Positions 1 to 64,000 of a stretch of DNA of 64,000 bases are shown here, one piece after another. The notes beneath the pieces were generated by a model, which was not told the origin of the DNA, ran no database searches, and was given only the letters and a program-made list of their open reading frames with translations. Location of the stretch: the NCBI GenBank assembly GCA_025362495.1, contig JANYGI010000080.1, positions 1 to 64,000 of the forward strand, given 5' to 3'. How positions within the stretch are numbered: the stretch's first letter is position 1; every line of letters starts with the position of its first letter. The position numbers and the translations under genes are program-made. The stretch is from Byssovorax sp. (lineage in GTDB: Bacteria > Myxococcota_A > Polyangia > Polyangiales > Polyangiaceae).

Positions 1-1145
1 GGCAAATCCAGGATCTCTCCCGGCTGCCGCTGGCTCCCGCGCGGTCTGCCCTCCAGGAACGGGAAGGCGTCGGGATCGAAGAAATCGCCCCGGCGCGCCG
101 GCAAGAACAGGCCGTCGGCGGCCTTCACGCCGTCGTGGAGCAACCGGAACAGGCTGACGATGCGCGCCCAGGCGCCATACCGATCCTCGATCGTGTCGCC
201 GTGCCGGTCCCGGTCCTCGACGAGCTGGGCATACAGGCGCGTGAGCGAGTAGCTGCCGGCGTAGAGCTCTTTGTCGATCGGCAGGAGATTCTGCTCCTCG
301 GCGAAGAGCACGAACACGCTCCGCATCAGCACCGTGACGAGGCCTTTGTAGATCTCGCCCATGTGGCCGCGGTAGTCGCCGAGGATCGCGCCAGAGGCGA
401 GGCGGTCGGCGTTCTGGAAGCCGACGAGCAGCGCCCGCAGCGCCGAGAGCACCTGCTCGCGGAGCGCATTGGAGACGGTGTTCTGGTACTCGCGGCTGGC
501 CTTGAGCAGGCCAGTCAGGCGTTTGTCGGCCTCGAGCGAGAGGAGCCTTCGCTGGTTGAGCAGCATGTGCAGCGCGCCGAGGAGCGGGCGGCCGTCGACG
601 CTGAGCATCTCGTGGAGGCGGAAGGTGATCCACCCGGCCGTCTCGCCCTTTGGCGCATAGACCAGCCGGAAGACCTTGCCGTTGGTCAAGAGGCCGACGT
701 GCACGCCGGTCTCGCGCAGGAGGCGCTCGAAGCGCTGATGCGGGCTCGCCGTCCAGCGCTTGTCGTCCGAGGCGGCGTCGAGCTCTCCCCCCCTGGGCTC
801 GGCCTCGCCGACGAGCAAGACAAACGCGCCGTCGTCGTCGGCGGACTTGACCGCGTACTTCGGGGCGAGGTGCTCGCTCTCGTCGACGGTGACGTGGAGG
901 CTCGCCGGCAGCTCGCGGCCCGAGACGACGTACTCGTCGGACCAGCCGAGGATTTCGCCGAAGAAGCGCGGGAGATCGGCGACGACTCGGCCCTTGCCGG
1001 CTTGCTCCCGCAAGGCCTCTTGCAGCTCGGTCACCGGCCAGGTGATGTTGGCCTCGGCCGCCTTGAGCGTGGCCGACGTGACGACGAGCCCCTCGGGCTG
1101 CGCCATCCCGATCCACTCGATATGAAGCTTTTCGTTGTGGTCCAT
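1..1145 (-). CDS. drmMI: DISARM class 1 adenine methyltransferase DrmMI (5' part, cut by left edge)
   Basis: The minus strand is open from an ATG at 1145 to the window edge (about 381 codons). It starts MDHNEKLHIEWIGMAQPEG and has later stretches such as VFVLFAEEQNLLPI and LYAQLVEDRDRHGDT that are typical of the N-terminal region of large type I/IIG-like N6-adenine methylases. The catalytic NPPY motif would lie outside the window. The start is 5 nt after the drmD stop, so the two genes form an operon. In class 1 DISARM the order is drmD, drmMI, drmA, drmB, drmC, and this gene occupies the drmMI place. Its expected role is to methylate host DNA, marking self while the helicase/nuclease complex blocks incoming phage DNA. 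Family and position are inferred from sequence pattern and neighbour; the missing 3' half prevents checking the catalytic site. Confidence 0.75.
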   Translation of the reverse strand, partial: MDHNEKLHIEWIGMAQPEGLVVTSATLKAAEANITWPVTELQEALREQAGKGRVVADLPRFFGEILGWSDEYVVSGRELPASLHVTVDESEHLAPKYAVKSADDDGAFVLLVGEAEPRGGELDAASDDKRWTASPHQRFERLLRETGVHVGLLTNGKVFRLVYAPKGETAGWITFRLHEMLSVDGRPLLGALHMLLNQRRLLSLEADKRLTGLLKASREYQNTVSNALREQVLSALRALLVGFQNADRLASGAILGDYRGHMGEIYKGLVTVLMRSVFVLFAEEQNLLPIDKELYAGSYSLTRLYAQLVEDRDRHGDTIEDRYGAWARIVSLFRLLHDGVKAADGLFLPARRGDFFDPDAFPFLEGRPRGSQRQPGEILDL

Positions 1146-1150
1146 GGGGC

Positions 1151-4100
1151 TCACGAGGTCGTCGGCCAGAGGTACACGAGGCCCACCCGCTCCAGGCGGT
1201 AGTGCTTGACCTGGTAGAGATCGCGGATGCGCTGCGGCTCGGTCTCGATCTCTTTTTCGAGGGCCAGGCGCCGCTTCTCGATGTGCCGCGTGTCGGCCTC
1301 GTACTGCACCTTTTGCTCCTGTTCGGCCGCGTGCCAGGGCATGGCGAGCTGGAGCGCGTCTTCCTCGGCGGCCTTGCGCTTCGAGAGCTCTTTGCCGATG
1401 GCGGCGCGCTGGGCTTCGAGGATGCGTGTCATCTCCACGGCCTCGGCCTTCGCGCGCTGCTGGAGCTTCTCCTCGGCGAAGACGGTGCGCCCGATCGCCC
1501 GGCGCTTCACGGCCTCCCAGAGGGCCTCCTCGTCGCGATGCGCGCTCTTCATCAGCATCTCGACGACGTGCGGCGCGACCGCCCCCTGGTCGCCGCGGCC
1601 GAGCACCGCGCAGAGCGACTCCAGCGCTCGCTCCTCGGCCTCGATGGTCTTGAAGGGCTCGAGGCGATCCGGCCCGTCGCCTTCGGACCAGAACGAGGCG
1701 GCGAGCAGCACCTCTTCGTGCAAGCGCGAGGCAGAGGCGCCGTAGACCGAGAGGCGGCCGAGGGCGAGCACGCGCTTGCGCGAGTGCGACGGATCGAGGA
1801 CGACCGTGACCCGAGCGAGCTTGTCCTCGCCGAACGCCTGCGAGCGAAACTGGCTGAGCGCGCGCTGGGTGAGCTTGTGCTGGAGGTGGAGCTGCACGGT
1901 CTCCGACGCGAGCGAGCTCGACGGCTCGAAGCTGACGGGGCGCGGCGGGCTCTGGTTGCGCCACTCCCACTCGGGCATCTTGCGGGTTCGAGGCGCGCGG
2001 AGGACGTCGAGGATGTCTCTCCAGGTGGCGTCGGCGCCGGCGATCTTGTCGAAGGCGGGGACGTCGTAGGTACCCTCCCCTGCCCCGGTCCCGAGCCGCG
2101 GCGAGAGCCCGGGGACCCCGGCCAGGTGGAGGCCGAGATCGACCACGTCGCGGAGGCTCTCGCTGCGGAGATCGAGGTGCTCGCGGGCCTTCTGCTGGAG
2201 CCGATCGAGCGTGTCGAGCTGGGCCTTGATCTCGCCGTCGCGCGCCTGCTCCAGCTCTTCGCGCACGGCCTCGGCGCGCTCCCCGGTCGTCTCGGGATCG
2301 GGCGCGGTGATCGCGGCGATGAGGGCGCCGGCCCTGGCCCGCGAGATCCCCTGATCGAGCGCGCCGGCGAGCCGCTTCTCGAGGACGTCGGCGAGCGATC
2401 CGAGCTGCTCCTTGATGACGGTGGTCTTCTTGACGAGCGCTTCGAGGACGCGATCCTCGGGCCGCTGGGCGTACACGAAGTAGTGGCACCGCACGACGTC
2501 GGTGGGCTGGAGGGTGCGATCGATGCGACCGTTGCGCTGCTCCATCCGCCCCGGGTTCCAGGGCAGATCGAAGTGGAAGAGATCTGCACACTGGGCCTGG
2601 AGGTTCACGCCCTCGCGCGCCGCGTCGGTGCCAATCAGGACGCGGACGGGGTGCCTGCCGTCGTTGAACGCCTGCTTGACCTGCTCCCGATCTTCCTCGG
2701 TCATCCCGCCGTGCAACGTGAGGACGCGCCCCTCGGCGCCCTCGCTGCCGGCGAGCGCCGCTTCGAGCTGGTGAACCAGGTAATCCTTGGTGTGGGCGTA
2801 CTCGGTGAAGATGAGCAAGGCGCCCTTGAAGAGCTGGCGATCGCTCTCTTTCGGCGCCGGGAGCAGCACGGGAGGCAGCCACCTGGCGGCGGCGCTCCGC
2901 CGGGCGCCGGCTCCGAGCGCGGGGAGATCCGGACACTGGTGCTCGCGGATCCAGTCGACGATGGCGCGGATCTTCGCGTCGGGCAGATCGCGCGCCCCCT
3001 CGGCGATCGTGGTCATCTCGTCGAGCAGCGTCCGCGCACGCGCGTCGTCTTCCACCGACGCGCCGGCCTTCGTCGCGCGGGCGACCCCGACCTCATCGAG
3101 CTCGGCGGTCTGCTCTTCGGTGAGATCGTCCTCGGCTTCTCCGGTGTCGTCGCGAAAGAGCGTGCCCTGGGGAGCGTCTGGAGAGCGGGCGTCGGGCGTC
3201 TCGACCGCAGGCGCGTGCGCGGCCCTGGCAGCGTTGCGCCGATGAACCGCGAGGGTCCGGGCGAAGGCCTCGATCGACGAAAGAAGACGCTTTTGCAAGG
3301 CGATCGTGACGAGCTTCCCGGCCGCCCTGGTGCGGTTGGTCGATCCCGAAAGCCGGCGCTCGAGGATCTCGGTGTACTCCGCGAGCTTCTCGGCGAGCAC
3401 CAGCTCGGGCGTCGCGGCGGGGAGATCCTTCAGATCGATCTGGATCGTCTTGCGCTCGGGGATCTGCGATCCGACGTGCTTGCGCAGCTCGCCCTTGAGC
3501 CGCCGGACCATCACCGGCCGGAGCGCCGCGGCGCGAACGGCGACCCCGCGGGTGAAGCGCTGGGGATCGAGGATCTCCAGCAGCGCCGAGAACGAGTTGG
3601 AGTGCCCGTTGTGCGGCGTGGCCGAGAGGAAGAGGCGATGCTCGAAGCGCCGGGCGATGTCGCGCACCGCCCGCGTGGTCTGCGAGTCGATGGCGTACCG
3701 GGACTCGGACGAGGGCGCTGCGGCGTGCGCTTCGTCGAGGATGAGGAGCGATCCCGGCGCGAAGTCCCCCAGCCACAAGCGCAGCCCGACGAGGTAGTCC
3801 TCGTCGCGAAGGAGCGCGTGGGAAATGATGAAGTGACGGTGGGTCGTCCAGGCGTTGACGCCGAACCCGCGCTCGCGCCGTCGAGCGTTGATGTAGGCCT
3901 TGTCGAAGACGACGAAGCTGAGCCCGAACCGCTGCAAGAGCTCGTCCCGCCACTGGAGCACGACCGACGACGGGCACGCGACGACGACGCGCTGGACCCG
4001 CTGCCGCAGGAGCAGCTCTTGAAGCACGAGGCCCGCCTCGATGGTCTTGCCGAGCCCGACGTCGTCGGCGATGAAGAGGTTGACGCGGGGGAGCGCGAGC

Positions 4101-4579
4101 GCCTTGCGGAGCGGCTCGAGCTGGTAGCTCTTCGGGACGATGCCGGCGCGCAACGGCGCCTGGAACAGCGAGGGATCGGTCGACGTGACGCACCCCCAGC
4201 GGAGCGCGTGGAGGTAGGCCGCGAACGTCCGCGGATCGTCCGGCACGACGCTCGGCTTCAGCGCCGAGCGCCCCGGAGGAAGGACGCGCGCGTCGGTCTC
4301 GGCGTCCCAGATGACGTCGAGCCGCTGCCCCTGGGCGTCGTCATCGACGCACGCGAGCTGGACGACGGCGGAGGTGCCCGGCGCCCTCTCGACGTCTTGC
4401 ACGAGGTAGGTCCGCTGGCGTACGCGGACGAGGCTGCCAGCGGAGAGCTCGGGGGCGTCGGTGATCACGGGGGGCGGAGAATCTGCGCCCGCGGGGATCG
4501 ACGCAAGCGCCACGTGCGGCGCGACGCCCGACGTCGATTCGAAAGGCCCCGTCGAACGACCTCGAAGACGGCTCACCAC
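1151..4579 (-). CDS. drmD: DISARM class 1 SNF2-like helicase DrmD
   Basis: This 1142-aa SNF2-family helicase is close to the family's usual length. The N-terminal module from about residue 46 (SAGSLVRVRQRTYLV, then DDDAQGQ) is the DrmD-type leader. Helicase motifs follow in order: Walker A DDVGLGKTIEAG (K178), LILDEAHAA (DEAH 282-285), LFLSATPHNGH (SAT 319-321), then the C-terminal lobe with LIFTEYAHTKDYL, the GGMTEEDR segment, IGTDAAREGVNLQ and WNPGRMEQRNGRIDR. DrmD marks class 1 DISARM, where an ATP-driven helicase acts with DrmA/B/C and the DrmMI methylase against phage DNA. The called start is a GTG at 4579, only 8 nt from the divergent receiver gene at 4588. An in-frame GTG at 4513 is an alternative because the conserved part starts later. 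A long antisense open frame over this gene is a composition shadow. Confidence 0.88.
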   Translation of the reverse strand: MVSRLRGRSTGPFESTSGVAPHVALASIPAGADSPPPVITDAPELSAGSLVRVRQRTYLVQDVERAPGTSAVVQLACVDDDAQGQRLDVIWDAETDARVLPPGRSALKPSVVPDDPRTFAAYLHALRWGCVTSTDPSLFQAPLRAGIVPKSYQLEPLRKALALPRVNLFIADDVGLGKTIEAGLVLQELLLRQRVQRVVVACPSSVVLQWRDELLQRFGLSFVVFDKAYINARRRERGFGVNAWTTHRHFIISHALLRDEDYLVGLRLWLGDFAPGSLLILDEAHAAAPSSESRYAIDSQTTRAVRDIARRFEHRLFLSATPHNGHSNSFSALLEILDPQRFTRGVAVRAAALRPVMVRRLKGELRKHVGSQIPERKTIQIDLKDLPAATPELVLAEKLAEYTEILERRLSGSTNRTRAAGKLVTIALQKRLLSSIEAFARTLAVHRRNAARAAHAPAVETPDARSPDAPQGTLFRDDTGEAEDDLTEEQTAELDEVGVARATKAGASVEDDARARTLLDEMTTIAEGARDLPDAKIRAIVDWIREHQCPDLPALGAGARRSAAARWLPPVLLPAPKESDRQLFKGALLIFTEYAHTKDYLVHQLEAALAGSEGAEGRVLTLHGGMTEEDREQVKQAFNDGRHPVRVLIGTDAAREGVNLQAQCADLFHFDLPWNPGRMEQRNGRIDRTLQPTDVVRCHYFVYAQRPEDRVLEALVKKTTVIKEQLGSLADVLEKRLAGALDQGISRARAGALIAAITAPDPETTGERAEAVREELEQARDGEIKAQLDTLDRLQQKAREHLDLRSESLRDVVDLGLHLAGVPGLSPRLGTGAGEGTYDVPAFDKIAGADATWRDILDVLRAPRTRKMPEWEWRNQSPPRPVSFEPSSSLASETVQLHLQHKLTQRALSQFRSQAFGEDKLARVTVVLDPSHSRKRVLALGRLSVYGASASRLHEEVLLAASFWSEGDGPDRLEPFKTIEAEERALESLCAVLGRGDQGAVAPHVVEMLMKSAHRDEEALWEAVKRRAIGRTVFAEEKLQQRAKAEAVEMTRILEAQRAAIGKELSKRKAAEEDALQLAMPWHAAEQEQKVQYEADTRHIEKRRLALEKEIETEPQRIRDLYQVKHYRLERVGLVYLWPTTS

Positions 4580-4587
4580 GCACTAAG

Positions 4588-4971
4588 ATGACCTCCGCCT
4601 TGAGCCCGAACTCGAACGCGAAACCGATCCTCTTCGTCGACGACTCCGCCGTGGCCCGCGTCGCGGTGAAGCGCCGCCTGGTCGCGCTGGGGCTCGAGGT
4701 CGTGACGCTGGCGTCCGTGGCCGAGGCCTCGGCGATCCACGGGGGCGACTTCGCAGCGGCGCTGCTCGACATCGAGCTCGGCGACGGCTTCGGGCCCGAG
4801 CTCGGCGCGCGCCTGCGCGAGGGCGCTCCGGCGCTGCCGATCGCCTTTCTCACGGCGGGCGGCCCCGCCGAGATCCTCGACGCGGCGGCGCGCCTCGGCC
4901 CGGTGTTCTCGAAGGCGTCCGAGCTCGACGACGCCGTCCGCTGGATCGCCGACGCGGCCGCGCGCGGCTGA
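4588..4971 (+). CDS. Single-domain response regulator (CheY-like receiver)
   Basis: This 127-aa protein is a lone receiver domain without an output domain. The acidic pair D18/D19 lies in ILFVDDSAVAR, the phosphoacceptor is D61 in ALLDIELGDGFG, the Thr is T89 in IAFLTAGG, and the conserved Lys is K109 in PVFSKAS, so it should be phosphorylatable. It likely relays phosphate between a histidine kinase and another protein; no kinase is adjacent. It is divergent from drmD with only 8 nt between called starts, so the two genes probably share or overlap regulatory sequence. A role in DISARM control cannot be concluded from adjacency alone. The start ATG at 4588 is preceded by a weak ribosome site. 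Confidence 0.85.
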   Translation: MTSALSPNSNAKPILFVDDSAVARVAVKRRLVALGLEVVTLASVAEASAIHGGDFAAALLDIELGDGFGPELGARLREGAPALPIAFLTAGGPAEILDAAARLGPVFSKASELDDAVRWIADAAARG

Positions 4972-5033
4972 GCGCCTCCGCCGCGGCTGGCATCGTTCTG
5001 GCAAATCCCGGGCGCGAGAGCCCGGAGAGCCCC

Positions 5034-5888
5034 ATGTCCCTCGATCGTTACCGAAGGCCTCGGCTGATCATCCTCCCGCCGCACGCCACGGCCTACGAGG
5101 CGGCGCGCGCGATGGCGGAGCACCGGCTCTCGACGGTCCTCGTCGGCGAGAGCGCCACCGTGATCGGCCTGGTCACGGCGCGGGATCTGGCGATCGAGGC
5201 GCTCGTCGCCGAGCTGGATCCGCTGGTGACCCCGCTCGCCGATGTGATGTCCGAGCCCATCGTCGCCATCGACGTCGGCGCGAGCCCCGAGGAGGCGGCA
5301 GCGCTGATGCGACGCCACGTCTGCCGGCGCTTGCCGATCACCGAGGACGGGATCCCCGTCGGCGTCGTCACGCTCGACGATCTGATTCAAGAGGGCGAGA
5401 TCGATCTCGGGCTCGCTCGCTCGGTCGTGATGGCCCAGCTCGACAGCGCGTTCCCCGATCGCGAGCCGGCCCGCCCCGAGGAGACCCGCGCCCGCGCCCG
5501 GCAGCGGCACCGCGCCCGCGCCGAGACGAGCCTCCATCGCCTGCGCCGCGCCGTCGAGCGCGCCAGCGGGATCACCGCGCACGATCGGGCCGAGCGCGCC
5601 CTCGGGATCGTGCTCGGCGCGCTCTGCCGGCGGCTCACGCCCGACGAGGCGCGGCACTTCGTGACGCAGCTCCCCTCGAAGCTCCACGCCGATCTCCTGG
5701 ACTGCTTCGACGGGCCGGACAAGCACATCAGCGCGCACAGCATCACCCACGAGCTCGAGACCGAGCTCGATCTCGATCTCGACGACGACGCCGCGGCGGA
5801 TCTCCTCGACGCGGTGTGCGCGGCGGTGGCCGACGGCATCTCGGCGGCGGGATCGAGGCGGTGCGCGCGCAGCTCCCGGCCGAGATGA
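5034..5888 (+). CDS. CBS-domain pair protein with C-terminal DUF2267 (3' frameshift)
   Basis: Residues about 8-130 form two CBS motifs (VIGLVTARDL and VGVVTLDDLI), which usually bind adenine nucleotides and sense energy state. Residues about 170-270 match DUF2267 (RALGIVLGALCRRLTPDEA, VTQLPSKLHADLLDCF). The frame ends at 5888 with an un-family-like tail. Frame +2 carries the expected DUF2267 ending GGIEAVRAQLPAEMKSLFP and stops at 5914. Adding one base in the GGCGGCGGG run at about 5842-5851 restores one continuous protein. The gene therefore carries a 1-nt deletion that swaps the last roughly 13 residues, or the sequence has an error there. GGAGAG before the ATG at 5034 supports the start. 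The CBS-DUF2267 combination occurs in stress-type proteins; the exact function is unknown. Confidence 0.8.
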   Translation: MSLDRYRRPRLIILPPHATAYEAARAMAEHRLSTVLVGESATVIGLVTARDLAIEALVAELDPLVTPLADVMSEPIVAIDVGASPEEAAALMRRHVCRRLPITEDGIPVGVVTLDDLIQEGEIDLGLARSVVMAQLDSAFPDREPARPEETRARARQRHRARAETSLHRLRRAVERASGITAHDRAERALGIVLGALCRRLTPDEARHFVTQLPSKLHADLLDCFDGPDKHISAHSITHELETELDLDLDDDAAADLLDAVCAAVADGISAAGSRRCARSSRPR

Positions 5889-6013
5889 AATCCCTCTTTC
5901 CCCGGGCGGCCTGAATCGAAGACCACCGCGGAGCAGGCGAGTTCGTGCCGGCGTCCATTCCGCTGCTCCCGTCAGCGCAAAGCCGCGTAGCACCGGCGTG
6001 CGCTGGCCGACCC

Positions 6014-6956
<943 letters not shown>

Positions 6957-6957
<1 letters not shown>

Positions 6958-9014
6958 TCACGCGCCGCGCCTGGGAGACGTTCCTCGCCGCCGAGTGCGC
7001 CGCGCGCCCGATCCTGCTCGTGCTCGAGGATCTCCACTGGGGCGATCTCCCCTCGGTGCAGTTCGTCGACGCGGCGCTGCGACGCCTCGACGGCGCGCCG
7101 TTCTTCGTGCTCGCGCTGGCGCGGCCCGAGGTGCGCGACACCTTCCCGCGCCTCTGGGAAGACCGCGCCGTCTACGAGCTCCGCCTCCCCGATCTCTCGA
7201 AGCGCGCCGGCGAGAAGCTCGCGCGCGCGGTGCTCGGCGACAGCGTGGAAGCGGAGACGGTCGACCGCGTCGTCGCTCAATCCGCGGGCAACGCGTTCTA
7301 CCTCGAAGAGCTGATCCGCGCGGTCGCCGCGGGCAAAGGCGAGCACCTCCCCGAGACGGTGCTGGCGATGGTCGAGGGCCGCCTCGAGCGCCTCGATCCC
7401 GCCGAGCGACGCGTCCTCCGCGCCGCCAGCGTCTTCGGCCAGGTCGCGTGGCGCGACGGGATCCTCGCGCTCCTCGGCGGCGTCACCGCGAGCGAGCTCG
7501 ACGCGGCCCTGGCGCGCATCGTCGAGAGCGAGTTCCTCGCGCGGCGCCCCGACGGCCGTTTTCCAGGGCAAATCGAGTATGTCTTCCGTCAGTCGATCGT
7601 CCGCGAGGCCGCGTACGCCACGCTCACCGAGGCCGATCGCGTCCTCGGTCATCAGCTCGCCGCCGGCTGGCTCGAGGGCGACGGCGAGAGCGAAGCCGCG
7701 CTGCTCGCGGAGCACCTCGATCGCGGCGGCCGCCCCGCCGAGGCCGTCGATCGCTGGCTGCGCGCCGCGGCGCAGGCGCTCGAGGGAAACGATCTCGCGG
7801 CGGCGATCGCCCGCGCCGATCGCGGCGTGGCGTCGGGCGCGGCCGGCGAGGTGCGCGGCGAGCTGCGGCTGATCCAGGCCGAGGCGCGGCGCTGGCGCAA
7901 CGAGAATCTCGAGGCCGAGCGCTGCGCGCGCGAGGCGATGGATCTGTTCCCGCGATCGCACCCGTCCTGGTACGTCGCGGCGAGCGAGCGCGCGAACACC
8001 GCGGGCAAGCTCGGTCACCTCGCCGAGCTCGTGGCGCTCGGCGAGCTGCTCCTCGAAGCGCCCGCGGGATCCGCCGGATCGCGCGACGTCGGCGCCCTGC
8101 ACCAGGCCGCGATCCAGCTCGCGCACGCCGGCCGCTTTCCGCTCGCGCAGGCGCTGCTCGACCGCATGGCCCACGCGGCGGCGACCGAGCCCGATCGCGA
8201 TCCGCGGGCCGCGATGCACCTGCACCAGGCGCGCGCCTCGTGGGCCTCGTGCCGCGGCGACGCCGCCGCCTACCGGCGCGAGACCGAGGCCAGCATCGAG
8301 CTCGCGGAGCGCATCGGCGATCTCCGCACCGCGTGCCTCCAGCGCTCCAACCTCGGCGACGCGTACACGACGCTCGGGGGGTTCGCCGAGGCCGAGCGAG
8401 CGCTGCGCGACGCGCTCGACGGAGCCGCGCGCCTCGGCCTCGACTTCGTGGGGACCGTGGCCCGGCTCAACCTCGGCGTCGCCCTCGCGTCGCAGGGCCG
8501 CGTCGACGAGAGCCGCGCCGCGCTGCGCGAAGCGATCGAGCGCAACGGCGACAAGGGCGATCGGCGCGTCGAGGCCGGCGCGCGCTTCTATCTCGCGCTG
8601 GCGTCGAGCCTCGCCGCCGATCTCGACGAGGCCGAGCAGCAGGCGCGCCTCGGGATCGCCGCCGCCGCGCACGCGCCGCTGATGGCTTACGGGCACGCCG
8701 TCCTCGCCCGCGTGCTCCTCGCCCAGGATCGATCGGCCGAGGCGCTCGCGTCGGCGCAGGAAGCGCGCGGCGTGCTCGATCGCCTCGGCGAGCTCGAGGT
8801 CGGCGAGTCGCTGGTGCGCCTCGTCCACGCCGAGGCGCTCTTCGCCGTCGGCGATCGCCGCGGCGCGATGGGGGCGATCCTCACCGCGCGCGACGTCCTC
8901 CTCGCCCGGGCCCAGAAGATCACCGATCCCGCGTGGCGCGAGAGCTTCCTCCGGCGCGTGCCCGACAACGCCGCGACCATGGCCCGCGCCCGGCAATGGC
9001 TCGGATCGGCGTAG
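6957..9014 (+). CDS. PknK-type AAA/STAND ATPase and TPR half of the broken kinase gene
   Basis: This frame opens with RRAWETFLAAECAARPILLV, then the Walker B-like LVLEDLHWGDLP, LALARPEVR and AGNAFYLEELIRAV, characteristic of STAND/AAA ATPases fused to Ser/Thr kinases. The rest, to 9014, is helical repeats of TPR type (for example RSNLGDAYTTLGGFAEAERA and RLNLGVALASQGRVDESR). The Walker A P-loop that should precede LVLEDLHWG by a few hundred residues is absent from the window. No convincing start codon begins this part; the first in-frame GTG is at 7020, inside the ATPase core. It is therefore best read as the downstream half of the gene starting at 6014, joined through a deletion plus frame change. 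As encoded it would not be translated unless the break is an assembly artefact. Confidence 0.75.
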
Positions 9015-9055
9015 CCACCGCGGCTTGATTCTGGCGCTCGCGACGCACCGCGCCG

Positions 9056-9061
9056 TATCCT
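9056..9061 (+). promoter_or_regulatory. Promoter-like -10 element (TATCCT)
   Basis: TATCCT followed by GCGCGGCCC lies 32 nt before the ATG at 9093. The same arrangement, TA-N3-T followed by a C/G-rich GGCC block, precedes the genes at 48853, 57313 and 59717. A good -35 box at 17-nt spacing is not visible, so this is an inferred element only. Confidence 0.35.
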
Positions 9062-9092
9062 GCGCGGCCCACCGGGCCCCGAGGAGACCGCG

Positions 9093-12000
9093 ATGTCGAT
9101 CCACGTAGCGATTCACCACGTCACGACCTACCGCTACGACCGCCCCGTCGCGCTCGGCCCGCAAGTGGTCCGTCTCCGCCCCGCGCCGCACTGCCGCTCG
9201 CGCATCCTCGGCTACTCGCTCCAGGTCCTGCCCGCGAAGCACTTCATCAACTGGCAGCAGGATCCCGAGGCCAACTACCTCGCGCGCCTCGTCTTCCCGG
9301 ACCTCACCACCGAGCTGCGGATCGAGGTCGACGTCATCGCCGAGATGGCCGTCATCAACCCCTTCGATTTCTTCCTCGAGCCCCACGCCGAGGCCTTCCC
9401 GTTCGAGTACGAAGACGCCCTCCAGGTCGAGCTCGCGCCGTACCGCGCGACCCTCGCGAGCACGCCGCTCCTCGACGCCCTCGTCGCCACGATCCCGCGC
9501 GATCCCCGGCCCACCAACGATTTTCTCGTCGAGCTCAACCAGCGCCTCTCGCAGCACATCCGCTACGTGATCCGCCTCGAGCCCGGCCTCCAGACGCCGG
9601 AAGAGACGCTCGAAAAAGGCTCGGGATCGTGCCGCGACACGGCCTGGCTGCTGACGCAGATCCTCCGCCGCATCGGCCTCGCGGCGCGCTTCGTCTCCGG
9701 CTACCTCGTGCAGCTCACGGCGGACACAAAGCCGCTCGACGACGGCCCCGCCGGGCCCTCCGCCGACTTCACCGATCTCCACGCGTGGTGCGAGGTCTAC
9801 CTCCCGGGCGCGGGCTGGATCGGCCTCGATCCGACGTCGGGCCTCTTCGCGGGCGAGGGCCATTTGCCGCTCGCGTGCACGCCCGAGCCGTCGTCGGCGG
9901 CGCCGGTGAGCGGCCTGCTCGGCGAGTGCGAGACGACGTTCGAGCACGAGATGACGGTGACGCGCGTGTGGGAAGCCCCGCGCGTCACCAGGCCGTACAC
10001 CGACGCGCAGTGGGCCGAGATCGAGGCCCTCGGCCACGCCGTCGACGCCGAGATGCGCGCCGGCGACGTGCGCCTGTCCATGGGCGGCGAGCCGACGTTC
10101 ATCTCCATCGACGATCCCGACGGCGAAGAGTGGAACACCGCGGCGCTCGGGCCCGACAAGAAGCGCCTCGCGACGAACCTCTTTCACCGCATGCGGGACG
10201 AGTACGCGCCCCGCGGCCTCGTTCACTTCGGCCAGGGCAAGTGGTACCCGGGCGAGCCGCTGCCGCGCTGGGCCCTCAACTGCTTCTGGCGCCGCGACGG
10301 CGAGCCGATGTGGAGCGACGCTGGGCTGCTCGCCGACGAGTCCAAGCCGAGCGGCGCCGACGAGGCCGTCGCGGGCCGCTTCCTCCGCGGCGTGGCCGAG
10401 CGTCTCGGCCTCGATCCCGAGCGTGTTTTCGCGGCCTACGAGGACTCCTTCTACTACCTCTGGCGCGAGCAGAAGCTGCCGGTGAACGTCGATCCGCGGA
10501 CGTCGCGCCTCGACGATCCGCTCGAGCGCGCGCGCCTCCGTCGCCTCTTCTCGACCGGCCTCGAAAAGGTCACCGGGCACGTGCTCCCGATCGCGCGCCG
10601 CGCCTCGGGCTTTCGCTCTGGCCCGTGGCACCTGCGCGACGAGCGCTGCTACCTCATCCCCGGCGACTCGCCGCTCGGGCTGCGCCTCCCGCTCGCGTCG
10701 CAGCCGTGGCTCGCCGAGGACGATCGCCTCCCGTTCTTCCCGCCCGATCAGGGCCAGGTCTTCCCGCCGCTCCCGACCCACGCCGAGCTGCGCAACCAGT
10801 ACGCGCCGTCGCCCGACAGCAGCGTCGCGCTCCTTGAAATCAAGGCAAAACCGAGCGATCCGGTGGCCGAGGATCGTGTCCCCGCCGAAGGCGAATCGGC
10901 GACGTGGATCAACCGCTCCGCGCTGTGCGCCGAGCCGCGCGACGGCGTGCTCTACGTCTTCATGCCGCCGATCGAGGCCCTCGACGACTACCTCGCGCTC
11001 GTGGCCGCGATCGAAGCGACGGCCGCGGAGGTCGGCCACCCGGTGATGCTCGAAGGGTACGAGCCGCCGCGCGATCCGCGCGTACAGAAGCTCAGCGTCA
11101 CGCCCGATCCCGGCGTGATCGAGGTCAACATCCACCCCGCGGCGGGCTGGGACGAGCTCGTCGCGCACACCACGCACCTCTACGAGGCCGCGCGACTCTC
11201 GCGCCTGGCCGGCGAAAAATTCATGCTCGACGGCCGCCACACCGGCACCGGCGGCGGCAACCACGTCGTCCTCGGCGGCGCGACGGTGAACGATTCACCC
11301 TTCCTTCGCCGGCCGGATCTGCTGCGCAGCCTCGTCTCTTCCTTTCACCAGCACCCCTCGCTCTCGTTCCTGTTCTCGGGCCTCTTCATCGGCCCGACGT
11401 CGCAGGCGCCACGCCTCGACGAGGCCCGCCACGACGCCCTCTTCGAGATCGAGCTCGCCTTCCGGGAGCTCACGCGCCTCACCGGCATTCACGGCGAGAC
11501 GCCGCCGCCGTGGCTGGTCGATCGCCTCTTCCGCGATCTCCTCGTCGACGTCACCGGCAACACCCATCGCACCGAGTTCTGCATCGACAAGCTCTTCTCG
11601 CCCGACGGCACCACGGGGCGGCTCGGGCTGCTCGAGATGCGCGCCTTCGAGATGCCGCCGCACGCGCGGATGAGCCTCACCCAGCAGCTCTTGCTCCGCG
11701 CCCTCGTCGCGCGCTTCTGGAAGACGCCGTTCGCGCCGACGCGCCTCGCCCGCTGGGGCACGGAGCTCCACGATCGCTTCATGCTGCCGCACTTCGTCTG
11801 GCAGGATTTCGAGGACGTGCTGACCGAGCTCGGCGAGGCCGGCTACCCGCTGCGCGCCGCGTGGTTCGCCCCGCACTTCGAGTTTCGCTTCCCCAAGCAC
11901 GGCGATTTCGCCGCGCGCGGCGCCGAGATCGAGATCCGGAGCGCCCTCGAGCCCTGGCACGTGATGGGCGAGGAGGCGGCCGCGGGCGGCACCGCGCGCT

Positions 12001-12428
12001 ACGTCGACTCGTCGCTCGAACGCCTGCAGATCAAGGTCACGGGCCTCGCGCCGGATCGCTATGTCGTGACCTGCAACGGTGTCGCGATACCGCTCACGCC
12101 CACCGGCCGCGCGGCCGAGCTCGTCGCCGGCGTGCGCTACCGCGCGTGGCAGCCGCCCCGCTGCCTCCACCCGCACATCGGCGTCCACGCGCCGCTGACG
12201 TTCGACCTCGTCGACACGTGGATGAGCCGCAGCCTCGGAGGGTGCCAGTACCACGTGACCCACCCGGGCGGTCGCCACGAAGAGGGCCTCCCCGTCAACG
12301 CGTTCGAGGCCGAAGGGCGCCGCCTCGCCCGTTTCTTCCGGCTCGGCCACACCCCGGGGCGGATTGATGTCGTCCCCGCCACACCGAACGTCGATTTCCC
12401 GTTCACCCTCGATCTGCGCCGCCAGTGA
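9093..12428 (+). CDS. Transglutaminase-like protein with DUF2126
   Basis: This protein has 1111 residues. Residues 1-90 are the bacterial transglutaminase N-terminal domain (HHVTTYRYDRPVALGPQVVR). The transglutaminase core follows with C180 in GSGSCRDTAWLL, H230 in DLHAWCEVY and D246 in GLDPTSGLF, a complete Cys-His-Asp triad. From about 350 to the end is DUF2126 (SMGGEPTFISIDDPDG, LVHFGQGKWYPGE, LDGRHTGTGGGNHVVLGG). AGGAG six bases before the ATG fixes the start. Such proteins travel with circularly permuted ATP-grasp, alpha-E and smaller transglutaminase genes, as at 14867-18453 here. Iyer and Aravind's comparative work predicted these sets to make or attach peptides by amide ligation and to process them. 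The actual substrate is unknown. Location is probably cytoplasmic, as no signal peptide is seen. Confidence 0.9.
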   Translation: MSIHVAIHHVTTYRYDRPVALGPQVVRLRPAPHCRSRILGYSLQVLPAKHFINWQQDPEANYLARLVFPDLTTELRIEVDVIAEMAVINPFDFFLEPHAEAFPFEYEDALQVELAPYRATLASTPLLDALVATIPRDPRPTNDFLVELNQRLSQHIRYVIRLEPGLQTPEETLEKGSGSCRDTAWLLTQILRRIGLAARFVSGYLVQLTADTKPLDDGPAGPSADFTDLHAWCEVYLPGAGWIGLDPTSGLFAGEGHLPLACTPEPSSAAPVSGLLGECETTFEHEMTVTRVWEAPRVTRPYTDAQWAEIEALGHAVDAEMRAGDVRLSMGGEPTFISIDDPDGEEWNTAALGPDKKRLATNLFHRMRDEYAPRGLVHFGQGKWYPGEPLPRWALNCFWRRDGEPMWSDAGLLADESKPSGADEAVAGRFLRGVAERLGLDPERVFAAYEDSFYYLWREQKLPVNVDPRTSRLDDPLERARLRRLFSTGLEKVTGHVLPIARRASGFRSGPWHLRDERCYLIPGDSPLGLRLPLASQPWLAEDDRLPFFPPDQGQVFPPLPTHAELRNQYAPSPDSSVALLEIKAKPSDPVAEDRVPAEGESATWINRSALCAEPRDGVLYVFMPPIEALDDYLALVAAIEATAAEVGHPVMLEGYEPPRDPRVQKLSVTPDPGVIEVNIHPAAGWDELVAHTTHLYEAARLSRLAGEKFMLDGRHTGTGGGNHVVLGGATVNDSPFLRRPDLLRSLVSSFHQHPSLSFLFSGLFIGPTSQAPRLDEARHDALFEIELAFRELTRLTGIHGETPPPWLVDRLFRDLLVDVTGNTHRTEFCIDKLFSPDGTTGRLGLLEMRAFEMPPHARMSLTQQLLLRALVARFWKTPFAPTRLARWGTELHDRFMLPHFVWQDFEDVLTELGEAGYPLRAAWFAPHFEFRFPKHGDFAARGAEIEIRSALEPWHVMGEEAAAGGTARYVDSSLERLQIKVTGLAPDRYVVTCNGVAIPLTPTGRAAELVAGVRYRAWQPPRCLHPHIGVHAPLTFDLVDTWMSRSLGGCQYHVTHPGGRHEEGLPVNAFEAEGRRLARFFRLGHTPGRIDVVPATPNVDFPFTLDLRRQ

Positions 12429-12442
12429 GAAGACATGCGACC

Positions 12443-12464
12443 TCGAGGGCAGCGCTGCCCTCGA
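12443..12464. terminator. Perfect 22-bp palindrome after the transglutaminase gene
   Basis: The half-site TCGAGGGCAGC is followed directly by its exact reverse complement, 15 nt after the stop at 12428. As RNA it folds to a 9-bp stem with a GCGC loop. No T-run follows, so it may be a factor-dependent end, a pause or a dimeric protein site in front of the PAS gene at 12521. Confidence 0.45.
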
Positions 12465-12520
12465 TTCCGGTGCCGTAAGCCGGCTTGACGACGGCATGGT
12501 GTGTCCCAGGTTCACCGGCG

Positions 12521-13129
12521 ATGAACCCCGATTTTCCCGTGTTCCCAGCAGCGCTCGAGGCCGAGCCGTGGCCGGCGTGCGTGCTCGACATGAACGGCAG
12601 GATCGTTGGCGTCAACGGTGCCTGGGACCGGATCGCCCGCGCGTCGAACGGGCCTCTCGGCATCGAGGTCGTGGGCACGCGCTGGAGTGCTCACATCACG
12701 GGCGCAGAGCTCCGCGCCTGGTACGAGACCTTGCTCCATCGGGTCCTCGACCGCGGCGCCGGCGAGAGCCTCAGGTGCGATTGCAATACGCCCGAGCGCT
12801 ATCGCCTCTTCAGCTCGCGCTTCGAGCCGCTGCGGAGGCGGCCGTCGAGCGAGACGGTCGGCGTGCTCGTCCTGACGAGCTTGATCGAAGAGGCGCCCAT
12901 CGGAGAGCGTTACCCGCTCGGGACGCCCGACGAGCTCCGTTATCGGTGCGCGGACGGCCTGGTCCGTCAGTGCAGCGGCTGCCGGCGCGTCCGCGTCGCG
13001 GGGCCGCCGCCGGCCGTGTGGGAGCTCGTTCCGGAGTACGTGGCGACTCCGCGTCAGGACGTGTCTCACGGGATCTGCAGGCTCTGTCGCGAGATCTACT
13101 ACGGGATGCTCCCGAAGGAGGAGCCATGA
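12521..13129 (+). CDS. PAS-like sensor protein with C-terminal CxxC...CxxC motif
   Basis: The 202-aa protein begins MNPDFPVFPAALEAEPWP. Residues about 10-120 have PAS character (CVLDMNGRIVGVNGAWDRIA, then a strand-rich part ending VGVLVLTS). The C-terminal part holds C151/C154 in QCSGCRRVR and C186/C189 in GICRLCREIYYG. This four-Cys module resembles tails on PAS and receiver proteins that read C-x2-C-[KR]-[KR]-[IV]-R ... W ... [FV]SHGIC-x2-C, and probably binds zinc. It lacks a kinase domain. It overlaps the next gene, a receiver, by 4 bp (ATGA), implying translational coupling and a shared signalling task. An earlier in-frame ATG at 12485 is less likely because it adds a stretch unlike the PAS fold. 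Confidence 0.65.
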   Translation: MNPDFPVFPAALEAEPWPACVLDMNGRIVGVNGAWDRIARASNGPLGIEVVGTRWSAHITGAELRAWYETLLHRVLDRGAGESLRCDCNTPERYRLFSSRFEPLRRRPSSETVGVLVLTSLIEEAPIGERYPLGTPDELRYRCADGLVRQCSGCRRVRVAGPPPAVWELVPEYVATPRQDVSHGICRLCREIYYGMLPKEEP

Positions 13130-13557
13130 TACCCGACGAGCCACGGTCGCCTCACCCAGGATCGCCGTCGAACAGCGATGGTCCGGTCTCGTCCGATTAC
13201 GATGTTCTGGTGGTCGAGGACGATCAGGACTGCCGAGAAGTCCTCTGCTCGCTGCTCTCTCTGGAGGGCTATCGCGTGCAGGGAGCGGCGTCGGGCGCGG
13301 AGGCGCTCGACGTGCTCGCGAAGATGGATGAGCCGCCTCGCCTCGTCTTCCTCGACCTGGTCATGCCGGGGATGAGCGGGTTCGATTTCCTCTCCGAGAT
13401 GCGCCGAGATCCGACCCTCACCGAGATCCCGGTGGTGATGCACTCCGGGATGAGCGAGCAGCCCTATTTCGGTACGCGGCCCGGCGTGGCGCACTGGCTG
13501 CAGAAGCCCGCGAGGCTCGACGATCTGCTGGCGATCACCCGGCAACTGACGCCGTGA
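13126..13557 (+). CDS. Response regulator receiver protein
   Basis: This 143-aa receiver has a 24-residue Ser/Pro-rich leader. The acidic pair D32/D33 is in VLVVEDDQD, the phosphoacceptor D77 in LVFLDLVMPGMSGFDFL, S107 takes the Thr position in VVMHSGMS, and K127 in WLQKPARLDDLL. All key positions are filled, so phosphorylation is expected. GAAGGAGGAG directly before the ATG at 13126 is a strong ribosome site, and the start overlaps the PAS gene stop by 4 bp. There is no output domain. The PAS protein may be its partner, while the histidine kinase is elsewhere. The pair sits inside the transglutaminase/ATP-grasp region but may be an unrelated insertion. Confidence 0.85.
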   Translation: MIPDEPRSPHPGSPSNSDGPVSSDYDVLVVEDDQDCREVLCSLLSLEGYRVQGAASGAEALDVLAKMDEPPRLVFLDLVMPGMSGFDFLSEMRRDPTLTEIPVVMHSGMSEQPYFGTRPGVAHWLQKPARLDDLLAITRQLTP

Positions 13558-13581
13558 GCCGGCCCGGATCGACCAGGGGCG

Positions 13582-13656
13582 CTGCCCGCCGAGACGAGCC
13601 GCGAGCGCGTCCGCGTCGTGCGCGCGTCGATCGAGGCCGACGGCGTCACCTGGCGG
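13582..13656 (+). pseudogene. Relic of a circularly permuted ATP-grasp gene (N-terminal fragment)
   Basis: The frame at 13582 reads LPAETSRERVRVVRASIEAD then GVTWR. It aligns with residues 40-64 of the intact ATP-grasp protein encoded at 14867 (LPAETIRERARFVRESIESD then GVTYN), with about 18 of 25 identities and no gap. Beyond 13656 the similarity ends and a stop follows within 15 codons; upstream it also ends abruptly. This is a short leftover of a second copy, 1.2 kb before the intact gene and on the same strand. Confidence 0.6.
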
Positions 13657-13812
13657 CCGCCACGCCGGAACTGGCGGCGCCACCCCTTCGCGTGAACTCT
13701 CTTCGATGATCTCGGGCGCAGGATCCTGGCATCGGAGGTGCTCAGGGCAGCGCGGCTGGCCTTGCGCAAGGCGGGAGTAGGTCTCCCGTCGGCGCTGGCC
13801 TCGCCTTCTCCG

Positions 13813-14709
13813 ATGCATAATCCGTTCGACCAGCTCGCCAAGAAGATCGGCAAGGAAGCTCTGAACGCCTGCGGTCATACCGTCGTTCAGTACGAGATCT
13901 CCCGGGACGCTCAGCACGCTGACATTCCCCACGATCCCGACCGGGCCCGCGATCGAGAGCGCGCTCGCCTCGGCCTGCTCGGACGGCTCGCGGCGGCGCT
14001 TTGCCTGATCGAGATCTACGGGCATGCGCCGAGCGGCGCGGAGATCCGGGCCTGTCTCAGCAGGCACTTTGCGCACTGGGAGGAGTGCGAACGCAGGGCG
14101 CGCGCGCAGAACAGAAGGCGCACGCAGAAGGGCCTACCCCTTTTGCCGCTCATCGAGCCTCGACTCTGGATCATCGCCGCCACGGCCTCGACACCGATGT
14201 TGCGCAAGCTCAAGGTCGAAGCGGCGCCTGGCTGGCCGGTCGGCGTCTATTTTCACGGGGACGAGCTCTACCGCGTGGGCCTCATCGTCGTGAACGAGCT
14301 GCCGCGTGACCGCTCGACGCTCCACGTCCGCATCATGGCGGCGGGTCCAGTGCTTCCCGGCGCGCTCGCGGATCTCGCGGCGCTGCCGGAGGACACCCAC
14401 GAGCGCGCCGTGGCCGAGCAAATCTTGGTACACTTGCAGCACGTGATCGGGAAGAAGCCGGGCCGGACCCCGGAAGAAGAGGAGTTCATCGTGAGCATGC
14501 AGGGCACGTGGAAGGAGGCGCGGGAGCAGGGGCGCACCGAGGAAGCGGCGCGAGCCGTGCTCACGGTGCTGCGCGTTCGCGGGATCGCCGTGCCGGAATC
14601 CGCGCGGGAGCGCATCCTGGCCGAGACGGATCCGGCGCGGCTCGAGCGCTGGCACGAGCGGGCCATCGTCGCGGCTTCCGTCGCCGAGGCGATCGACGAG
14701 CCGAGCTGA
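13813..14709 (+). CDS. Rpn/PD-(D/E)XK-like nuclease-family protein expanded in myxobacteria
   Basis: The 298-aa protein from the ATG at 13813 begins MHNPFDQLAKKIGKEALNAC and ends with the motif-like tail VRGIAVPESARERILAETD ... RLERWHERAIVAASVAEAI. This closing pattern (a low-activity coil with EQGRTEEAARAVLTVL, then residues scoring loss of energy per region) is shared with Rpn (recombination-promoting nuclease/PF04754-like) proteins, which also end with repeated E-G-R-x-E and a short helical domain. An earlier in-frame ATG at 13738 would add 25 residues that do not fit. A catalytic D...ExK motif is not obvious to me, so the enzymatic role is uncertain. It lies between the ATP-grasp relic and the intact ATP-grasp gene, suggesting it arrived by insertion. 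Confidence 0.6.
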   Translation: MHNPFDQLAKKIGKEALNACGHTVVQYEISRDAQHADIPHDPDRARDRERARLGLLGRLAAALCLIEIYGHAPSGAEIRACLSRHFAHWEECERRARAQNRRRTQKGLPLLPLIEPRLWIIAATASTPMLRKLKVEAAPGWPVGVYFHGDELYRVGLIVVNELPRDRSTLHVRIMAAGPVLPGALADLAALPEDTHERAVAEQILVHLQHVIGKKPGRTPEEEEFIVSMQGTWKEAREQGRTEEAARAVLTVLRVRGIAVPESARERILAETDPARLERWHERAIVAASVAEAIDEPS

Positions 14710-14866
14710 ACCGAGCTGAGCTGCTTTTCGTGAGCGAGCCGCCCGCCCGGGCGCGGGACATGGCCGGACGCGAGCGGATGGGGAAGAGGCGAGAGATCGC
14801 CGCCTACTTCTTCACCCGCGATGCCCCTCGATATGCGCCGCCACCAAGAGTAAAACGCGGCCTCCG

Positions 14867-17479
14867 ATGCCCGAGAACCTCCTCTCGCCGTACCCGCGCG
14901 TGGCCTCCCGCTACGACGAGATGCTCGACGGGCGCGGCGCGCCGCGGGCCCATTTTCGCCCGTTCCTCTCGCAGATCGCGGCGCTCCCGGCCGAGACGAT
15001 CCGCGAGCGCGCCCGCTTCGTCCGCGAGTCGATCGAGTCCGACGGCGTCACGTACAACGTCTACGCGGATCCCAAGGGCGCGAGCCGCCCGTGGGAGCTC
15101 GATCTGCTCCCGCTCATTCTCCCCGCCGACGAGTGGCAGCACATCTCCGCGGCCGTCGCGCAGCGCGCGCGGCTGCTCAACGCGCTCCTCGGCGATCTCT
15201 ACGGCGAGCAGGATCTGCTCGCTCGCGGCCTGATCCCGCCCGCCGTCGTCTTCGGTCAGCGCGGCTTCCTCTGGCCCGCGCACGGCGTCGTCCCGCCCGA
15301 GAACGTGGCGCTCCACATCTACGCGGTCGATCTCGCGCGCTCGCCCGACGGCCGCTGGTGGGTCCTCGCCGATCGCACGCGCGGCCCGTCCGGCGCCGGC
15401 TACGCGCTCCAGAACCGGATGACGCTCTCGCGGGCCTTCCCCGACGCCTTCCGCGAGCTCCCCGTCCAGCAGCTCGCGCCGTTCTTCTCCGCGCTGCAAG
15501 ACTCGCTCTACCGCCTCTCGCTGACGCGCGCGGGCGAGGCGCCGCTGGTCGTGCTCCTCACGCCCGGGCCCTACAACGAGACGTATTTCGAGCACTCGTT
15601 CCTCGCGCGCTACCTCGGCTTCCCGCTCGTGGAAGGGCAAGATCTCCTGGTGCGCGGCGACGCCGTTCACCTGAAGACGCTGCGCGGGCTGCGCCGCGTG
15701 CACGCGATCCTCCGCCGCCTCGACGACGACTACTGCGATCCGGTCGAGCTCCGCGCCGACTCCGCGCTCGGCGTGCCGGGCCTCCTCCACGCGGTGCGCG
15801 CGGGCAACGTGCTGCTCGCCAACGCGCTCGGGAGCGGCGTGCTCGAGACGGGCGCGCTCGCCGGCTTCCTCCCCGCCGTGAGCGAGCAGCTCTTCGGCGA
15901 GAAGCTTCTCATGCCGTCGATCGCCACCTGGTGGTGCGGCGAAGCGCCGGCGCTCGAGTACGTGATCAAGCACCTCGACGAGCTGGTCATCAAGCCGACG
16001 TACCCGTCGATCCGGCGCGAGCCCGTCTTCGGCCACACCCTCGACGCCGCGGCCCGCGCGCGCCTCATCGATCGCATGCGCGCGCAGCCGCACGCCTACG
16101 TCGCGCAAGAGTGGGTGCGCCTCTCGCACGCGCCGACGTTCGGCCGCGGGCGCGACGGTCGCCTCCTCTCGCGCGCGGTGAGCCTGCGCGTGTTCGCGGT
16201 GGCGACGAAGGACGGCTACACGGTGATGCCCGGCGCGCTCACCCGCGTGGCGCCGGAAGACGGCGACGTCGTCTCGATGCAGTGGGGCGGCTCGAGCAAG
16301 GACACCTGGATGCTCGCCGAGGGGCAAGCCCCGCAGATCGCGCGCAGCCGCCCCCGCCTCGGCCTCGCCGACGTCGAGCAGAGCGGCGTCGAGATCGCCT
16401 CGCGCGTGGGCGAGAACCTCTTCTGGATGGGCCGCTACGCCGAGCGCTGCGAAGGCATCGCCCGCCTCCTCCGCGCCGCGCTGGTGCGCCTCGCCGACTC
16501 CGCGCCCGAGGCCGCCGCGGCGCTCGGATCGATCGCCGCGGTGTGCGAGGGGCTCGGCGTCCTCGAGGTCCCCGAGGCGCCTGACGACGAGGCCCCGAGC
16601 AGCGCGCCCTGGGGCGCCGCCGCGCCCGCCTCTTCGGCGTCACCCGCGCCTGCCTCGGAACCGCGAGCCGCGAGAAAAGCACCGGAAAACAGGCTCGATT
16701 TCGACGAGGCCGCGCCGCCGCCGGACTTCCTGGCCGCGGTCGCCGATCCCGCCGCGATGGGCGGCCTCGCGGCCAACGTGCTGCGCCTGCACGGGTGCGC
16801 GAGCCACGTGCGCGAGCGCATGTCGACCGACAACTGGCACGTGTTCAACCGCCTCACGCAGCGCCTCCCCGGGCCCCACCCGACCATGGGCAAGGCGCTC
16901 GAGTCGCTCGACGAGATCATGCTGGCGTGCGTCTCGCTCGCGGGCTTCGCGATGGACGACATGACCCGCGACGAGAGCTGGCGCTTCCTCCTGCTCGGCC
17001 GCCGCCTGGAGCGCCTGGCCCACCTCGCGGGCGTCGTCTCGCGCGTGCTCGGCTTCGCCCCCGCCGCGCGCGAAGAGGCCCTGGAGTGGCTGCTCGAGGC
17101 CGCCAACAGCATCGTCACGTTCCGCGCTCGCTACCGCCGCGCGCCCGAGCTCTTGCCGGTGCTCCACCTCGTCGTGTTCGACCAGACCAACCCGCACGCG
17201 ATCGGCTTCCAGCTCCGCGAGCTGCCCGAGGATCTCGAGCGCACCGCGGCCGAGCTCGGCGGCGCGGTGATGGGCGCGGCGCTCGGCCCGCTCGGGAAGG
17301 CGCTGCGCGGCATGTCGCTCGCGGGCTTCGAGCCCGAGGGCGGCCCCGCGCTCGAGGCCGCGTGCCTCGATCTCGCGCGGCTCCTCGACGGCGCGCGCGC
17401 CGCAGCGTTCGGCCTCTCCGACGAGCTGCAGCGCCGCTTCTTCACCCACGCGGGCACCCCTGCCCCGCTCGGCGTCTGA
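14867..17479 (+). CDS. Circularly permuted ATP-grasp (type 2) fused to alpha-E domain
   Basis: The 870-aa protein has two parts often encoded separately. Residues 1-500 are the circularly permuted ATP-grasp domain (DUF404/DUF407; LLPLILPADEWQ, VLLTPGPYNETYFEHSFLAR, LVEGQDLLVRGD, VIKPTYPSIRREPVFG, AQEWVRLSHAP). A Pro/Ala/Ser-rich linker spans about 565-615. Residues about 510-560 plus 620-860 are the alpha-E (DUF403) helical domain (ENLFWMGRYAERCEGIARLL, FLLLGRRLERLAHLAG). Known ATP-grasp chemistry couples ATP to amide bond formation. With the transglutaminases at 9093 and 17494 this makes the predicted peptide-ligase/processing module. It lies 14 nt before the transglutaminase gene with GAAGGAG between them, so they form an operon. 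The linker insertion inside the alpha-E region is notable. Confidence 0.9.
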   Translation: MPENLLSPYPRVASRYDEMLDGRGAPRAHFRPFLSQIAALPAETIRERARFVRESIESDGVTYNVYADPKGASRPWELDLLPLILPADEWQHISAAVAQRARLLNALLGDLYGEQDLLARGLIPPAVVFGQRGFLWPAHGVVPPENVALHIYAVDLARSPDGRWWVLADRTRGPSGAGYALQNRMTLSRAFPDAFRELPVQQLAPFFSALQDSLYRLSLTRAGEAPLVVLLTPGPYNETYFEHSFLARYLGFPLVEGQDLLVRGDAVHLKTLRGLRRVHAILRRLDDDYCDPVELRADSALGVPGLLHAVRAGNVLLANALGSGVLETGALAGFLPAVSEQLFGEKLLMPSIATWWCGEAPALEYVIKHLDELVIKPTYPSIRREPVFGHTLDAAARARLIDRMRAQPHAYVAQEWVRLSHAPTFGRGRDGRLLSRAVSLRVFAVATKDGYTVMPGALTRVAPEDGDVVSMQWGGSSKDTWMLAEGQAPQIARSRPRLGLADVEQSGVEIASRVGENLFWMGRYAERCEGIARLLRAALVRLADSAPEAAAALGSIAAVCEGLGVLEVPEAPDDEAPSSAPWGAAAPASSASPAPASEPRAARKAPENRLDFDEAAPPPDFLAAVADPAAMGGLAANVLRLHGCASHVRERMSTDNWHVFNRLTQRLPGPHPTMGKALESLDEIMLACVSLAGFAMDDMTRDESWRFLLLGRRLERLAHLAGVVSRVLGFAPAAREEALEWLLEAANSIVTFRARYRRAPELLPVLHLVVFDQTNPHAIGFQLRELPEDLERTAAELGGAVMGAALGPLGKALRGMSLAGFEPEGGPALEAACLDLARLLDGARAAAFGLSDELQRRFFTHAGTPAPLGV

Positions 17480-17493
17480 AGGAGATGACGCCG

Positions 17494-18453
17494 ATGAAGG
17501 CCGCCCGCTATCACGTCGCGCACGAGACGCGGTACGAGTACCACCAGCCGGTCGGGCTCTCGCGCCAGGTCGTCCGCCTCGCGCCGCGCGTCGTCCCCTG
17601 GCAGGTGTGCCGCGCGCACGCGCTCACGATCCAGCCCGACGCCGTGATCCTCTCGGTGCGCTCCGACGCGTTCGGCAACCCCGTCACCTCGTTCGCGATC
17701 GAGGCCGATCACGCCGCGCTCCGCGTGCGGGCCGAGTCGTGGATCGACGTCGCCGCGCGCGCGTTCCCGGACGACGCGGCGACGCCTCCCTGGGAGAAGG
17801 TCCGCGCCCGCCTCGCCTACCACGGCGGAGCGCGTCCCTTGCCCGCCGACCTCGACGCCGCGCGCTTCCTCTTCGAGTCGACCCGCGTGCGCAACAAGCG
17901 CGAGCTCGCGACCTGGGCGCTCGCCTCGTTCCCGCCGGGCGTCCCGCTCCTCGTCGGCGTCCGCGCGCTGATGAACCGCATCCACCGGGAGTTCACCTTC
18001 GATCCCGAGGCCACCGACGTCTCGACGCCCGTCATGGAGGTGTTCACGCGGCGCCGCGGTGTCTGCCAGGACTTCGCGCACCTGATGCTCTCGTGCCTGC
18101 GCTCGATCGGCCTCGCCGCCCGCTACGTCAGCGGCTACCTGCTCACGCGCCCTCCGCCGGGCCGCCCGCGCTTGATTGGCGCCGACGCCTCGCACGCCTG
18201 GGTGTCCGTCTATTGCCCCGATCAGGGCTGGGTCGACACCGATCCGACCAACGCGATCTTCCCGGGCAAAGAGCACGTGACGCTCGGCTGGGGGCGCGAC
18301 TACGACGACGTGATCCCGCTCCGCGGCGTGCTCCTCGGCGGCGGCGATCACGAGATCTCGATCGAGGTCACTGTGACGCCGGCGGCGGACTACGAGGCCC
18401 TGTTCAAGCAGCCTTTGCCGGAGCTGCCGCCCCTCGACGCTCCCGCGCGCTGA
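17494..18453 (+). CDS. Transglutaminase-like cysteine protease/ligase
   Basis: This 319-aa protein has the bacterial transglutaminase N-terminal domain (ARYHVAHETRYEYHQPVGLS) followed by the core with C191 in RRGVCQDFAHLML, H234 in ASHAWVSVY and D250 in DTDPTN, a complete triad. The start is taken at 17494 because GAAGGAG ends 9 nt before it; the ATG at 17485 would touch that site. It is the smaller transglutaminase of the ATP-grasp/alpha-E set and lies directly after that gene. These enzymes probably hydrolyse or form isopeptide or amide bonds on the product of the ATP-grasp enzyme, but no substrate is known. No signal peptide is seen. It converges with the HAD gene, with 15 nt between stops. 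Confidence 0.9.
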   Translation: MKAARYHVAHETRYEYHQPVGLSRQVVRLAPRVVPWQVCRAHALTIQPDAVILSVRSDAFGNPVTSFAIEADHAALRVRAESWIDVAARAFPDDAATPPWEKVRARLAYHGGARPLPADLDAARFLFESTRVRNKRELATWALASFPPGVPLLVGVRALMNRIHREFTFDPEATDVSTPVMEVFTRRRGVCQDFAHLMLSCLRSIGLAARYVSGYLLTRPPPGRPRLIGADASHAWVSVYCPDQGWVDTDPTNAIFPGKEHVTLGWGRDYDDVIPLRGVLLGGGDHEISIEVTVTPAADYEALFKQPLPELPPLDAPAR

Positions 18454-18468
18454 GATGGCGACGCCGCG

Positions 18469-19908
18469 TCACGATCGCCCCTGATTTGCGGGGCGATCGA
18501 GCCGGTGCGCGGCGCGGAGCATGGCGACGAGCTCCCGGCGCGCCCGGTAAACGTTCCAGGCGAGGAGCCCGAGCGCGCTGCGGTCGAGCAGCGATCCCAG
18601 GCCGGTAGAAAATCCGAGGAGCAGCGCGAGGATGACGAAGAACACGAGTCGGATCAGGTAGAGCTGCGTCTCCGGCCAGTCTTTGCCGCCGAGGCGGTAC
18701 ACGTGATACGGCACCCACTTTGCGACCACGTGCGCACCGAGCGCCACAGCCCCGATTGGCACGATCGGCACCAGGGCGACGAAGGCCACGGTGCGCGCGA
18801 ACTGCAGCCCCGCGAACAGCCAGACACGGGTGCTCTTGTCGAGCCGGTTGTAGAGCCAGAACCACGCGTGCGTGCCAGTCAGCACCGCGGCCCAGGCGGC
18901 GAGATCGACGGGCGCCGGGCGCCCCGGCCAGCGGAGCAGGGCAATCGCGGCAGCGCCGCTCACGAGCGCCCACACCCACGGTTGCCACCGGGGCGTGCTC
19001 ACCTGGCTGCCAGCGAACGCGGCGCTCAACTGGGGCTTGGCTTCATGGCGTGCGGCGATCAGATCGTTGTCGACATACCCACGCTCGTAGATGGCCCAGA
19101 ACGATCCCAGCAAGATCAGCAGCCCGATGACGTGCGTCACGGGCGAGGCCGCAAAGGCGATCGAGGCCAGCACCCAGAACGCAAAGTCCTCCAGCAAGAT
19201 GCCGTGGACGACATAGCGCGCCCCGGGGCGCTTGACCTGCGTCAAGTACTGACCGGGCAGGTAAACGCCGCTCAACGCCTGACGGAACTTCGCCTCGGGC
19301 CACACGGCGCGAAGCGGCCTTGCGCAGGCGTCGAGCAAGGTCAGATCCTGGGCGGAGTCCGTGAGCACGAGCGCGCGCCGCACCAGCTCGTCGCCCAGCG
19401 CGTCGATGGCGAGGCGCAGCTTGCCGTGGCGGCGATCGGCGAACGTCGAGAGCCGGGACGCCACGATCCGTGCTCGCGGCAAGCCAATCGCGGCGACCAG
19501 CGGAGCGACGATGGGCCCGAAGCCGGCGGTCACGATGATCGTCGTCGTGCGCGGGGCCCGCAGCGCGGTCATCAGGCGCAGGTTCGTGAAGGTCGTCGCG
19601 AGGCTCGTCACCTCGCGCCTCCACCGGCGCGCCGTCCATGGGAAGCAGATCGAGATCAGCCGCACCCGCCAGACGTCTCGCGTCACGTCGCCGCCAGTCC
19701 ATCGCCAGGGCTGGAGCGCGTCCAGCGCGCGCATCAATAGCAATGCCAGCAGGCGCGGTCGCGCGGAGTCGATGAAATCCTCCGTCGAGTTGCGCAGATA
19801 CAGCGTCTCATCGAGGTCGAGCAAGATCGGGCCTTCGTGCTCGAGAATGGCGCTGATGGCAGCTTCGGCCGAGACATCGTGCGGCGTTGCGACGTACGCG
19901 GGGCTCAC
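18469..19908 (-). CDS. HAD-superfamily phosphatase fused to multi-spanning membrane domain
   Basis: Residues from about 28 hold a HAD domain: motif I ILLDLDETLYL (D31 and D33), motif II near TTIIVTAGFGP and motif IV near LVLTDSAQDLTLLD. After about residue 245 the chain becomes hydrophobic with roughly seven or eight membrane segments (FAFWVLASIAFAAS, VIGLLILLGSFWAIY, LIRLVFFVILALLLGFSTG) and the conserved-looking loop ERGYVDNDLIAARHEAKP. This suggests a membrane phosphatase or a UbiA-like enzyme joined to a HAD phosphatase, perhaps acting on polyprenyl-linked sugars; the substrate is unknown. The reading frame is open far upstream, to 20469. I place the start at GTG 19908 because a GGGG box precedes it and the HAD domain begins soon after. 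Confidence 0.65.
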   Translation of the reverse strand: MSPAYVATPHDVSAEAAISAILEHEGPILLDLDETLYLRNSTEDFIDSARPRLLALLLMRALDALQPWRWTGGDVTRDVWRVRLISICFPWTARRWRREVTSLATTFTNLRLMTALRAPRTTTIIVTAGFGPIVAPLVAAIGLPRARIVASRLSTFADRRHGKLRLAIDALGDELVRRALVLTDSAQDLTLLDACARPLRAVWPEAKFRQALSGVYLPGQYLTQVKRPGARYVVHGILLEDFAFWVLASIAFAASPVTHVIGLLILLGSFWAIYERGYVDNDLIAARHEAKPQLSAAFAGSQVSTPRWQPWVWALVSGAAAIALLRWPGRPAPVDLAAWAAVLTGTHAWFWLYNRLDKSTRVWLFAGLQFARTVAFVALVPIVPIGAVALGAHVVAKWVPYHVYRLGGKDWPETQLYLIRLVFFVILALLLGFSTGLGSLLDRSALGLLAWNVYRARRELVAMLRAAHRLDRPANQGRS

Positions 19909-20427
19909 GGCGACCCCACGAAATGCAGCGCCGCCCGAGCGGGCCTGACGACGCACCGCCGCGTCGATCGAATCGGCTCCGCCACGTGGCGTGTGGAGGC
20001 GGCCGCTGCCCCGGTCATACCGACCGAGCGCCCCTCCGGGCAGCGCCTCGCCATGCTCGGGAGACTGACGTGATGCGACGAATATCTTGTGTCCAAGGTC
20101 CACTCCCAGCACACCAGCAGTCACGCGCTCGACCATCGAAAGAATCGCCGATCGGGGCGCGCGACCGACGGGTTGTTCACGACCGCTGTGGTTGGGCTCT
20201 GTAGCGTACGAGGCACGGTCGGGCGAAGGGTTTCGTCGCGCACCGCGGCGGCCCGGATCAGGGCCGCAATACCCGCCGTCCCTGCCATCCAGAGAGCGAG
20301 TGTCCGGCCCCTTCGCGGGAGTCCGCGTGGCACGAGCCCCCGCGGGTGCGACCGATCGGCTGACCGAGCCAGGCCTTCTCGCGCCGGTGCACGATGCCCC
20401 GTTTGCCGCGAGAACACACGTCCCCTT
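19909..20427. other. Stretch with no convincing gene
   Basis: Open frames exist here on both strands, but none resembles a known protein or has a good ribosome site. The base composition is more mixed than in the neighbouring genes. It lies between the HAD gene start and a junction of two gene relics, so it is probably the promoter region of the HAD gene plus decayed DNA. Confidence 0.4.
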
Positions 20428-20487
20428 GGCGGTGCCATGGTACGAGCCCATGATGGCATCGAACGTCATCGTGCTGTCATCGACGGT
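20428..20487 (-). pseudogene. Relic of a GH18 chitinase gene
   Basis: The minus strand reads VDDSTMTFDAIMGSYHG, aligning with SDDNTMTFDNIMNSYYS of the intact GH18 domain at 21493-24165 (11 of 15 core positions identical). The DNA is also similar (ATCGAACGTCATCGTG is shared exactly). Similarity stops on both sides, and an in-frame stop lies just upstream at 20494-20496. The relic is a few bases from the truncated SGNH hydrolase gene on the other strand. Confidence 0.6.
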
Positions 20488-20528
20488 ACCCGATCACGAC
20501 TGGCAACGAGGCCGGGCTCGGCACCTTC

Positions 20529-21467
20529 ATGTTCTCCGGGACGCCGAGCCTCTCCGGCCACGGGATCGGCTCCTCGAGCGCGGGCTACGAGTGGTGGGCC
20601 GGCGACGAGAGCCCGTCGCTGTTGACGCCCCACGATCAAGCGCTCCATCTCTACGAGCTCAGCTCCAATGGTGGCACCCTCCTCACGGCCCGTCGCGACG
20701 GCGGCGTCGTCGGCACGGTGGCGGGCGCGTCGTCGCTCTCCAGCGGCGCCATGGGATTCCGGTCCTGGTATCCGCTCCCAAACACCCATGGTCCGCCCGA
20801 CACCCGGATTTACTGGGCCGCCTGGTTCGATCACGAGCTGTCAGCCCCCGAGCGACAGCAGGTGTACCGGTACGTCGGCAAGGAGTTCGCCTTCCGCCCG
20901 CGGCGCTTCATCGCGGCGACGGGCGACAGCGTCACGGCAGGTCACGTCGACGGGGTGGACACGACCTCGTTCCTGGAGGCCCTCCAGGCCCGCTACGCGG
21001 CCGACGGCGAGACGGTGTACATCCTCAACGAGGGAGTCTCCTCCGAGACCACGACGCAAATCGCCGCCCGATCCCCCTCCGCCTTCGCCGATCGCTACGC
21101 CGAGGGCGACCTCCGGGAAGAGTGGTTGATCATCGGCGGCGGGACCAACGACCACGGTCTGACCGCCGAGCAGACCTATCACAACCTCTGCGCGATCAGC
21201 GCCGCCACGCAGGCCCTCGGCGTCCGCACGGCGATGAGCACGCTGCTCTACCTCACCGCCGCCGAGATGACGCCGCCCGCCTACGCCTGGCACGACGCGC
21301 TCAACGCGATGATCCGGTCGCGCTCGTGCGGCGCCGACCGGATCATCGATTACTACGTGGATCCCTTGCTCGCGACGCCGACCACGGACCACTTCCCCGA
21401 CAACGTCCACCCCGACGACACCGCCCTCGCGGCGATGGCGACCGTGCAGCGAAGCGTGATCCAGTGA
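20529..21467 (+). CDS. SGNH/GDSL hydrolase, 5'-truncated
   Basis: The 312-aa reading frame encodes an SGNH esterase-type domain: block I FIAATGDSVTAGH (S134), block III IGGGTNDHG (N207) and block V DNVHPDD (D291, H294). Residues 1-120 are the tail of a LamG/concanavalin-like domain (SLSGHGIGSSSAGYEWWAGD, FDHELSAPERQQVYRYVGK). The homologous reading continues upstream of the ATG as TGNEAGLGTF from about 20499 and then ends at the chitinase relic. The front of the LamG domain and the expected secretion signal are therefore missing. Carbohydrate or lipid ester hydrolysis is the family role; without a signal peptide it would stay inside the cell. It converges with the GH5-GH18 gene with 25 nt between stops. 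Confidence 0.75.
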   Translation: MFSGTPSLSGHGIGSSSAGYEWWAGDESPSLLTPHDQALHLYELSSNGGTLLTARRDGGVVGTVAGASSLSSGAMGFRSWYPLPNTHGPPDTRIYWAAWFDHELSAPERQQVYRYVGKEFAFRPRRFIAATGDSVTAGHVDGVDTTSFLEALQARYAADGETVYILNEGVSSETTTQIAARSPSAFADRYAEGDLREEWLIIGGGTNDHGLTAEQTYHNLCAISAATQALGVRTAMSTLLYLTAAEMTPPAYAWHDALNAMIRSRSCGADRIIDYYVDPLLATPTTDHFPDNVHPDDTALAAMATVQRSVIQ

Positions 21468-21492
21468 CCGGCGCCGCGGGCTCGTCAGCGCG

Positions 21493-24165
21493 TCACTGCA
21501 AGAAGCCTTGCTTGAGCGCCTCCATCAGCGGGTCTCGCTGGCCGGCCGTCTGACCGGGCCGGTAACCCTGGTTGATGGTCCAGACGATGGTGCCGCCGAG
21601 CCCCTTCTGCTTGACGTAGGCGCCCTTCTCGAGGATCGACTGGGGATCTTCGTAGGACACGAACGTGCACCCCTGCGGCCCGTGCGAGGACGAGAAGCCG
21701 AGGTAAGGAACCCTCGCGGTCGCGTCCCAGTGGTGGCTGGTGGAGCTGTAGTACGAATTCATGATGTTATCGAACGTCATCGTGTTGTCGTCGGAGACGA
21801 TCTGCGAGCCGTTGAGGCTCTGCTTCGGCTGCGAGACGGGCGAAGACCAGCACGAGCCGTAGAAGGCGATACCGATACCGAGCTTGGACGCGGGCACGCC
21901 GGCGGCGAGGTAGGCCTTGACGTTGAGGTCGACCGAGCTCGGCGTCGCCGACGCCTCGCCGTAGAGGGCCGCCGAGTGCCAGCTCTGCCAGCCGCCCCAG
22001 CCGCCCGACATGCTGTAGCTCATCAGGTTGATCTGATCGAAGAGCGGCGCGATGCCGCCGAAGAACGAGCTGACGCTGGCGTTCATCGTCACCCACTGCA
22101 CAGGCACGGTGAGCAGCGTCGACGGCATGGCCGCGCGGATCGCCTGCGCGAGCGCCTTGAAGGCCGGTTGATCGCCCGCCGGGAGCGGCTCCCAGTCGAG
22201 GTCGAACCCGTCGAACCCGTAGTCCTGGGCGAGCTGCTTCAGGTTCTGCACGAACGCCGCGCGGTTCTGAGACGAGGCCGCGCCCACCCACCCCGACTCG
22301 GCCCCTGCGCCGCCCAGCATCACCACGGCCTTCTTGCCGTTCTGATGGGCGAGCTGCACCAGGTTCTTCGCGAAGGCCGGGCCGCCCGTGCCCATGTCGA
22401 ACGTGGTGTTGAGCGTGCCATTGGAGTTCGGCACCACCCGCCCGACGAAGATGTGCGTGAGCCCGCCCCAGTCGATGGCGCTGGGCGGATACAGGTTCTG
22501 CTGGTAGCCGACGTAATAGCCGCTGACCCACTTGCCGCTCGTGCTCCCGCCGCCCGCGCCGCCGGACCCACCGGCCCCGCCGGAGCCCGTCGCCCCGCCC
22601 GAGCCGGTGCTCGCGCCGCCGGCGCCCGTCGTGCTGCCCGAGCCGCTGCCCGTGCCGGTCCCGTCACAGGTCACCACGACGTTGTCAATCAGGAGATTCC
22701 GATCCTGCCCGTTGGCGTAATAGTCGTTGTCGAACACCACCTTGATCTGGTGGGAGCCCGCGGTCGCCGCGAACGGGAACGAGAACGTGGACCAGTTGCC
22801 CGAGGAGACCGTCGCTTGACCGACCTTCACGCCATCCACCGTGACGATCATGTCCGGCCACACGTTGCTGGCGGCCTGCCCCTTGGCAGACACGGTGAGG
22901 TGGGTCGCGCCGGCGACGAACGTGTGGTTCGTCGCGATGTAGCCATTCGACCACAGGTTCCAGCCGCCGGTCGTGCTCCCGCCGGTCGAGTGCGTCATCG
23001 TCTCTGCTTCGTAGGTCGTGGCCGCGCACGCCGTGCCGGCGCTGGCGGTGCCACCACCGCTGACCACGCCGCCGCCGCCTCCCCACGCGAGGTGGGGTAA
23101 CATCATCGTCATCCGCACCTCGTCCGGTCCGCCCGTCGGCTCGAGGCTGCCTCCGCCCGACCACGGCCCGGCGGCCGAGAACGTCCAGCCGAGCCAGACA
23201 TCGCTGTTCGCCTCCAGGTGCGCCAGCATGTCGTCGAGGGCCGCGACGCACGTGGCGCTCGATCCGCCCGAGAACTCGCCCAGGAACCCCCTCTTCCCGC
23301 TGGCCTTGAGCCAGCTCGTGAACGCGGCGAGGCGCTGCGATCCGACGGTGGTGCCGGCGCAAGTCTGGCTCTTGCCCGAGGAGTCGTCGTCGAGGTACTG
23401 ATGAACCTCGTAGGCGTAGTTGTTGCCGGGATCCTCGATCTGGAGCATCGCCTTCGCGTTCGCTGTACCATACCAGCTCTCGCTCCACGCCTGAGCGCCG
23501 TCCCACCCGTTGCCCGGGACCAGGATCAGGTTGGTGGCGCCGGTGGCCCGGATGGCGGCGATGGCCGCGTTCGCCGCGCCCACCCACTGCTCCGTCGACA
23601 TGTCATGAGGCTCGTTCATGACGGCGAACACCACCTTCGGGTTGTTCTTGTAAATGGACGCGAGGCGCCCCCAGAAGTCGGCGAAGTCGGCGGCCGGGAC
23701 AGCGCCCGATCCGATCACCTTGGTGCCGTAGCGCCCGTAGTTGTGCGGATCGAGGATCACCGACGTTCCCCTGGCGAGCAGGCCGTCGGTCGTGGTGGTC
23801 AGGCGGTCGAGCTCCTCCGCATCGAACGCCGCGTTCCGGGTCGGCTGCAGGCGCTCCCAGCGGAACGGGAGCCGGAACGTCGTCATGCCCTTGCTCACGA
23901 AGTAGTCCGCCGAGTCGTAGCCAGCCACGTAGTGCGGGTCGGGGTAGACGTAGTCCGCGCCGTGCTTGCCCGGGAGGGGTCCGTTCCCCGAAGGATCGAT
24001 GGCCAGCTCCACGCTGGCGAGGCTCACGCCGCGATAAGGCAGCGCGCCGGACAGCGACGCTCCCTGCAAGGCGGGCGCGTCGGCGGCGTCCTCGGGCAGC
24101 GGGCCTCCGCAGGCGAGCAGCGAAATGGCGGGCAACACGCCCCAGATCATGCACGATTTCTTCAT
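21493..24165 (-). CDS. Multidomain GH5 - carbohydrate-binding - GH18 lipoprotein (glucanase/chitinase)
   Basis: From the ATG at 24165 the protein has 890 residues. The signal MKKSCMIWGVLPAISLLACG ends in a lipobox at C19, so it should be lipid-anchored. Next comes a GH5 cellulase-type domain (FRLPFRWERLQP, acid/base E185 in AVMNEPHD, nucleophile E297 in GFLGEFSGG). A carbohydrate-binding domain resembling CBM60/xylan-binding types follows (YEAETMTHSTGG, DMIVTVDGVKVGQ), then a Gly/Ser/Thr linker, then GH18 with the catalytic motif FDGFDLDWEPLP. It would attack beta-1,4 glucans/mannans and chitin at or outside the cell surface. An upstream in-frame start at 24285 is rejected because it precedes the signal peptide by 40 unlikely residues. 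GGAGG lies 16 nt before the chosen ATG. Confidence 0.88.
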   Translation of the reverse strand: MKKSCMIWGVLPAISLLACGGPLPEDAADAPALQGASLSGALPYRGVSLASVELAIDPSGNGPLPGKHGADYVYPDPHYVAGYDSADYFVSKGMTTFRLPFRWERLQPTRNAAFDAEELDRLTTTTDGLLARGTSVILDPHNYGRYGTKVIGSGAVPAADFADFWGRLASIYKNNPKVVFAVMNEPHDMSTEQWVGAANAAIAAIRATGATNLILVPGNGWDGAQAWSESWYGTANAKAMLQIEDPGNNYAYEVHQYLDDDSSGKSQTCAGTTVGSQRLAAFTSWLKASGKRGFLGEFSGGSSATCVAALDDMLAHLEANSDVWLGWTFSAAGPWSGGGSLEPTGGPDEVRMTMMLPHLAWGGGGGVVSGGGTASAGTACAATTYEAETMTHSTGGSTTGGWNLWSNGYIATNHTFVAGATHLTVSAKGQAASNVWPDMIVTVDGVKVGQATVSSGNWSTFSFPFAATAGSHQIKVVFDNDYYANGQDRNLLIDNVVVTCDGTGTGSGSGSTTGAGGASTGSGGATGSGGAGGSGGAGGGSTSGKWVSGYYVGYQQNLYPPSAIDWGGLTHIFVGRVVPNSNGTLNTTFDMGTGGPAFAKNLVQLAHQNGKKAVVMLGGAGAESGWVGAASSQNRAAFVQNLKQLAQDYGFDGFDLDWEPLPAGDQPAFKALAQAIRAAMPSTLLTVPVQWVTMNASVSSFFGGIAPLFDQINLMSYSMSGGWGGWQSWHSAALYGEASATPSSVDLNVKAYLAAGVPASKLGIGIAFYGSCWSSPVSQPKQSLNGSQIVSDDNTMTFDNIMNSYYSSTSHHWDATARVPYLGFSSSHGPQGCTFVSYEDPQSILEKGAYVKQKGLGGTIVWTINQGYRPGQTAGQRDPLMEALKQGFLQ

Positions 24166-24868
24166 GATGCGATGCTTTCTTCCTCCCCCGGTGACGTTTC
24201 GGTTTGCTTCGCGCACGCGTGCATCCACGCGCCGCTCTCGCGGCCTCGGGTGCGCAGTACAGAGCAGGTTGCCTTGGAGCAGCACCGTCTCTGACGGACT
24301 GACTTCTACCCTCCAAACAATGAATCATCAACCAATTAATTACGTGTTTCGACGCAGTGACCGGCCTCGCCGCCCGAGCGCGGAAATTTACAGCGATGGG
24401 CGCGACTGACATCGTCCGACGACGACCGAGCCAATCACCACCGGCGGCCTATTTGAAGGGCGAGAGCGCCGACGGCGCGCCGAGGATCGCTGTCACGTGA
24501 GCCAGCCCAGCAAGCCGCCCCGCGGCGCAGATGCGGATAAATCCAGCGATCGACTCCCCGTCACGGAACATCACATGTCATCGCCACACCGACCCTGGAT
24601 CCGTCAGTGCCCCGAGGTGTGACATTGAAGGAGACAGTATCTCTCGACGGCGAACGTCGGCCGCCTGACAGTCCCGTCGACGCGGCAGCACGGAGGGTTC
24701 TTTCGACCGATCACCGCCCGCCCGAGCCGGCGCCCCAGCCGCATCATGGGCAATCTCGAATCGGCCGTCAGTGAAGCCGCGACACCGATGACCAGCGCCG
24801 GCTCCAGCTCCACCGCGTCAGTCGATTGGCACTGATCCGTTCTTGCACGGCGAACGCGTCCGCGCGCG
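24166..24868. other. Upstream region of the GH5-GH18 gene, no gene seen
   Basis: There is no supported gene. The part at 24301-24360 is clearly richer in A/T than the surroundings (it contains ATGAATCATCAACCAATTAA) and is the likely promoter area for the minus-strand hydrolase. The part from 24650 to 24868 may hold decayed continuation of the cNMP-binding relic described next. Confidence 0.4.
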
Positions 24869-25030
24869 GTCCGACTCGCGGAGCAGCGGGGTGCCCACGG
24901 GGACCTGCTCGACGCGGGCGAGGGTGGCAATGGCCGCTGGATCGGAGTCGTCGAGCTCGGCGAAGGCCGGGAGTCGCGCGATCACCCCGGCAGCGTCGGC
25001 GGGGGCCTGGACGCGCTCATCCCGCCTCAT
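24869..25030 (-). pseudogene. Relic of a cyclic-nucleotide-binding (Crp/Fnr-type) regulator
   Basis: From an ATG at 25030 the minus strand reads MRRDERVQAP and then VIARLPAFAELDDSDPAAIA followed by TLARVEQVPVGTPLLRESD. This is the standard opening of a cNMP-binding domain (L-x-x-[LV]-P-x-F-x-x-L-[DS]-[DE]-x-[DE] ... V-P-x-G-T-x-L-x-x-E-[GS]-D). The continuation with the phosphate-binding cassette is missing, and the frame ends at 24818. It is read as a truncated leftover. Confidence 0.4.
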
Positions 25031-25052
25031 CCTGCCGAGTGGCGGGAGCCTC

Positions 25053-26375
25053 TCAGCGCAGCGCGGGAGGCGGCGGCCCGGCCTCGCCGCGAGCGGTCGC
25101 CGGTCCGGTGGGCCAGGCGCCGCTCCAGGCCGAGACGCGCCCCGCGGCGGCGAGGCTGGTCGCCAGGATCGCCAGCGTCGTGCGCGAGAAGAAGCCCATG
25201 TCACCGTAGATCTGATTGAAGCAGATCGCGGCCTCGGCCACGCTCACCATCGCCACCACGCGGACCAGCGGCGTGGTGGCCGCGCGGTAGGTCCTGGTGT
25301 TCAGATACACGGCCACGGGCACCGGCATCAGGATGCCAATGAAGCCCAGGAACCCCGTGAACGCGAGGATCGCCAGCAGGCTGTTGTGGGGGATGTAGCG
25401 ATACTGGGTGAACTCGCGGGCGCTCAGCGTCGAGTCGGTCTCGATGTACTCCCAGCCCCAGCCGTGGCCGAGAGCGGGCCCCTGAGCGAAGGTGAAGATC
25501 AGCCCCTCGTTCTCGTTGTCGCGGGATTTCGTGGAAGCATCCTTCTCCGAGCTCACCGTGGCGAACGACGCCAGCGGCTTGAAGATGCCTTCGGGCCGGC
25601 CCCAGCCGACGGCCACATACAGCGCGACCACCGGGAGTGTCATGGCCATCCAGCGATTGATCCGGCGCTTTCGCGGGGTGGCGGGGATCATCGCGTAGCC
25701 CACGACGATCGCGGCGACGAGAGACATCCACGCCAGACGTCGGTTGTTGAGCTGGATGGCGAGGACGATGAGCGGCCCCAGGGTGACGAGCAGGGCGCGG
25801 GCGTGCTTCGTCCCGCGCTCGACCGCGCTGGCGAGGAGGATGACCAGCCCCGTGACGAAGAGCACCGAATCGTGGTGCGCCGTCATGTACGAAGGGGCGT
25901 TGTTCCACGCGAGGTCGCGCACGACGAAGAGGTAGAAGCCAGTGGCCATCACCGAGCGATACACGGCCGCGGCGACGATCGCCTTGAGCAGGAGCGCGTG
26001 GTGCTCCGGTGTCCGCATCACGGCCAGGAGGACGAGCGCGAACAGGAGCCCGTTGAGGCAGCAGAACGTCTGGAAGCCGGCCTGCTGCGAGCTCCCCCCG
26101 CGCGCCACGCCCAGCAGGCCCCAGAGCGCGATGCTGGCCATGCTGACGACGATCGCTCGGTCCATCGGCCATGCCCGAAGGCGCGGCCGAGCCCCCTTCC
26201 ATCCGAGGACGAGCAACAACACGATCTGCGCATACGTCCACAAAGGCAGCTTCAGGAACGAGGCGCCGAAGAGCAGCTCCAGCCACCGGAGCGGCGTGAC
26301 CATGAGCCCGGCGTAGGTCTCCGGATCCTCCGAGGTGAGGATCCAGAACAGGATGACGGCGAGGGCTCTGGGCAT
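25053..26375 (-). CDS. O-antigen ligase/polymerase-family membrane protein (Wzy-type)
   Basis: This 440-aa protein is almost entirely membrane-spanning (about 11-12 segments). A large loop of about 80 residues between late segments contains FATVSSEKDASTKSRDNENE and ALGHGWGWEYIETDSTL, then YRYIPHNSLLAILAFTGFLG. The H-N-S after the loop is the usual Wzy_C/O-antigen-ligase signature. In a Wzx/Wzy pathway it polymerises lipid-linked repeat units on the periplasmic face. It is the last gene of the minus-strand exopolysaccharide operon. A 58-aa membrane protein gene ends 12 nt before its start, so they are probably co-transcribed. Polymerase rather than ligase is inferred from the locus. Confidence 0.8.
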   Translation of the reverse strand: MPRALAVILFWILTSEDPETYAGLMVTPLRWLELLFGASFLKLPLWTYAQIVLLLVLGWKGARPRLRAWPMDRAIVVSMASIALWGLLGVARGGSSQQAGFQTFCCLNGLLFALVLLAVMRTPEHHALLLKAIVAAAVYRSVMATGFYLFVVRDLAWNNAPSYMTAHHDSVLFVTGLVILLASAVERGTKHARALLVTLGPLIVLAIQLNNRRLAWMSLVAAIVVGYAMIPATPRKRRINRWMAMTLPVVALYVAVGWGRPEGIFKPLASFATVSSEKDASTKSRDNENEGLIFTFAQGPALGHGWGWEYIETDSTLSAREFTQYRYIPHNSLLAILAFTGFLGFIGILMPVPVAVYLNTRTYRAATTPLVRVVAMVSVAEAAICFNQIYGDMGFFSRTTLAILATSLAAAGRVSAWSGAWPTGPATARGEAGPPPPALR

Positions 26376-26387
26376 GGCGCGGCCAGA

Positions 26388-26564
26388 TCAGTCCTTGAGT
26401 AACGGCAGCACGGCGAGCAGCGAATACGCCCAGACCACGACGAACACGGCGACGCCCAGGCAGGCTCGCCGGACGCCGCGCGCCGGCCTCGCGTCTCGCG
26501 CGGCGAACATGGGAATGACGATCATCGCGCCCATCACCGACATGAGGAGCACCCTCTGAGCCAT
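26388..26564 (-). CDS. Small two-helix membrane protein of the exopolysaccharide operon
   Basis: From the ATG at 26564 the product has 58 residues with two hydrophobic segments (VLLMSVMGAMIVIPMF and ACLGVAVFVVVWAYSLLAVL) separated by an Arg-rich loop. AGGAGGAG lies 3 nt before the ATG. A longer in-frame reading from 26810 would overlap the glycosyltransferase gene and is rejected. It sits between the GT4 gene and the polymerase gene on the same strand. Function is unknown; an accessory to the polymerase is possible but unproven. Confidence 0.65.
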   Translation of the reverse strand: MAQRVLLMSVMGAMIVIPMFAARDARPARGVRRACLGVAVFVVVWAYSLLAVLPLLKD

Positions 26565-26668
26565 GGCTCCTCCTGCTGCGAAAGACCGCCCCGTCAAACG
26601 CTGTCGCCCGCGAACAGCCTCGTCTCCAGCCCAGCGCGCCTCTCGAGCGACGCGCGACGCGCGACGAG

Positions 26669-27829
26669 CTACGCGCCGCCGCGGAGCTCGCTGCGATAGA
26701 GCCGCACGATCTCCTCGACTTGCCCGCGCGCGTCGAGCCGCGTCTCGGCCCACGCGCGCACCTGTGGCCGCATCCGCGCGAGCTGCGCTGGTTGCTCGAC
26801 GACGCGGCACAGCGTGTCGACGAACTCCTTTTCATCCATGCTCGCGAGGAAGCCAGTCACGCCCTCGCGAATCGTCGCCTCGGAGCCTCCGGTCCGGGTG
26901 CGCAGCACCGGACATCCCGTGGCCATCGCCTCGGGGCCGACCAGCGCGAAGCCTTCGTAGAGGCTGGGCATCGCGAGCAGATCGGCGGCGAAGTAGGCGC
27001 GCAGCGGGTCCCGCCAGCCGTACATCGTGCACGTCGACGCGACGCCGGCGGCGTCGATGGCCGCTTGCACCTCGCCGCGGAGCTCCCCGTCACCGACGAT
27101 GGCGAAGCGCACCGAGGCCCGCCCCCGCTCGCGGAGGGCCTTTGCCGCGGCGACGATCGCCCCGGGCTGCTTGCTCGGGTGGAGGCGGCCGACGAAGAGC
27201 ACGAGAGTCTCGCCCTCGCCCACGCCGAGCTCGGCCCGCGCCGCCCGGCGCTCCTCCGGCGACGGCTCGCGAAAGTGCGCGCAGTCGACGCCGTTGCGCA
27301 CCACGCGAATACGGGACTTCGCTATCCCGAGCTCGTCCTCCAGATAGGTCCGCGCCAGCTCGTCGAGCACGAAGAAGCGCCGCCCGAACGGCGAGAGCAG
27401 GCGGCGGAACGGGCCGAAATCGATCGCCGAGACCTGGTGGGTCAGGTGGGTGTTGTGGAGGGTGAACCAGTCCGGCGCGCGCCCGGCGAGATAGCAGCAC
27501 AGCGCCGCCGAGCGGCCATGCACGTGCACGACGTGCGGTCGAAACCGGCGCAGCGCGCCGCGGACGGCCAGCGTGCTTCGAACCACGGCGGCCGCGTCGG
27601 GCTGCAAGCTCGTGACCACACACTCGACGCCTCGCTGACGAAGGGTGTCGACCTCACCGCAGTTGGTGACGAGCAGGACCTCGTTTCCCAGGCTCTGGAG
27701 CTCCGAGCAGAGCCCGGTGATCATCGTGGCGATCCCGCCGCGCGAGCCCGGCGCCGCGAGCTGCATGACGCGGAGCCGCTCCAGCCCCCGCCCCGGCCGG
27801 ACCTCGTGGGCGTTCAACGAGCCTTCCAT
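26669..27829 (-). CDS. Glycosyltransferase family 4 (GT-B)
   Basis: The 386-aa protein has a GT-B fold pattern. The N-terminal lobe carries the glycine loop APGSRGGIATMITGLCSELQ and HVVHVHGRSA. The C-terminal lobe carries LFVGRLHPSKQPG, AIVGDGELRGE and the retaining GT4 E-x7-E motif YEGFALVGPEAMATG (E292, E300). It would transfer an NDP-activated sugar to the lipid-linked repeat unit of the exopolysaccharide on the cytoplasmic side. Donor and linkage cannot be read from sequence. It lies 128 nt downstream of the WecG/TagA gene on the same strand and upstream of the small membrane protein gene. Confidence 0.88.
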   Translation of the reverse strand: MEGSLNAHEVRPGRGLERLRVMQLAAPGSRGGIATMITGLCSELQSLGNEVLLVTNCGEVDTLRQRGVECVVTSLQPDAAAVVRSTLAVRGALRRFRPHVVHVHGRSAALCCYLAGRAPDWFTLHNTHLTHQVSAIDFGPFRRLLSPFGRRFFVLDELARTYLEDELGIAKSRIRVVRNGVDCAHFREPSPEERRAARAELGVGEGETLVLFVGRLHPSKQPGAIVAAAKALRERGRASVRFAIVGDGELRGEVQAAIDAAGVASTCTMYGWRDPLRAYFAADLLAMPSLYEGFALVGPEAMATGCPVLRTRTGGSEATIREGVTGFLASMDEKEFVDTLCRVVEQPAQLARMRPQVRAWAETRLDARGQVEEIVRLYRSELRGGA

Positions 27830-27957
27830 GCGATTCCCCCTCTCCTCGATCGAGCAACGATACCGCCGGGATCAACCCCGGTCGAGGAGCAATCCCGCCG
27901 TGGGAGTGAAACTCGATGAGTGCCAGTTCCTGGACGGGAAACGGCGCGGGCACGCTC

Positions 27958-28776
27958 TCAGCTCGCGCGCGGGTCCGAGCTGCGCCCCGCCGCGCCGCGC
28001 AGATCGCGCAGGAGGATCCAGGCCACCCTCGGATCCTTGAGCAGATAACGGCGCCAGAGCCGACGGGGCTCGCGCGCGAGGCGATAGAGCCACTCGAGCC
28101 CCGCGGCCGAGATCCAGCGCGGCGCGCGCGGCACCGTCCCGGCCAGGAAATCGAGACCGGCGCCGACGCCGACGCACACCGCCGGTCGCACCGACTCCGC
28201 GATCCGGGCCATCACGATCTCCTGCTTGGGGCACCCCAGGGCGACCAGGACGAGATCGGGGCGCGCCGCCGTGAGCCGGTCGCAGAGCTCGTGATGCGTC
28301 GGGGGATCCCGAGCGAGATCGATTGTTCGCGCGTCGATCCCCACGATTTCAAGGCCCGGAGCGTCCACCTTCAGCCGCTCGGCCGCGCGCGCCGCGACGC
28401 CCTCTCCGCCGCCGAGCAGGTAGACGCGCCACCGCTCCCGGCCCGCGCGCTCGAGCAGCGGGCCAATCAGATCCGAGCCGGAGACCTTCTCGCGGAGCGG
28501 CGTACCGAGGAGGCGTGAAGCCCAGACGATCGGCATTCCATCGGCGGTGACGAGGCTCGCGCGCTCGTACGCCGCGCGGAGTCGGACGTCGTCCTCGAGC
28601 AGGACCAGGTGATCCACGTTCGGAGTGCAGACGATTCCGCCCTTCCGCTGCGCCACAAGCTCGGCGACGGCCTCGACCGCCTCGGCCATCGTGACATCAT
28701 CGATGGTCGCGCGGCCGATCCGGATCCGGCGCCGCGCGACCTCACCGCCCACCGAGCTCACCTGCGACGTGCTCAT
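27958..28776 (-). CDS. WecG/TagA/CpsF-family glycosyltransferase (GT26)
   Basis: From the ATG at 28776 the protein has 272 residues. Family motifs are TPNVDHLVLL (51-60), VTADGMPIVW (77-86), VYLLGGGEGVAARAAE, LVALGCPKQEIVMA (GCPKQE at 181-186) and VGVGAGLDFLAGTVPRAPRW. GT26 enzymes add ManNAc, ManNAcA or glucose-type sugars to polyprenyl-linked acceptors at the membrane. GGAGG six nt before the ATG is a strong ribosome site; longer upstream readings are composition shadows. It follows the BY-kinase-like gene by 14 nt, within the exopolysaccharide operon. Confidence 0.9.
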   Translation of the reverse strand: MSTSQVSSVGGEVARRRIRIGRATIDDVTMAEAVEAVAELVAQRKGGIVCTPNVDHLVLLEDDVRLRAAYERASLVTADGMPIVWASRLLGTPLREKVSGSDLIGPLLERAGRERWRVYLLGGGEGVAARAAERLKVDAPGLEIVGIDARTIDLARDPPTHHELCDRLTAARPDLVLVALGCPKQEIVMARIAESVRPAVCVGVGAGLDFLAGTVPRAPRWISAAGLEWLYRLAREPRRLWRRYLLKDPRVAWILLRDLRGAAGRSSDPRAS

Positions 28777-28790
28777 CAATCCTCCTTGCT

Positions 28791-29372
28791 TCAGCGCAAG
28801 ATCAAGCTGCCGACGAAGCGGGCTCTCCCCACCTCCTCGATTGTCCTCTCGGCCTCGGCGATCGAGCTCTCGCCGAGCACGAGGCACAGGATCGCGGCGT
28901 CCGCGGCCTGGGCGAGCGCCAGGCTCGCCGGGCTCTCGAGGACGGGGCCTAGCGCGACGATCATCGGCCCGCGGCTCTCCTTCGGATCGGTCAGACCCCG
29001 GAGACAGGCGCCGAGCTCGGCGAGCCGGATCGCCGTGGCGTCGATGACGCGGATCCGCGATCCCAGGTGACACGAGCCCACGTCGACGAGGGCGCGCGCC
29101 ACCCGGAGCGTCTGGACCGGGCCTCCGGCCGGGATCACCGCGAGCGAGCGCCATTTCCGGCGCTGGGTGGCGAGCCAGACCCGCTGCCACGCGAGGGCCG
29201 AAGATTGAACCGGGGTGGCGTCCTCGTCGGGCGGCGCGTCGTTTCGGATCGCGTCGGGATCGGGCGGCGGAGTCGAGGGCGGGTCCGAGCTGGCGCGCTC
29301 CCCGACCGAAGAGAGCCAGTGATTCCAGAGCGCGGCGGGCCGAGAGCCTCCGCCCGATTCATCTTCTTTCAT
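28791..29372 (-). CDS. BY-kinase/CpsD-like protein lacking the P-loop
   Basis: The 193-aa product starts at 29372, overlapping the preceding GT2 stop by 4 bp (ATGA). A Pro/Asp-rich leader of about 65 residues precedes a domain with the order of strands and spacing of CpsD/Wzc-type ATPases. Where Walker A should be it reads VIPAGGPVQTLRVARALVDV, with no GK[ST]. The Walker A' position reads IRVIDATAIRLAEL, and the Walker B-like strand is GPMIVALGPVLESPASLALA. The end GESSIAEAERTIEEVGRARF and LIL resembles the family end, but there is no Tyr cluster. It probably acts as a non-catalytic partner of the GumC-type co-polymerase rather than as a kinase. Confidence 0.65.
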   Translation of the reverse strand: MKEDESGGGSRPAALWNHWLSSVGERASSDPPSTPPPDPDAIRNDAPPDEDATPVQSSALAWQRVWLATQRRKWRSLAVIPAGGPVQTLRVARALVDVGSCHLGSRIRVIDATAIRLAELGACLRGLTDPKESRGPMIVALGPVLESPASLALAQAADAAILCLVLGESSIAEAERTIEEVGRARFVGSLILR

Positions 29373-30568
29373 GATCGTCCACCGTCCCTGGCCGTGCGTA
29401 TCCATTCCTCGGGTCCGTGATCCGAGCGGCGGAGCCGGAGGCCGATCTTCCACGCGACGTAGACCGGAGCCCAGAGCAGCGTCAGGAGGGCTCTCGGGCC
29501 CTGGCCGGACAGCCAGAGCCCGCGCAGTACGTGGGCAGTCAGGAAGACCATCGCCAGGAGCCAGGGGACAAGCGCCGTCGCCGACCCGCCGAGCGCCACG
29601 TGATGAACGAGGGCCGCCGCCGCCCCGACGGCCGTCGTGAGCGCGAGCGAGCTCAGCGGAGGGACGAGCAGATCCATCGCGAGATCGAGCCGGATCGCGT
29701 CGCGCCGCGCCACGCCCTCGCGGATCAGCCGCGGCACGTGCGCCCGGGCGATCGCCGCCCGGCCACCCTCCCACCGTCGCCGCTGCGTCGCCGCCGCGGG
29801 CCCGCGAGGGGCCATGTCGCCGAGCACCTCGGCCTCGGGCACATAGACGACGCGATACCCTGCCTCGGCGAGCTTGATACCGTATTCGACGTCCTCCACG
29901 ATCGAGAAAGCGTCGGAGGGGACGCGGCGGAGCACGTCGCGCGTGAAGCCCATCCCGTTGCCGCGGAGCCCGGTCGAGAGGCCCAATCGCTCGCGACCGA
30001 GCGAGCGCAGCCCGTGGAAGATCGCCAGCGCCAGCACCATCAGCCGGGCTCGCCACGAGGCCTCGGGATCGCGGACTCCGTAGCTCGCCTGGACGGCGCC
30101 CGCGCCGGCGACGAACCGCGCCGCGAAGGCGTGAAGGAGCTGCGGAGACACCGTGGTGTCCGCGTCGATGACCACCACGGCGTCGGCTACGGCGTCGGCC
30201 TCGATCCGCGCGAACGCGTGGGCCAGCGCGTAGCCCTTGCCGCGGCGCCGCGGATCGCGTCGCTCGAGCACGACGGTGCCGGCGCCCGCGGCGACCTGCG
30301 CGGTCGCGTCTGCGCAGTTGTCCGCCACCACGAGGATCCGGTAGCGATCCTCCGGGTAATCGAGCGCGCGGAGGCTGGCTATCGTGGCGGCGATCCCCTG
30401 CTCCTCGTCGTGGGCGGGGACGACGATGTCGAATCGCAACGTGGCCTCGCGCGGGGGGTCCCCGAGCTTCCCCGGCCGCGCGGCGAGGGCCAGCACGAAG
30501 AGGTACGTCGCGCAGGCGAGCCCCGGCAGCCCGAGGATCGTGAGGACGAGAGCGCCGAGCGCGATCAT
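29369..30568 (-). CDS. Membrane glycosyltransferase family 2
   Basis: This 399-aa protein has an N-terminal membrane segment (ALVLTILGLPGLACATYLF), then a GT-A domain with FDIVVPAHDEEQGI, ILVVADNCADATAQ, the D-x-D segment VVVIDADTTV, a VEDVEYGIKLAEAGYRV acceptor loop and the QRRRWEGGR motif. Three or so C-terminal membrane segments follow (LDLLVPPLSSLALTTAVG, ALVPWLLAMVFLTAHVLRGL). It is like bacterial processive or polyprenyl-linked GT2 enzymes. It would add a sugar to the growing repeat unit at the inner membrane. The ATG at 30568 lies inside the last codons of a 23-codon ORF, and its own stop overlaps the next gene, so expression is tightly coupled. Confidence 0.88.
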   Translation of the reverse strand: MIALGALVLTILGLPGLACATYLFVLALAARPGKLGDPPREATLRFDIVVPAHDEEQGIAATIASLRALDYPEDRYRILVVADNCADATAQVAAGAGTVVLERRDPRRRGKGYALAHAFARIEADAVADAVVVIDADTTVSPQLLHAFAARFVAGAGAVQASYGVRDPEASWRARLMVLALAIFHGLRSLGRERLGLSTGLRGNGMGFTRDVLRRVPSDAFSIVEDVEYGIKLAEAGYRVVYVPEAEVLGDMAPRGPAAATQRRRWEGGRAAIARAHVPRLIREGVARRDAIRLDLAMDLLVPPLSSLALTTAVGAAAALVHHVALGGSATALVPWLLAMVFLTAHVLRGLWLSGQGPRALLTLLWAPVYVAWKIGLRLRRSDHGPEEWIRTARDGGRS

Positions 30569-30636
30569 CGCCGATCTCCCGCGCCGCGACGCGCGTTGCG
30601 GAGAACCGCCGTGCGCCCCATCACCTCGTCGCTCAT
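30565..30636 (-). CDS. 23-codon ORF coupling the GumC and GT2 genes
   Basis: The ATG at 30636 overlaps the GumC stop by 4 bp (ATGA), and its TGA at 30567-30565 overlaps the GT2 start by 4 bp (ATGA). GGAGGTG ends 8 nt before the ATG, the best ribosome site in this part of the operon. The peptide starts MSDEVMGRTAVLRNARRGAG and ends in Arg residues; it is basic, with no membrane segment. The SD of the GT2 gene (GGAG) lies inside it. It could be a real micropeptide or only a translational coupler carrying ribosomes across the gap. I know of no family for it. Confidence 0.5.
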   Translation of the reverse strand: MSDEVMGRTAVLRNARRGAGDRR

Positions 30637-32141
30637 GGCGTCTTCACCTCCGCGAGCAGCGGAATCGGGAGCCGCTCGACCTGCCAGACCTCGAGGAATC
30701 GATTGCTCGCGAAGTCCTTCGCGGCGGCGGCCGCGAACGCGGAGAGCAGGCCGAGCACGAGCCCGCCGAGGACGATGAGCGGGATGCTGGGCTTGAGCGG
30801 CTTCTTCGGGATCTCGGCCGGAGCGACGATGGCATAGCGGTACTTGAAGGCCGCCCGAGCGGTGTTGATCTCGAGCCGCGCCGAGTCGATGCGATCGCGC
30901 AGATCCTCGTATTTCTGCACTGCCGCGAGGAGCCGGGCCCGGACCGAGACCAGCTCCGGCGAGTCGTCGCGGGGGGCGACGGGCTCCGGCGCCACCGCCG
31001 CCGCCGCCTCGTCACGAGACGCGAGGAAGGGCCCGAGCGTCGCAGGTGGCGTGTCCCCGAGCTTGCCCTCGCCCGGAGAGAACTGCTTGACCTGGGCGAG
31101 CAGCGCGCCCTCTTCCCGCTTCAGCGCCGTGAGCTCGGGCGGCTCGACGCTGGCTTGACGGATCTTCTCCTCGAGGGCGATCACCGAGGGGTGGGCCGAA
31201 GCGTAGGTGAGCCGGAGCGTCGCGAGCTGCCCTTTGAGGTCGACGACGCGCCGCTGCCAGGGATCCTCGATGGCCTGGATGGCTGTCCGCTTCTGGGCGA
31301 GATCGACGGCGATCGTCGCGCCGGTGTCGGAGGCGGGCTTCGGGCCGCGATCCGGCGTTGCCCGCCGCGGCGCGCCGAAGGGCCGAGTCGGTGTCAGCGC
31401 GGGGGCCGGAGGAGCGGTGAGCTGCATCTTCTGGGCGTTGGCGAGGCCGGCGTCGATCGCCTCGCGCTGGCGGGCCGCCTCGTCTTCGAGGATGGCAATC
31501 GTCTCGGTGATGGCCGAGGTCTCGGTCGCGCTGCGCTCCGTGAAGAAGTTGCGCTCGGCGCACTGCACGAGCTCGTGGGCCACCAGCGGATCGTGCCACG
31601 ACACTGCGATGGATATCGTCGTGTCGTCGGCCTGCACCGTGATCCGCTTCTCCAGCAGGCCAATCAACGCCAGCATCCGGTCCTCGTCCGACACCGGGCC
31701 GAAGACCGCGCGCGAGGCGGCGTCGAGGAGCTGCGACATCGGGGATCGGCCCACGCTCCACCGCTCCTCCAGGTGGGTCTCCCGGATGATCGCCACGAGG
31801 TTGTCGCGGCGCAGGATGGTCTCGCTCGTGCCCCGCGTGGGGACGTCCCAGTCGGCGGGCAGAGGGCGCCTCGGGTTGCCGAGCAGCGGAATCACCACGT
31901 TGCGCTGGACGAGGATCCTGGTGGTCGCGACGTAGACGCGCGGGGCGCACACCGCGACCGTCGCCGTCAGCAGCAAGCTCAGCGCGAGCACCAGGCTAGC
32001 GAGGCCCGGCCGCCGCCTCGGCGCGCGCAGCACGAAGCGCGCTATCGCCGCGGCGCGCGCGTAGTCGACGCCCTCCGAGCCCTCGGCGTCGGTGAGGTCG
32101 GGGCTCGGAGGCGTGGAGAGCGGCGGTGCCGGAGAGGCCAT
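30633..32141 (-). CDS. GumC/Wzz-type polysaccharide co-polymerase
   Basis: This 502-aa protein has an inner-membrane helix near the N-terminus (LASLVLALSLLLTATVAVCA) and another near the C-terminus (LIVLGGLVLGLLSAFAAAAA). A long periplasmic region between them has coiled-coil character (ITETIAILEDEAARQREAID; VRARLLAAVQKYEDLRDRID). The segment PAEIPKKPLKPS before the last helix is the usual Wzz/GumC proline motif. It controls chain length and couples polymerisation to export. No kinase domain follows, unlike Wzc; the P-loop-less BY-kinase-like gene downstream is the likely partner. The start at ATG 32141 is preferred over GTG 32147 because GGAG lies 5 nt before it. It begins 2 nt after the receiver gene stop. 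Confidence 0.88.
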   Translation of the reverse strand: MASPAPPLSTPPSPDLTDAEGSEGVDYARAAAIARFVLRAPRRRPGLASLVLALSLLLTATVAVCAPRVYVATTRILVQRNVVIPLLGNPRRPLPADWDVPTRGTSETILRRDNLVAIIRETHLEERWSVGRSPMSQLLDAASRAVFGPVSDEDRMLALIGLLEKRITVQADDTTISIAVSWHDPLVAHELVQCAERNFFTERSATETSAITETIAILEDEAARQREAIDAGLANAQKMQLTAPPAPALTPTRPFGAPRRATPDRGPKPASDTGATIAVDLAQKRTAIQAIEDPWQRRVVDLKGQLATLRLTYASAHPSVIALEEKIRQASVEPPELTALKREEGALLAQVKQFSPGEGKLGDTPPATLGPFLASRDEAAAAVAPEPVAPRDDSPELVSVRARLLAAVQKYEDLRDRIDSARLEINTARAAFKYRYAIVAPAEIPKKPLKPSIPLIVLGGLVLGLLSAFAAAAAKDFASNRFLEVWQVERLPIPLLAEVKTP

Positions 32142-32143
32142 GT

Positions 32144-32581
32144 TCACTCCAGGGCGAGGCCTTCATCGAGGTGGCGAGGGATCGCGGCGGCGCGGGCCTG
32201 GGGGTCCACCGCGAGCATGGCACGCACGTGCCGGGCGAGGAGCGCGAGCGTGAACGGCTGCGCGAGGAAGGCGTTCGCGCCCGCCTCCTCGGCGTAGGCG
32301 ATGATCTCCGGAGAGTGCCTGTCGCTGATGACGAGGATCTGGACCTGATCGAGCCCTCGGTCCGTCCGGATCTGCTCGCAGAGATCGTACCCGGAGTCGC
32401 GAGGAAGGTTGAGGCTGACGCAGACGATCGCCGGGCGACTCCGCGCGATGCTGGCGATCGCGGCCCGGACGTCCACCGCGACGTCGACGGCGACTGCGAC
32501 TCCCAGCGCCTTCCTCAGGCCGGCCGTGAACACCGGATCGTCGTGCACGACGAGGACACGTCTCTCACCGCTGTGGATCAT
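32144..32581 (-). CDS. Degenerate receiver (no phosphoacceptor Asp) leading the exopolysaccharide operon
   Basis: From the ATG at 32581 the product has 145 residues with receiver fold order: VLVVHDDPVF (D14, D15), AIVCVSLNLPRDSGYDL, ILVISDRHS, and ANAFLAQPFTLALL. In place of the phosphoacceptor Asp before L-x-L-P is Ser56, and in place of the invariant Lys before P-F is Gln108. Conventional phosphorylation is therefore unlikely. It may act as a constitutive or ligand-controlled partner. In Myxococcus xanthus a receiver gene (epsW) belongs to the eps locus, so a receiver here has precedent. A 46-residue longer in-frame reading from 32719 is rejected as not receiver-like. The gene ends 2 nt before the GumC start. 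Confidence 0.75.
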   Translation of the reverse strand: MIHSGERRVLVVHDDPVFTAGLRKALGVAVAVDVAVDVRAAIASIARSRPAIVCVSLNLPRDSGYDLCEQIRTDRGLDQVQILVISDRHSPEIIAYAEEAGANAFLAQPFTLALLARHVRAMLAVDPQARAAAIPRHLDEGLALE

Positions 32582-32751
32582 ATCGATTCTCCTCGGAAAA
32601 GCCTGTCGGGGGGCGGCCCCTCGAGCCGTGGCGCCCGCGCGCCGCGCGCGAGCCGCACGGACCGTGACGGCGTGGAACGGGTAAGCTCGCCCCGGCCAGG
32701 TTCCTGCGTGGGCGACCATGCCCCGCTGTCCGAACCGGAAACTCCGGGACG

Positions 32752-32764
32752 AGATAGACTATCT
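32752..32764. promoter_or_regulatory. 13-bp perfect dyad upstream of the receiver-led operon
   Basis: AGATAG-A-CTATCT is a perfect inverted repeat with a 1-nt centre, in an A/T-richer patch about 170 nt upstream of the receiver gene start at 32581. Its size and place suit a dimeric regulator site. There is no other support. Confidence 0.3.
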
Positions 32765-32877
32765 ATCGCACTCGCCATGTGTAGCAGCTCTGCTCGGTCG
32801 AGCCACGAGGTGCGTGACTGCGACACTCCAACCCCGGAAAGAACATCAGGATGCTTCCCCACCCGCGCTCGTGCCGC

Positions 32878-33717
32878 TCAGGTGATCGACGTCGAGCGCC
32901 CCCGCGCCCGCGCCTTCACGGCGGGGAGCGCCGCCTCGACGATCGAGTCCGGCGGTATCGAGCGGAGGACGAGACAACCGGGCATGATCTTGGATCGCGC
33001 GCCGACGGTGATCGGACCGAGGATGGTGGCGCCGGGGCCGATCACGACGTCGTCCTCGATGGTGGGGCCGCCGCTCTTCCGCGTGTCGGGGTGGGTCCCG
33101 AGGCCGAGCGTGACGTTGTGCGAGAGGACGACGCCGCTCCCGACCCGGGCCGAGCCCGTGACCGCCATGCCCATCCCGTGCACGATCATCACGCCGGGCG
33201 CGAGATCGGCTTCCCAGTGGACATCCGCCCCGTAGGCGTGGCGGATGAACCGCGAGACGACCTTGGCGGCGAGAGGCACCTTCGCGACGGAAAAGACGCG
33301 CATGATCCGGTAGGCGGCCATCATCTGGAGTCCTACCTTCTCGACGAGAGCGCCGGAGTACGCCTCGGGTCGATCGGGCTTGCCCGCGTACTTGACCCCC
33401 TGGCGGTGGACGAGCGCATGATCGGCGCGGACGGCGCCGGCGAGCCGAGATGCCGTATCCCGCAAGCGTCGGAGCCCGGCCAGAACCCCTCGCGCCTCGA
33501 CCGGGGACGCGCCGGGGGAGCCGCGTCCTGCGCTGGACGGAACTCGGAGGACCGCGGGGAGAATCTGCAGCTCGGGAGCGATAAACCGGTTTTCCACGAG
33601 TGGTGTAGATAGCAGCTCCACCGATCCTGACCACCTGGAAACCGGCGACAAATCACCGGACGATAGCGGCAAATTCGGCCCGGAACAGCGGGTGCGCTGC
33701 GCGTCCGTTGGAGTCAT
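32878..33717 (-). CDS. Serine acetyltransferase-like hexapeptide acyltransferase
   Basis: The 279-aa product from the ATG at 33717 has a left-handed beta-helix C-terminal half typical of serine O-acetyltransferases: DLAPGVMIVHGMGMAVTGSA, VGSGVVLSHNVTLGLGTHP, then GPTIEDDVVIGPGATILGP and ITVGARSKIMPGCLVLRSIP. The N-terminal roughly 100 residues are not recognisable and the start is uncertain; GTG at 33741 is an alternative. In exopolysaccharide loci such enzymes usually acetylate a sugar rather than make O-acetylserine. The M. xanthus eps locus also contains a SAT-like gene. A second hexapeptide enzyme lies at 34747 on the other strand. The gene is divergent from the glycosyltransferase at 33850. 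Confidence 0.75.
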   Translation of the reverse strand: MTPTDAQRTRCSGPNLPLSSGDLSPVSRWSGSVELLSTPLVENRFIAPELQILPAVLRVPSSAGRGSPGASPVEARGVLAGLRRLRDTASRLAGAVRADHALVHRQGVKYAGKPDRPEAYSGALVEKVGLQMMAAYRIMRVFSVAKVPLAAKVVSRFIRHAYGADVHWEADLAPGVMIVHGMGMAVTGSARVGSGVVLSHNVTLGLGTHPDTRKSGGPTIEDDVVIGPGATILGPITVGARSKIMPGCLVLRSIPPDSIVEAALPAVKARARGRSTSIT

Positions 33718-33849
33718 TCGAGCCGGCTCCGGGCGGCGCACGCTCGGCCCCGGTCGGCTGGACTACGTGGTTCAGAGTGCTACTCAGTTTCATTGATCCA
33801 CGGGGAGAGCCCCGGTGGCACGCTGGCTCCACAACGTCCCAGAGGCTCG

Positions 33850-34725
33850 ATGTTCATCCACGCAAGCGCCCCGCGTCCTGCTCACGCGCTCATCACCCCG
33901 AGCCACGCCCCGGACTTCGCGCGCTGCTGCGTGCTGGTCGAGAGCGTGCGGCGCCACGCAGCCCCGGGCATCGACCACTACCTCGTCGTCGACCGCCGAG
34001 ACGAGCGGCTCTTCGCGGTCCTGCGGGGACCGCAAACCCACATCGTCGTCAAGCAAGACATCCTCCCGTGGTGGCTCCATCAGCTACCGCTCCGCCCCAA
34101 GTGGTGGGTCAGCTTGAAGGGGTTACCGGTCCGCGGGTGGATCATCCAGCAGATCGTCAAGCTCTCCGTCGACTCCATCGCCCCCGCGGACGCGTGCATT
34201 TTCATCGACTCGGACACCATCCTCACCACGAGCTTCGATCCCGGCAAAGCCGAGCGGGACGGCCGAGTGCCGATGTTCCGCGAGATCCTGCCGACCGAGC
34301 TGCCTTACAACACGCGCTGGCACGCGGCGGCCGGGCGGCTGCTCGGCCTCCCCGCCGCGCCGAGCTGCCGCACCAGCTACGTGACTCTCCCGCTCACCTG
34401 GCTTCGCGCCAACGTGATCAAGCTGCAACGGCACATCGAGCAGACGACGGGGCGAGGCTGGGTGGAGAGCCTCTGCGGCCTCGACACCATGAGCGAGTGC
34501 GTGCTTTACGGCCGGTTCTGCGAGGAGATCCTGGGCGACGCGTCAGGCCACTACTTCCACGATACGGTCCAGATGCTGAGCTACTGGGGCACGACGCCGC
34601 TCGACGAGCGCGGCCTGCGCACGCTGCGCGACAGCCTGCGCTCCGAGCACCTCTGCGCCATGGTCAACGCCCGATCGAACACGCCGGTGCGCGACATTCG
34701 CCGCGCGTTCGACCTCGAGGCCTGA
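33850..34725 (+). CDS. DUF6492-type putative glycosyltransferase
   Basis: The 291-aa protein begins MFIHASAPRPAHALITPSHA. It has a GT-A-like opening (ALITPSHAPDFARCCVLVES), the conserved-looking block FVVKQDILPWW (here VVKQDILPWWLHQLP), a D-x-D-type motif in CIFIDSDTILTTSF and a C-terminal VNARSNTPV. This order fits the DUF6492 family, which is found in polysaccharide loci and looks like nucleotide-sugar transferases. Donor and acceptor are unknown. It is the first of three plus-strand genes (33850-36290) inside the otherwise minus-strand locus. An upstream in-frame ATG at 33793 is not supported by a ribosome site. Confidence 0.65.
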   Translation: MFIHASAPRPAHALITPSHAPDFARCCVLVESVRRHAAPGIDHYLVVDRRDERLFAVLRGPQTHIVVKQDILPWWLHQLPLRPKWWVSLKGLPVRGWIIQQIVKLSVDSIAPADACIFIDSDTILTTSFDPGKAERDGRVPMFREILPTELPYNTRWHAAAGRLLGLPAAPSCRTSYVTLPLTWLRANVIKLQRHIEQTTGRGWVESLCGLDTMSECVLYGRFCEEILGDASGHYFHDTVQMLSYWGTTPLDERGLRTLRDSLRSEHLCAMVNARSNTPVRDIRRAFDLEA

Positions 34726-34746
34726 CGCGCGCGCCCCGGCCAATCC

Positions 34747-35283
34747 ATGCTGACCACGATCCTCCGCGACGCGGCCGAGCTCGCTCGCGTCGCCCGACCT
34801 CAGGGCGCCTCGGGGCGCCCCACCCTGCGCGACACGCTCCTCCACGACGGCTTCGCGGTGCTCGCTCTCACGCGCGTGCGCGAGCTCGCGCGGCGGTGGC
34901 GCGTGCCGGGGGTCAATCGCTTCCTTCGCCTGGCGCAGACGGCGCTCTACGGCATCGAGATTGGCAAGGACGTCCAGCTCGGCGAGGGCGTGTGCTTCGT
35001 GCACACGATTGGCACCGTCATCGGCGGGGACGCCCGGCTCGGCGCCCGCGTGCGCCTGCTCGGCAACGTGACCATCGGCACGGCCAAGGACAACGGCTAT
35101 CCCGTGATCGGCGACGACGTCACCATCGGATCGGGGGCGCGCGTCCTCGGGCCCGTGACCATCGGGCGCGGCGCCACCATCGGGGCCAACGCCGTGGTGT
35201 TGACGGACATCCCGGATTTCGCCGTGGCGGTCGGCGTCCCGGCCGTCGTGCGCAGTCCGGTGCGCGCGCGAGGTGTGGAATGA
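34747..35283 (+). CDS. Serine acetyltransferase-like hexapeptide acyltransferase
   Basis: This 178-aa product consists of a short helical start ([18 protein letters not shown]) and hexapeptide repeats ([34 protein letters not shown], then [20 protein letters not shown] and [11 protein letters not shown]), as in CysE/NodL-type acyltransferases. The length is near that of the shorter serine acetyltransferase-like enzymes in capsule loci. It probably O-acetylates a sugar of the exopolysaccharide or its precursor. It lies 21 nt after the DUF6492 gene, and its stop overlaps the next gene by 4 bp, so the three plus-strand genes form one operon. Confidence 0.85.
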
Positions 35284-36290
35284 GTGCCGACCTCCCGGTC
35301 AGCGTCGTCGTGGCCACGCACGATCGGTGCGCGCTCCTCCTCGAGACGCTGCGCGGGCTCGCGCGGCAGACGCTCCCCGCCAATCAGTTCGCGGTCATCG
35401 TCGTCGACGACGGCTCCGAGCCTCCGGTGCGGCCGGAGCTCGAGCGGCTCGATCTGCCCTATCCGCTCACGATCCTGGAGCAGGCCAATCGGGGCGCGGC
35501 GGCGGCGCGGCATCATGGCATCCTCCACGCCCGGGGCGAGATCATCGTCATCGTCGACGACGACATGGGCATCCCTCCCGATTTCCTCGCCGAGCACCTC
35601 GCCGCGCACGCCGGGGGCGCCACGCTGGTGCTCGGTCGGATCCAGGACGAGGGAGAGGCCATGGCGCGCAAACCGATCTTCGAGCGGATGCACGCCGCCC
35701 TCCTCGACAGGCAGTGGGAGGCGTTCCGGTCCGGGCGCGAGCGGCCGCGCGGCGTCCACACCTGCACCGGGAACGTCTCGTTCCGACTCCGCGACTACCT
35801 CGCTGTCGGCGGCTTCGATCTCCAGCTCGCGCGCTCCGAGGACCGCGATCTCGGCGTCCGCCTCGAGCGCGCCGGCGCGCGGATCGCGTTCGCCGACGCC
35901 GCGCGGACCATCCACCGCAGCGACGTCGCCGATCTCCAGGTGTGGATGGGCCGCAACTTCCGCTACGGCGGGTGCGATCTGCGGATCGCGCGGAAGCACC
36001 CCGACCTGGAGAGCGCGGATCCCTGGCGCTTCTTCTTCCTGATTCACCCCCTCTCGCGCGTGCTCGTGGCCGCCACGCTGATTGCTCCCTCGGCCGGCGC
36101 GCGGATCGCAAGCCTGGCAATCCGCGCGGCGATGGCGCTCGACGCCGCCGGCGCCGAGCGCGCCGCCGTGGCGGGAGCGACGGTGAGTTATGCACTCGAG
36201 TACTTCCGCGGCATGCGCAGCGAGGCCGGCTCGCTCCGGGCAACGCTGCGCGGCCTCGGTGGGTATCTGGCCAAGCGCGCTCCTCAGTAG
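35280..36290 (+). CDS. Glycosyltransferase family 2
   Basis: The 336-aa protein starts [20 protein letters not shown] with the ATG overlapping the acyltransferase stop (ATGA). GT-A motifs are [22 protein letters not shown], the D-x-D segment [23 protein letters not shown] and the acceptor acid in [20 protein letters not shown]. The C-terminal part ([20 protein letters not shown]) is amphipathic to hydrophobic and may touch the membrane. It adds a sugar to a lipid-linked intermediate; specificity is unknown. Its 3' end overlaps the end of the convergent GNAT gene by 7 bp. Confidence 0.88.
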
Positions 36291-37162
36291 TTGAGGAGGA
36301 CGCACTCCGAATACAGGCCGTCGATGTCCTCCGGCTGCACACCATCCTTGGAGCGGAAGGCGCCCAGGTACGCGCCGCCGGGTCGCGCGAAAGAATGCCA
36401 GGGGGCGTGGCCGCGGAGGACCCGTTCGTCGACGACCATCGCGACACAGCGAAAGCCCACCGCGGCGGCGAGGGCTACCCGATCGAGGTGACGGCGAAAG
36501 ACCTCGGGCGCGCTCACGTGATGGACTCGCGCAACGGGCAGGCGCACGCCCCTTCCAGCGTGCTTGAGGCTCCGGTTGAGCATCACGTAACAGTCGCCGA
36601 TCGCCGATCGCACGAGGAGATGCCGGTGGTGCGGGAGGCGGTGATCGCGGCAGATCTTCCGCGCCTCGCCCTCGAGGCCGGCCTCGACTTCGGCCAGATC
36701 GGTGACGAGCTCGCACCGCTCGAGCAGCCGGCGTGGATCGAGGATCGGGAGCACGATTCGCTGTGACTGACCGAGGGTCTGGAACCCGAGCTTCTTGCAC
36801 ATCCGGAGGACCTCGGGGGTCGGGCTGAGCGCCGTGAGGGTGACTCCCTCCAGGGCGACGACCTTCGCCAGCAGCATCAGGCTCCGGCCGCGATACTCGT
36901 TCTTCACGATCCAGTTCGACATGTTGCAGAGCCGGTGCGTCCGCCCGCGAAACGTCCGCTCGCTGAACGTGAGGGCGATTGTCCCGACGATGGTGCCGTC
37001 GTCGACGAGCACGTAGCCGAAGCGCCCGTCCTGGCAGCCGCTGTGGTCGATGAAGAGCTGTCGCCAGTCGGCCTCGGTCAAATACGGGGCGTCGAACCCG
37101 AGCAGGAGCGGATACACCTGGTCGAAATCCTCGGCCGTGGTCTCGCGGATCGTCACCATCAC
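36284..37162 (-). CDS. GNAT-family acetyltransferase-like protein
   Basis: This 292-aa protein has an N-terminal GNAT-like fold: IRETTAEDFDQVYPLLLGFD, FGYVLVDDGTIVGTIALTFS, CNMSNWIVKNEYRGRSLMLL (the R-G-x-S takes the place of Q/R-x-x-G-x-G/A) and VTLTALSPTPEVLRMCKKLG, ending FQTLG. The C-terminal half (RHHLLVRSAIGDCYVMLNRS-like, ending [10 protein letters not shown]-like) looks like a second degenerate acyltransferase lobe. It could acylate an amino sugar. It lies 25 nt after the PIG-L deacetylase gene on the same strand, so a deacetylate-then-acylate pair is plausible but unproven. Confidence 0.6.
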   Translation of the reverse strand: MMVTIRETTAEDFDQVYPLLLGFDAPYLTEADWRQLFIDHSGCQDGRFGYVLVDDGTIVGTIALTFSERTFRGRTHRLCNMSNWIVKNEYRGRSLMLLAKVVALEGVTLTALSPTPEVLRMCKKLGFQTLGQSQRIVLPILDPRRLLERCELVTDLAEVEAGLEGEARKICRDHRLPHHRHLLVRSAIGDCYVMLNRSLKHAGRGVRLPVARVHHVSAPEVFRRHLDRVALAAAVGFRCVAMVVDERVLRGHAPWHSFARPGGAYLGAFRSKDGVQPEDIDGLYSECVLLNY

Positions 37163-37187
37163 TGGGTCCTTTGCGTCGGGTGCTGGT

Positions 37188-37934
37188 TCAAACGATGGAC
37201 AGGGTTCGCGCGAGCTCGATGAAGCGTGGCGCGGCGCAGGCGAAGAGCCCTTCCGCGTGCGTTACCCCGACCTTCAAGCCGCGAAAGCGGTTGAGCCCGA
37301 GCGCCGCGTCGGCGTACGGCATGTGCGCGAGCTGCGATCGGTAGCACGCGATCGCGCGCCGCTTCTCGTCGACGACCTCGGAGATGTCGATGGCCGTGTT
37401 GGGCCAGAGGGTCGACCACGTCTCGTAACACCAGACCTCGCCGGAGAAGCCCGACCTCGCGATAGCGCCGGCGGTGCTCGCGGAGACCGCCTGGTGATCG
37501 CGGTGGTGATCGCCTGGAAAAGGGCAGATCACGACGTCGGGGCGCAGCTCGCGGAGCGCGTCGGTGAGTACGCCCGCGATGGCGTCCTCGTGGAGCGACG
37601 TCTGGCCGTCGGGGAAGCCGAGGAAGCGGTGCCGGTGGCCAAGCACCTTGCCTGCGGCCTCCGCCTCGGATTTGCGCGCCCACGTCCCGTCCGCGTCGAC
37701 GGGTTCGTTGGTCACGATGAGCGCGGTCACCTCGCCGCCGGCGCGACGCTGCAGCGCCAGTGTGCCGCCGACGGCGATCGACTCGTCGTCGGCGTGCGGC
37801 GCGACGACCACGACTCGCTGCCTCTGGATCGTCCGGAGGCGCACCGGCATGCGGTGCGTGATGCGATGAATGCGATGAAGGAGCCGAATCGCGGTGCGCT
37901 CGAGCAAGGAATCTAGGATCCGAGGTAGCGTCAT
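37188..37934 (-). CDS. PIG-L family N-acetylglucosaminyl deacetylase
   Basis: The 248-aa protein has the LmbE/PIG-L signature VVVVAPHADDESIAVGG (H-x-D-D-E zinc motif) and the second zinc-ligand segment CPFPGDHHRDHQAVS. The first 40 residues are basic, with no clear signal peptide. Members remove acetyl groups from GlcNAc-containing glycolipids or small thiol precursors. Here, next to sugar acyltransferase-like genes in an exopolysaccharide locus, a role in deacetylating an amino sugar of the repeat unit or precursor is likely. It is 88 nt downstream of the GH44 gene and 25 nt upstream of the GNAT gene. Confidence 0.88.
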   Translation of the reverse strand: MTLPRILDSLLERTAIRLLHRIHRITHRMPVRLRTIQRQRVVVVAPHADDESIAVGGTLALQRRAGGEVTALIVTNEPVDADGTWARKSEAEAAGKVLGHRHRFLGFPDGQTSLHEDAIAGVLTDALRELRPDVVICPFPGDHHRDHQAVSASTAGAIARSGFSGEVWCYETWSTLWPNTAIDISEVVDEKRRAIACYRSQLAHMPYADAALGLNRFRGLKVGVTHAEGLFACAAPRFIELARTLSIV

Positions 37935-38022
37935 GGGTGCCTGTCTTGAGCCGGGCTCGGTGAGGATCCATCAGCGAACCTCGACCGGGCTGACGGCGCG
38001 CGTCGCGTGGTCTGGAGCGAAG

Positions 38023-39816
38023 CTAGGGAGACGGCGTGAGCTCGACGTCGAGCACGTTGATCGAATAGGGCGGCAGATCGGCCGTGACGGCGCCCGCTGA
38101 AGTCGAGGCTCGGCCCTTCACGAAGCCAGTCGGCGCTCCGGCGAACGTGTACTCCGCGATCTTGCCCGCGGCGCCGCAGGTATGGAGATCGACCACGGCG
38201 TCCCGCGCCGTATCGGGTGACAGGTTGAGGACCACGACGACGAGGCGCCGGCCATCGTCGGCGCGCGAGGCGAAGATCGAGGTGTCGTCGACCGTGGAGG
38301 TGGGCACCGACGTATCCAGAAAGCGGCCTCCGTGATCGTCGAAATCGCGGAACGCGCGGAAGGCCCAGTAGACCGACGAGCCCGGACGAGGGTAGGTGAA
38401 GAAGAACGCCGACGTCACCCCGTTCTGGCCGAAGCGGCCGAGCGCTTCGGCCGTCGCCAGCCCTCCGCTCATGTGCGACTCGCCACCGAAGTTCCACTCA
38501 CCGATCGAGATCCCGCGCCCCGGGTAACCCTCGGCGATCCACTGCTTCATGCGCGGGAGGAGCATTATCTTCTCCTTGATCCACGACTCGTCCATGTAGT
38601 CGGGATCCCACAGGCCACGGGTGGAGCGGATCCGCCGCGCGGCCACGTCGGGGCTCCCGTCGTCGTTGTGGATCCCCTCGCCGGCCGGGTAGAAATGCAG
38701 ATCGAGGACGTCGAGCACCCGCACCCCGGTCTTCTGCTCGTGCTCGCGGAGCTTGCGCAGATAGTGAGAGACGAGTGGCACGTTGCCGTGCTCGCGCCTG
38801 TCGACGTGCACCCCCGGGATCCCCGTCATGTCCCGGGCCGAGTACACGTAATTGAGCCAGCCCCACTCCGCCGGGCCGGCGATCACCGCGTCGGGATCCG
38901 CGGCGCGGATCGCCGCTCCGTACTCGATGGTACGGGTCACCAGCTCGTCGTAGCCGAGCGGCTCGGGGTGCACGTCACGGTGCGTGGAGCTCCACAGGTT
39001 GGGCTCGTTGTCGAGGATGTACTGCTGCACGCGGCGGCCGCCGGCGCGGAGATCCCCGGCGCGGATCGCCTCGATCCAGCGCTTGATGAACGCCGGTGAC
39101 GCCGGCGCGCTGGTGCGCGAGGGCGGCGGCGACGGGATCGGCTTGCCCCCCCGGAGCCCGTTGCCGGCGTCGCGCTTCCACTGATCCACGCCGTCCTGCG
39201 CGCCCGCCGACGCGACGGGAAACGAGTACGAGGTCCTGTCCTTGGCGACCCAGCCGATCATCGGAATCGTCAGCGCCGACTTCACCCCGCGCGCGCGGTT
39301 CTCGTCGAGGAAGACATCGTACGAAAAATGCGGGCCGTTGCCGTAGTCGACGTTCTCCCAGAACCAGTCCTGGGCCGTGCTCCAGGCGTTGCCGAGCTCC
39401 CAGTTGTAGCGCGAGCTCGCGTTCCCACCCCACCTCCGGATCGTCGGCCCCAGGTTCCACTGGTGGGCATGATCGGTGGGGTGCTGGAAGTCGTAGGCGA
39501 TACCGTAGATCAACGGGCTTATCGGGGTGCTCTTCGCCCGGCAATTCACGGCGAGCGCCGCGGGCTGCCGGCGCGGCGAGGGCTCCCCCGGCAGAGCGTC
39601 GGCGACGGCCGCGTCGTCCGGACGTGCGACAGGCTCCCTCGCGGGCACCTCCGGCACCGCGCTCGAGCTGCCTTGCACCCCGCGATCGCGCGCGCAAGAC
39701 GCCGAGAGCGCGAGCAACGCCGCCCCCGCGAGGCGATGAGGGGTGGTTGGACGAAACGATCGCCGGAGATCGAGCATGGGAGCAAGGAGCCTTTCCGCTG
39801 GAGAGCGGGTGATCAT
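38023..39816 (-). CDS. Glycoside hydrolase family 44-like enzyme in the exopolysaccharide locus
   Basis: The 597-aa protein has an N-terminal signal (RLAGAALLALSASCARD, possibly a lipoprotein with C41) and a low-complexity linker to about residue 90. The catalytic domain then reads PLIYGIAYDF, LGPTIRRWGGNASSRYNWE, acid/base E271 in ILDNEPNLW and nucleophile E440 in SIGEWNFGGE. This is the GH44 pattern (endo-beta-1,4-glucanase, xyloglucanase or mannanase activity). The C-terminal beta domain ends PYSINVLDVELTP. GGAGAG before the ATG at 39816 favours this start over 39777. A secreted hydrolase within the locus probably trims or releases the exopolysaccharide; M. xanthus eps also includes a hydrolase gene (epsB). 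Confidence 0.82.
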   Translation of the reverse strand: MITRSPAERLLAPMLDLRRSFRPTTPHRLAGAALLALSASCARDRGVQGSSSAVPEVPAREPVARPDDAAVADALPGEPSPRRQPAALAVNCRAKSTPISPLIYGIAYDFQHPTDHAHQWNLGPTIRRWGGNASSRYNWELGNAWSTAQDWFWENVDYGNGPHFSYDVFLDENRARGVKSALTIPMIGWVAKDRTSYSFPVASAGAQDGVDQWKRDAGNGLRGGKPIPSPPPSRTSAPASPAFIKRWIEAIRAGDLRAGGRRVQQYILDNEPNLWSSTHRDVHPEPLGYDELVTRTIEYGAAIRAADPDAVIAGPAEWGWLNYVYSARDMTGIPGVHVDRREHGNVPLVSHYLRKLREHEQKTGVRVLDVLDLHFYPAGEGIHNDDGSPDVAARRIRSTRGLWDPDYMDESWIKEKIMLLPRMKQWIAEGYPGRGISIGEWNFGGESHMSGGLATAEALGRFGQNGVTSAFFFTYPRPGSSVYWAFRAFRDFDDHGGRFLDTSVPTSTVDDTSIFASRADDGRRLVVVVLNLSPDTARDAVVDLHTCGAAGKIAEYTFAGAPTGFVKGRASTSAGAVTADLPPYSINVLDVELTPSP

Positions 39817-39909
39817 GCCGTCTCTCCAGCTTTTCGCTCGTCCGACGGTTCCTGATCGATCGGTGAGGACTGGCCTCTTCGGGCCGCCCCGAGCACAGTG
39901 CCTCTCGCG

Positions 39910-41076
39910 TCAGAAATTCATCGTCGGGATCCGCACGGTGAGGCCGGCGAAGGCCATCCACTGAGGGGGCGAGTCCGAGCCGAGGGCCTCGGTCCAGGCG
40001 CTCCGCCCGCCTCCGTCAATCTGGATTACCTCGCTCACCCGGTACGAGACCATCAGGCCACCGAACCCGAACGAGACGGGGATCCCCTCGCCGGACGGGA
40101 GCGTGCGCGCGAGGCCGAGCTGCCCCTGGATCGCGACCTCGCGCGTCGGGACCCACGTGACCACGCCGCTGCCCTCGACGCGCGGATCGACGGTGCCGCG
40201 GAAAGCGTCGATGACGGGGCCGAGCCGCAGCGATAGGCCGAAGTCGAGGGTGCTGGCGCGAGGCCGGTAGCTGAGCCCCGCCTCGAGGATCGGTGACGCC
40301 GAGGCGCGCCCCGAAGGAGCGATGTCCGTCCGCGAGGCCGACCAGCCAATCCCTCCAGCGACGGTCGCCGCGGTGGCGCGGTCGAGATCGTGTCTCCAGG
40401 ACACTTTGCCCTCGACCAAGGTGTCCTCCGTCCCGGTGGAGAATCGAGCGCTGGAGGCGCCGAGCGACGCCGTCACGCGGTCCTCTCGCCAGGCCTCGTA
40501 CTCGCTGCCGACCCCCGCGCGCAGCGTGGTCTGGAACGGCAGCGAGTCCCGCGACCCGGCGTCCACACCGCCGCTCAGCGCCAGATCCCCGGTGACGCTC
40601 AGCGCCCAGCGCCGCGAGGCGACGAGGCGGGCGACGATGCCAGTCCGCGACCACGCATAGTCGACGATCGCGGTCGAGGGGAGCGCGGCGAGCTCGGGCG
40701 TCGTCGGCGGCGCGCCCGGGGTCGCCCCCGGATAGGCCCCGAGCGTCAGCAGGCTGAGCCGGCCATAGCCGGAGTCCTGCGAGAGCGCGAGCGAGGCTCT
40801 GCGGTCCTGGAAGCGCGCGCCGATCCGGCCCTGCTGGAGGACATACGACTGCGTATCGGCGCCGGCCAGGCTCCCGGTGAACCGAGGAGCGTAGTCGAGC
40901 GTGAGCTGCCACCGCCTCGAGCGGACACCGGCCTTCACCTCGGGGCTGGTGTCGGCGTCGAGCGCGGGGCCCGCGAGCGTGCCCCCGGCGCGCGTCGAGA
41001 GCTGGGCGCGATTCGAGACGTCGAGCGTGCCGCGGAGCGCCGTCACGACGAGGATCGCCGACAGGAACAGGCTCAC
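39910..41076 (-). CDS. Outer-membrane beta-barrel protein, partner of the short OPX protein
   Basis: From a GTG at 41076, which overlaps the OPX stop by 4 bp (GTGA), the product has 388 residues. A short signal (SLFLSAILVVTALRG) is followed by alternating amphipathic strands along the whole length (QLTLDYAPRFTGSLAG, GRIGARFQDRRASLALSQ, WALSVTGDLALSGGVD, KVSWRHDLDRATAATVAGG) and a last strand AFAGLTVRIPTMNF ending in Phe. About 16-18 strands are expected. Pairing with a short Wza-like protein matches the scheme where the lipoprotein cannot span the outer membrane and a separate barrel (EpsX-type in M. xanthus) forms the exit. The upstream extension of this frame overlaps the OPX gene and is not coding. 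Confidence 0.8.
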   Translation of the reverse strand: MSLFLSAILVVTALRGTLDVSNRAQLSTRAGGTLAGPALDADTSPEVKAGVRSRRWQLTLDYAPRFTGSLAGADTQSYVLQQGRIGARFQDRRASLALSQDSGYGRLSLLTLGAYPGATPGAPPTTPELAALPSTAIVDYAWSRTGIVARLVASRRWALSVTGDLALSGGVDAGSRDSLPFQTTLRAGVGSEYEAWREDRVTASLGASSARFSTGTEDTLVEGKVSWRHDLDRATAATVAGGIGWSASRTDIAPSGRASASPILEAGLSYRPRASTLDFGLSLRLGPVIDAFRGTVDPRVEGSGVVTWVPTREVAIQGQLGLARTLPSGEGIPVSFGFGGLMVSYRVSEVIQIDGGGRSAWTEALGSDSPPQWMAFAGLTVRIPTMNF

Positions 41077-41717
41077 TCGACGACCACCGTGTCCCCGGAC
41101 TGGAGCTGGAACGCGGCGCCGCGGCCGACGCCCCGCGTGAGATCGTCGTAGGCGATGCGGATCCGGAGCAGGCCTTTCGCCGGCCGCGGGCGGAGCACGA
41201 AGATGCCGTCGTGACTGGCAAACTCGGTGAGCCCGCCGGCGAGCGCGAGCGCCTGGACGACGCCGGTCCCGGGCGAGATCGGGAACACGCCCGGGCGCGC
41301 CACCTCGCCGACGAGGGAGATCCGCGGCGGCTGCGCCTCTTCGAGCGTGATCGTGACCGACGGAGCGACGATGAACGGCTTGAGCCGTTTGGCGATCTGG
41401 GCGGCGAGCGCCGCCGCGCTCTGACCGCGCGCTTCGATCTCGCCCACGAGCGGGACGGCGATCTTCCCGTCCGGGCTGACGCGGCAATGTGTCGAGATCG
41501 CGTCCTGATCGTAGACCCGGATGCTGAGCAGATCGCCGCTCGCGACCAGATAGACATTCTCCGGCGAGCCCGCCGCGCTCGCCGCGTCGAGCTGGTCGAC
41601 CCAGACGTAGGACCCCGCGCCGCACCCCGCGCCGGCGGTCGCCGCGAGAATGCAGAGCAGGCGCAGGGCGCCGCGGACGTCGCGGCGAGGCAGATTCGGG
41701 GTCTCACGAGGTTGCAT
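41073..41717 (-). CDS. Polysaccharide export (OPX/Wza-like) protein, short class
   Basis: This 214-aa protein has an N-terminal signal ending CILAATAGAGCGAGS, a likely lipoprotein. A poly_export domain follows (VYLVASGDLLSIRVYDQDAI ... RVSPDGKIAVPLVGEIEARG) with one SLBB-type repeat (PPRISLVGEVARPGVFPISP ... QALALAGGLTEFASHDGIFV), ending with LQSGDTVVVE. The long C-terminal amphipathic helix that makes the Wza outer-membrane pore is absent. Such short proteins are taken to work with a separate beta-barrel, and that gene follows with a 4-bp overlap. The first 14 nt overlap the end of the flippase gene. It would link the GumC-type protein to the outer membrane exit. Confidence 0.88.
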   Translation of the reverse strand: MQPRETPNLPRRDVRGALRLLCILAATAGAGCGAGSYVWVDQLDAASAAGSPENVYLVASGDLLSIRVYDQDAISTHCRVSPDGKIAVPLVGEIEARGQSAAALAAQIAKRLKPFIVAPSVTITLEEAQPPRISLVGEVARPGVFPISPGTGVVQALALAGGLTEFASHDGIFVLRPRPAKGLLRIRIAYDDLTRGVGRGAAFQLQSGDTVVVE

Positions 41718-43221
41718 GTCGACGACGCCTCTGGAGCAAGAGAACCGTGACTCGTTTGAGGTCCTCGACGCCGACGGCGCCGAGGGAGAACAGGAGAGCC
41801 GGATAGGCGGCGGCGTCGACCCAGAGCCGCGCCGGGCCGAGGGGGCGGAGCCACGCGTCGGCGGCGACCACGAGCGCGCAGCAGGCGACGGCGCGCGCGA
41901 TGGAGGCGACGCTCGATCGCTCGAACGCGCGCGCGCCGACCAGCGCGACGAACGCCACCATCACCCCGAGCTCGGTGAGCACGACCGCGGCCGCCGCGCC
42001 GGCGCCGGCCCCTCCGACGCCGAAGAGGCGCAGTCCCCGCGGGACGAGGATCATGTTGAGGACGAGATCGAGGCCCAGCGCGCCGAACGAGATGGCCGTC
42101 AGCGTCCAGGCCCGGCCGAGGAGGAGAAGGCACGTCCCGACGACCATTGCCACGTAGGTGAGAACGAACATCGGCGCGAGGACCCGGAGGCTCTGCGCGG
42201 CCGGGGCGAACGCGGCCCCGAACAGCATGCGGACCCAGACCTCGGCGCCGAGCCCGAGCAGCAGAGAGATGGGGAGCACCAGCATCAGGATCCCGCGCAC
42301 CGCCTGGCTCATGACGTCGAACATCTGCGCTTGCGATCGACCAGCGGCGCGAGCCAGGAGCGGGAGGAGCACCGCGGCGACGAGCGGTGAGGCGAGGAGC
42401 GATAGGCCAGCCACGTTGAACGCGGAGCTGTACCATCCGACCTCGGTGTCGTTGGACAGGAGCGAGAGCAAGCTGATACCGATTCTGCTGTAGACGCTGG
42501 TGGCGAGCTGGCTGAGGTAAAACGGGAAGCTGGCGAGGATCACCGCCTTGACGGCCGCTGGCCGCCACTCCAGCCGGATCCCCACGTAGCGCCGGCCGAG
42601 AGGGATCAGCGTCGCCGCGCGGAAGGCCTCGGAGATCAACAGCGCTGCGGCCAGCCCGTCGAGCCCCCAGCCGAAGACGATCGAGAGGCCGACGCCGACG
42701 CACCAGAGGACCTTCGACCCGACGTTGATGACCGCGAGCTCACCCACGTTGCGCGAGGCGTGGAGCAGCGCGGCCAGGCTGACGTTGATTGCCACCAGGA
42801 TCTGGCCGAGCCCGAAGATGAAGACGACGCGCTGGACGCCGGGCGAGCGGTGGGCCAACGAGAGCACGAGCGCCATGGCCACGAAGAGCGCGGCGCTCAT
42901 CACGAGGCGCAGCACGATGACGCCGCCGAAGAAATCCGAAGCGTGCTCGGGCCGGACCGGGATCTCTTTCTGGATGTACGTCTCGACGCCGAGGGTGAGG
43001 AAGGTGAAGAACGTCGCGCAGAAGCTGTCGGCGAAGTTGAACGTACCGAAGAGCTCCGGGCCGAGATACCGGGGCAAGAAGAAGCGAACGAGGAGCGAGA
43101 CGCTCCACGTGAGGACGAGCGAAGCGCCGAGGGTGAGCGCGCTGCGCACCGCGACGAGGACGTCGTCCCGGTGCGCCCCGGCGTCACCAGGAGTGCTGTG
43201 GTCCGCTGGCATGGGGCTCAC
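41704..43221 (-). CDS. Wzx-type flippase (polysaccharide biosynthesis/MATE-like transporter)
   Basis: The 505-aa protein has about 14 membrane segments in the MOP/MATE-like arrangement (VRSALTLGASLVLTWSVSLL, RFFLPRYLGPELFGTFNFAD, FPFYLSQLATSVYSRIGISL, GILMLVLPISLLLGLGAEVW, LGLDLVLNMILVPRGLRLFG). It would flip lipid-linked repeat units to the periplasm for Wzy. The order PHPT-Wzx-OPX-barrel matches that described for the M. xanthus eps locus (epsZ, wzx, epsY, epsX), from memory. It begins 10 nt after the PHPT stop and overlaps the OPX gene by 14 nt. The start could be 43221 or the next Met a few residues on. Confidence 0.9.
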   Translation of the reverse strand: MSPMPADHSTPGDAGAHRDDVLVAVRSALTLGASLVLTWSVSLLVRFFLPRYLGPELFGTFNFADSFCATFFTFLTLGVETYIQKEIPVRPEHASDFFGGVIVLRLVMSAALFVAMALVLSLAHRSPGVQRVVFIFGLGQILVAINVSLAALLHASRNVGELAVINVGSKVLWCVGVGLSIVFGWGLDGLAAALLISEAFRAATLIPLGRRYVGIRLEWRPAAVKAVILASFPFYLSQLATSVYSRIGISLLSLLSNDTEVGWYSSAFNVAGLSLLASPLVAAVLLPLLARAAGRSQAQMFDVMSQAVRGILMLVLPISLLLGLGAEVWVRMLFGAAFAPAAQSLRVLAPMFVLTYVAMVVGTCLLLLGRAWTLTAISFGALGLDLVLNMILVPRGLRLFGVGGAGAGAAAAVVLTELGVMVAFVALVGARAFERSSVASIARAVACCALVVAADAWLRPLGPARLWVDAAAYPALLFSLGAVGVEDLKRVTVLLLQRRRRHATS

Positions 43222-43230
43222 GACTCCCTT

Positions 43231-44625
43231 TCAGCTCGCTCCGCGCCCGCTGACGACGACGGGGACGGTCTTCAAGATCAGCTTGAGGTCCTCGGCCAGG
43301 CTCCAGTGATCGATGTAGCGCATGTCGAGGTACATCCACTCTTCAAACGAGATCTCGTTACGTCCGCTCACCTGCCACACGCAGGTGATCCCGGGGAGGA
43401 CGGAGAGGCGCCGCCGCTGCCAGGCCTCGTAGCGGGCGACCTCGCTCGGGATCGGGGGGCGCGGCCCGACGATCGACATGTCGCCCCGGAGTACGTTGAT
43501 GAACTGAGGGAGCTCATCGATGCTGTAGCGCCGCAGAATGCGGCCGAGCCTGGTGATCCGGGGATCGTCCTTGATTTTGAAGACTGGCCCGCTCTGCTCG
43601 TTGAGCTTCTCGAGGCTGGCCTTGCGCGCCTCGGCGTCGGCGACCATCGTCCGGAACTTGAGCATGTTGAACATCCGCCCGTGGTGCCCGACGCGCGGCT
43701 GCCGGAACAGGACGCCTCCAGGCGAGCACAGGACCAGGATCAGCACCGAGACGACGAGGAGCAGCGGTGAGAGCAGCACGAGGACGATGCTCGACACGAG
43801 GATGTCGAGGACGCGCTTGACGGCCATCTGGTAGGGTTTGTGCTCGACGTTCAGATAGTGAATGTACCCGTCGGCGATCGCCCGCGAGCTCGCGGGGCGC
43901 GCCCGGTCGAAGCGGAAGTGATTGGCCGGCAGCGCGAACGGAACCCCGAAGCGCTCGCAGACGCGGATCGCCGCCTGCATCGCGCTCCCGTGCCGGAGCG
44001 AGCTCCCCGCGAGATAGACCTCCTGAAACGCGCGCTCGCGCAGCACGCGCTCCAGATCGTCCGTCGTCCCGAGCAGGGGTCCGGCGAGGCCGCCGCGGCG
44101 CTCTTCATCGGGGAACGAGAGGTAATGACAGGTGTCGCGGGGCCCGCGCTGCTCGTGGATCTGCTGGGCGGTGTGGCGCGCGAGGGGGCCTGTCCCGAGG
44201 ATGAGCACGTCGTCGGGATCGCGCCGCGCGAACGTCCACAGCGAGGGGATCGAAGCGCGGAGCAGGAGCATGCCTGGCAGCGCCACGGCGAGGAACTCGC
44301 GCAGCGTCATGGCCGCGGCGTAAGCCGGCACGGCGAGCCGGAGGAGCGCTATCGCCCCGGTGATGGCGAGCGCCAGGACCGACGTGAGGAGCAGGATCGG
44401 CGTGAGCCCCTGCCCCTTCCAGGCCTGGTATTCGCGGAGGACCATGCCCCCGAGGAGCCGCACCGACAGGGCCACCACCACCACGGCCAGGGTGGCCTCC
44501 CTGCGCGTGACATGCTCGGTGTCATTGGCACAAACGACCGACGCGAGGACGAGGACGCCGCAGTCGGCCGCAAAGTTGATCCTGCGAGTCACCACCGGAG
44601 GCAGCGCTTCGAGACGAAGAAACAT
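43231..44625 (-). CDS. Polyprenyl-phosphate hexose-1-phosphate transferase (WbaP/WcaJ-like) starting the exopolysaccharide
   Basis: The 464-aa protein has four or five N-terminal membrane segments, a nucleotide-binding-like middle (DVLILGTGPLARHTAQQI) and the C-terminal PHPT catalytic domain: KRVLDILVSSIVLVLLSP, FRQPRVGHHGRMFNMLKFRT, RRYSIDELPQFINVLRGDMS, IVGPRP, GITCVWQVSGRNEISFEEW. It transfers a sugar-1-phosphate from UDP-sugar to undecaprenyl phosphate, the first step of the repeat unit. GAGGTGG lies 7 nt before the ATG at 44625, which is preferred over the GTG at 44634. It is the first gene of the minus-strand operon, and the 256 nt upstream hold its promoter; I could not identify a reliable -10/-35 pair there. 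Confidence 0.92.
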   Translation of the reverse strand: MFLRLEALPPVVTRRINFAADCGVLVLASVVCANDTEHVTRREATLAVVVVALSVRLLGGMVLREYQAWKGQGLTPILLLTSVLALAITGAIALLRLAVPAYAAAMTLREFLAVALPGMLLLRASIPSLWTFARRDPDDVLILGTGPLARHTAQQIHEQRGPRDTCHYLSFPDEERRGGLAGPLLGTTDDLERVLRERAFQEVYLAGSSLRHGSAMQAAIRVCERFGVPFALPANHFRFDRARPASSRAIADGYIHYLNVEHKPYQMAVKRVLDILVSSIVLVLLSPLLLVVSVLILVLCSPGGVLFRQPRVGHHGRMFNMLKFRTMVADAEARKASLEKLNEQSGPVFKIKDDPRITRLGRILRRYSIDELPQFINVLRGDMSIVGPRPPIPSEVARYEAWQRRRLSVLPGITCVWQVSGRNEISFEEWMYLDMRYIDHWSLAEDLKLILKTVPVVVSGRGAS

Positions 44626-44881
44626 TGAATCCACCTCACGCCGGAGCGTAATGGACGGTTTACTCGGGACACGCCCGCGGCGCTCGATCCCGGCCGAGCA
44701 ACCCTAGCAGGTGGAGTATCGAAGTGAGCGACGATGTGCGCTCAATCCACCCTCGGGTCACGCCGTACTGCGGGCCTGGTCGAACGCGCGATTCAGCGGG
44801 CGACGGCGACGGTTCGACCGGCTGGGCGGGGCGCAATCCGGTCTCGCTCCGACCGAGCCATCGGGCTGAATTTCCAGGTCT

Positions 44882-46552
44882 TCAGCGCTCGGGAGGGAGC
44901 TCGATCTCGTGGAGCTTGGTGCCGGTGAGATCGTGCAGGCGCACCGTCATCACCGCGGTCCTGGCGTCGATGCGCACGCCGCCGAAGTACTGGGCTCCGT
45001 CGGCCGGAGAGCGGAGCCGCTTGCCGGACGGGGGGCTCGCCCACCGCACGTGCGGGCCAAAGGTGGAGTCGAGCGCATTGGGGCCATAGGTGCTCGCGTG
45101 GAGCGGGCCGGCGACGAACTCCCAGAACGGGTTGAAGTCGTGAAAATCGGCGCGCGAAGGATCGTAGTGATGCGCGGCCGCGTAGTGCACGTCGGCCGTC
45201 AGCCAGACGACGTTCTTGATCCCCTTTTGCTTGATGAAGCGGAGCAGCTCGGCCAGCTCGAGCTCGCGCCCCAGCGGAGGGCCGTTGCCGTTGGCCCAGG
45301 CGTCGTAGCGGCGCGCGCCGCCGCGGACGCCGTCGCCGACCACGAGGCCGAGCGGCTGATCGGTGGCGACGACCTTCCACGTCGCGGTGGAGGCGAGGAG
45401 CGTTTGCTTCAACCATTGAAGCTGCAAAGGGCCCAGGAACGCCGTCGCCGCGCCCTGGATCTTCTGCTGGTTATCGCTGTTGGGCCCCTTGTAGGTGCGC
45501 TCGTCGAGGAGGATCACGTCGAGCAGCGGCCCGCGGTGGAAGGAGCGGTAGACGCGCCCGGCCTCGACCAGCGAAGGCCGGATCGGGGTGTACTCGAACA
45601 TGGCCTGATGACCGCGCGCCGAGAGCACCGAGGCCCGCTTCTCGGTGTACCGGTGATCGCGATCGAAGATCTCGCCCGGGAACCAGTTGTCGTGGGTCTC
45701 GTGATCGTCCCACATCACCAGGCTGGGCACCTCGGCGTTGAAGCGGCGAACGTTCCTGTCGAGGAGGTTGTAGACGAAATTGCCGCGGAACTCGGCCAGC
45801 GTCTCGGCGACCTTGGACTTCTCGGGGGTGGTGAGGTTGGTCCAGATCGAGCCGTCGTGGAGCGTGATCTCGGGCGGAACGGGCATGTCGGCGTAGATGA
45901 GATCGCCGCAGTGAACGAAGAAATCCGGCGCCATTCGCCGCATGGTCTCGAAGATCTTGATGCCTCCCCAGGCCGGGTTGATGCCCCAGCCCTGCCCCAC
46001 CATGTCGCCGCTCCAGAGGAAGAACACGTCGTCGAGAGGGCCTGTGGGCGAAGCCGCCGTGACGAAGCTGCCGAGCGCGGGCTCGCTCCGGGTGCGGCCC
46101 GTGTCGAGGTCCTCGAAGAGGACGCGATAGTGGATACGCTGTCCGGGCGGGAGGCCGCAGAGATCGATCCGCGCGGTGAAATCGCTCTCCGGCGTGGCGA
46201 TCGGGCCGGGGACGACGGTGAGGTTCGCGAGCGAGTCGCGCGTCGACCACTCTACGACCATCTTTGCGGGGCGGTCGGTGCGACTCCAGATCATCGCGCT
46301 GTCGGCGGTCACGTCGCCGCTCTGCACGCCATACGGTATCTGCGGGCGAGCGGCGTCGGCCGTGACGATCGCGGGCGCCTCCACCGGTACCGCACTGGCC
46401 GTGGCGACGGGCGCGGGCGGCGCCGGGGGCAGCCGCGGATAGGCGCTGTGCGGCGGGATCGACGCCGGGCGCTCGGGCTCGCAGCCGAGCGTGAGGCTCC
46501 CGGAGGCGGCCAGTGCGGCCTTCAGGAGCTCTCGACGACGGAGGCCCGTCAT
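44882..46552 (-). CDS. PhoD-family alkaline phosphatase/phosphodiesterase (Tat signal)
   Basis: The 556-aa protein starts MTGLRRRELLKAALAASGSL, with twin arginines followed by a hydrophobic stretch and Cys (LTLGCEPE), so a Tat-exported lipoprotein is likely. An N-terminal Ig/fibronectin-like domain (YGVQSGDVTADSAMIWSRTD) precedes the metallophosphatase domain with FLWSGDMVGQGWG, FFVHCGDLIYADMPVP, LVMWDDHETHDNW and VVWLTADVHYAAAHHYD. It would hydrolyse phosphate mono- or diesters, for phosphate supply. The neighbours (exopolysaccharide, alpha/beta hydrolase) give no added clue. The gene stands alone with 134 nt to the upstream gene. Confidence 0.9.
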   Translation of the reverse strand: MTGLRRRELLKAALAASGSLTLGCEPERPASIPPHSAYPRLPPAPPAPVATASAVPVEAPAIVTADAARPQIPYGVQSGDVTADSAMIWSRTDRPAKMVVEWSTRDSLANLTVVPGPIATPESDFTARIDLCGLPPGQRIHYRVLFEDLDTGRTRSEPALGSFVTAASPTGPLDDVFFLWSGDMVGQGWGINPAWGGIKIFETMRRMAPDFFVHCGDLIYADMPVPPEITLHDGSIWTNLTTPEKSKVAETLAEFRGNFVYNLLDRNVRRFNAEVPSLVMWDDHETHDNWFPGEIFDRDHRYTEKRASVLSARGHQAMFEYTPIRPSLVEAGRVYRSFHRGPLLDVILLDERTYKGPNSDNQQKIQGAATAFLGPLQLQWLKQTLLASTATWKVVATDQPLGLVVGDGVRGGARRYDAWANGNGPPLGRELELAELLRFIKQKGIKNVVWLTADVHYAAAHHYDPSRADFHDFNPFWEFVAGPLHASTYGPNALDSTFGPHVRWASPPSGKRLRSPADGAQYFGGVRIDARTAVMTVRLHDLTGTKLHEIELPPER

Positions 46553-46569
46553 CCGGGCTCGGGGGCGGT

Positions 46570-46607
46570 CGTCACGGCCGGGAGGCTACGCCGCGCGCTC
46601 CGTGACG
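46570..46607. terminator. Inverted repeat between the alpha/beta hydrolase and PhoD genes
   Basis: CGTCACGG and CCGTGACG form an 8-bp stem with a 22-nt loop, lying between the end of the hydrolase gene and the start of the phosphatase gene, both on the minus strand. There is no T-run. It may end transcription of the upstream gene or bind a regulator. Confidence 0.25.
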
Positions 46608-46685
46608 GCAAGCGAGGAGACGGCCGGGCGGCCTCGTCCCTGCCACGTGCCGAGTCCGAGAGGCCCTCTGCAGGGCGAGAAGGCT

Positions 46686-47852
46686 TCACTCGTCGTGCGC
46701 GGCGGCCGCTTCCGCGAGGACGCCGGCCATGAAATGAACGAGCTCCCAGCGGTCGCCGAGCGGCGGCTCACCGTGGATCTCGACGTGGACGATCGCCGGG
46801 CTCACGAGGGCGACGCGGAGCTCCCCCGGCGGCACCTCGCTGGCGATCCACAGCGTCTCGGCCGCGGGGATCACCGTGTCGCCCTGACCGTGCAGCAGGA
46901 AGACCGGGACATGAATCGACGCGAGGTGACCGTGGGGCGAGACGCGGCTCATCGTCTCGCCGCCCTGATCGATCGCGGCGAGCAGCGCGGGGCGGATCGC
47001 GTCGAGGCGGCCTTCGAAGAGCGCCTCGACGATCGCGCGCGACGCCGGCGGCAGCTCCCTGGCCCTGGCGAGCGCGGCCTCGGGCTGCTCCCACAGGCGA
47101 AAGCGCAGCGCCTCGCGCGCGACGGCGACGTCGGCCGGCGGGAAGAAGCGCTCGGCGTTGCCGTAGATCATCACGAGGGCGCCGTACTCGTGGGCCTTGA
47201 GCGCCACGTCGACGCCGTCGGGCTGCACGATGTGATCGGTCGCGAAGAAGCGGAGCACGCGCCCGAGATCGTCGTGCGCGCCGATGGCGACGACGAAGCC
47301 GATGTCCTTTGAAAAGCGGGGATCGGCGGCCGCGAGCAGCGAGAGGCCGCCCGCGAAGCTCATCCCCATCACGCCGACGCGGCCGTGGCCGAGGCGGGCG
47401 CGGAGGGCGGCGGCGGCGGCGCCGATGGTGTCGATCGATCGCGGATCGATGCGGTAGTCGGCGATCTCGGCGATCTGCGGCGTGAGGACGACGACGCCCG
47501 CCGCGGCGACGGCGCGCGCGAAGCGCTGCAAGCGCGGCTCGTCGATGCCGAGGCGATGGACGCCGTGGAGGAGGACGACGCCCGGCGGATCGCTCACAGA
47601 GGCCGGCGTGTAGAGGCGCCCGCGCGCTTCGCCGACGTCGAGCGGCACGCCGACGTCGGACTCGACCACGGCGTGCTTGTCGAAGTCGGCGAGCGCGCCG
47701 GTGGCGCCGGCGTCGGCGAAGCGGAGCAGCAGCGAGGCGGCCCGGAGGTGCGCGCCGGCCGGGCGAAACAGCACGACGACGAGGGCGACGACGACGAAGA
47801 GGGCGGCGCGGGCGCGGGGCCTCGGCGCTCGGCCTGCTGGAGTCTTGGGCAT
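46686..47852 (-). CDS. Alpha/beta hydrolase (dienelactone hydrolase-like)
   Basis: The 388-aa protein has an N-terminal hydrophobic anchor (ALFVVVALVVVLFRPAGAHL). Its alpha/beta hydrolase fold shows the oxyanion strand GVVLLHGVHRLG, nucleophile Ser in GVMGMSFAGGLS, the acid in LLHGQGDTVIPA and the His in AIVHVEIHGEPP. The substrate is unknown; membrane-anchored carboxylesterase activity is the general expectation. The Ala/Arg-rich compositional bias of the first 30 residues makes the start uncertain by a few codons. Confidence 0.82.
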   Translation of the reverse strand: MPKTPAGRAPRPRARAALFVVVALVVVLFRPAGAHLRAASLLLRFADAGATGALADFDKHAVVESDVGVPLDVGEARGRLYTPASVSDPPGVVLLHGVHRLGIDEPRLQRFARAVAAAGVVVLTPQIAEIADYRIDPRSIDTIGAAAAALRARLGHGRVGVMGMSFAGGLSLLAAADPRFSKDIGFVVAIGAHDDLGRVLRFFATDHIVQPDGVDVALKAHEYGALVMIYGNAERFFPPADVAVAREALRFRLWEQPEAALARARELPPASRAIVEALFEGRLDAIRPALLAAIDQGGETMSRVSPHGHLASIHVPVFLLHGQGDTVIPAAETLWIASEVPPGELRVALVSPAIVHVEIHGEPPLGDRWELVHFMAGVLAEAAAAHDE

Positions 47853-47964
47853 GAGCGGGAAACAACGAAGAGGCCCGGCGAGGCCATTCCCCCGGGCGTC
47901 CCCGCGCGAGCGTACTCGCGCCCGCGCCGTGATGCGCGCGTTGTCGCGATCAAGGCCAGCAGCT

Positions 47965-48387
47965 TCAGGAGGCGCGGGCGAAGCTCTGGATGCGCACCTC
48001 GCGGCGCGGGGTTCGCGCCCGGGCGACGACGATCTGCGGCGCCGTGTAAGAAGCGAGGACGCGGGCGAGGATGCCGATCGCGCCCGTCGCGCAGAGGTTG
48101 ATCCCCAGGCTGGAGGCGATCGGGCCGGAGACGGCGGCGGTCGCGACGATCTGGAGCAGCCAGATCGGGACGACGACCTTGAGCATCTCGGTGAACCGGA
48201 GGCCGTGGAGGAGCAGCAACATCGGAGCGAACACGCCCACGGTGACCGCGCCCTCGACGCCGGGGTTCATGTCCTGCGAGCCGGGCGCGTGGAACATCAT
48301 CCCGTAGCCCACCGCGATCACGCCCGCGACGAGCAGCGCCGGCGCCAGCCAGGAATCGGTCTCTCGTCGAATGCCAGTGTCCACCAT
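47965..48387 (-). CDS. Small four-helix membrane protein, unknown
   Basis: This 140-aa protein has four likely membrane segments (WLAPALLVAGVIAVGYGMMF, GAVTVGVFAPMLLLLHGLRF, VVVPIWLLQIVATAAVSGPI and GINLCATGAIGILARVLAS) and an Arg-rich C-terminus. I do not recognise the family. It lies between the alpha/beta hydrolase gene (112 nt downstream) and a 69-aa membrane protein gene upstream, all on the minus strand. The purine-rich GAGGAGGC just before the ATG at 48387 supports translation. Confidence 0.6.
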   Translation of the reverse strand: MVDTGIRRETDSWLAPALLVAGVIAVGYGMMFHAPGSQDMNPGVEGAVTVGVFAPMLLLLHGLRFTEMLKVVVPIWLLQIVATAAVSGPIASSLGINLCATGAIGILARVLASYTAPQIVVARARTPRREVRIQSFARAS

Positions 48388-48458
48388 GACAAGCCTCCTC
48401 GGCGGGGGCTCAGCAGGGGGCGTGCCGACACCGTTTGCCGTGAATCAAAGGCGATCGA

Positions 48459-48668
48459 TCACAGCGGAGGCGCAGCCTTCGCGTCGCCCTGCGGGTTCTG
48501 CGTCGGGCCCCCGAAGAGGGCCCCGCCGGCGCCGCCCCGCATGTCGAGGAGGGCGAGCACGAACACGATTCCCAGCACGATGAAGGCGATCGCGATCATC
48601 CACCCGACCACGCTGCGAGGAGACGACGGGGTCGGGTCCGCGTCTTCGGGGGTTGATAGAGAGTCCAT
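48459..48668 (-). CDS. Small single-span membrane protein, unknown
   Basis: From the ATG at 48668 the product has 69 residues: a Ser/Pro/Asp-rich start, one hydrophobic helix (VVGWMIAIAFIVLGIVFVLA) and a Gly-rich tail (DMRGGAGGALFGGPTQNP). The frame stays open further upstream, but that part overlaps the divergent methyltransferase gene region and is rejected. Function is unknown. Confidence 0.5.
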   Translation of the reverse strand: MDSLSTPEDADPTPSSPRSVVGWMIAIAFIVLGIVFVLALLDMRGGAGGALFGGPTQNPQGDAKAAPPL

Positions 48669-48802
48669 GGGCCGACGCTGAGCACGCGCCGTGCCGCGGG
48701 ATTTGCGCCGAGCGCAGCGCGATCCCACGGCCCGGCGCGGGCTCGCCCGACGCGCGGTCTGCACCCCGCGACGCAGGGGCTGCGCGCGCCGCCGAACTCC
48801 GG

Positions 48803-48808
48803 TAGGCT
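48803..48808 (+). promoter_or_regulatory. Promoter-like -10 element (TAGGCT)
   Basis: TAGGCT followed by CGGCGGCC lies 45 nt before the methyltransferase ATG at 48853. It shares the TA-N3-T plus GGCC layout with the elements at 9056, 57245 and 59676. Confidence 0.35.
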
Positions 48809-48852
48809 CGGCGGCCGTTTTCCGAGACGCGAGCGCGAGGGACACCGTATCC

Positions 48853-49776
48853 ATGGATTGGCGTATCAAAGGCGTAGTGCAGAAGGCCCTCAGCCTCGTC
48901 CCGTTCGGCATGGCGGGCAACGATCTCCTCCAGCGCACCCTCGGCGCGCGCCGCAAGCTCGATCGCCAGGTGGCCTCGAAGGTCAACGACGACTGGGTGA
49001 TCCTCCTCGAGCACATGACCGAGCTCGGGATCTCGCCGAAGGGCCTCGATTACCTCGAGATTGGCACCGGCTGGTATCCGACGCTGCCAGTCTGCTACGC
49101 CCTCGCCGGCGCGGGCCGCTGCTTCACGTTCGACCTCAACCGCCACCTCGACGCGGCCCATGCGCTCCGCCTCATCGATGCGCTCCCGCCGCACCTGCCC
49201 GCGATCGCGAAGGCCAGCCACCGCCCGCTCGCCGAGGTCGAGGCCGACTTCGCCTACCTGCGCGACGCCCGCGGGATCGACGAGCTGCTCGAGCGCGCCC
49301 GCATCGACTACCGCGCTCCCGCCGACGCCTCGGACACGCGCCTGCCCGAAAGCAGCGTCGATGTCGTCTATTCCAACAGCGTCCTCGAGCACATCCCGGG
49401 GCCGATCATCCTCCGCATCCTGGAGGAGAGCGGCCGCGTGCTCCGCCCGGGCGGCGTGGCGATCCACAGCGTCAACTGCGGTGATCACTATGCGTATTTC
49501 GACCGCTCGATAACCCAGATCAACTACCTCTCTTACTCCGAGAGCGAGTGGGCGATCTGGAACAACGACATCCAGTACCAGAACCGCCTCCGCCCGCAGG
49601 ATCTGCTGGAGCTGGCCGAGAAGGCCGGGCTCGAGATCATCCTGAAGAAGCACCGCGCCGCGCCGAAGCTGCTGGAGCAAGTCAAGACCATGAAGATCGC
49701 GCCCGAGTTCCGCAAGTACCCGCCAGAGCAGCTCGCCTGCACCTCGATCGACTTCGTCGCGCGGAAGCCGGCATGA
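48853..49776 (+). CDS. SAM-dependent class I methyltransferase
   Basis: The 307-aa product from the ATG at 48853 contains SAM-binding motif I GLDYLEIGTGWYPTLPVCYA, an acidic loop CFTFDLNRHLD and the post-motif segment VDVVYSNSVLEHIPGPIILR followed by RVLRPGGVAIHSVNC, typical of class I methyltransferases of the type found with glycosyltransferases. Its ATGA stop overlaps the start of the glycosyltransferase gene, so the two act together, likely to methylate a sugar or glycolipid. The acceptor is unknown. A longer upstream frame from 48691 is not used because it adds Arg-rich residues without family resemblance. Confidence 0.85.
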   Translation: MDWRIKGVVQKALSLVPFGMAGNDLLQRTLGARRKLDRQVASKVNDDWVILLEHMTELGISPKGLDYLEIGTGWYPTLPVCYALAGAGRCFTFDLNRHLDAAHALRLIDALPPHLPAIAKASHRPLAEVEADFAYLRDARGIDELLERARIDYRAPADASDTRLPESSVDVVYSNSVLEHIPGPIILRILEESGRVLRPGGVAIHSVNCGDHYAYFDRSITQINYLSYSESEWAIWNNDIQYQNRLRPQDLLELAEKAGLEIILKKHRAAPKLLEQVKTMKIAPEFRKYPPEQLACTSIDFVARKPA

Positions 49777-50924
49777 CCTTCCCGATCATCTACTTCGGCA
49801 ACGACTGGAACGCCGAGAACCGCACGTCGAGCCACCACATCGCGGCGCGCCTCGCGAAGCGCCATCCGCTGCTCTACGTCGATTGCCCCGGGCTCCGCGC
49901 GCCCAGGGCCAGCGGGCGCGACGTGAAGAAGCTGGTGAAGAAGCTCCGCCAGGCCGCGGCGCTCCCGCGCAAGGTCGGTGAGCAGACCTGGCACATGGTG
50001 CTTCCGCAGCTCCCGTTTCGCCGGCTCCCGCTGGCCTCGGAGCTGAATCGCGAGGTCGGCGCGCTCCTCGTGCGCCGCGCGGCGCGCCACCTCGGGATGG
50101 AGCGGCCGCTCCTGTGGTTCGCCGTGCCCCACCCCGGGATCCTGCTCGGGCGCCTCGGCGAGCGGTTCTCGGTCTATTACTGCATCGACGACTATGCCGC
50201 TCTCCCGGACGTCGACAAGGCCCGGATCCGCGTGATGGATCGGCACCTGACGGAGAATGCCAGTCAGGTGTTCGTCTCGGCGCAAACGCTGCTCGACGCC
50301 AAGGCCGGGATGAACCCCAACCTGGTCTACAGCCCGCATGGCGTCGACGTGGAGCACTTCGGCCGCGCCGCGAGCGACGAGCTCGCCGTGGCCCCGAAGG
50401 CTCGCGATCTCGGCCACCCGGTGATCGGCTTCTTCGGCCTGATCGAGGGCTGGATCGATCTCGAGTTGCTGCATTTCCTCGCGAAATCGCGCCCGCAATG
50501 GACGTTCCTGCTGATCGGCCGCGTCGCCGTGGACGTGAGCGCGCTCGAGAAGCTCGGCAACGTGATCTTCCCCGGGCCGCAGCCGTATGCCGATCTCCCG
50601 AGCTGGGCCAGGGCGTTCGACGTGGCCATTTACCCCGGCGGACAGAACGAGTTCGTTCGCAATGCCAACCCGCTCAAGATCCGCGAGTACCTCGCCACGG
50701 GCAAGCCCGTCGTCTCGGTGTCCTCGCGCGAGGTGGAGCGGTTCCGCGGCGTGGTGCGGATCGCGAACGAGCCCGCCGCGTTCCTGAAGGAGCTCGACGA
50801 CGCGCTCGCCGACGACACCGCCGAGGCGCGAGCAGCCCGCCTGAAGGTGGTCTCGACGATGAGCTGGGACGCTCGCGTGGACGAGGTGATGGCGCAGGTG
50901 GAAGCGACGATGGCCGGGCGGTAG
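49773..50924 (+). CDS. Group 1 glycosyltransferase (GT-B)
   Basis: The 383-aa protein starts MTFPIIYFGNDWNAENRTSS, with the ATG overlapping the methyltransferase stop by 4 bp. It has GT-B character: an N-lobe with RHPLLYVDCPGLRAPR and FSVYYCIDDYAALPDVD, and a C-lobe with YSPHGVDVEHFGRA, GFFGLIEGWIDLELL and the donor-site segment DVAIYPGGQNEFVRNANPLK followed by IREYLATGKPVVS. This pattern is known from GT4/GT1-like enzymes in exopolysaccharide and pyruvyl-rich loci (TuaH-like). It is separate from the 25-44.6 kb locus by 4 kb. The stop is 9 nt from the convergent WD40-like gene. Confidence 0.88.
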   Translation: MTFPIIYFGNDWNAENRTSSHHIAARLAKRHPLLYVDCPGLRAPRASGRDVKKLVKKLRQAAALPRKVGEQTWHMVLPQLPFRRLPLASELNREVGALLVRRAARHLGMERPLLWFAVPHPGILLGRLGERFSVYYCIDDYAALPDVDKARIRVMDRHLTENASQVFVSAQTLLDAKAGMNPNLVYSPHGVDVEHFGRAASDELAVAPKARDLGHPVIGFFGLIEGWIDLELLHFLAKSRPQWTFLLIGRVAVDVSALEKLGNVIFPGPQPYADLPSWARAFDVAIYPGGQNEFVRNANPLKIREYLATGKPVVSVSSREVERFRGVVRIANEPAAFLKELDDALADDTAEARAARLKVVSTMSWDARVDEVMAQVEATMAGR

Positions 50925-50933
50925 CGGCCCGCC

Positions 50934-52182
50934 TCAGCGCTTCACGAGGCTGAAGCGCACCCGCTGGCCACGAGCGGTGTCGGCCCACAGCTCGCGCCCG
51001 TCCGGCGTGATCCACAGGTGGGTCGCGCGATCGAGCGGCAACCGCGCCCGGCCTACGACAGCGCCTCTCGACGTGTCGACGAAGAGCACCGCGCCGTCTT
51101 CGGCCGCGGTGGCCAGGCGTTCACCGGACTTCGTGAAGGCCATGGCCGTGATCCGGCGGGTGTGCCCCGAGGCGACGTCGACAGGGTGGCCTCCATCGCG
51201 CGCGAAAATCCGCACGCCGCCTTCGGTGAGGCCGGCGGCCCAGAGGCGCTCGTCCGGGGAGATCGCGAGCATGCGCGGCCAGCCGCCGACGGAGACATCG
51301 ACGAAGCGGCGCGGATCGAGCGGGTCCCAGATCGAGAATCGAGAGGCGTTGTCGAGCGTGGTGAAGGTCGCGACGCTCCGGCCGTCGCGGGTCGCCACCG
51401 GATTCACGAGCGTGCTTGGCCGATCGCCGCCGGGATCGCGGACATCGAACACCTCCGCCGTGCCAGACCTGGTCTCGTAAGCGACTCCCGGGGCGCGCCC
51501 GGCCGGGAGCTCGGCGCCCGTCGTCGCGTCCAAGCGCTGGAGTTCGAAGCGACCGTCGCCCTGGAAGATCACCTGATTGGCGCCGGGCAGCACGTAGGCG
51601 CCGGCGCCCTGACCGATCCCCTGGTCCCGAGAGGGTGACGGACGTGAGGTCGATATCCTCGCGCGAATACGTGGGTATCTCCACCGTGACCAGCAGCGCC
51701 TCGCTCAGGACCCCGGCCACAGCGAGGTTGATGCACGGATACCCGAGCGAGAGCAGCTGATCGAGGCGCCGCGCAAATTCGTGCCGCGGGGCGAGATCGT
51801 CGGGCGCGACGCGCACTTGCCGTGTCGGGAAGTGCGGTAACGGACCGCTGAAGGTGACCGACGCCCAGCGAGGCGATCCGGGGAGGCCGAGCGCGAAGGC
51901 CTCGAGGCGCAGGAGGGCGAACGGAGCCGCGTCGCCCGGCGCGCTCAGCGCGGCGCGGAGCAGCGGCTCGGGGACGACGGTCGGATACTCGCGAAGGTCA
52001 CGGGCGAGGTCCTCGATGAGCGATCGAAGCGACGCGGTCTGGATGTCGCTTGGCATCGCGATCGTGTCTTCACAGCGGTGCGCATGCCACGAGAGAGTGA
52101 ATTCGGGCGCGTCCGCCTCGGTGGAGGCGTGTTCGAGTGCGATGGCGAGCTCGCGCATCCAGCGCAGGGCGTCATGTCTCAT
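50934..52182 (-). pseudogene. WD40/beta-propeller-like protein gene with a single-base frameshift
   Basis: The 5' part (from the ATG at 52182) reads MRHDALRWMRELAIALEHAS and continues to EDIDLTSVTLSGPG. The 3' part, in another frame, reads AYVLPGANQVIFQGDGRFEL and runs as WD40/YVTN-like repeats (SIWDPLDPRRFVDVSVGGWP; HTRRITAMAFTKSGERLATA) to 50934. The switch lies at a run of four C on the plus strand (51618-51621). Removing one base gives a continuous protein of about 415 residues (LSGPGIGQGAGAYVLP). Function is unknown. Either the gene is broken or the sequence has a 1-nt error. Without the break it would be an effector-associated-domain-like propeller protein. Confidence 0.65.
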
Positions 52183-52401
52183 CGCGATCGGCTCCGGGCT
52201 GCGGACGTCGCCGCATCGTTCCGCGACCATCGCTCCGGTGCATCGTTACGAGAGCGCGCAGAACGCATACGCGAGTGTTGCAATGGGTGCTCGATCGGCG
52301 GCGGTTGCGGGCGGCGAGCTCTCGCTTGGACCCTCTTTCGAGGGGAACCCGGTCGGCGGATCTCCGCGGACCTCGCGGCGTCACGGCCGCCGTTCGCGTG
52401 C

Positions 52402-53388
52402 TCAGCCTTCGCCAAAAATCTCGGCCAGCGCGGTAGCCGTCAGCGCGCGATCGAACCAGGCCTCGAGCTCGGCGGCACCGGCCGCATCGATGCGCGCCAC
52501 GGCCTCGTCCGACAGCGCGCCGAAGCGCTGACGCAGGAGCTTCACGAGCATCCCGCGCTGCCCAACGCGGATCCCCTCGCGCTGTCCCTCGCTGCGCCCC
52601 TCGGCCCTGAGCATGTCCGCTGTCGTCACGATGGCCTCCTCGACGTCCTTTCCAACCTCGCGCGCCACGAGCTCGCGGAGCTCGTCGACGCCGATTGTGG
52701 CATGAATCTCCCACACATACTGCAAGATCGTCCCGAGCGCCGCCATCCCGTCGGGCGCCCGCGCCACCTGGCGCATCAGCTCGGCCCAGCGCCCGAGCTG
52801 GGCGACGAGCAGCTCCGGCGTGCGGCTGGATTTCAAGCACCACAGGACCAGGCGGCCGAGCGCGCTCATCGCCCGCGCTCGCAGCGCTTCCTCGCTCTCG
52901 CCGCCGAGATCGTCCAGTACACAGCGAAAATGCGGCACGTACGGCGCGATCTCGATGAGCATGGCCGGCTCGACGTCGAGCAGATCTTCGAATGCCACGT
53001 TGGCTGTCCACCCGCTCTGGCTGTGATGGAGCACCACCGGGATGATCACCGGGAGCCGCTTCGCCTCGGGCTCATCCAGCAGATGCGCCTCCCAGATCCG
53101 CACCATGTACGCGAGGAGGCGAAAGAGCATCAGCGGATCGACCGTGCTCTGGTGCTCGAACAGCACGTAGAGCAGCGCCTTTTTCTCGGCAATCTCCGCC
53201 GTGAAAAGCAGATCCGTGTGCCGCTGGCTGAAGTCGGCGCCGACGAAGGTCCCCGGACAAAGGGCCAGCGTCGCGAAGTCGATGCGCTCGGTGAGCCCCG
53301 GCGGCAAGATCGCCCGGAGCTCTCCGGTCGCGTGCTCGACTTGCGAGAAGGTCTTCTTGAACAGGGCGTCGTGGATGCTGGACGTCAT
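52402..53388 (-). CDS. Rpn-family recombination-promoting nuclease/putative transposase
   Basis: The 328-aa product from the ATG at 53388 starts MTSSIHDALFKKTFSQVEHA. It has the PF04754/Rpn pattern: DALFKKTFS, the nuclease core GADFSQRHTDLLFTAEI followed by KALLYVLFEHQSTVDP (D ... E-x-Q, a PD-(D/E)XK-type arrangement), then VIIPVVLHHSQSGW. It ends with EGRSEGQREGIRVGQRGMLV and the small helical end LEAWFDRALTATALAEIFG. Rpn proteins stimulate recA-independent recombination in E. coli and some act in phage defence. It stands between the frameshifted WD40-like gene and zwf, with no partner gene. A longer reading from 53463 is rejected. Confidence 0.88.
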   Translation of the reverse strand: MTSSIHDALFKKTFSQVEHATGELRAILPPGLTERIDFATLALCPGTFVGADFSQRHTDLLFTAEIAEKKALLYVLFEHQSTVDPLMLFRLLAYMVRIWEAHLLDEPEAKRLPVIIPVVLHHSQSGWTANVAFEDLLDVEPAMLIEIAPYVPHFRCVLDDLGGESEEALRARAMSALGRLVLWCLKSSRTPELLVAQLGRWAELMRQVARAPDGMAALGTILQYVWEIHATIGVDELRELVAREVGKDVEEAIVTTADMLRAEGRSEGQREGIRVGQRGMLVKLLRQRFGALSDEAVARIDAAGAAELEAWFDRALTATALAEIFGEG

Positions 53389-53493
53389 CGCCGGGCCACG
53401 ATGCCGGAAGCAGCGTGACTCGGCACGTTCTCGGTGCAGACAGGGAACCAATGGGTGCCGCAATTCCCTTGGCGGCGAGCTCCTGCCCCGCTC

Positions 53494-54858
53494 TCACCCG
53501 TCCACGAACCACCCTCCGTACGGCTCCGTCAAGGCCTCTGCCTCCTCCGGACCCCACGTTCCAGGCGCATACTCACGCAGCGCCGTCGCGTTGCCGAGGA
53601 TCGGCTCCACGATCGACCACGCCGCCTCCACGCCCTCTTCGGTCGCGAACAGCATCGGGTCTCCGGCCATCGCGTCGCCGAGCAAGCGCTCGTACGGCGT
53701 CATCGCATCGCCGTCGGGATAGTGCACCACGTCGAGCTCGGTCTGCACGCTGGCGTTGCCCTCGCCGGGCTGCTTGACCCGGGCGCCGATGCCAATGGCC
53801 ACCTCCGGCCCGAGCCGCAGGCGGATGTAATTGCTGTCGCCGCGCGGGATCCGGCTGAGCGGAGGGCGCTTGAAGCGCACCACCACCTCGGTCATCGTCA
53901 CGGGGAGCTTCTTGCCAGCACGGATGAAGAACGGCACTCCCTCCCACCGCCAAGAGTCAATGTGGAGGCGCAGCGCCGCGAACGTCTCCACCGTCGACTC
54001 GGGCGCGACGCCCTCTTCCGTTCGATAGCCGGTGAACTGGCCGCGCACCAGATCGGCGACGTCGAGGGGCCGGGTCGCGCGGAGCACCTTCACCTGCTCT
54101 TCGCGGATGGCATCGTGGTAATTCGTCAACGGGGGCTCCATGCCGAGGAGACTGACCACCTGGAGCAGGTGATTCTGCACCACGTCGCGGATGGCGCCGA
54201 CCCCGTCGTAGAAGGCGCCGCGGCCCTGCACGCCGAAGCTCTCGGCCATGGTGATCTGCACGCAATCGACGTGGTCACGGTTCCAGACAGGCTCGAGCAG
54301 CGAGTTCTCGAAGCGGAAGACGCCGAGGTTCTGCACCGGCTCTTTGCCGAGGTAATGGTCGATGCGAAACACGGCGCTATCGTCGAACGCCGCGCGAAGA
54401 GAGGCGTTGAGGGCGCGGGCCGACGCGAGATCGCGGCCAAAGGGCTTCTCGAGGATCACCCGCCCTCCGCGGGCGCAGCCGGATTTACCGAGGCCCGTGG
54501 CCACCGTGGCGAAGAGGCTCGGCGGGATCGCCAGGTAGAACGCCGGATGGGCCGCGGCGCCCAGCAGCTCCCGCAGCCGGTCGTACGTCGTCGCATCGTT
54601 GTAGTCGGCGTCGAGGTAACGCAGGCGCGAGAGCAGCTTCGCAAACGCCGCTTCGTCGACGCCGCCGTGCTTCTCCAGGCTCTCGCGCGCGCGGGCCTGG
54701 AGCTGCTCCAGCGTCCAGCCCGACTTCGCGACGCCGATGACGGGCACCTCGAGCCGACCGCGACGCGCCAGCGCCTGCAGCGCGGGGAAGATTTGCTTGT
54801 AGACGAGGTCGCCGGTGGCGCCGAAGAAGACCAGCGCGTCGGAGTGGTCAGAGCTCAT
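53494..54858 (-). CDS. zwf: Glucose-6-phosphate 1-dehydrogenase
   Basis: The 454-aa product has the NADP-binding start LVFFGATGDLVYKQIFPALQ, the catalytic signature AVFRIDHYLGKEPVQN and GVGAIRDVVQNHLLQVVSLL, SWRWEGVPFFIRAGKKLPV, and the C-terminal segment SIVEPILGN. The length is close to the family's usual 450-500 residues. It oxidises glucose-6-phosphate to 6-phosphogluconolactone, the entry of the pentose phosphate pathway, making NADPH in the cytoplasm. No pgl or gnd is adjacent. A TAACGT box followed by CGGCCC lies directly before the ATG, so the 5' leader may be very short. Confidence 0.95.
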   Translation of the reverse strand: MSSDHSDALVFFGATGDLVYKQIFPALQALARRGRLEVPVIGVAKSGWTLEQLQARARESLEKHGGVDEAAFAKLLSRLRYLDADYNDATTYDRLRELLGAAAHPAFYLAIPPSLFATVATGLGKSGCARGGRVILEKPFGRDLASARALNASLRAAFDDSAVFRIDHYLGKEPVQNLGVFRFENSLLEPVWNRDHVDCVQITMAESFGVQGRGAFYDGVGAIRDVVQNHLLQVVSLLGMEPPLTNYHDAIREEQVKVLRATRPLDVADLVRGQFTGYRTEEGVAPESTVETFAALRLHIDSWRWEGVPFFIRAGKKLPVTMTEVVVRFKRPPLSRIPRGDSNYIRLRLGPEVAIGIGARVKQPGEGNASVQTELDVVHYPDGDAMTPYERLLGDAMAGDPMLFATEEGVEAAWSIVEPILGNATALREYAPGTWGPEEAEALTEPYGGWFVDG

Positions 54859-55143
54859 GGGCCGACGTTAGTCGCTCGCGACCCCGGCGACCGCTCGGCG
54901 CGAAAGGAGAGCACGGTCACCACACCACACGCCGCGCCTGAGTAGATCTGACACTCTGTAGCTCCTTTGCGCCCCAGTCGTCGCGCGGCGCGGCCGATGG
55001 GGCGACGGGCCACACCTTCGTCCAGGGTACAGGGTTTGCAGCCTGTGGATTGTCCGCTTCGAGTCCCGGTCGGACTGCCGAGCATGCCCGCTCGGTGCCT
55101 CGTTCGACCGTGGTTTCCAGCAGAAAGAAGACGGTTCAAGATC

Positions 55144-55458
55144 ATGAATATCCAGGTCAACCACGATCACACCATCGAGGGCAGCGCCGGGTTGAGGGCG
55201 CACGTGGAGTCCGTCGTGGAGAGCTCGCTCGGCCATTTCCAGCAGCGGATCACGCGCGTCGAGGTCCACCTCACCGACGAGAACGGCGGCAAGCCGGGCA
55301 CCGACGACAAGCGCTGCGTGATGGAAGCGCGCCTCGAAGGGCGCCACCCCAGCGCCGTGACCCACCACGCCGGGACGCTGGACGACGCCATCGACGGCGC
55401 CGCCGAGAAGCTCAAGCGCTCGATCGAAAGCACTCTGGGCCGCCTCCAGGACCGCTGA
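55144..55458 (+). CDS. HPF/RaiA-family ribosome-associated protein (short form)
   Basis: The 104-aa product starts MNIQVNHDHTIEGSAGLRAH. The single ribosome-binding domain has the HPF/YfiA beta-alpha-beta-beta-beta-alpha pattern (RITRVEVHLTDENGGK ... CVMEARLEGRHPSAVTHHAG ... LDDAIDGAAEKLKRSIESTL). There is no C-terminal dimerisation domain, so it is the short form. It probably binds the 30S subunit in slow growth or stress. The start is the ATG at 55144, preceded by GAAAGAAGA; upstream frames on this strand are not coding. It stands alone, converging with the propeller lipoprotein gene. Confidence 0.85.
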   Translation: MNIQVNHDHTIEGSAGLRAHVESVVESSLGHFQQRITRVEVHLTDENGGKPGTDDKRCVMEARLEGRHPSAVTHHAGTLDDAIDGAAEKLKRSIESTLGRLQDR

Positions 55459-55484
55459 GACGGCCCGGGCGCGGTGTCCCGCGT

Positions 55485-57125
55485 CTACGGGGAGAAGCGG
55501 GCGAGGAAGATGTCACTCCCGCCCGCGCTCACGACCGGCGCGCCGAAATCCAGCGAGCCCTCGAAGCTTCCCACCGCGGTCGACGCGCCGAAGTGATCGA
55601 CCATGATCCCGTTCACGCGCTGGGCGCCGGCGTCTCCCGCGCGCCGGCCCCAGAGCGGTTTACCCTTCGGATCGAGCTTGATCACGAACGCGTCGCCGCC
55701 GCCGACGCTCGTGAGCTTGGTCGCCCCGAGATCGATCACGCCGTCGAACGAGCCCCCGACATAGACGTTGTCGAACTGGTCGATGGCGACGGCGTAGGCC
55801 GCCTCGTCGCCGGCCGCGTCACCGAAGCGGCGGCTCCAGAGCGGGTTACCGGCGCCGTCGAGGCGGGCGACGAAGATGGCGCGCCCGGGGCCGCCGGCGA
55901 TCAAGGGCTGTTCGAAGGTGATTGTCCCGTCGAAGCCGCCGGCGATCAGGATATCGTCGTTGGAGGCCGTGGCGACGGCGTTGACGGCCTGGCCGTCGGC
56001 CACGTCGCCGTAGAGGTGGCCCCACGCGGGGGTGCCGTCGGAGGCGAGCTTGGCGACGAAAGCGTCGTGTCCACCGCCGCTCACCTGGGCGCCCCCGCCG
56101 AAGTCGACGTCGCCCTGCGCCGTGCCCGCGACGATCACGGCCTTGGTGCGATCGGTCGCGACGCCGAGGGCGCGCTGCTCGCCGAAGGCGCCGTCGGCGA
56201 ACTGGTGGATCCAGAGCGGCTGACCCGTGGGACCGAGCTTGAGGACGAAGGCGTCGTGATCGATCGTGCCCAGCGTGGCGACGGCGCCCGCGCTCGTGGT
56301 GATCGATCCGGCGAACGTGCCCGCGACGATCACGTCGAGCGCGACGTCGCTCACGGCCGCGGCGACCTCTTGCTCGGCGTCGTCGCCGAGGCCGAGAGAC
56401 CACAGCGCCTTCCCGCTCGGATCGGCCAGGGTCACGAAGCCGTCGGTGTCGCCCGCGTTGAAATGCAGCGTCCCGTCGCCGAAATCGATCGAGCCCCGGT
56501 AGCGCCCCACGAGGATCACCTCGTCGATCTCGTCGCCGCCGATCGCCGTGGCCGCGTCGTCGTCGCCGCCGCCGAAGCGCCGCGGGTTCGTCGGGCTGCC
56601 CGCGCCGTCGACGGTGCTGGCCACGGCGTCGGTGCCGCCGGCGCTGACGAGCGGGCCCGTGCCGAAGTCGACGCTGCCGCTGAACGAGCCCGCGAACATC
56701 GGCGCGAGGCCCTTGCCGGGGCCGATCGCAAGGCCGCGATCGTCGCCCGCGCCGCCGAAGCCGCGCACCCAGACGGGATCGCCGTGGCACGTCGGAGGCT
56801 TGCCGTCGCAGTCGAGATCGACCGTGCCCGCGCAGTTGTCTTCGGTGCCCGGGAGCGCGTCGCCGGTGCACTTGCCGAAGGCGTCGCCCGCGGCGTTGCA
56901 CGTCGCCGTGCCGTCGTGGCAAGGGCCGACGCCGCGGGTCGCGGGATCGCCGCTGTAGCAAGGCTCGGTCGCGCCGGGCTCGCAGAGCTTCGTCCCCGCG
57001 TCCGAGCCCGTGGCGACGACGTGGAGATCCCCGAGGCCAGAGACGAGCTGACAGCCGCCGACGACGAGCGCCATCGCGGTCCCCATGGCCAGCCACCGAG
57101 CCGCTCTCGCACGTCGCATCTCCAC
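55485..57125 (-). CDS. Seven-bladed beta-propeller lipoprotein with MopE-like Cys region
   Basis: The 546-aa protein has a lipoprotein signal (MALVVGGCQLVSG) followed by a Cys-rich stretch (residues about 48-115; EPCYSGDPATRGVGPCHDGT, NCAGTVDLDCDGKPPTCHGD) like the metal-binding repeats of MopE-type proteins. Seven repeats of about 60 residues then follow. Each has the pattern [LA]W-x-R/H-x-F-G-D-x-x-D-E ... V-x-V-A-G-x-F-x-G-x-[IV]-D-F-G ... G-G-x-D-A-F-V-x-K-L-D, as in GSFDGVIDLGATKLTSVGGG. Seven repeats suit one closed propeller on the cell surface. It probably binds ligand or metal; no enzymatic motif is seen. Two closely spaced ATGs (57125, 57119) make the start uncertain by two residues. 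Confidence 0.75.
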   Translation of the reverse strand: MEMRRARAARWLAMGTAMALVVGGCQLVSGLGDLHVVATGSDAGTKLCEPGATEPCYSGDPATRGVGPCHDGTATCNAAGDAFGKCTGDALPGTEDNCAGTVDLDCDGKPPTCHGDPVWVRGFGGAGDDRGLAIGPGKGLAPMFAGSFSGSVDFGTGPLVSAGGTDAVASTVDGAGSPTNPRRFGGGDDDAATAIGGDEIDEVILVGRYRGSIDFGDGTLHFNAGDTDGFVTLADPSGKALWSLGLGDDAEQEVAAAVSDVALDVIVAGTFAGSITTSAGAVATLGTIDHDAFVLKLGPTGQPLWIHQFADGAFGEQRALGVATDRTKAVIVAGTAQGDVDFGGGAQVSGGGHDAFVAKLASDGTPAWGHLYGDVADGQAVNAVATASNDDILIAGGFDGTITFEQPLIAGGPGRAIFVARLDGAGNPLWSRRFGDAAGDEAAYAVAIDQFDNVYVGGSFDGVIDLGATKLTSVGGGDAFVIKLDPKGKPLWGRRAGDAGAQRVNGIMVDHFGASTAVGSFEGSLDFGAPVVSAGGSDIFLARFSP

Positions 57126-57244
57126 CGTCCTCCGGGCGCCACTGGATCACGGCGCGCCGATCGTGTCCACCGGGTGCTCCATCGTCAACGATGGCGCCGC
57201 GGCGCGAGCGCGAAGAGAAAATCCGCGACCGGCCGGCCCGCGTG

Positions 57245-57250
57245 TAGGAT
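57245..57250 (+). promoter_or_regulatory. Promoter-like -10 element (TAGGAT)
   Basis: CGTGTAGGATGC followed by GGCCGC lies 63 nt before the ATG at 57313. The 12-nt string CGTGTAGGATGC is repeated exactly before the gene at 59717. Confidence 0.4.
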
Positions 57251-57312
57251 GCGGCCGCGCTTTTTCACGACGGGGCCAGGATCCAGGGTCCCTCGCGCGT
57301 CGAGGAGAGAAG

Positions 57313-58140
57313 ATGAGCCAGGGTAACTGGGGCGGCGGAGGTCAGGGCGGCGGTTACGGTGGGCCTCCGCAAGGTGGGCCTCCGCAGGGCGGCGGCTACG
57401 GGCCTCCGCAGGGCGGACAGGCTCCCGACCCGTACGGTCAGCCTCCCGGCGGACAGCCGCCCGGTGGCTACGGGCAGCCTCCCGGTGGGCAGCCGCCCGG
57501 TGGTTACGGGCAGCCTCCCGGTGGACAGCCGCCCGGTGGTTACGGGCCGCCTCCCGGCGGCTACGGCGGGCCTCCGCAGGGCGGTCAACCGCCCGGTGGT
57601 TACGGGCAGCCGCCCGGCGGCTACGGGCAGCAACCGATGGGCTACGGCGGCCCTCCCGGCGGCGGCTTCGGCGGCCCCTCGGGCGGCGGCGGCGCGGGCG
57701 GGATCGGGCGCCTCGCGGGGCCGGCGGTCATCGGCGGCGTGGTCGGCGGCGTGCTCTCGGCGGTACCGCTGCTCAACGTGCTCAACTGCTGCTTCTGCCT
57801 GCTCAGCCTCGCGGGCGTCGCCCTCGGTCTCGGCATGTTCCTGCGGTCGAACCCCACCGACAAAGTCAGCGCCGGTGAGGCGGCCGCGTCGGGGGCGATC
57901 TCCGGCGCCGTCGCCGGGGTGATAAGCTCGATCCTCGGGATGATCACCAACTTCATCCTCGGGAGCTTCCTGGCCTCGATGTACAGCAGCTTTCCGCGAG
58001 AGCTGCGGCAGGCGATGATGCAGCGCGCGGCCGGCGGGATCCTGATGATCCCGGTCTCGTTGATGGTCTTCACCGCGACCGGCGCCCTCGGCGGCTTCCT
58101 GGCGATGCAGCTCTTCTGGAAGGATCGCCTCGCGGCCTGA
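57313..58140 (+). CDS. MSQGNWGGGG-tagged G/P/Q/Y-rich protein with membrane domain
   Basis: The 275-aa product begins MSQGNWGGGGQGGGYGGPPQ. About 125 residues of G/P/Q/Y-rich repeat follow, including three near-identical 12-residue units (PPGGQPPGGYGQ) encoded by 36-nt DNA repeats. The membrane part, from about residue 137, has four helices (AVIGGVVGGVLSAVPLLNVL, CCFCLLSLAGVALGLGMFLR, AISGAVAGVISSILGMITNF, GILMIPVSLMVFTATGALGG). I do not know a named family for that part. GAGGAGAGAAG before the ATG fixes the start. The same first ten residues start the products at 59554 (minus) and 59717, which have unrelated membrane parts. It precedes the DUF2085 gene by 8 nt. Confidence 0.8.
   Translation: MSQGNWGGGGQGGGYGGPPQGGPPQGGGYGPPQGGQAPDPYGQPPGGQPPGGYGQPPGGQPPGGYGQPPGGQPPGGYGPPPGGYGGPPQGGQPPGGYGQPPGGYGQQPMGYGGPPGGGFGGPSGGGGAGGIGRLAGPAVIGGVVGGVLSAVPLLNVLNCCFCLLSLAGVALGLGMFLRSNPTDKVSAGEAAASGAISGAVAGVISSILGMITNFILGSFLASMYSSFPRELRQAMMQRAAGGILMIPVSLMVFTATGALGGFLAMQLFWKDRLAA
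57442..57549 (+). repeat. Three 36-nt tandem repeats within the G/P/Q/Y-rich coding tract
   Basis: Three consecutive 36-nt units (57442-57477, 57478-57513, 57514-57549) start with CCTCCCGG and end with TACGGGCAG or TACGGGCCG. They differ at a handful of positions and code for PPGGQPPGGYGQ each time. The units probably expand and contract by slippage. Confidence 0.75.
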
Positions 58141-58148
58141 GCCGGCGC

Positions 58149-58625
58149 ATGGCCCCGCTGCTCCCGGATCCGACGACGGCGGCGCCGCGCGTCGATCCAC
58201 GGCGCTGGGCCGTGCCCGCGCTCGCGGCGCTGCTGGTCACGGCGGGGTTGCTCCCGTGGCTCCTCGCGCTGCGGCCGGCGTGGTCGGCCGCGGCGTTCGG
58301 CGCGTTTCGATCGCTCTGCCACCAGCGGCCGGAGCGCACGCTCACGATCCTCGGCGCGCCGATGGTGGTGTGCTCGCGCTGCGCCGGGATCTACCTCGGC
58401 ATGGCGATCGGTGTGGCGCTGCCGCTGCCGCGCCGCCTGCTTCCGCACGGCCGCGCCATGGTGATCGCGTCGCTGGCGTTCGCCACGATCGACGTGATCA
58501 CCCAGGATCTCGGGCTGCACGCGCCCTACCACCCGGTGCGCCTCGCCACGGGGCTGCTGATCGGGTGGAGCGGATGTGCGTTCTTGATGGGGACGCTGCG
58601 GTCGGAGCGGACCGCGCGCGCCTAG
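58149..58625 (+). CDS. DUF2085 membrane protein
   Basis: The 158-aa protein has the DUF2085 signature: FRSLCHQRPERTLTILGAPM, VVCSRCAGIYLGMAIGVALP (C-H-Q ... C-S-R-C) and a later IDVITQDLGLHAPYHPVRLA. It has four predicted helices. The Cys/His pattern suggests metal or heme-like binding at the membrane, but the family's role is unknown. A second member of the family lies at 62786 on the minus strand with the same T-Q-D-L-G-L-H segment. The stop overlaps the convergent gene's stop by 4 bp. It starts 8 nt after the preceding gene, suggesting co-transcription. Confidence 0.85.
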   Translation: MAPLLPDPTTAAPRVDPRRWAVPALAALLVTAGLLPWLLALRPAWSAAAFGAFRSLCHQRPERTLTILGAPMVVCSRCAGIYLGMAIGVALPLPRRLLPHGRAMVIASLAFATIDVITQDLGLHAPYHPVRLATGLLIGWSGCAFLMGTLRSERTARA

Positions 58626-59554
58626 AAAATCATCGATTTCGAGCTGCTGATCATCGCGAACAGCGCGGCGTAGCCGGCGCAGCAGCAGCCGCAGAACAGG
58701 ATCAGCGGGATGAGCACCGCGGCGACCGCCTTGCCGGTCCCGCACTTGTGCGTCTCGTCGAGACCGATGACCGTGAGCACCAGGTGAAAGCCCATGGCGA
58801 TGAGCCAGCCGACGCCCGGGATCACCATCCAGATCGTGGACGCGTTGGCGTAGCCCGAGACGCGCACCGTGTTCGTGTACGGCTTCGTCGCGCCCTTCAT
58901 CATCATCAGCATCAGGTGGTACACGCCGCCCGAGATCCAGGGCGCGATCAGCGCCGACATCGCGAACATCACCGGGTAGGCGATGCATGCGAAGAGGCCC
59001 ATCGCGCCCATCATCCCGAGGACCATGCCCGGCCCGCCGGCGCTGCCGAAGCCGCGCGACCCGCCCGCGCTGCCGACGGCCGCGGCCATCATCCCGCCGA
59101 TCGCGAGGTAGATCAGCGAGACGAAGATGCCGTAGAGAAAGCCCGCGAGGCCGCCTGACGCCATGCCGAAGGTGATCGACGGCCAGGGGTTGTCGTTCTG
59201 CGCGACGGCCGCGAAGAAGGCCTTCGGGTTGAAGCAGGCCTCTTTGAACGTCTCCCACCCGCCGCCGATGATGCCTTTGCTCGCGTCTTCCCAGGCGACG
59301 GGGCCGACGGCGCTCTGGGGGTTGTAGCCCGGCGGGTAGCCCGCGGGCGGGGGCGCAAATCCACCGCCGCCGGGAGGGCCGCCGTAGCCGCCGGGAGGCG
59401 CGCCATAGCCACCGGGAGGAGGGCCGTACCCGCCCGGAGGAGGGCCGTACCCGCCGGGAGGAGCCCCGCCAGGAGGTCCGTAGCCGCCGCCCGGAGGTGA
59501 TCCGCCGCCCCAGCCGTCGCCGCCGCCGCCCCCACCCCAGTTGCCCTGGCTCAT
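58622..59554 (-). CDS. MSQGNWGGGG-tagged protein with Yip1-type membrane domain
   Basis: From the ATG at 59554 the product has 310 residues. It opens MSQGNWGGGGGGDGWGGGSP and continues for about 85 residues of G/P/Y-rich sequence (repeats of PPGGYGPPPGGYG). A Yip1-like membrane part follows: GGWETFKEACFNPKAFFAAV and DNPWPSITFGMASGGLAGFL, with about five helices, then CGCCCAGYAALFAM near the end. Yip1-type proteins are membrane-organising or of unknown role in bacteria. The gene is divergent from the DUF898 gene (162 nt between starts), which carries the same N-terminal ten residues. Longer upstream readings on this strand are shadows. Confidence 0.75.
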   Translation of the reverse strand: MSQGNWGGGGGGDGWGGGSPPGGGYGPPGGAPPGGYGPPPGGYGPPPGGYGAPPGGYGGPPGGGGFAPPPAGYPPGYNPQSAVGPVAWEDASKGIIGGGWETFKEACFNPKAFFAAVAQNDNPWPSITFGMASGGLAGFLYGIFVSLIYLAIGGMMAAAVGSAGGSRGFGSAGGPGMVLGMMGAMGLFACIAYPVMFAMSALIAPWISGGVYHLMLMMMKGATKPYTNTVRVSGYANASTIWMVIPGVGWLIAMGFHLVLTVIGLDETHKCGTGKAVAAVLIPLILFCGCCCAGYAALFAMISSSKSMIF

Positions 59555-59675
59555 TGCTTCTCCGCCGCTCGGAACGTCGAGCCCGAGCATCGTACACGCG
59601 CGCGTCGGAAAATCGACGAGGCATGGACGTACGCGCTCTGCGTCACGGGGGTTCCCGGGCAACTCCTGGTACGTG

Positions 59676-59681
59676 TAGGAT
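59676..59681 (+). promoter_or_regulatory. Promoter-like -10 element (TAGGAT)
   Basis: CGTGTAGGATGC followed by CGCC lies 36 nt before the ATG at 59717. It matches the string before the 57313 gene exactly. Confidence 0.4.
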
Positions 59682-59716
59682 GCCGCCTGCTTGACACCAC
59701 GAGCAACGGAGACGCG

Positions 59717-60922
59717 ATGAGCCAAGGGAACTGGGGCGGCGGCGGGCCAGGCGGCGGTTGGGGCGGCGGAGGAGGCGGTCAACCTCCGGGCGGCGGCGGC
59801 TACGGTCCTCCTCCCGTCGGCGCGCCTCCCGGCGGCGGCTACGGTCCGCCTCCGGGTGGGCAGCCTCAGGGCGGCTACGGCCAGCCCCCGGCGGGGCCGC
59901 CTCAGGGTGGCTACGGCCAGCCCCCGGCAGGTCCGCCTCAAGGTGGCTACGCGCAGCCTCCGGGCGGCGGGTACGGGCCGCCTCCCGGTGGGCAACCCCC
60001 GGGCGGATACGGGCCTCCGGGCGGGCAGCCCCCGGGTGGCTATGGCGCGCCTCCCGGCGGTGGTGGCTATGGCGCGCCTCCCGGCGGCGGCGGCTACGGG
60101 CCTCCTCCCGGGGCCGGCGCGCCTCCGGGCGGACCGGGCTGGGGCGCTCCGCCCGGCGGCGGCTACGGCGCGCCGATGATGGGCTCGCAGGGCGCGTTCG
60201 GATCGCGCGCCGTGTTCTCGGGCGACGGCGGCAAGCTCTTCGCGACGTACCTGCTCTATGCGATGGCGCCGATCATCGGCGCGGGCATCGTCGTCGCCAT
60301 CCTCTTCGGCACCGGCGCGGCGATCGACAGCGCGGCCGGCACCGGCGGCGCGATCGCCATCCCGTTCATGATCCTCGCCGGCCTGGTGCTCATCGCGGCG
60401 ATGGTCGCCGTGCCGCTCGTGTTCATGAACAAGTTCCTCGGCTTCTACTTCGAGGCGCTCACGCTCGACGGACACCGCTGCAACTACGTCGGCACGGCCG
60501 GCGGGCTGCTCAAGTCGCAGTTCCTCCACCTGTGGCTCATCCAGCTCACCTTCGGCATCTACACGCCGTGGGCGCTCGTGAACCTGAAGAAGTGGACGTA
60601 CGAGAACGTCGAGGTCGGCGGTCAGCGCGGACGCCTCACCTTCGAGGGCGACGGCGGCACCCTCTTCGGCACCTACCTGCTCGGGATGATCCTCACGTAC
60701 TGCACGCTCGGCATCTACGGCGCGTGGCTCGCGAACGACATCTTCGCGTTCTACTGGGAGAACACCAAGCTCGACGGCCGCGGCTTCGCCTTCAAGAAGG
60801 ACCCGGGCGGCTTCCTCGGCACGTACATCCTGACGATGCTGCTCTCGTACTGCACCGGCGGCATCTACCTGCCGTGGGGCATCTGCAACCTCTTCAAGTG
60901 GGAGGCCGAGCGCGTCGCCTGA
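59717..60922 (+). CDS. MSQGNWGGGG-tagged protein with DUF898 membrane domain
   Basis: The 401-aa product begins MSQGNWGGGGPGGGWGGGGG, with about 150 residues of G/P/Q/Y/A-rich repeats. A DUF898 (YjgN-like) part follows with about six membrane helices and internal repeats (DGGKLFATYLLYAMAPIIGA, LWLIQLTFGIYTPWALVNLK, DGGTLFGTYLLGMILTYCTL, GGFLGTYILTMLLSYCTGGI then YLPWGICNLFKW). The repeated G-T-Y-L/I and Y-C-T-x-G-I-Y signatures are typical of DUF898. Function is unknown. The start is fixed by the conserved leader. The downstream DUF2752 gene begins 17 nt after the stop, so they are likely co-transcribed. Confidence 0.88.
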   Translation: MSQGNWGGGGPGGGWGGGGGGQPPGGGGYGPPPVGAPPGGGYGPPPGGQPQGGYGQPPAGPPQGGYGQPPAGPPQGGYAQPPGGGYGPPPGGQPPGGYGPPGGQPPGGYGAPPGGGGYGAPPGGGGYGPPPGAGAPPGGPGWGAPPGGGYGAPMMGSQGAFGSRAVFSGDGGKLFATYLLYAMAPIIGAGIVVAILFGTGAAIDSAAGTGGAIAIPFMILAGLVLIAAMVAVPLVFMNKFLGFYFEALTLDGHRCNYVGTAGGLLKSQFLHLWLIQLTFGIYTPWALVNLKKWTYENVEVGGQRGRLTFEGDGGTLFGTYLLGMILTYCTLGIYGAWLANDIFAFYWENTKLDGRGFAFKKDPGGFLGTYILTMLLSYCTGGIYLPWGICNLFKWEAERVA

Positions 60923-60938
60923 GACGGGCTCGCTCTTC

Positions 60939-61316
60939 GTGCATCCGCGCGTGATCCAGGGTCTCCGCCGGCTCCGTCCGGCGGTCCCTGTCCTCGCGAT
61001 CGGCGCGGTCCTCGCGCTGGTTCCCTACCCCACCTGCCTCGTCCGTCTCGCGCTCGGCGTCCCCTGCCCGGCCTGCGGCCTCACGCGCGCCGGCCTCGCG
61101 CTGGCGCACCTCGATTTCGCGGCCGCGCAGCGCTTTCACCCGCTCGCGATCGCGCTCGTCGGCCTCACGATCGGCGCCGCGATCTTCGCCTTCGTCGCCG
61201 ACGCGGCCGCATGGAAACGCGTGATCCCCTTCGTCACCGGGGGCGTCGGCGTCGCGCTGATCCTGGTCTGGGCGCTGCGCTTCGCCGGCCTCTTCGGCGG
61301 CCCCGTCCCGCGCTGA
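60939..61316 (+). CDS. DUF2752 membrane protein
   Basis: The 125-aa product starts with GTG at 60939 and has the DUF2752 signature GVPCPACGLTRAGLALAHLD followed by the AAQRFHPLAIALVGL segment (C-P-x-C-G-L-T-R then H-P). It has three to four helices. The family is found in many bacteria next to membrane proteins; its role is unknown. The start is uncertain within a few codons. It follows the DUF898 gene by 17 nt. Confidence 0.82.
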   Translation: MHPRVIQGLRRLRPAVPVLAIGAVLALVPYPTCLVRLALGVPCPACGLTRAGLALAHLDFAAAQRFHPLAIALVGLTIGAAIFAFVADAAAWKRVIPFVTGGVGVALILVWALRFAGLFGGPVPR

Positions 61317-61360
61317 TCGTGATCGGAATCGACCACGCCGGCTTGCCCTGACGATCGCGT

Positions 61361-62749
61361 GTGAGCATGAATGCGCCGATGCGCTGGACGACCCGCCCTT
61401 CCTCGTCCGCGCGACGATCACCGCTGATCCCCATCTTCCTCGGGCTGCTCCTCGTGCTCGCTCCGGCGCTCGCGCAGGCCGCCGACGACGCCCACGTCGA
61501 TCCCAGCGCGGCCGTCGTCCTCCGCCTCGCGCTGATCCTCCTCGCCGCCAAGCTCGGCAGCGATCTCGCGGTGCGCATGGGCCAGCCGGCCGTGCTCGGC
61601 GAGCTCACCATGGGCGTCTTGCTCGGCAACACGAGCCTGCTCGGCCTGCACTTCTTCGACGTGTTCAAGACCGATCCGGCGATCGATCTCCTCGCGCGCC
61701 TCGGCGTGCTCTTGCTGCTGTTCGAGGTCGGGCTCGAGTCGACCGTGGCCGAGATGCTCGAGGTCGGCCTCTCGTCGTTCCTCGTCGCCATCCTCGGCGT
61801 CGTCGCCCCCTTCGCGCTCGGCTGGGGCGTCGGCGCCGTCTTGCTCCCGCAGGCGAGCGTGTACGTGCACGCGTTCCTCGGCGCGACGCTCTCGGCGACC
61901 AGCGTCGGCATCACCGCGCGGGTCCTCAAGGATCTCGGCAAATCGCAGACGAAAGAGGCGCGGATCATCCTCGGCGCCGCGGTGATCGACGACGTGCTCG
62001 GCCTGGTGATCCTCGCCGTCGTCACCGGGATGATCGCCGCGGCGGGCCGGGGCGGCGCGCTCTCGTACGCCACGATCGGCGGCATCCTCGCCAAGGCCGT
62101 CGTCTTCCTCGTCGCGTCGCTGGCGCTCGGCGTGCGCTTCTCGCCGCGCCTCTTCAAGGTCGCGGCGAAGCTCCAGGCGCGCGGCGTCCTCCTCGCCGTC
62201 GGCCTCGCGTTCTGCTTCCTCCTGGCGTGGCTCGCGGGCTTCATCGGCCTCGCCCCGATCGTCGGCGCCTTCGCCGCGGGCCTGATCCTCGAGGACGTGC
62301 ACTACAAGGAGTTCACCGATCGCGGCGAGCACGGCCTCGAAGAGCTGATAGCGCCGATCGCGTCGTTCCTCGCGCCGGTGTTCTTCGTCGTGATGGGGCT
62401 CCGCACCGAGCTCGCGGTCTTCGCCGATCCCCGGGTCCTCGGCCTCGCGGGCGCGCTCACCGTGGCCGCCGTGCTCGGCAAGCAAGCCTGCTCGCTCGGC
62501 GTGCTCGGCGAGGGCGTCGACCGCCTCTCGGTCGGCCTCGGGATGATCCCGCGCGGCGAGGTCGGCCTGATCTTCGCGAACATCGGCGCGACGCTCACGC
62601 TGGGCGGTCAGCCCGTGGTGAGCCGCGAAGAGTTCTCGGCCGTCGTCGTCATGGTGATCGTCACGACGATGCTCACGCCGCCGGCGCTGAAGTGGAGCCT
62701 CGGGCGCAAGCGCGCCGCGACGCCGACCGCGCCCGTCACGCCGGGCTGA
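61361..62749 (+). CDS. CPA2-type cation:proton antiporter (Kef/NapA-like)
   Basis: This protein of 460-462 residues has a likely signal or first helix (LIPIFLGLLLVLAPALAQAA) and about 12 further helices in the monovalent cation:proton antiporter-2 arrangement (MGQPAVLGELTMGVLLGNTS, VLLLLFEVGLESTVAEMLEV, FLGATLSATSVGITARVLKD, ILGAAVIDDVLGLVILAVVT). VIDDVLGL contains the paired acidic residues expected in the ion site. There is no TrkA-N domain at the C-terminus, so it is the short form. It exchanges Na+ or K+ for protons. Start is GTG 61361 or ATG 61367. It is followed by the convergent DUF2085 gene at 62786. Confidence 0.9.
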   Translation: MSMNAPMRWTTRPSSSARRSPLIPIFLGLLLVLAPALAQAADDAHVDPSAAVVLRLALILLAAKLGSDLAVRMGQPAVLGELTMGVLLGNTSLLGLHFFDVFKTDPAIDLLARLGVLLLLFEVGLESTVAEMLEVGLSSFLVAILGVVAPFALGWGVGAVLLPQASVYVHAFLGATLSATSVGITARVLKDLGKSQTKEARIILGAAVIDDVLGLVILAVVTGMIAAAGRGGALSYATIGGILAKAVVFLVASLALGVRFSPRLFKVAAKLQARGVLLAVGLAFCFLLAWLAGFIGLAPIVGAFAAGLILEDVHYKEFTDRGEHGLEELIAPIASFLAPVFFVVMGLRTELAVFADPRVLGLAGALTVAAVLGKQACSLGVLGEGVDRLSVGLGMIPRGEVGLIFANIGATLTLGGQPVVSREEFSAVVVMVIVTTMLTPPALKWSLGRKRAATPTAPVTPG

Positions 62750-62785
62750 GGCCGATCGTTCGGGCTCGAACGATCTCGTTGGAGC

Positions 62786-63268
62786 TCAAACGTTTCGATC
62801 GGCGGGGCCGGGCGCGGCGCCCCCGAGCTCGCGGGTGATCATCCCGCCGATGGCCCCGCCGAGCGGCACCGAGATCAGGAGACCGCTGAGGATCCGCGTC
62901 GGATGAAAGACCGGATGAAGGCCGAGGTCCTGCGTCAGCACCTCGATCCCCATCAGCGCGAGCGCCGCCGGGAGCACGATCCTCAGCGTCCGCAGCGGCA
63001 GCACCGGCCAGGCGATCGCCGCGCTCAGCGACGCCCCGATCCAGATCCCTGCGCAGCGGCTGCAGAGCGGCATCGGCGTGCCGGCGATGGAGATCACCCG
63101 CTCGGGGATGCGATGACAGAGCACGCGAAATGGCAGATCGAACGCCGTCCACCAGAGGCCCGCGCCCGCCGCGCGGAGCGCCGTCGTCAGCGCGATCCAC
63201 ACCGTGATCGACGCGAACGACGCGCGCGCCGCGACGAGCGCGGCCCGGCGGTTCCACGGGTCCGCCAT
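62786..63268 (-). CDS. DUF2085 membrane protein (second copy)
   Basis: The 160-aa product has FRVLCHRIPERVISIAGTPM then PLCSRCAGIWIGASLSAAI and MGIEVLTQDLGLHPVFHPTR, clearly the same family as the protein at 58149. It has about four helices. It lies 1 nt after the stop of the PilT-like gene on the same strand, so co-transcription is likely. The C-terminal region (SVPLGGAIGGMITRELGGAA) differs from the first copy. Function is unknown. Confidence 0.85.
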   Translation of the reverse strand: MADPWNRRAALVAARASFASITVWIALTTALRAAGAGLWWTAFDLPFRVLCHRIPERVISIAGTPMPLCSRCAGIWIGASLSAAIAWPVLPLRTLRIVLPAALALMGIEVLTQDLGLHPVFHPTRILSGLLISVPLGGAIGGMITRELGGAAPGPADRNV

Positions 63269-63269
63269 C

Positions 63270-64000
63270 TCAGGGCGTGCTCGGTGACCGCGCGATCAGG
63301 CCCTGCGTCGCGAGGCGGCCGAGGTGGGCCTCGAAGGTCTGCATCCCGTGCGCCGCGCCCTTGTCCATGAGCTGCTCGATGCCCGCCTCGACGGGGCCAC
63401 CCGACACCGCCGCGCGCCGCAGCGCCTCGCGCACCGGCGGCGTGACCACCAGCAGCTCGACCGCGAGGACCAGGCCGCTGCCGTCGCGCTTCGGCACGAG
63501 CCGCTGCGCCACCACACCTTGCAGCACTTCGGCGAGGCGCTCGCGATCGCCCGGCGCCGCGCGCCCGAGCAAGCGGCTCACCGCGCGCCGCACGTCGAGC
63601 GCCGTCAGCCCGCCGATCACCAGGCGCCCCGCTTCGGCCACGTCGAGCGCGGCGCTCCGCGTCTCGTCGGCGTCGAGCGACGACACCGCGACCAGATCCG
63701 GATCCTGCCGCAGCGCGGCCTGGAGGCCGACGGCGAGGCTCGCCACGTCGGCCCCGACCTCGCGCTGGCTCACGCTGGCGCGGCCATCCTCGTGGAGGAA
63801 CTCGATCGGATCCTCGACGGTGATCAGGTGGCGCGCGGCGGCGCCGTTCACGTGACCGACCATCGCCGCGAGCGTCGTGGTGCGGCCCTGGCCGATCGCG
63901 CCCGTGACGACCACCAGGCCGCGCCCCTGCTCCGCGAGCGCCGTCACGGCGGGCGGCAACCCGAGCTCTTCCAGCGTCGGCACCTTGCGCGGCACGCTTC
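63270..64000 (-). CDS. PilT-like secretion/twitching ATPase with altered Walker motifs (5' end beyond the right edge)
   Basis: The frame is open to the window edge, so the N-terminus is missing. It encodes the C-terminal RecA-type domain of a PilT/GspE-family ATPase: PTLEELGLPPAVTALAEQGR, Walker A position VTGAIGQGRTTTLAAM, Asp box LITVEDPIEFLHED, SVSQREVGADVASL, and DPDLVAVSSLDADETR at Walker B. The end HGMQTFEAHLGRLATQGLIA matches PilT. Compared with PilT, the Walker A Lys is Arg, the Walker B Glu (V-G-E-M-R-D) is replaced in VSSLDAD, and the His-box T-L-H-T-T is GLTALD. It may hydrolyse ATP poorly or not at all, and may regulate another motor. Confidence 0.75.
   Translation of the reverse strand, partial: SVPRKVPTLEELGLPPAVTALAEQGRGLVVVTGAIGQGRTTTLAAMVGHVNGAAARHLITVEDPIEFLHEDGRASVSQREVGADVASLAVGLQAALRQDPDLVAVSSLDADETRSAALDVAEAGRLVIGGLTALDVRRAVSRLLGRAAPGDRERLAEVLQGVVAQRLVPKRDGSGLVLAVELLVVTPPVREALRRAAVSGGPVEAGIEQLMDKGAAHGMQTFEAHLGRLATQGLIARSPSTP

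Follow-up and report, generated by a model that had tools for sequence, protein, structure and literature searches.

A 23-codon open reading frame between the epsV-like and epsU-like genes of a Byssovorax sp. genome as a possible ribosome relay

In the genome of a Byssovorax sp., a 23-codon open reading frame (ORF) lies between the genes of an EpsV-like polysaccharide co-polymerase and an EpsU-like glycosyltransferase, which raises the question of whether this ORF encodes a working peptide, hands ribosomes from one gene to the next, or is open by accident. The window analyzed here is the 64,000-nucleotide stretch at positions 1 to 64,000 of contig JANYGI010000080.1. An initial annotation had reported that the ORF overlaps both neighbors by 4 bp as ATGA and carries the strongest ribosome-binding site in this part of the operon, and both observations were confirmed (Table 1). 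The Shine-Dalgarno (SD) sequence of the small ORF is complementary to the anti-SD over 8 nucleotides, the longest match among nine operon starts (7 for the WecG-type transferase gene, 6 for p58, and 4 to 5 for the others).

Table 1. Positions of the small ORF, its signals and its neighboring genes in the window
Feature	Position	Strand	Basis or remark
23-codon ORF, ATG to TGA, MSDEVMGRTAVLRNARRGAGDRR followed by the stop	30565..30636	-	sequence read directly
ATGA, start of small ORF over EpsV stop	30633..30636	-	ATG 30636-30634, EpsV TGA 30635-30633
ATGA, end of small ORF over EpsU start	30565..30568	-	TGA 30567-30565, EpsU (GT2) ATG 30568-30566
SD of small ORF, GGAGGTGA	30644..30651	-	7 nt from ATG, within the last EpsV codons (A-E-V-K)
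Weak SD of EpsU, GGGAG	30576..30580	-	mostly paired in predicted fold
Predicted hairpin within small ORF, sequestering the EpsU SD	30573..30607	-	RNA fold prediction
EpsV-like polysaccharide co-polymerase, 504 aa (GumC of the initial annotation)	30633..32147	-	NF041864, E 5.7e-77
EpsU-like GT2 glycosyltransferase, 399 aa (GT2 of the initial annotation)	29369..30568	-	NF041865, E 7.7e-144; PF13641
193-aa ORF, 4-bp overlap with GT2	28791..29372	-	homologue after EpsU in L140, L141 and L039
Response-regulator receiver protein, 145-aa call	32144..32581	-	4-bp overlap with EpsV start

The EpsV-like protein scored 259.3 bits against NF041864, under the curated cut-off of 800 bits, and the EpsU-like protein scored 479.5 bits over its full length against NF041865, under the curated cut-off of 700 bits; they are therefore designated EpsV-like and EpsU-like only. 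The genes are arranged in the order response regulator, EpsV-like, small ORF, EpsU-like, 193-aa protein, WecG-type and GT1-type transferases, 58-aa ORF (p58) and Wzy, and this run, of EPS type, resembles the myxobacterial EPS locus (PMC7484181, PMC12004946). No sigma-70-type promoter was found in 28000-38000, and there was no Rfam match. The genome (10.8 Mb, 240 contigs) is the sole member of its genus among the genomes compared. The 193-aa protein had no Pfam or NCBIfam match, and its position may suit a counterpart of EcpK, the BY pseudokinase partner of EpsV. The Wzy gene (25053-26375) adjoins p58 (the pair occupies 25053-26564, minus strand). Homologues of p58 recur beside Wzy in locus L146, and in L144 and L041 they precede the response regulator or EpsV; p58 is therefore conserved as a small protein of the locus. 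The polysaccharide genes are flanked by glycoside hydrolases, one with GH5 and GH18 in a single chain together with CBM60 (21493-24165, minus strand) and one of GH44 (38023-39657, minus strand).

The region following EpsV was compared among relatives, the nearest available proteins of which are about 44% (EpsV) and 55% (EpsU) identical, with no close relative among them. EpsV is directly followed by EpsU in L141 (G033), L039 (Myxococcus MY1) and L140 (G050). The small ORF is absent from all three, so that the open-frame conservation expected of a small-protein gene was seen in 0 of 3 same-order relatives. In L141 and L039, EpsV and EpsU overlap by ATGA, so that EpsU itself begins with the ATG at the EpsV stop; in L140 the two genes are 4 nt apart and EpsU starts with GTG. 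Between EpsV and EpsU lie a Wzy gene in L144 and acyltransferase and Wzy genes in L142 and L143, with a 4-bp overlap at each junction. The gene overlapping the EpsV stop by 4 bp is EpsU in L104/L141 and L039, an acyltransferase gene in L108/L142 and L116/L143, the Wzy gene in L114/L144, and a 148-aa ORF in L041. Since the overlapping genes differ among relatives, the start at the EpsV stop is a recurrent, inherited module that launches the next gene. Many more distant EpsV homologues have no start at the EpsV stop, and searching the whole phylum for EpsU brought no further locus.

The SD before this start is also found in part of the relatives. GGAGGT and a CCATGAGCG start are located in L144 as in the window, the Wzy gene of L144 starting with ATGAGCG, and L039 has AGGTGA at the place of the small-ORF SD. 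The SD match before the start at the EpsV stop was 8 in the window, 6 in L144, 6 in L039, 5 in L141 (distant) and 4 in L116, with none in L108. The SD is partly dictated by the conserved E-V-K codons at the EpsV end. The initial annotation had pointed to same-order relatives as the place to look for the ATG, the SD and the open frame. In 2 of these 3 relatives the EpsV stop carries an ATG preceded by an SD-like motif, which is well spaced in only one of them; in both, this ATG starts the GT2 gene and opens no small ORF.

It had further been proposed that the exact tiling of the ORF between its neighbors suggests selection. Genes were called in 1.8 of the 10.8 Mb of the same genome by a home-made caller with approximate start calls, which yielded 1458 genes, 882 same-strand pairs and 499 same-strand gaps of 12-250 nt. 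A 4-bp overlap was found in 136 of the 882 pairs. ATG ORFs with a 4-bp overlap at both ends numbered 5, where shuffling of the gaps predicts 4.9 (n = 499), and when all start codons and overlaps of 1 or 4 bp were admitted, tiled ORFs occurred in about 26 gaps against 26.2 expected (n = 499). Because the observed counts match the shuffled expectation, exact tiling is no evidence of selection, and this part of the proposal is not supported. As a caution for similar cases, chance gives about one doubly 4-bp-tiled mini-ORF per hundred gaps in a GC-rich genome like this. It is uncommon for a strong SD to lie directly before an ATGA stop: an SD of at least 7 just before the gene end was found in 2 of 614 non-overlapping pairs, both with ATGA (2/32 with ATGA versus 0/582 without). 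The window junction was the only case of an ATGA stop with an 8-nt SD among the 614 pairs sampled. The other non-overlapping end with ATGA and a strong SD (L204:14891, G000:C14) has a 7-nt SD, and a short ORF starts at its ATG; where neighboring genes do not overlap, an ATGA end with a strong SD may mark an unannotated or former start.

The structure around the EpsU start was predicted by RNA folding. The z score of the predicted fold was -1.99 over 97 nt and -0.86 over 141 nt. The predicted opening energy of the EpsU start was 26.5 kcal/mol, compared with a mean of 15.5 (standard deviation 5.1) for 882 starts, which places it in the top 2.8%, and in about the top 5% among GC-matched starts; 7% of shuffles of the upstream stretch were as extreme. 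The sequestration of the EpsU SD is thus predicted only, and is modest. In Myxococcus xanthus, loss of epsV strongly lowers the EpsU protein (PMC12004946); such a drop would be expected under coupling and is compatible with it, and other causes are possible.

A ribosome relay is plausible because the strongest SD is on the short ORF and the weak EpsU SD lies in predicted RNA structure. We favor, with a probability of about 0.5, the interpretation that the 23-codon ORF is a leader cistron peculiar to this lineage and not conserved, whose role, if it has one, is that of a ribosome relay. The start at the EpsV stop, with its SD in the last EpsV codons, would be the inherited module that normally launches the next gene; in this lineage, with 64 nt between EpsV and EpsU, it would open a short frame ending on the EpsU start. 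Ribosomes ending EpsV, or loading on the strong SD, would translate the 23 codons and melt the hairpin over the weak EpsU SD, and after termination at ATGA the same or a following ribosome would start EpsU, the peptide being presumably a by-product. On this interpretation the small ORF would be translated, and EpsU expression would depend on that translation. The translational coupling suggested in the initial annotation accordingly remains plausible on the strong SD, the start at the EpsV stop, the weak EpsU SD predicted to be sequestered and the recurrent 4-bp coupling at the EpsV stop, but no longer on the tiling. A real relay would add to the natural examples of short cistrons that are maintained for passing ribosomes on and not for their peptides, and would show how tiled operons tolerate gene gain or loss without uncoupling.

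A tested precedent is known in E. coli: ORF27, a 27-aa ORF ending over the iraD start, is translationally coupled to iraD, and the proposal is that it opens a structure sequestering the SD (PMC5574718). The small ORF likewise has a short frame with its own well-placed SD and a stop over the downstream start, and the downstream SD may, by prediction, also lie in a sequestering structure. However, ORF27 belongs to a 5' leader and is under CsrA repression, whereas the window ORF lies between operon genes with its start over the upstream stop; moreover, the coupling was tested in E. coli, whereas for the window ORF it is putative. The ATGA overlaps at both junctions are like those of ATGA/TGATG termination-reinitiation pairs (Huber et al. 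2019, PMC6728339), except that here one of the cistrons is as short as 23 codons. Leaders of the bicistronic design (Mutalik et al. 2013), as far as they are described in PMC5995908, similarly combine a strong first SD with a short leader ORF containing the second SD, but are synthetic and 5'-terminal, whereas the window ORF is natural and mid-operon and its relay role is putative; the description used here mentions no overlap of stop and start. The epsV-epsU pair of M. xanthus (MXAN_7421-7422; PMC7484181, PMC12004946) has the same order of a co-polymerase gene and a GT2 gene and the EpsU decrease described above; the Myxococcus MY1 record (L039), compared in place of the M. xanthus junction, differs in its direct ATGA overlap without a small ORF. 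As it is not conserved and its tiling is at chance level, the small ORF is largely ordinary.

The relay interpretation was weighed against readings in which the ORF has another role or none. The ORF may have no function at all, a 64-nt gap in GC-rich DNA being open from ATGA to ATGA by luck while EpsU uses its own SD. This is possible, though short of an even chance: double tiling is as frequent as chance predicts, which also counts against the relay, the ORF is absent from relatives, and its codon log-odds of -0.15 was reached or exceeded by 21% of stop-free 22-codon gap windows (about the 79th percentile). An accident accounts poorly for an ATGA with an 8-nt SD that is unique among the sampled pairs, and for an EpsU start that is unusually sequestered in prediction. 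These two features, the restriction of strong SDs at non-overlapping gene ends to ATGA, the 4-bp overlap at the EpsV stop in relatives (with the same GGAGGT and start in L144), the M. xanthus observation and the iraD precedent argue for the relay; the possible origin of the SD in the E-V-K codons, the modest sequestration and the distance of the nearest proteins weaken it. A functional basic micropeptide working with the polysaccharide assembly complex, the other role put forward by the initial annotation, is very improbable. It would have its own strong SD and ATG and a place within the operon, but it is conserved in no relative with the same order, has no NCBIfam family match and draws no support from codon use: its log-odds lies between those of genes and gaps, at the 9th percentile of gene N-termini, and GC by codon position is 0.82/0.64/0.77 versus about 0.7/0.5/0.9 for genes here. 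DNA matches elsewhere are short and GC-rich, with none at an epsV-epsU junction among the matches listed, and a high arginine content tends to follow from GC-rich DNA. It is likewise hardly credible that a frameshift or an error in the assembly conceals additional sequence at the N-terminus of GT2 or at the C-terminus of EpsV; a one-base change would join the ORF to GT2, but EpsV ends, and GT2 starts, where they do in the relatives by alignment, and no relative carries 22 additional residues on GT2.

The origin of the 64 nt is a separate matter. The ORF could be the rump of a lost gene, a former whole Wzy or acyltransferase gene deleted to its start and end with both ATGA overlaps kept, which is compatible with the relay but in itself unlikely. 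In its favor, L144, L142 and L143 hold whole genes in this slot, the L144 Wzy gene has the same SD and the ATGAGCG start, and the EpsV tree places the window beside L144 (support 87/90). However, L140, which falls outside this pair (98/98) as its sister, has EpsV and EpsU adjacent, so that a plain insertion is no costlier and no cheaper in steps than the deletion of a former Wzy or acyltransferase gene. In addition, the halves of the ORF showed no similarity to Wzy or acyltransferase ends beyond the boundary (alignment, shuffle p 0.11-0.63), and the window still has another Wzy. The EpsU tree was unresolved around the window, so that insertion is not distinguishable from deletion. That a gene slot of the tiled operon was cut to start and stop, leaving a natural bicistronic-design leader solely for keeping the ribosome flow from EpsV to EpsU, is more doubtful still. 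Duplication or a mobile origin of the 64 nt was rejected, since the window and genome held no convincing copy, only short GC-rich matches. At L112 (G024:C290), the last approximately 20 EpsV-like codons and the stop appear to be tandemly duplicated directly downstream.
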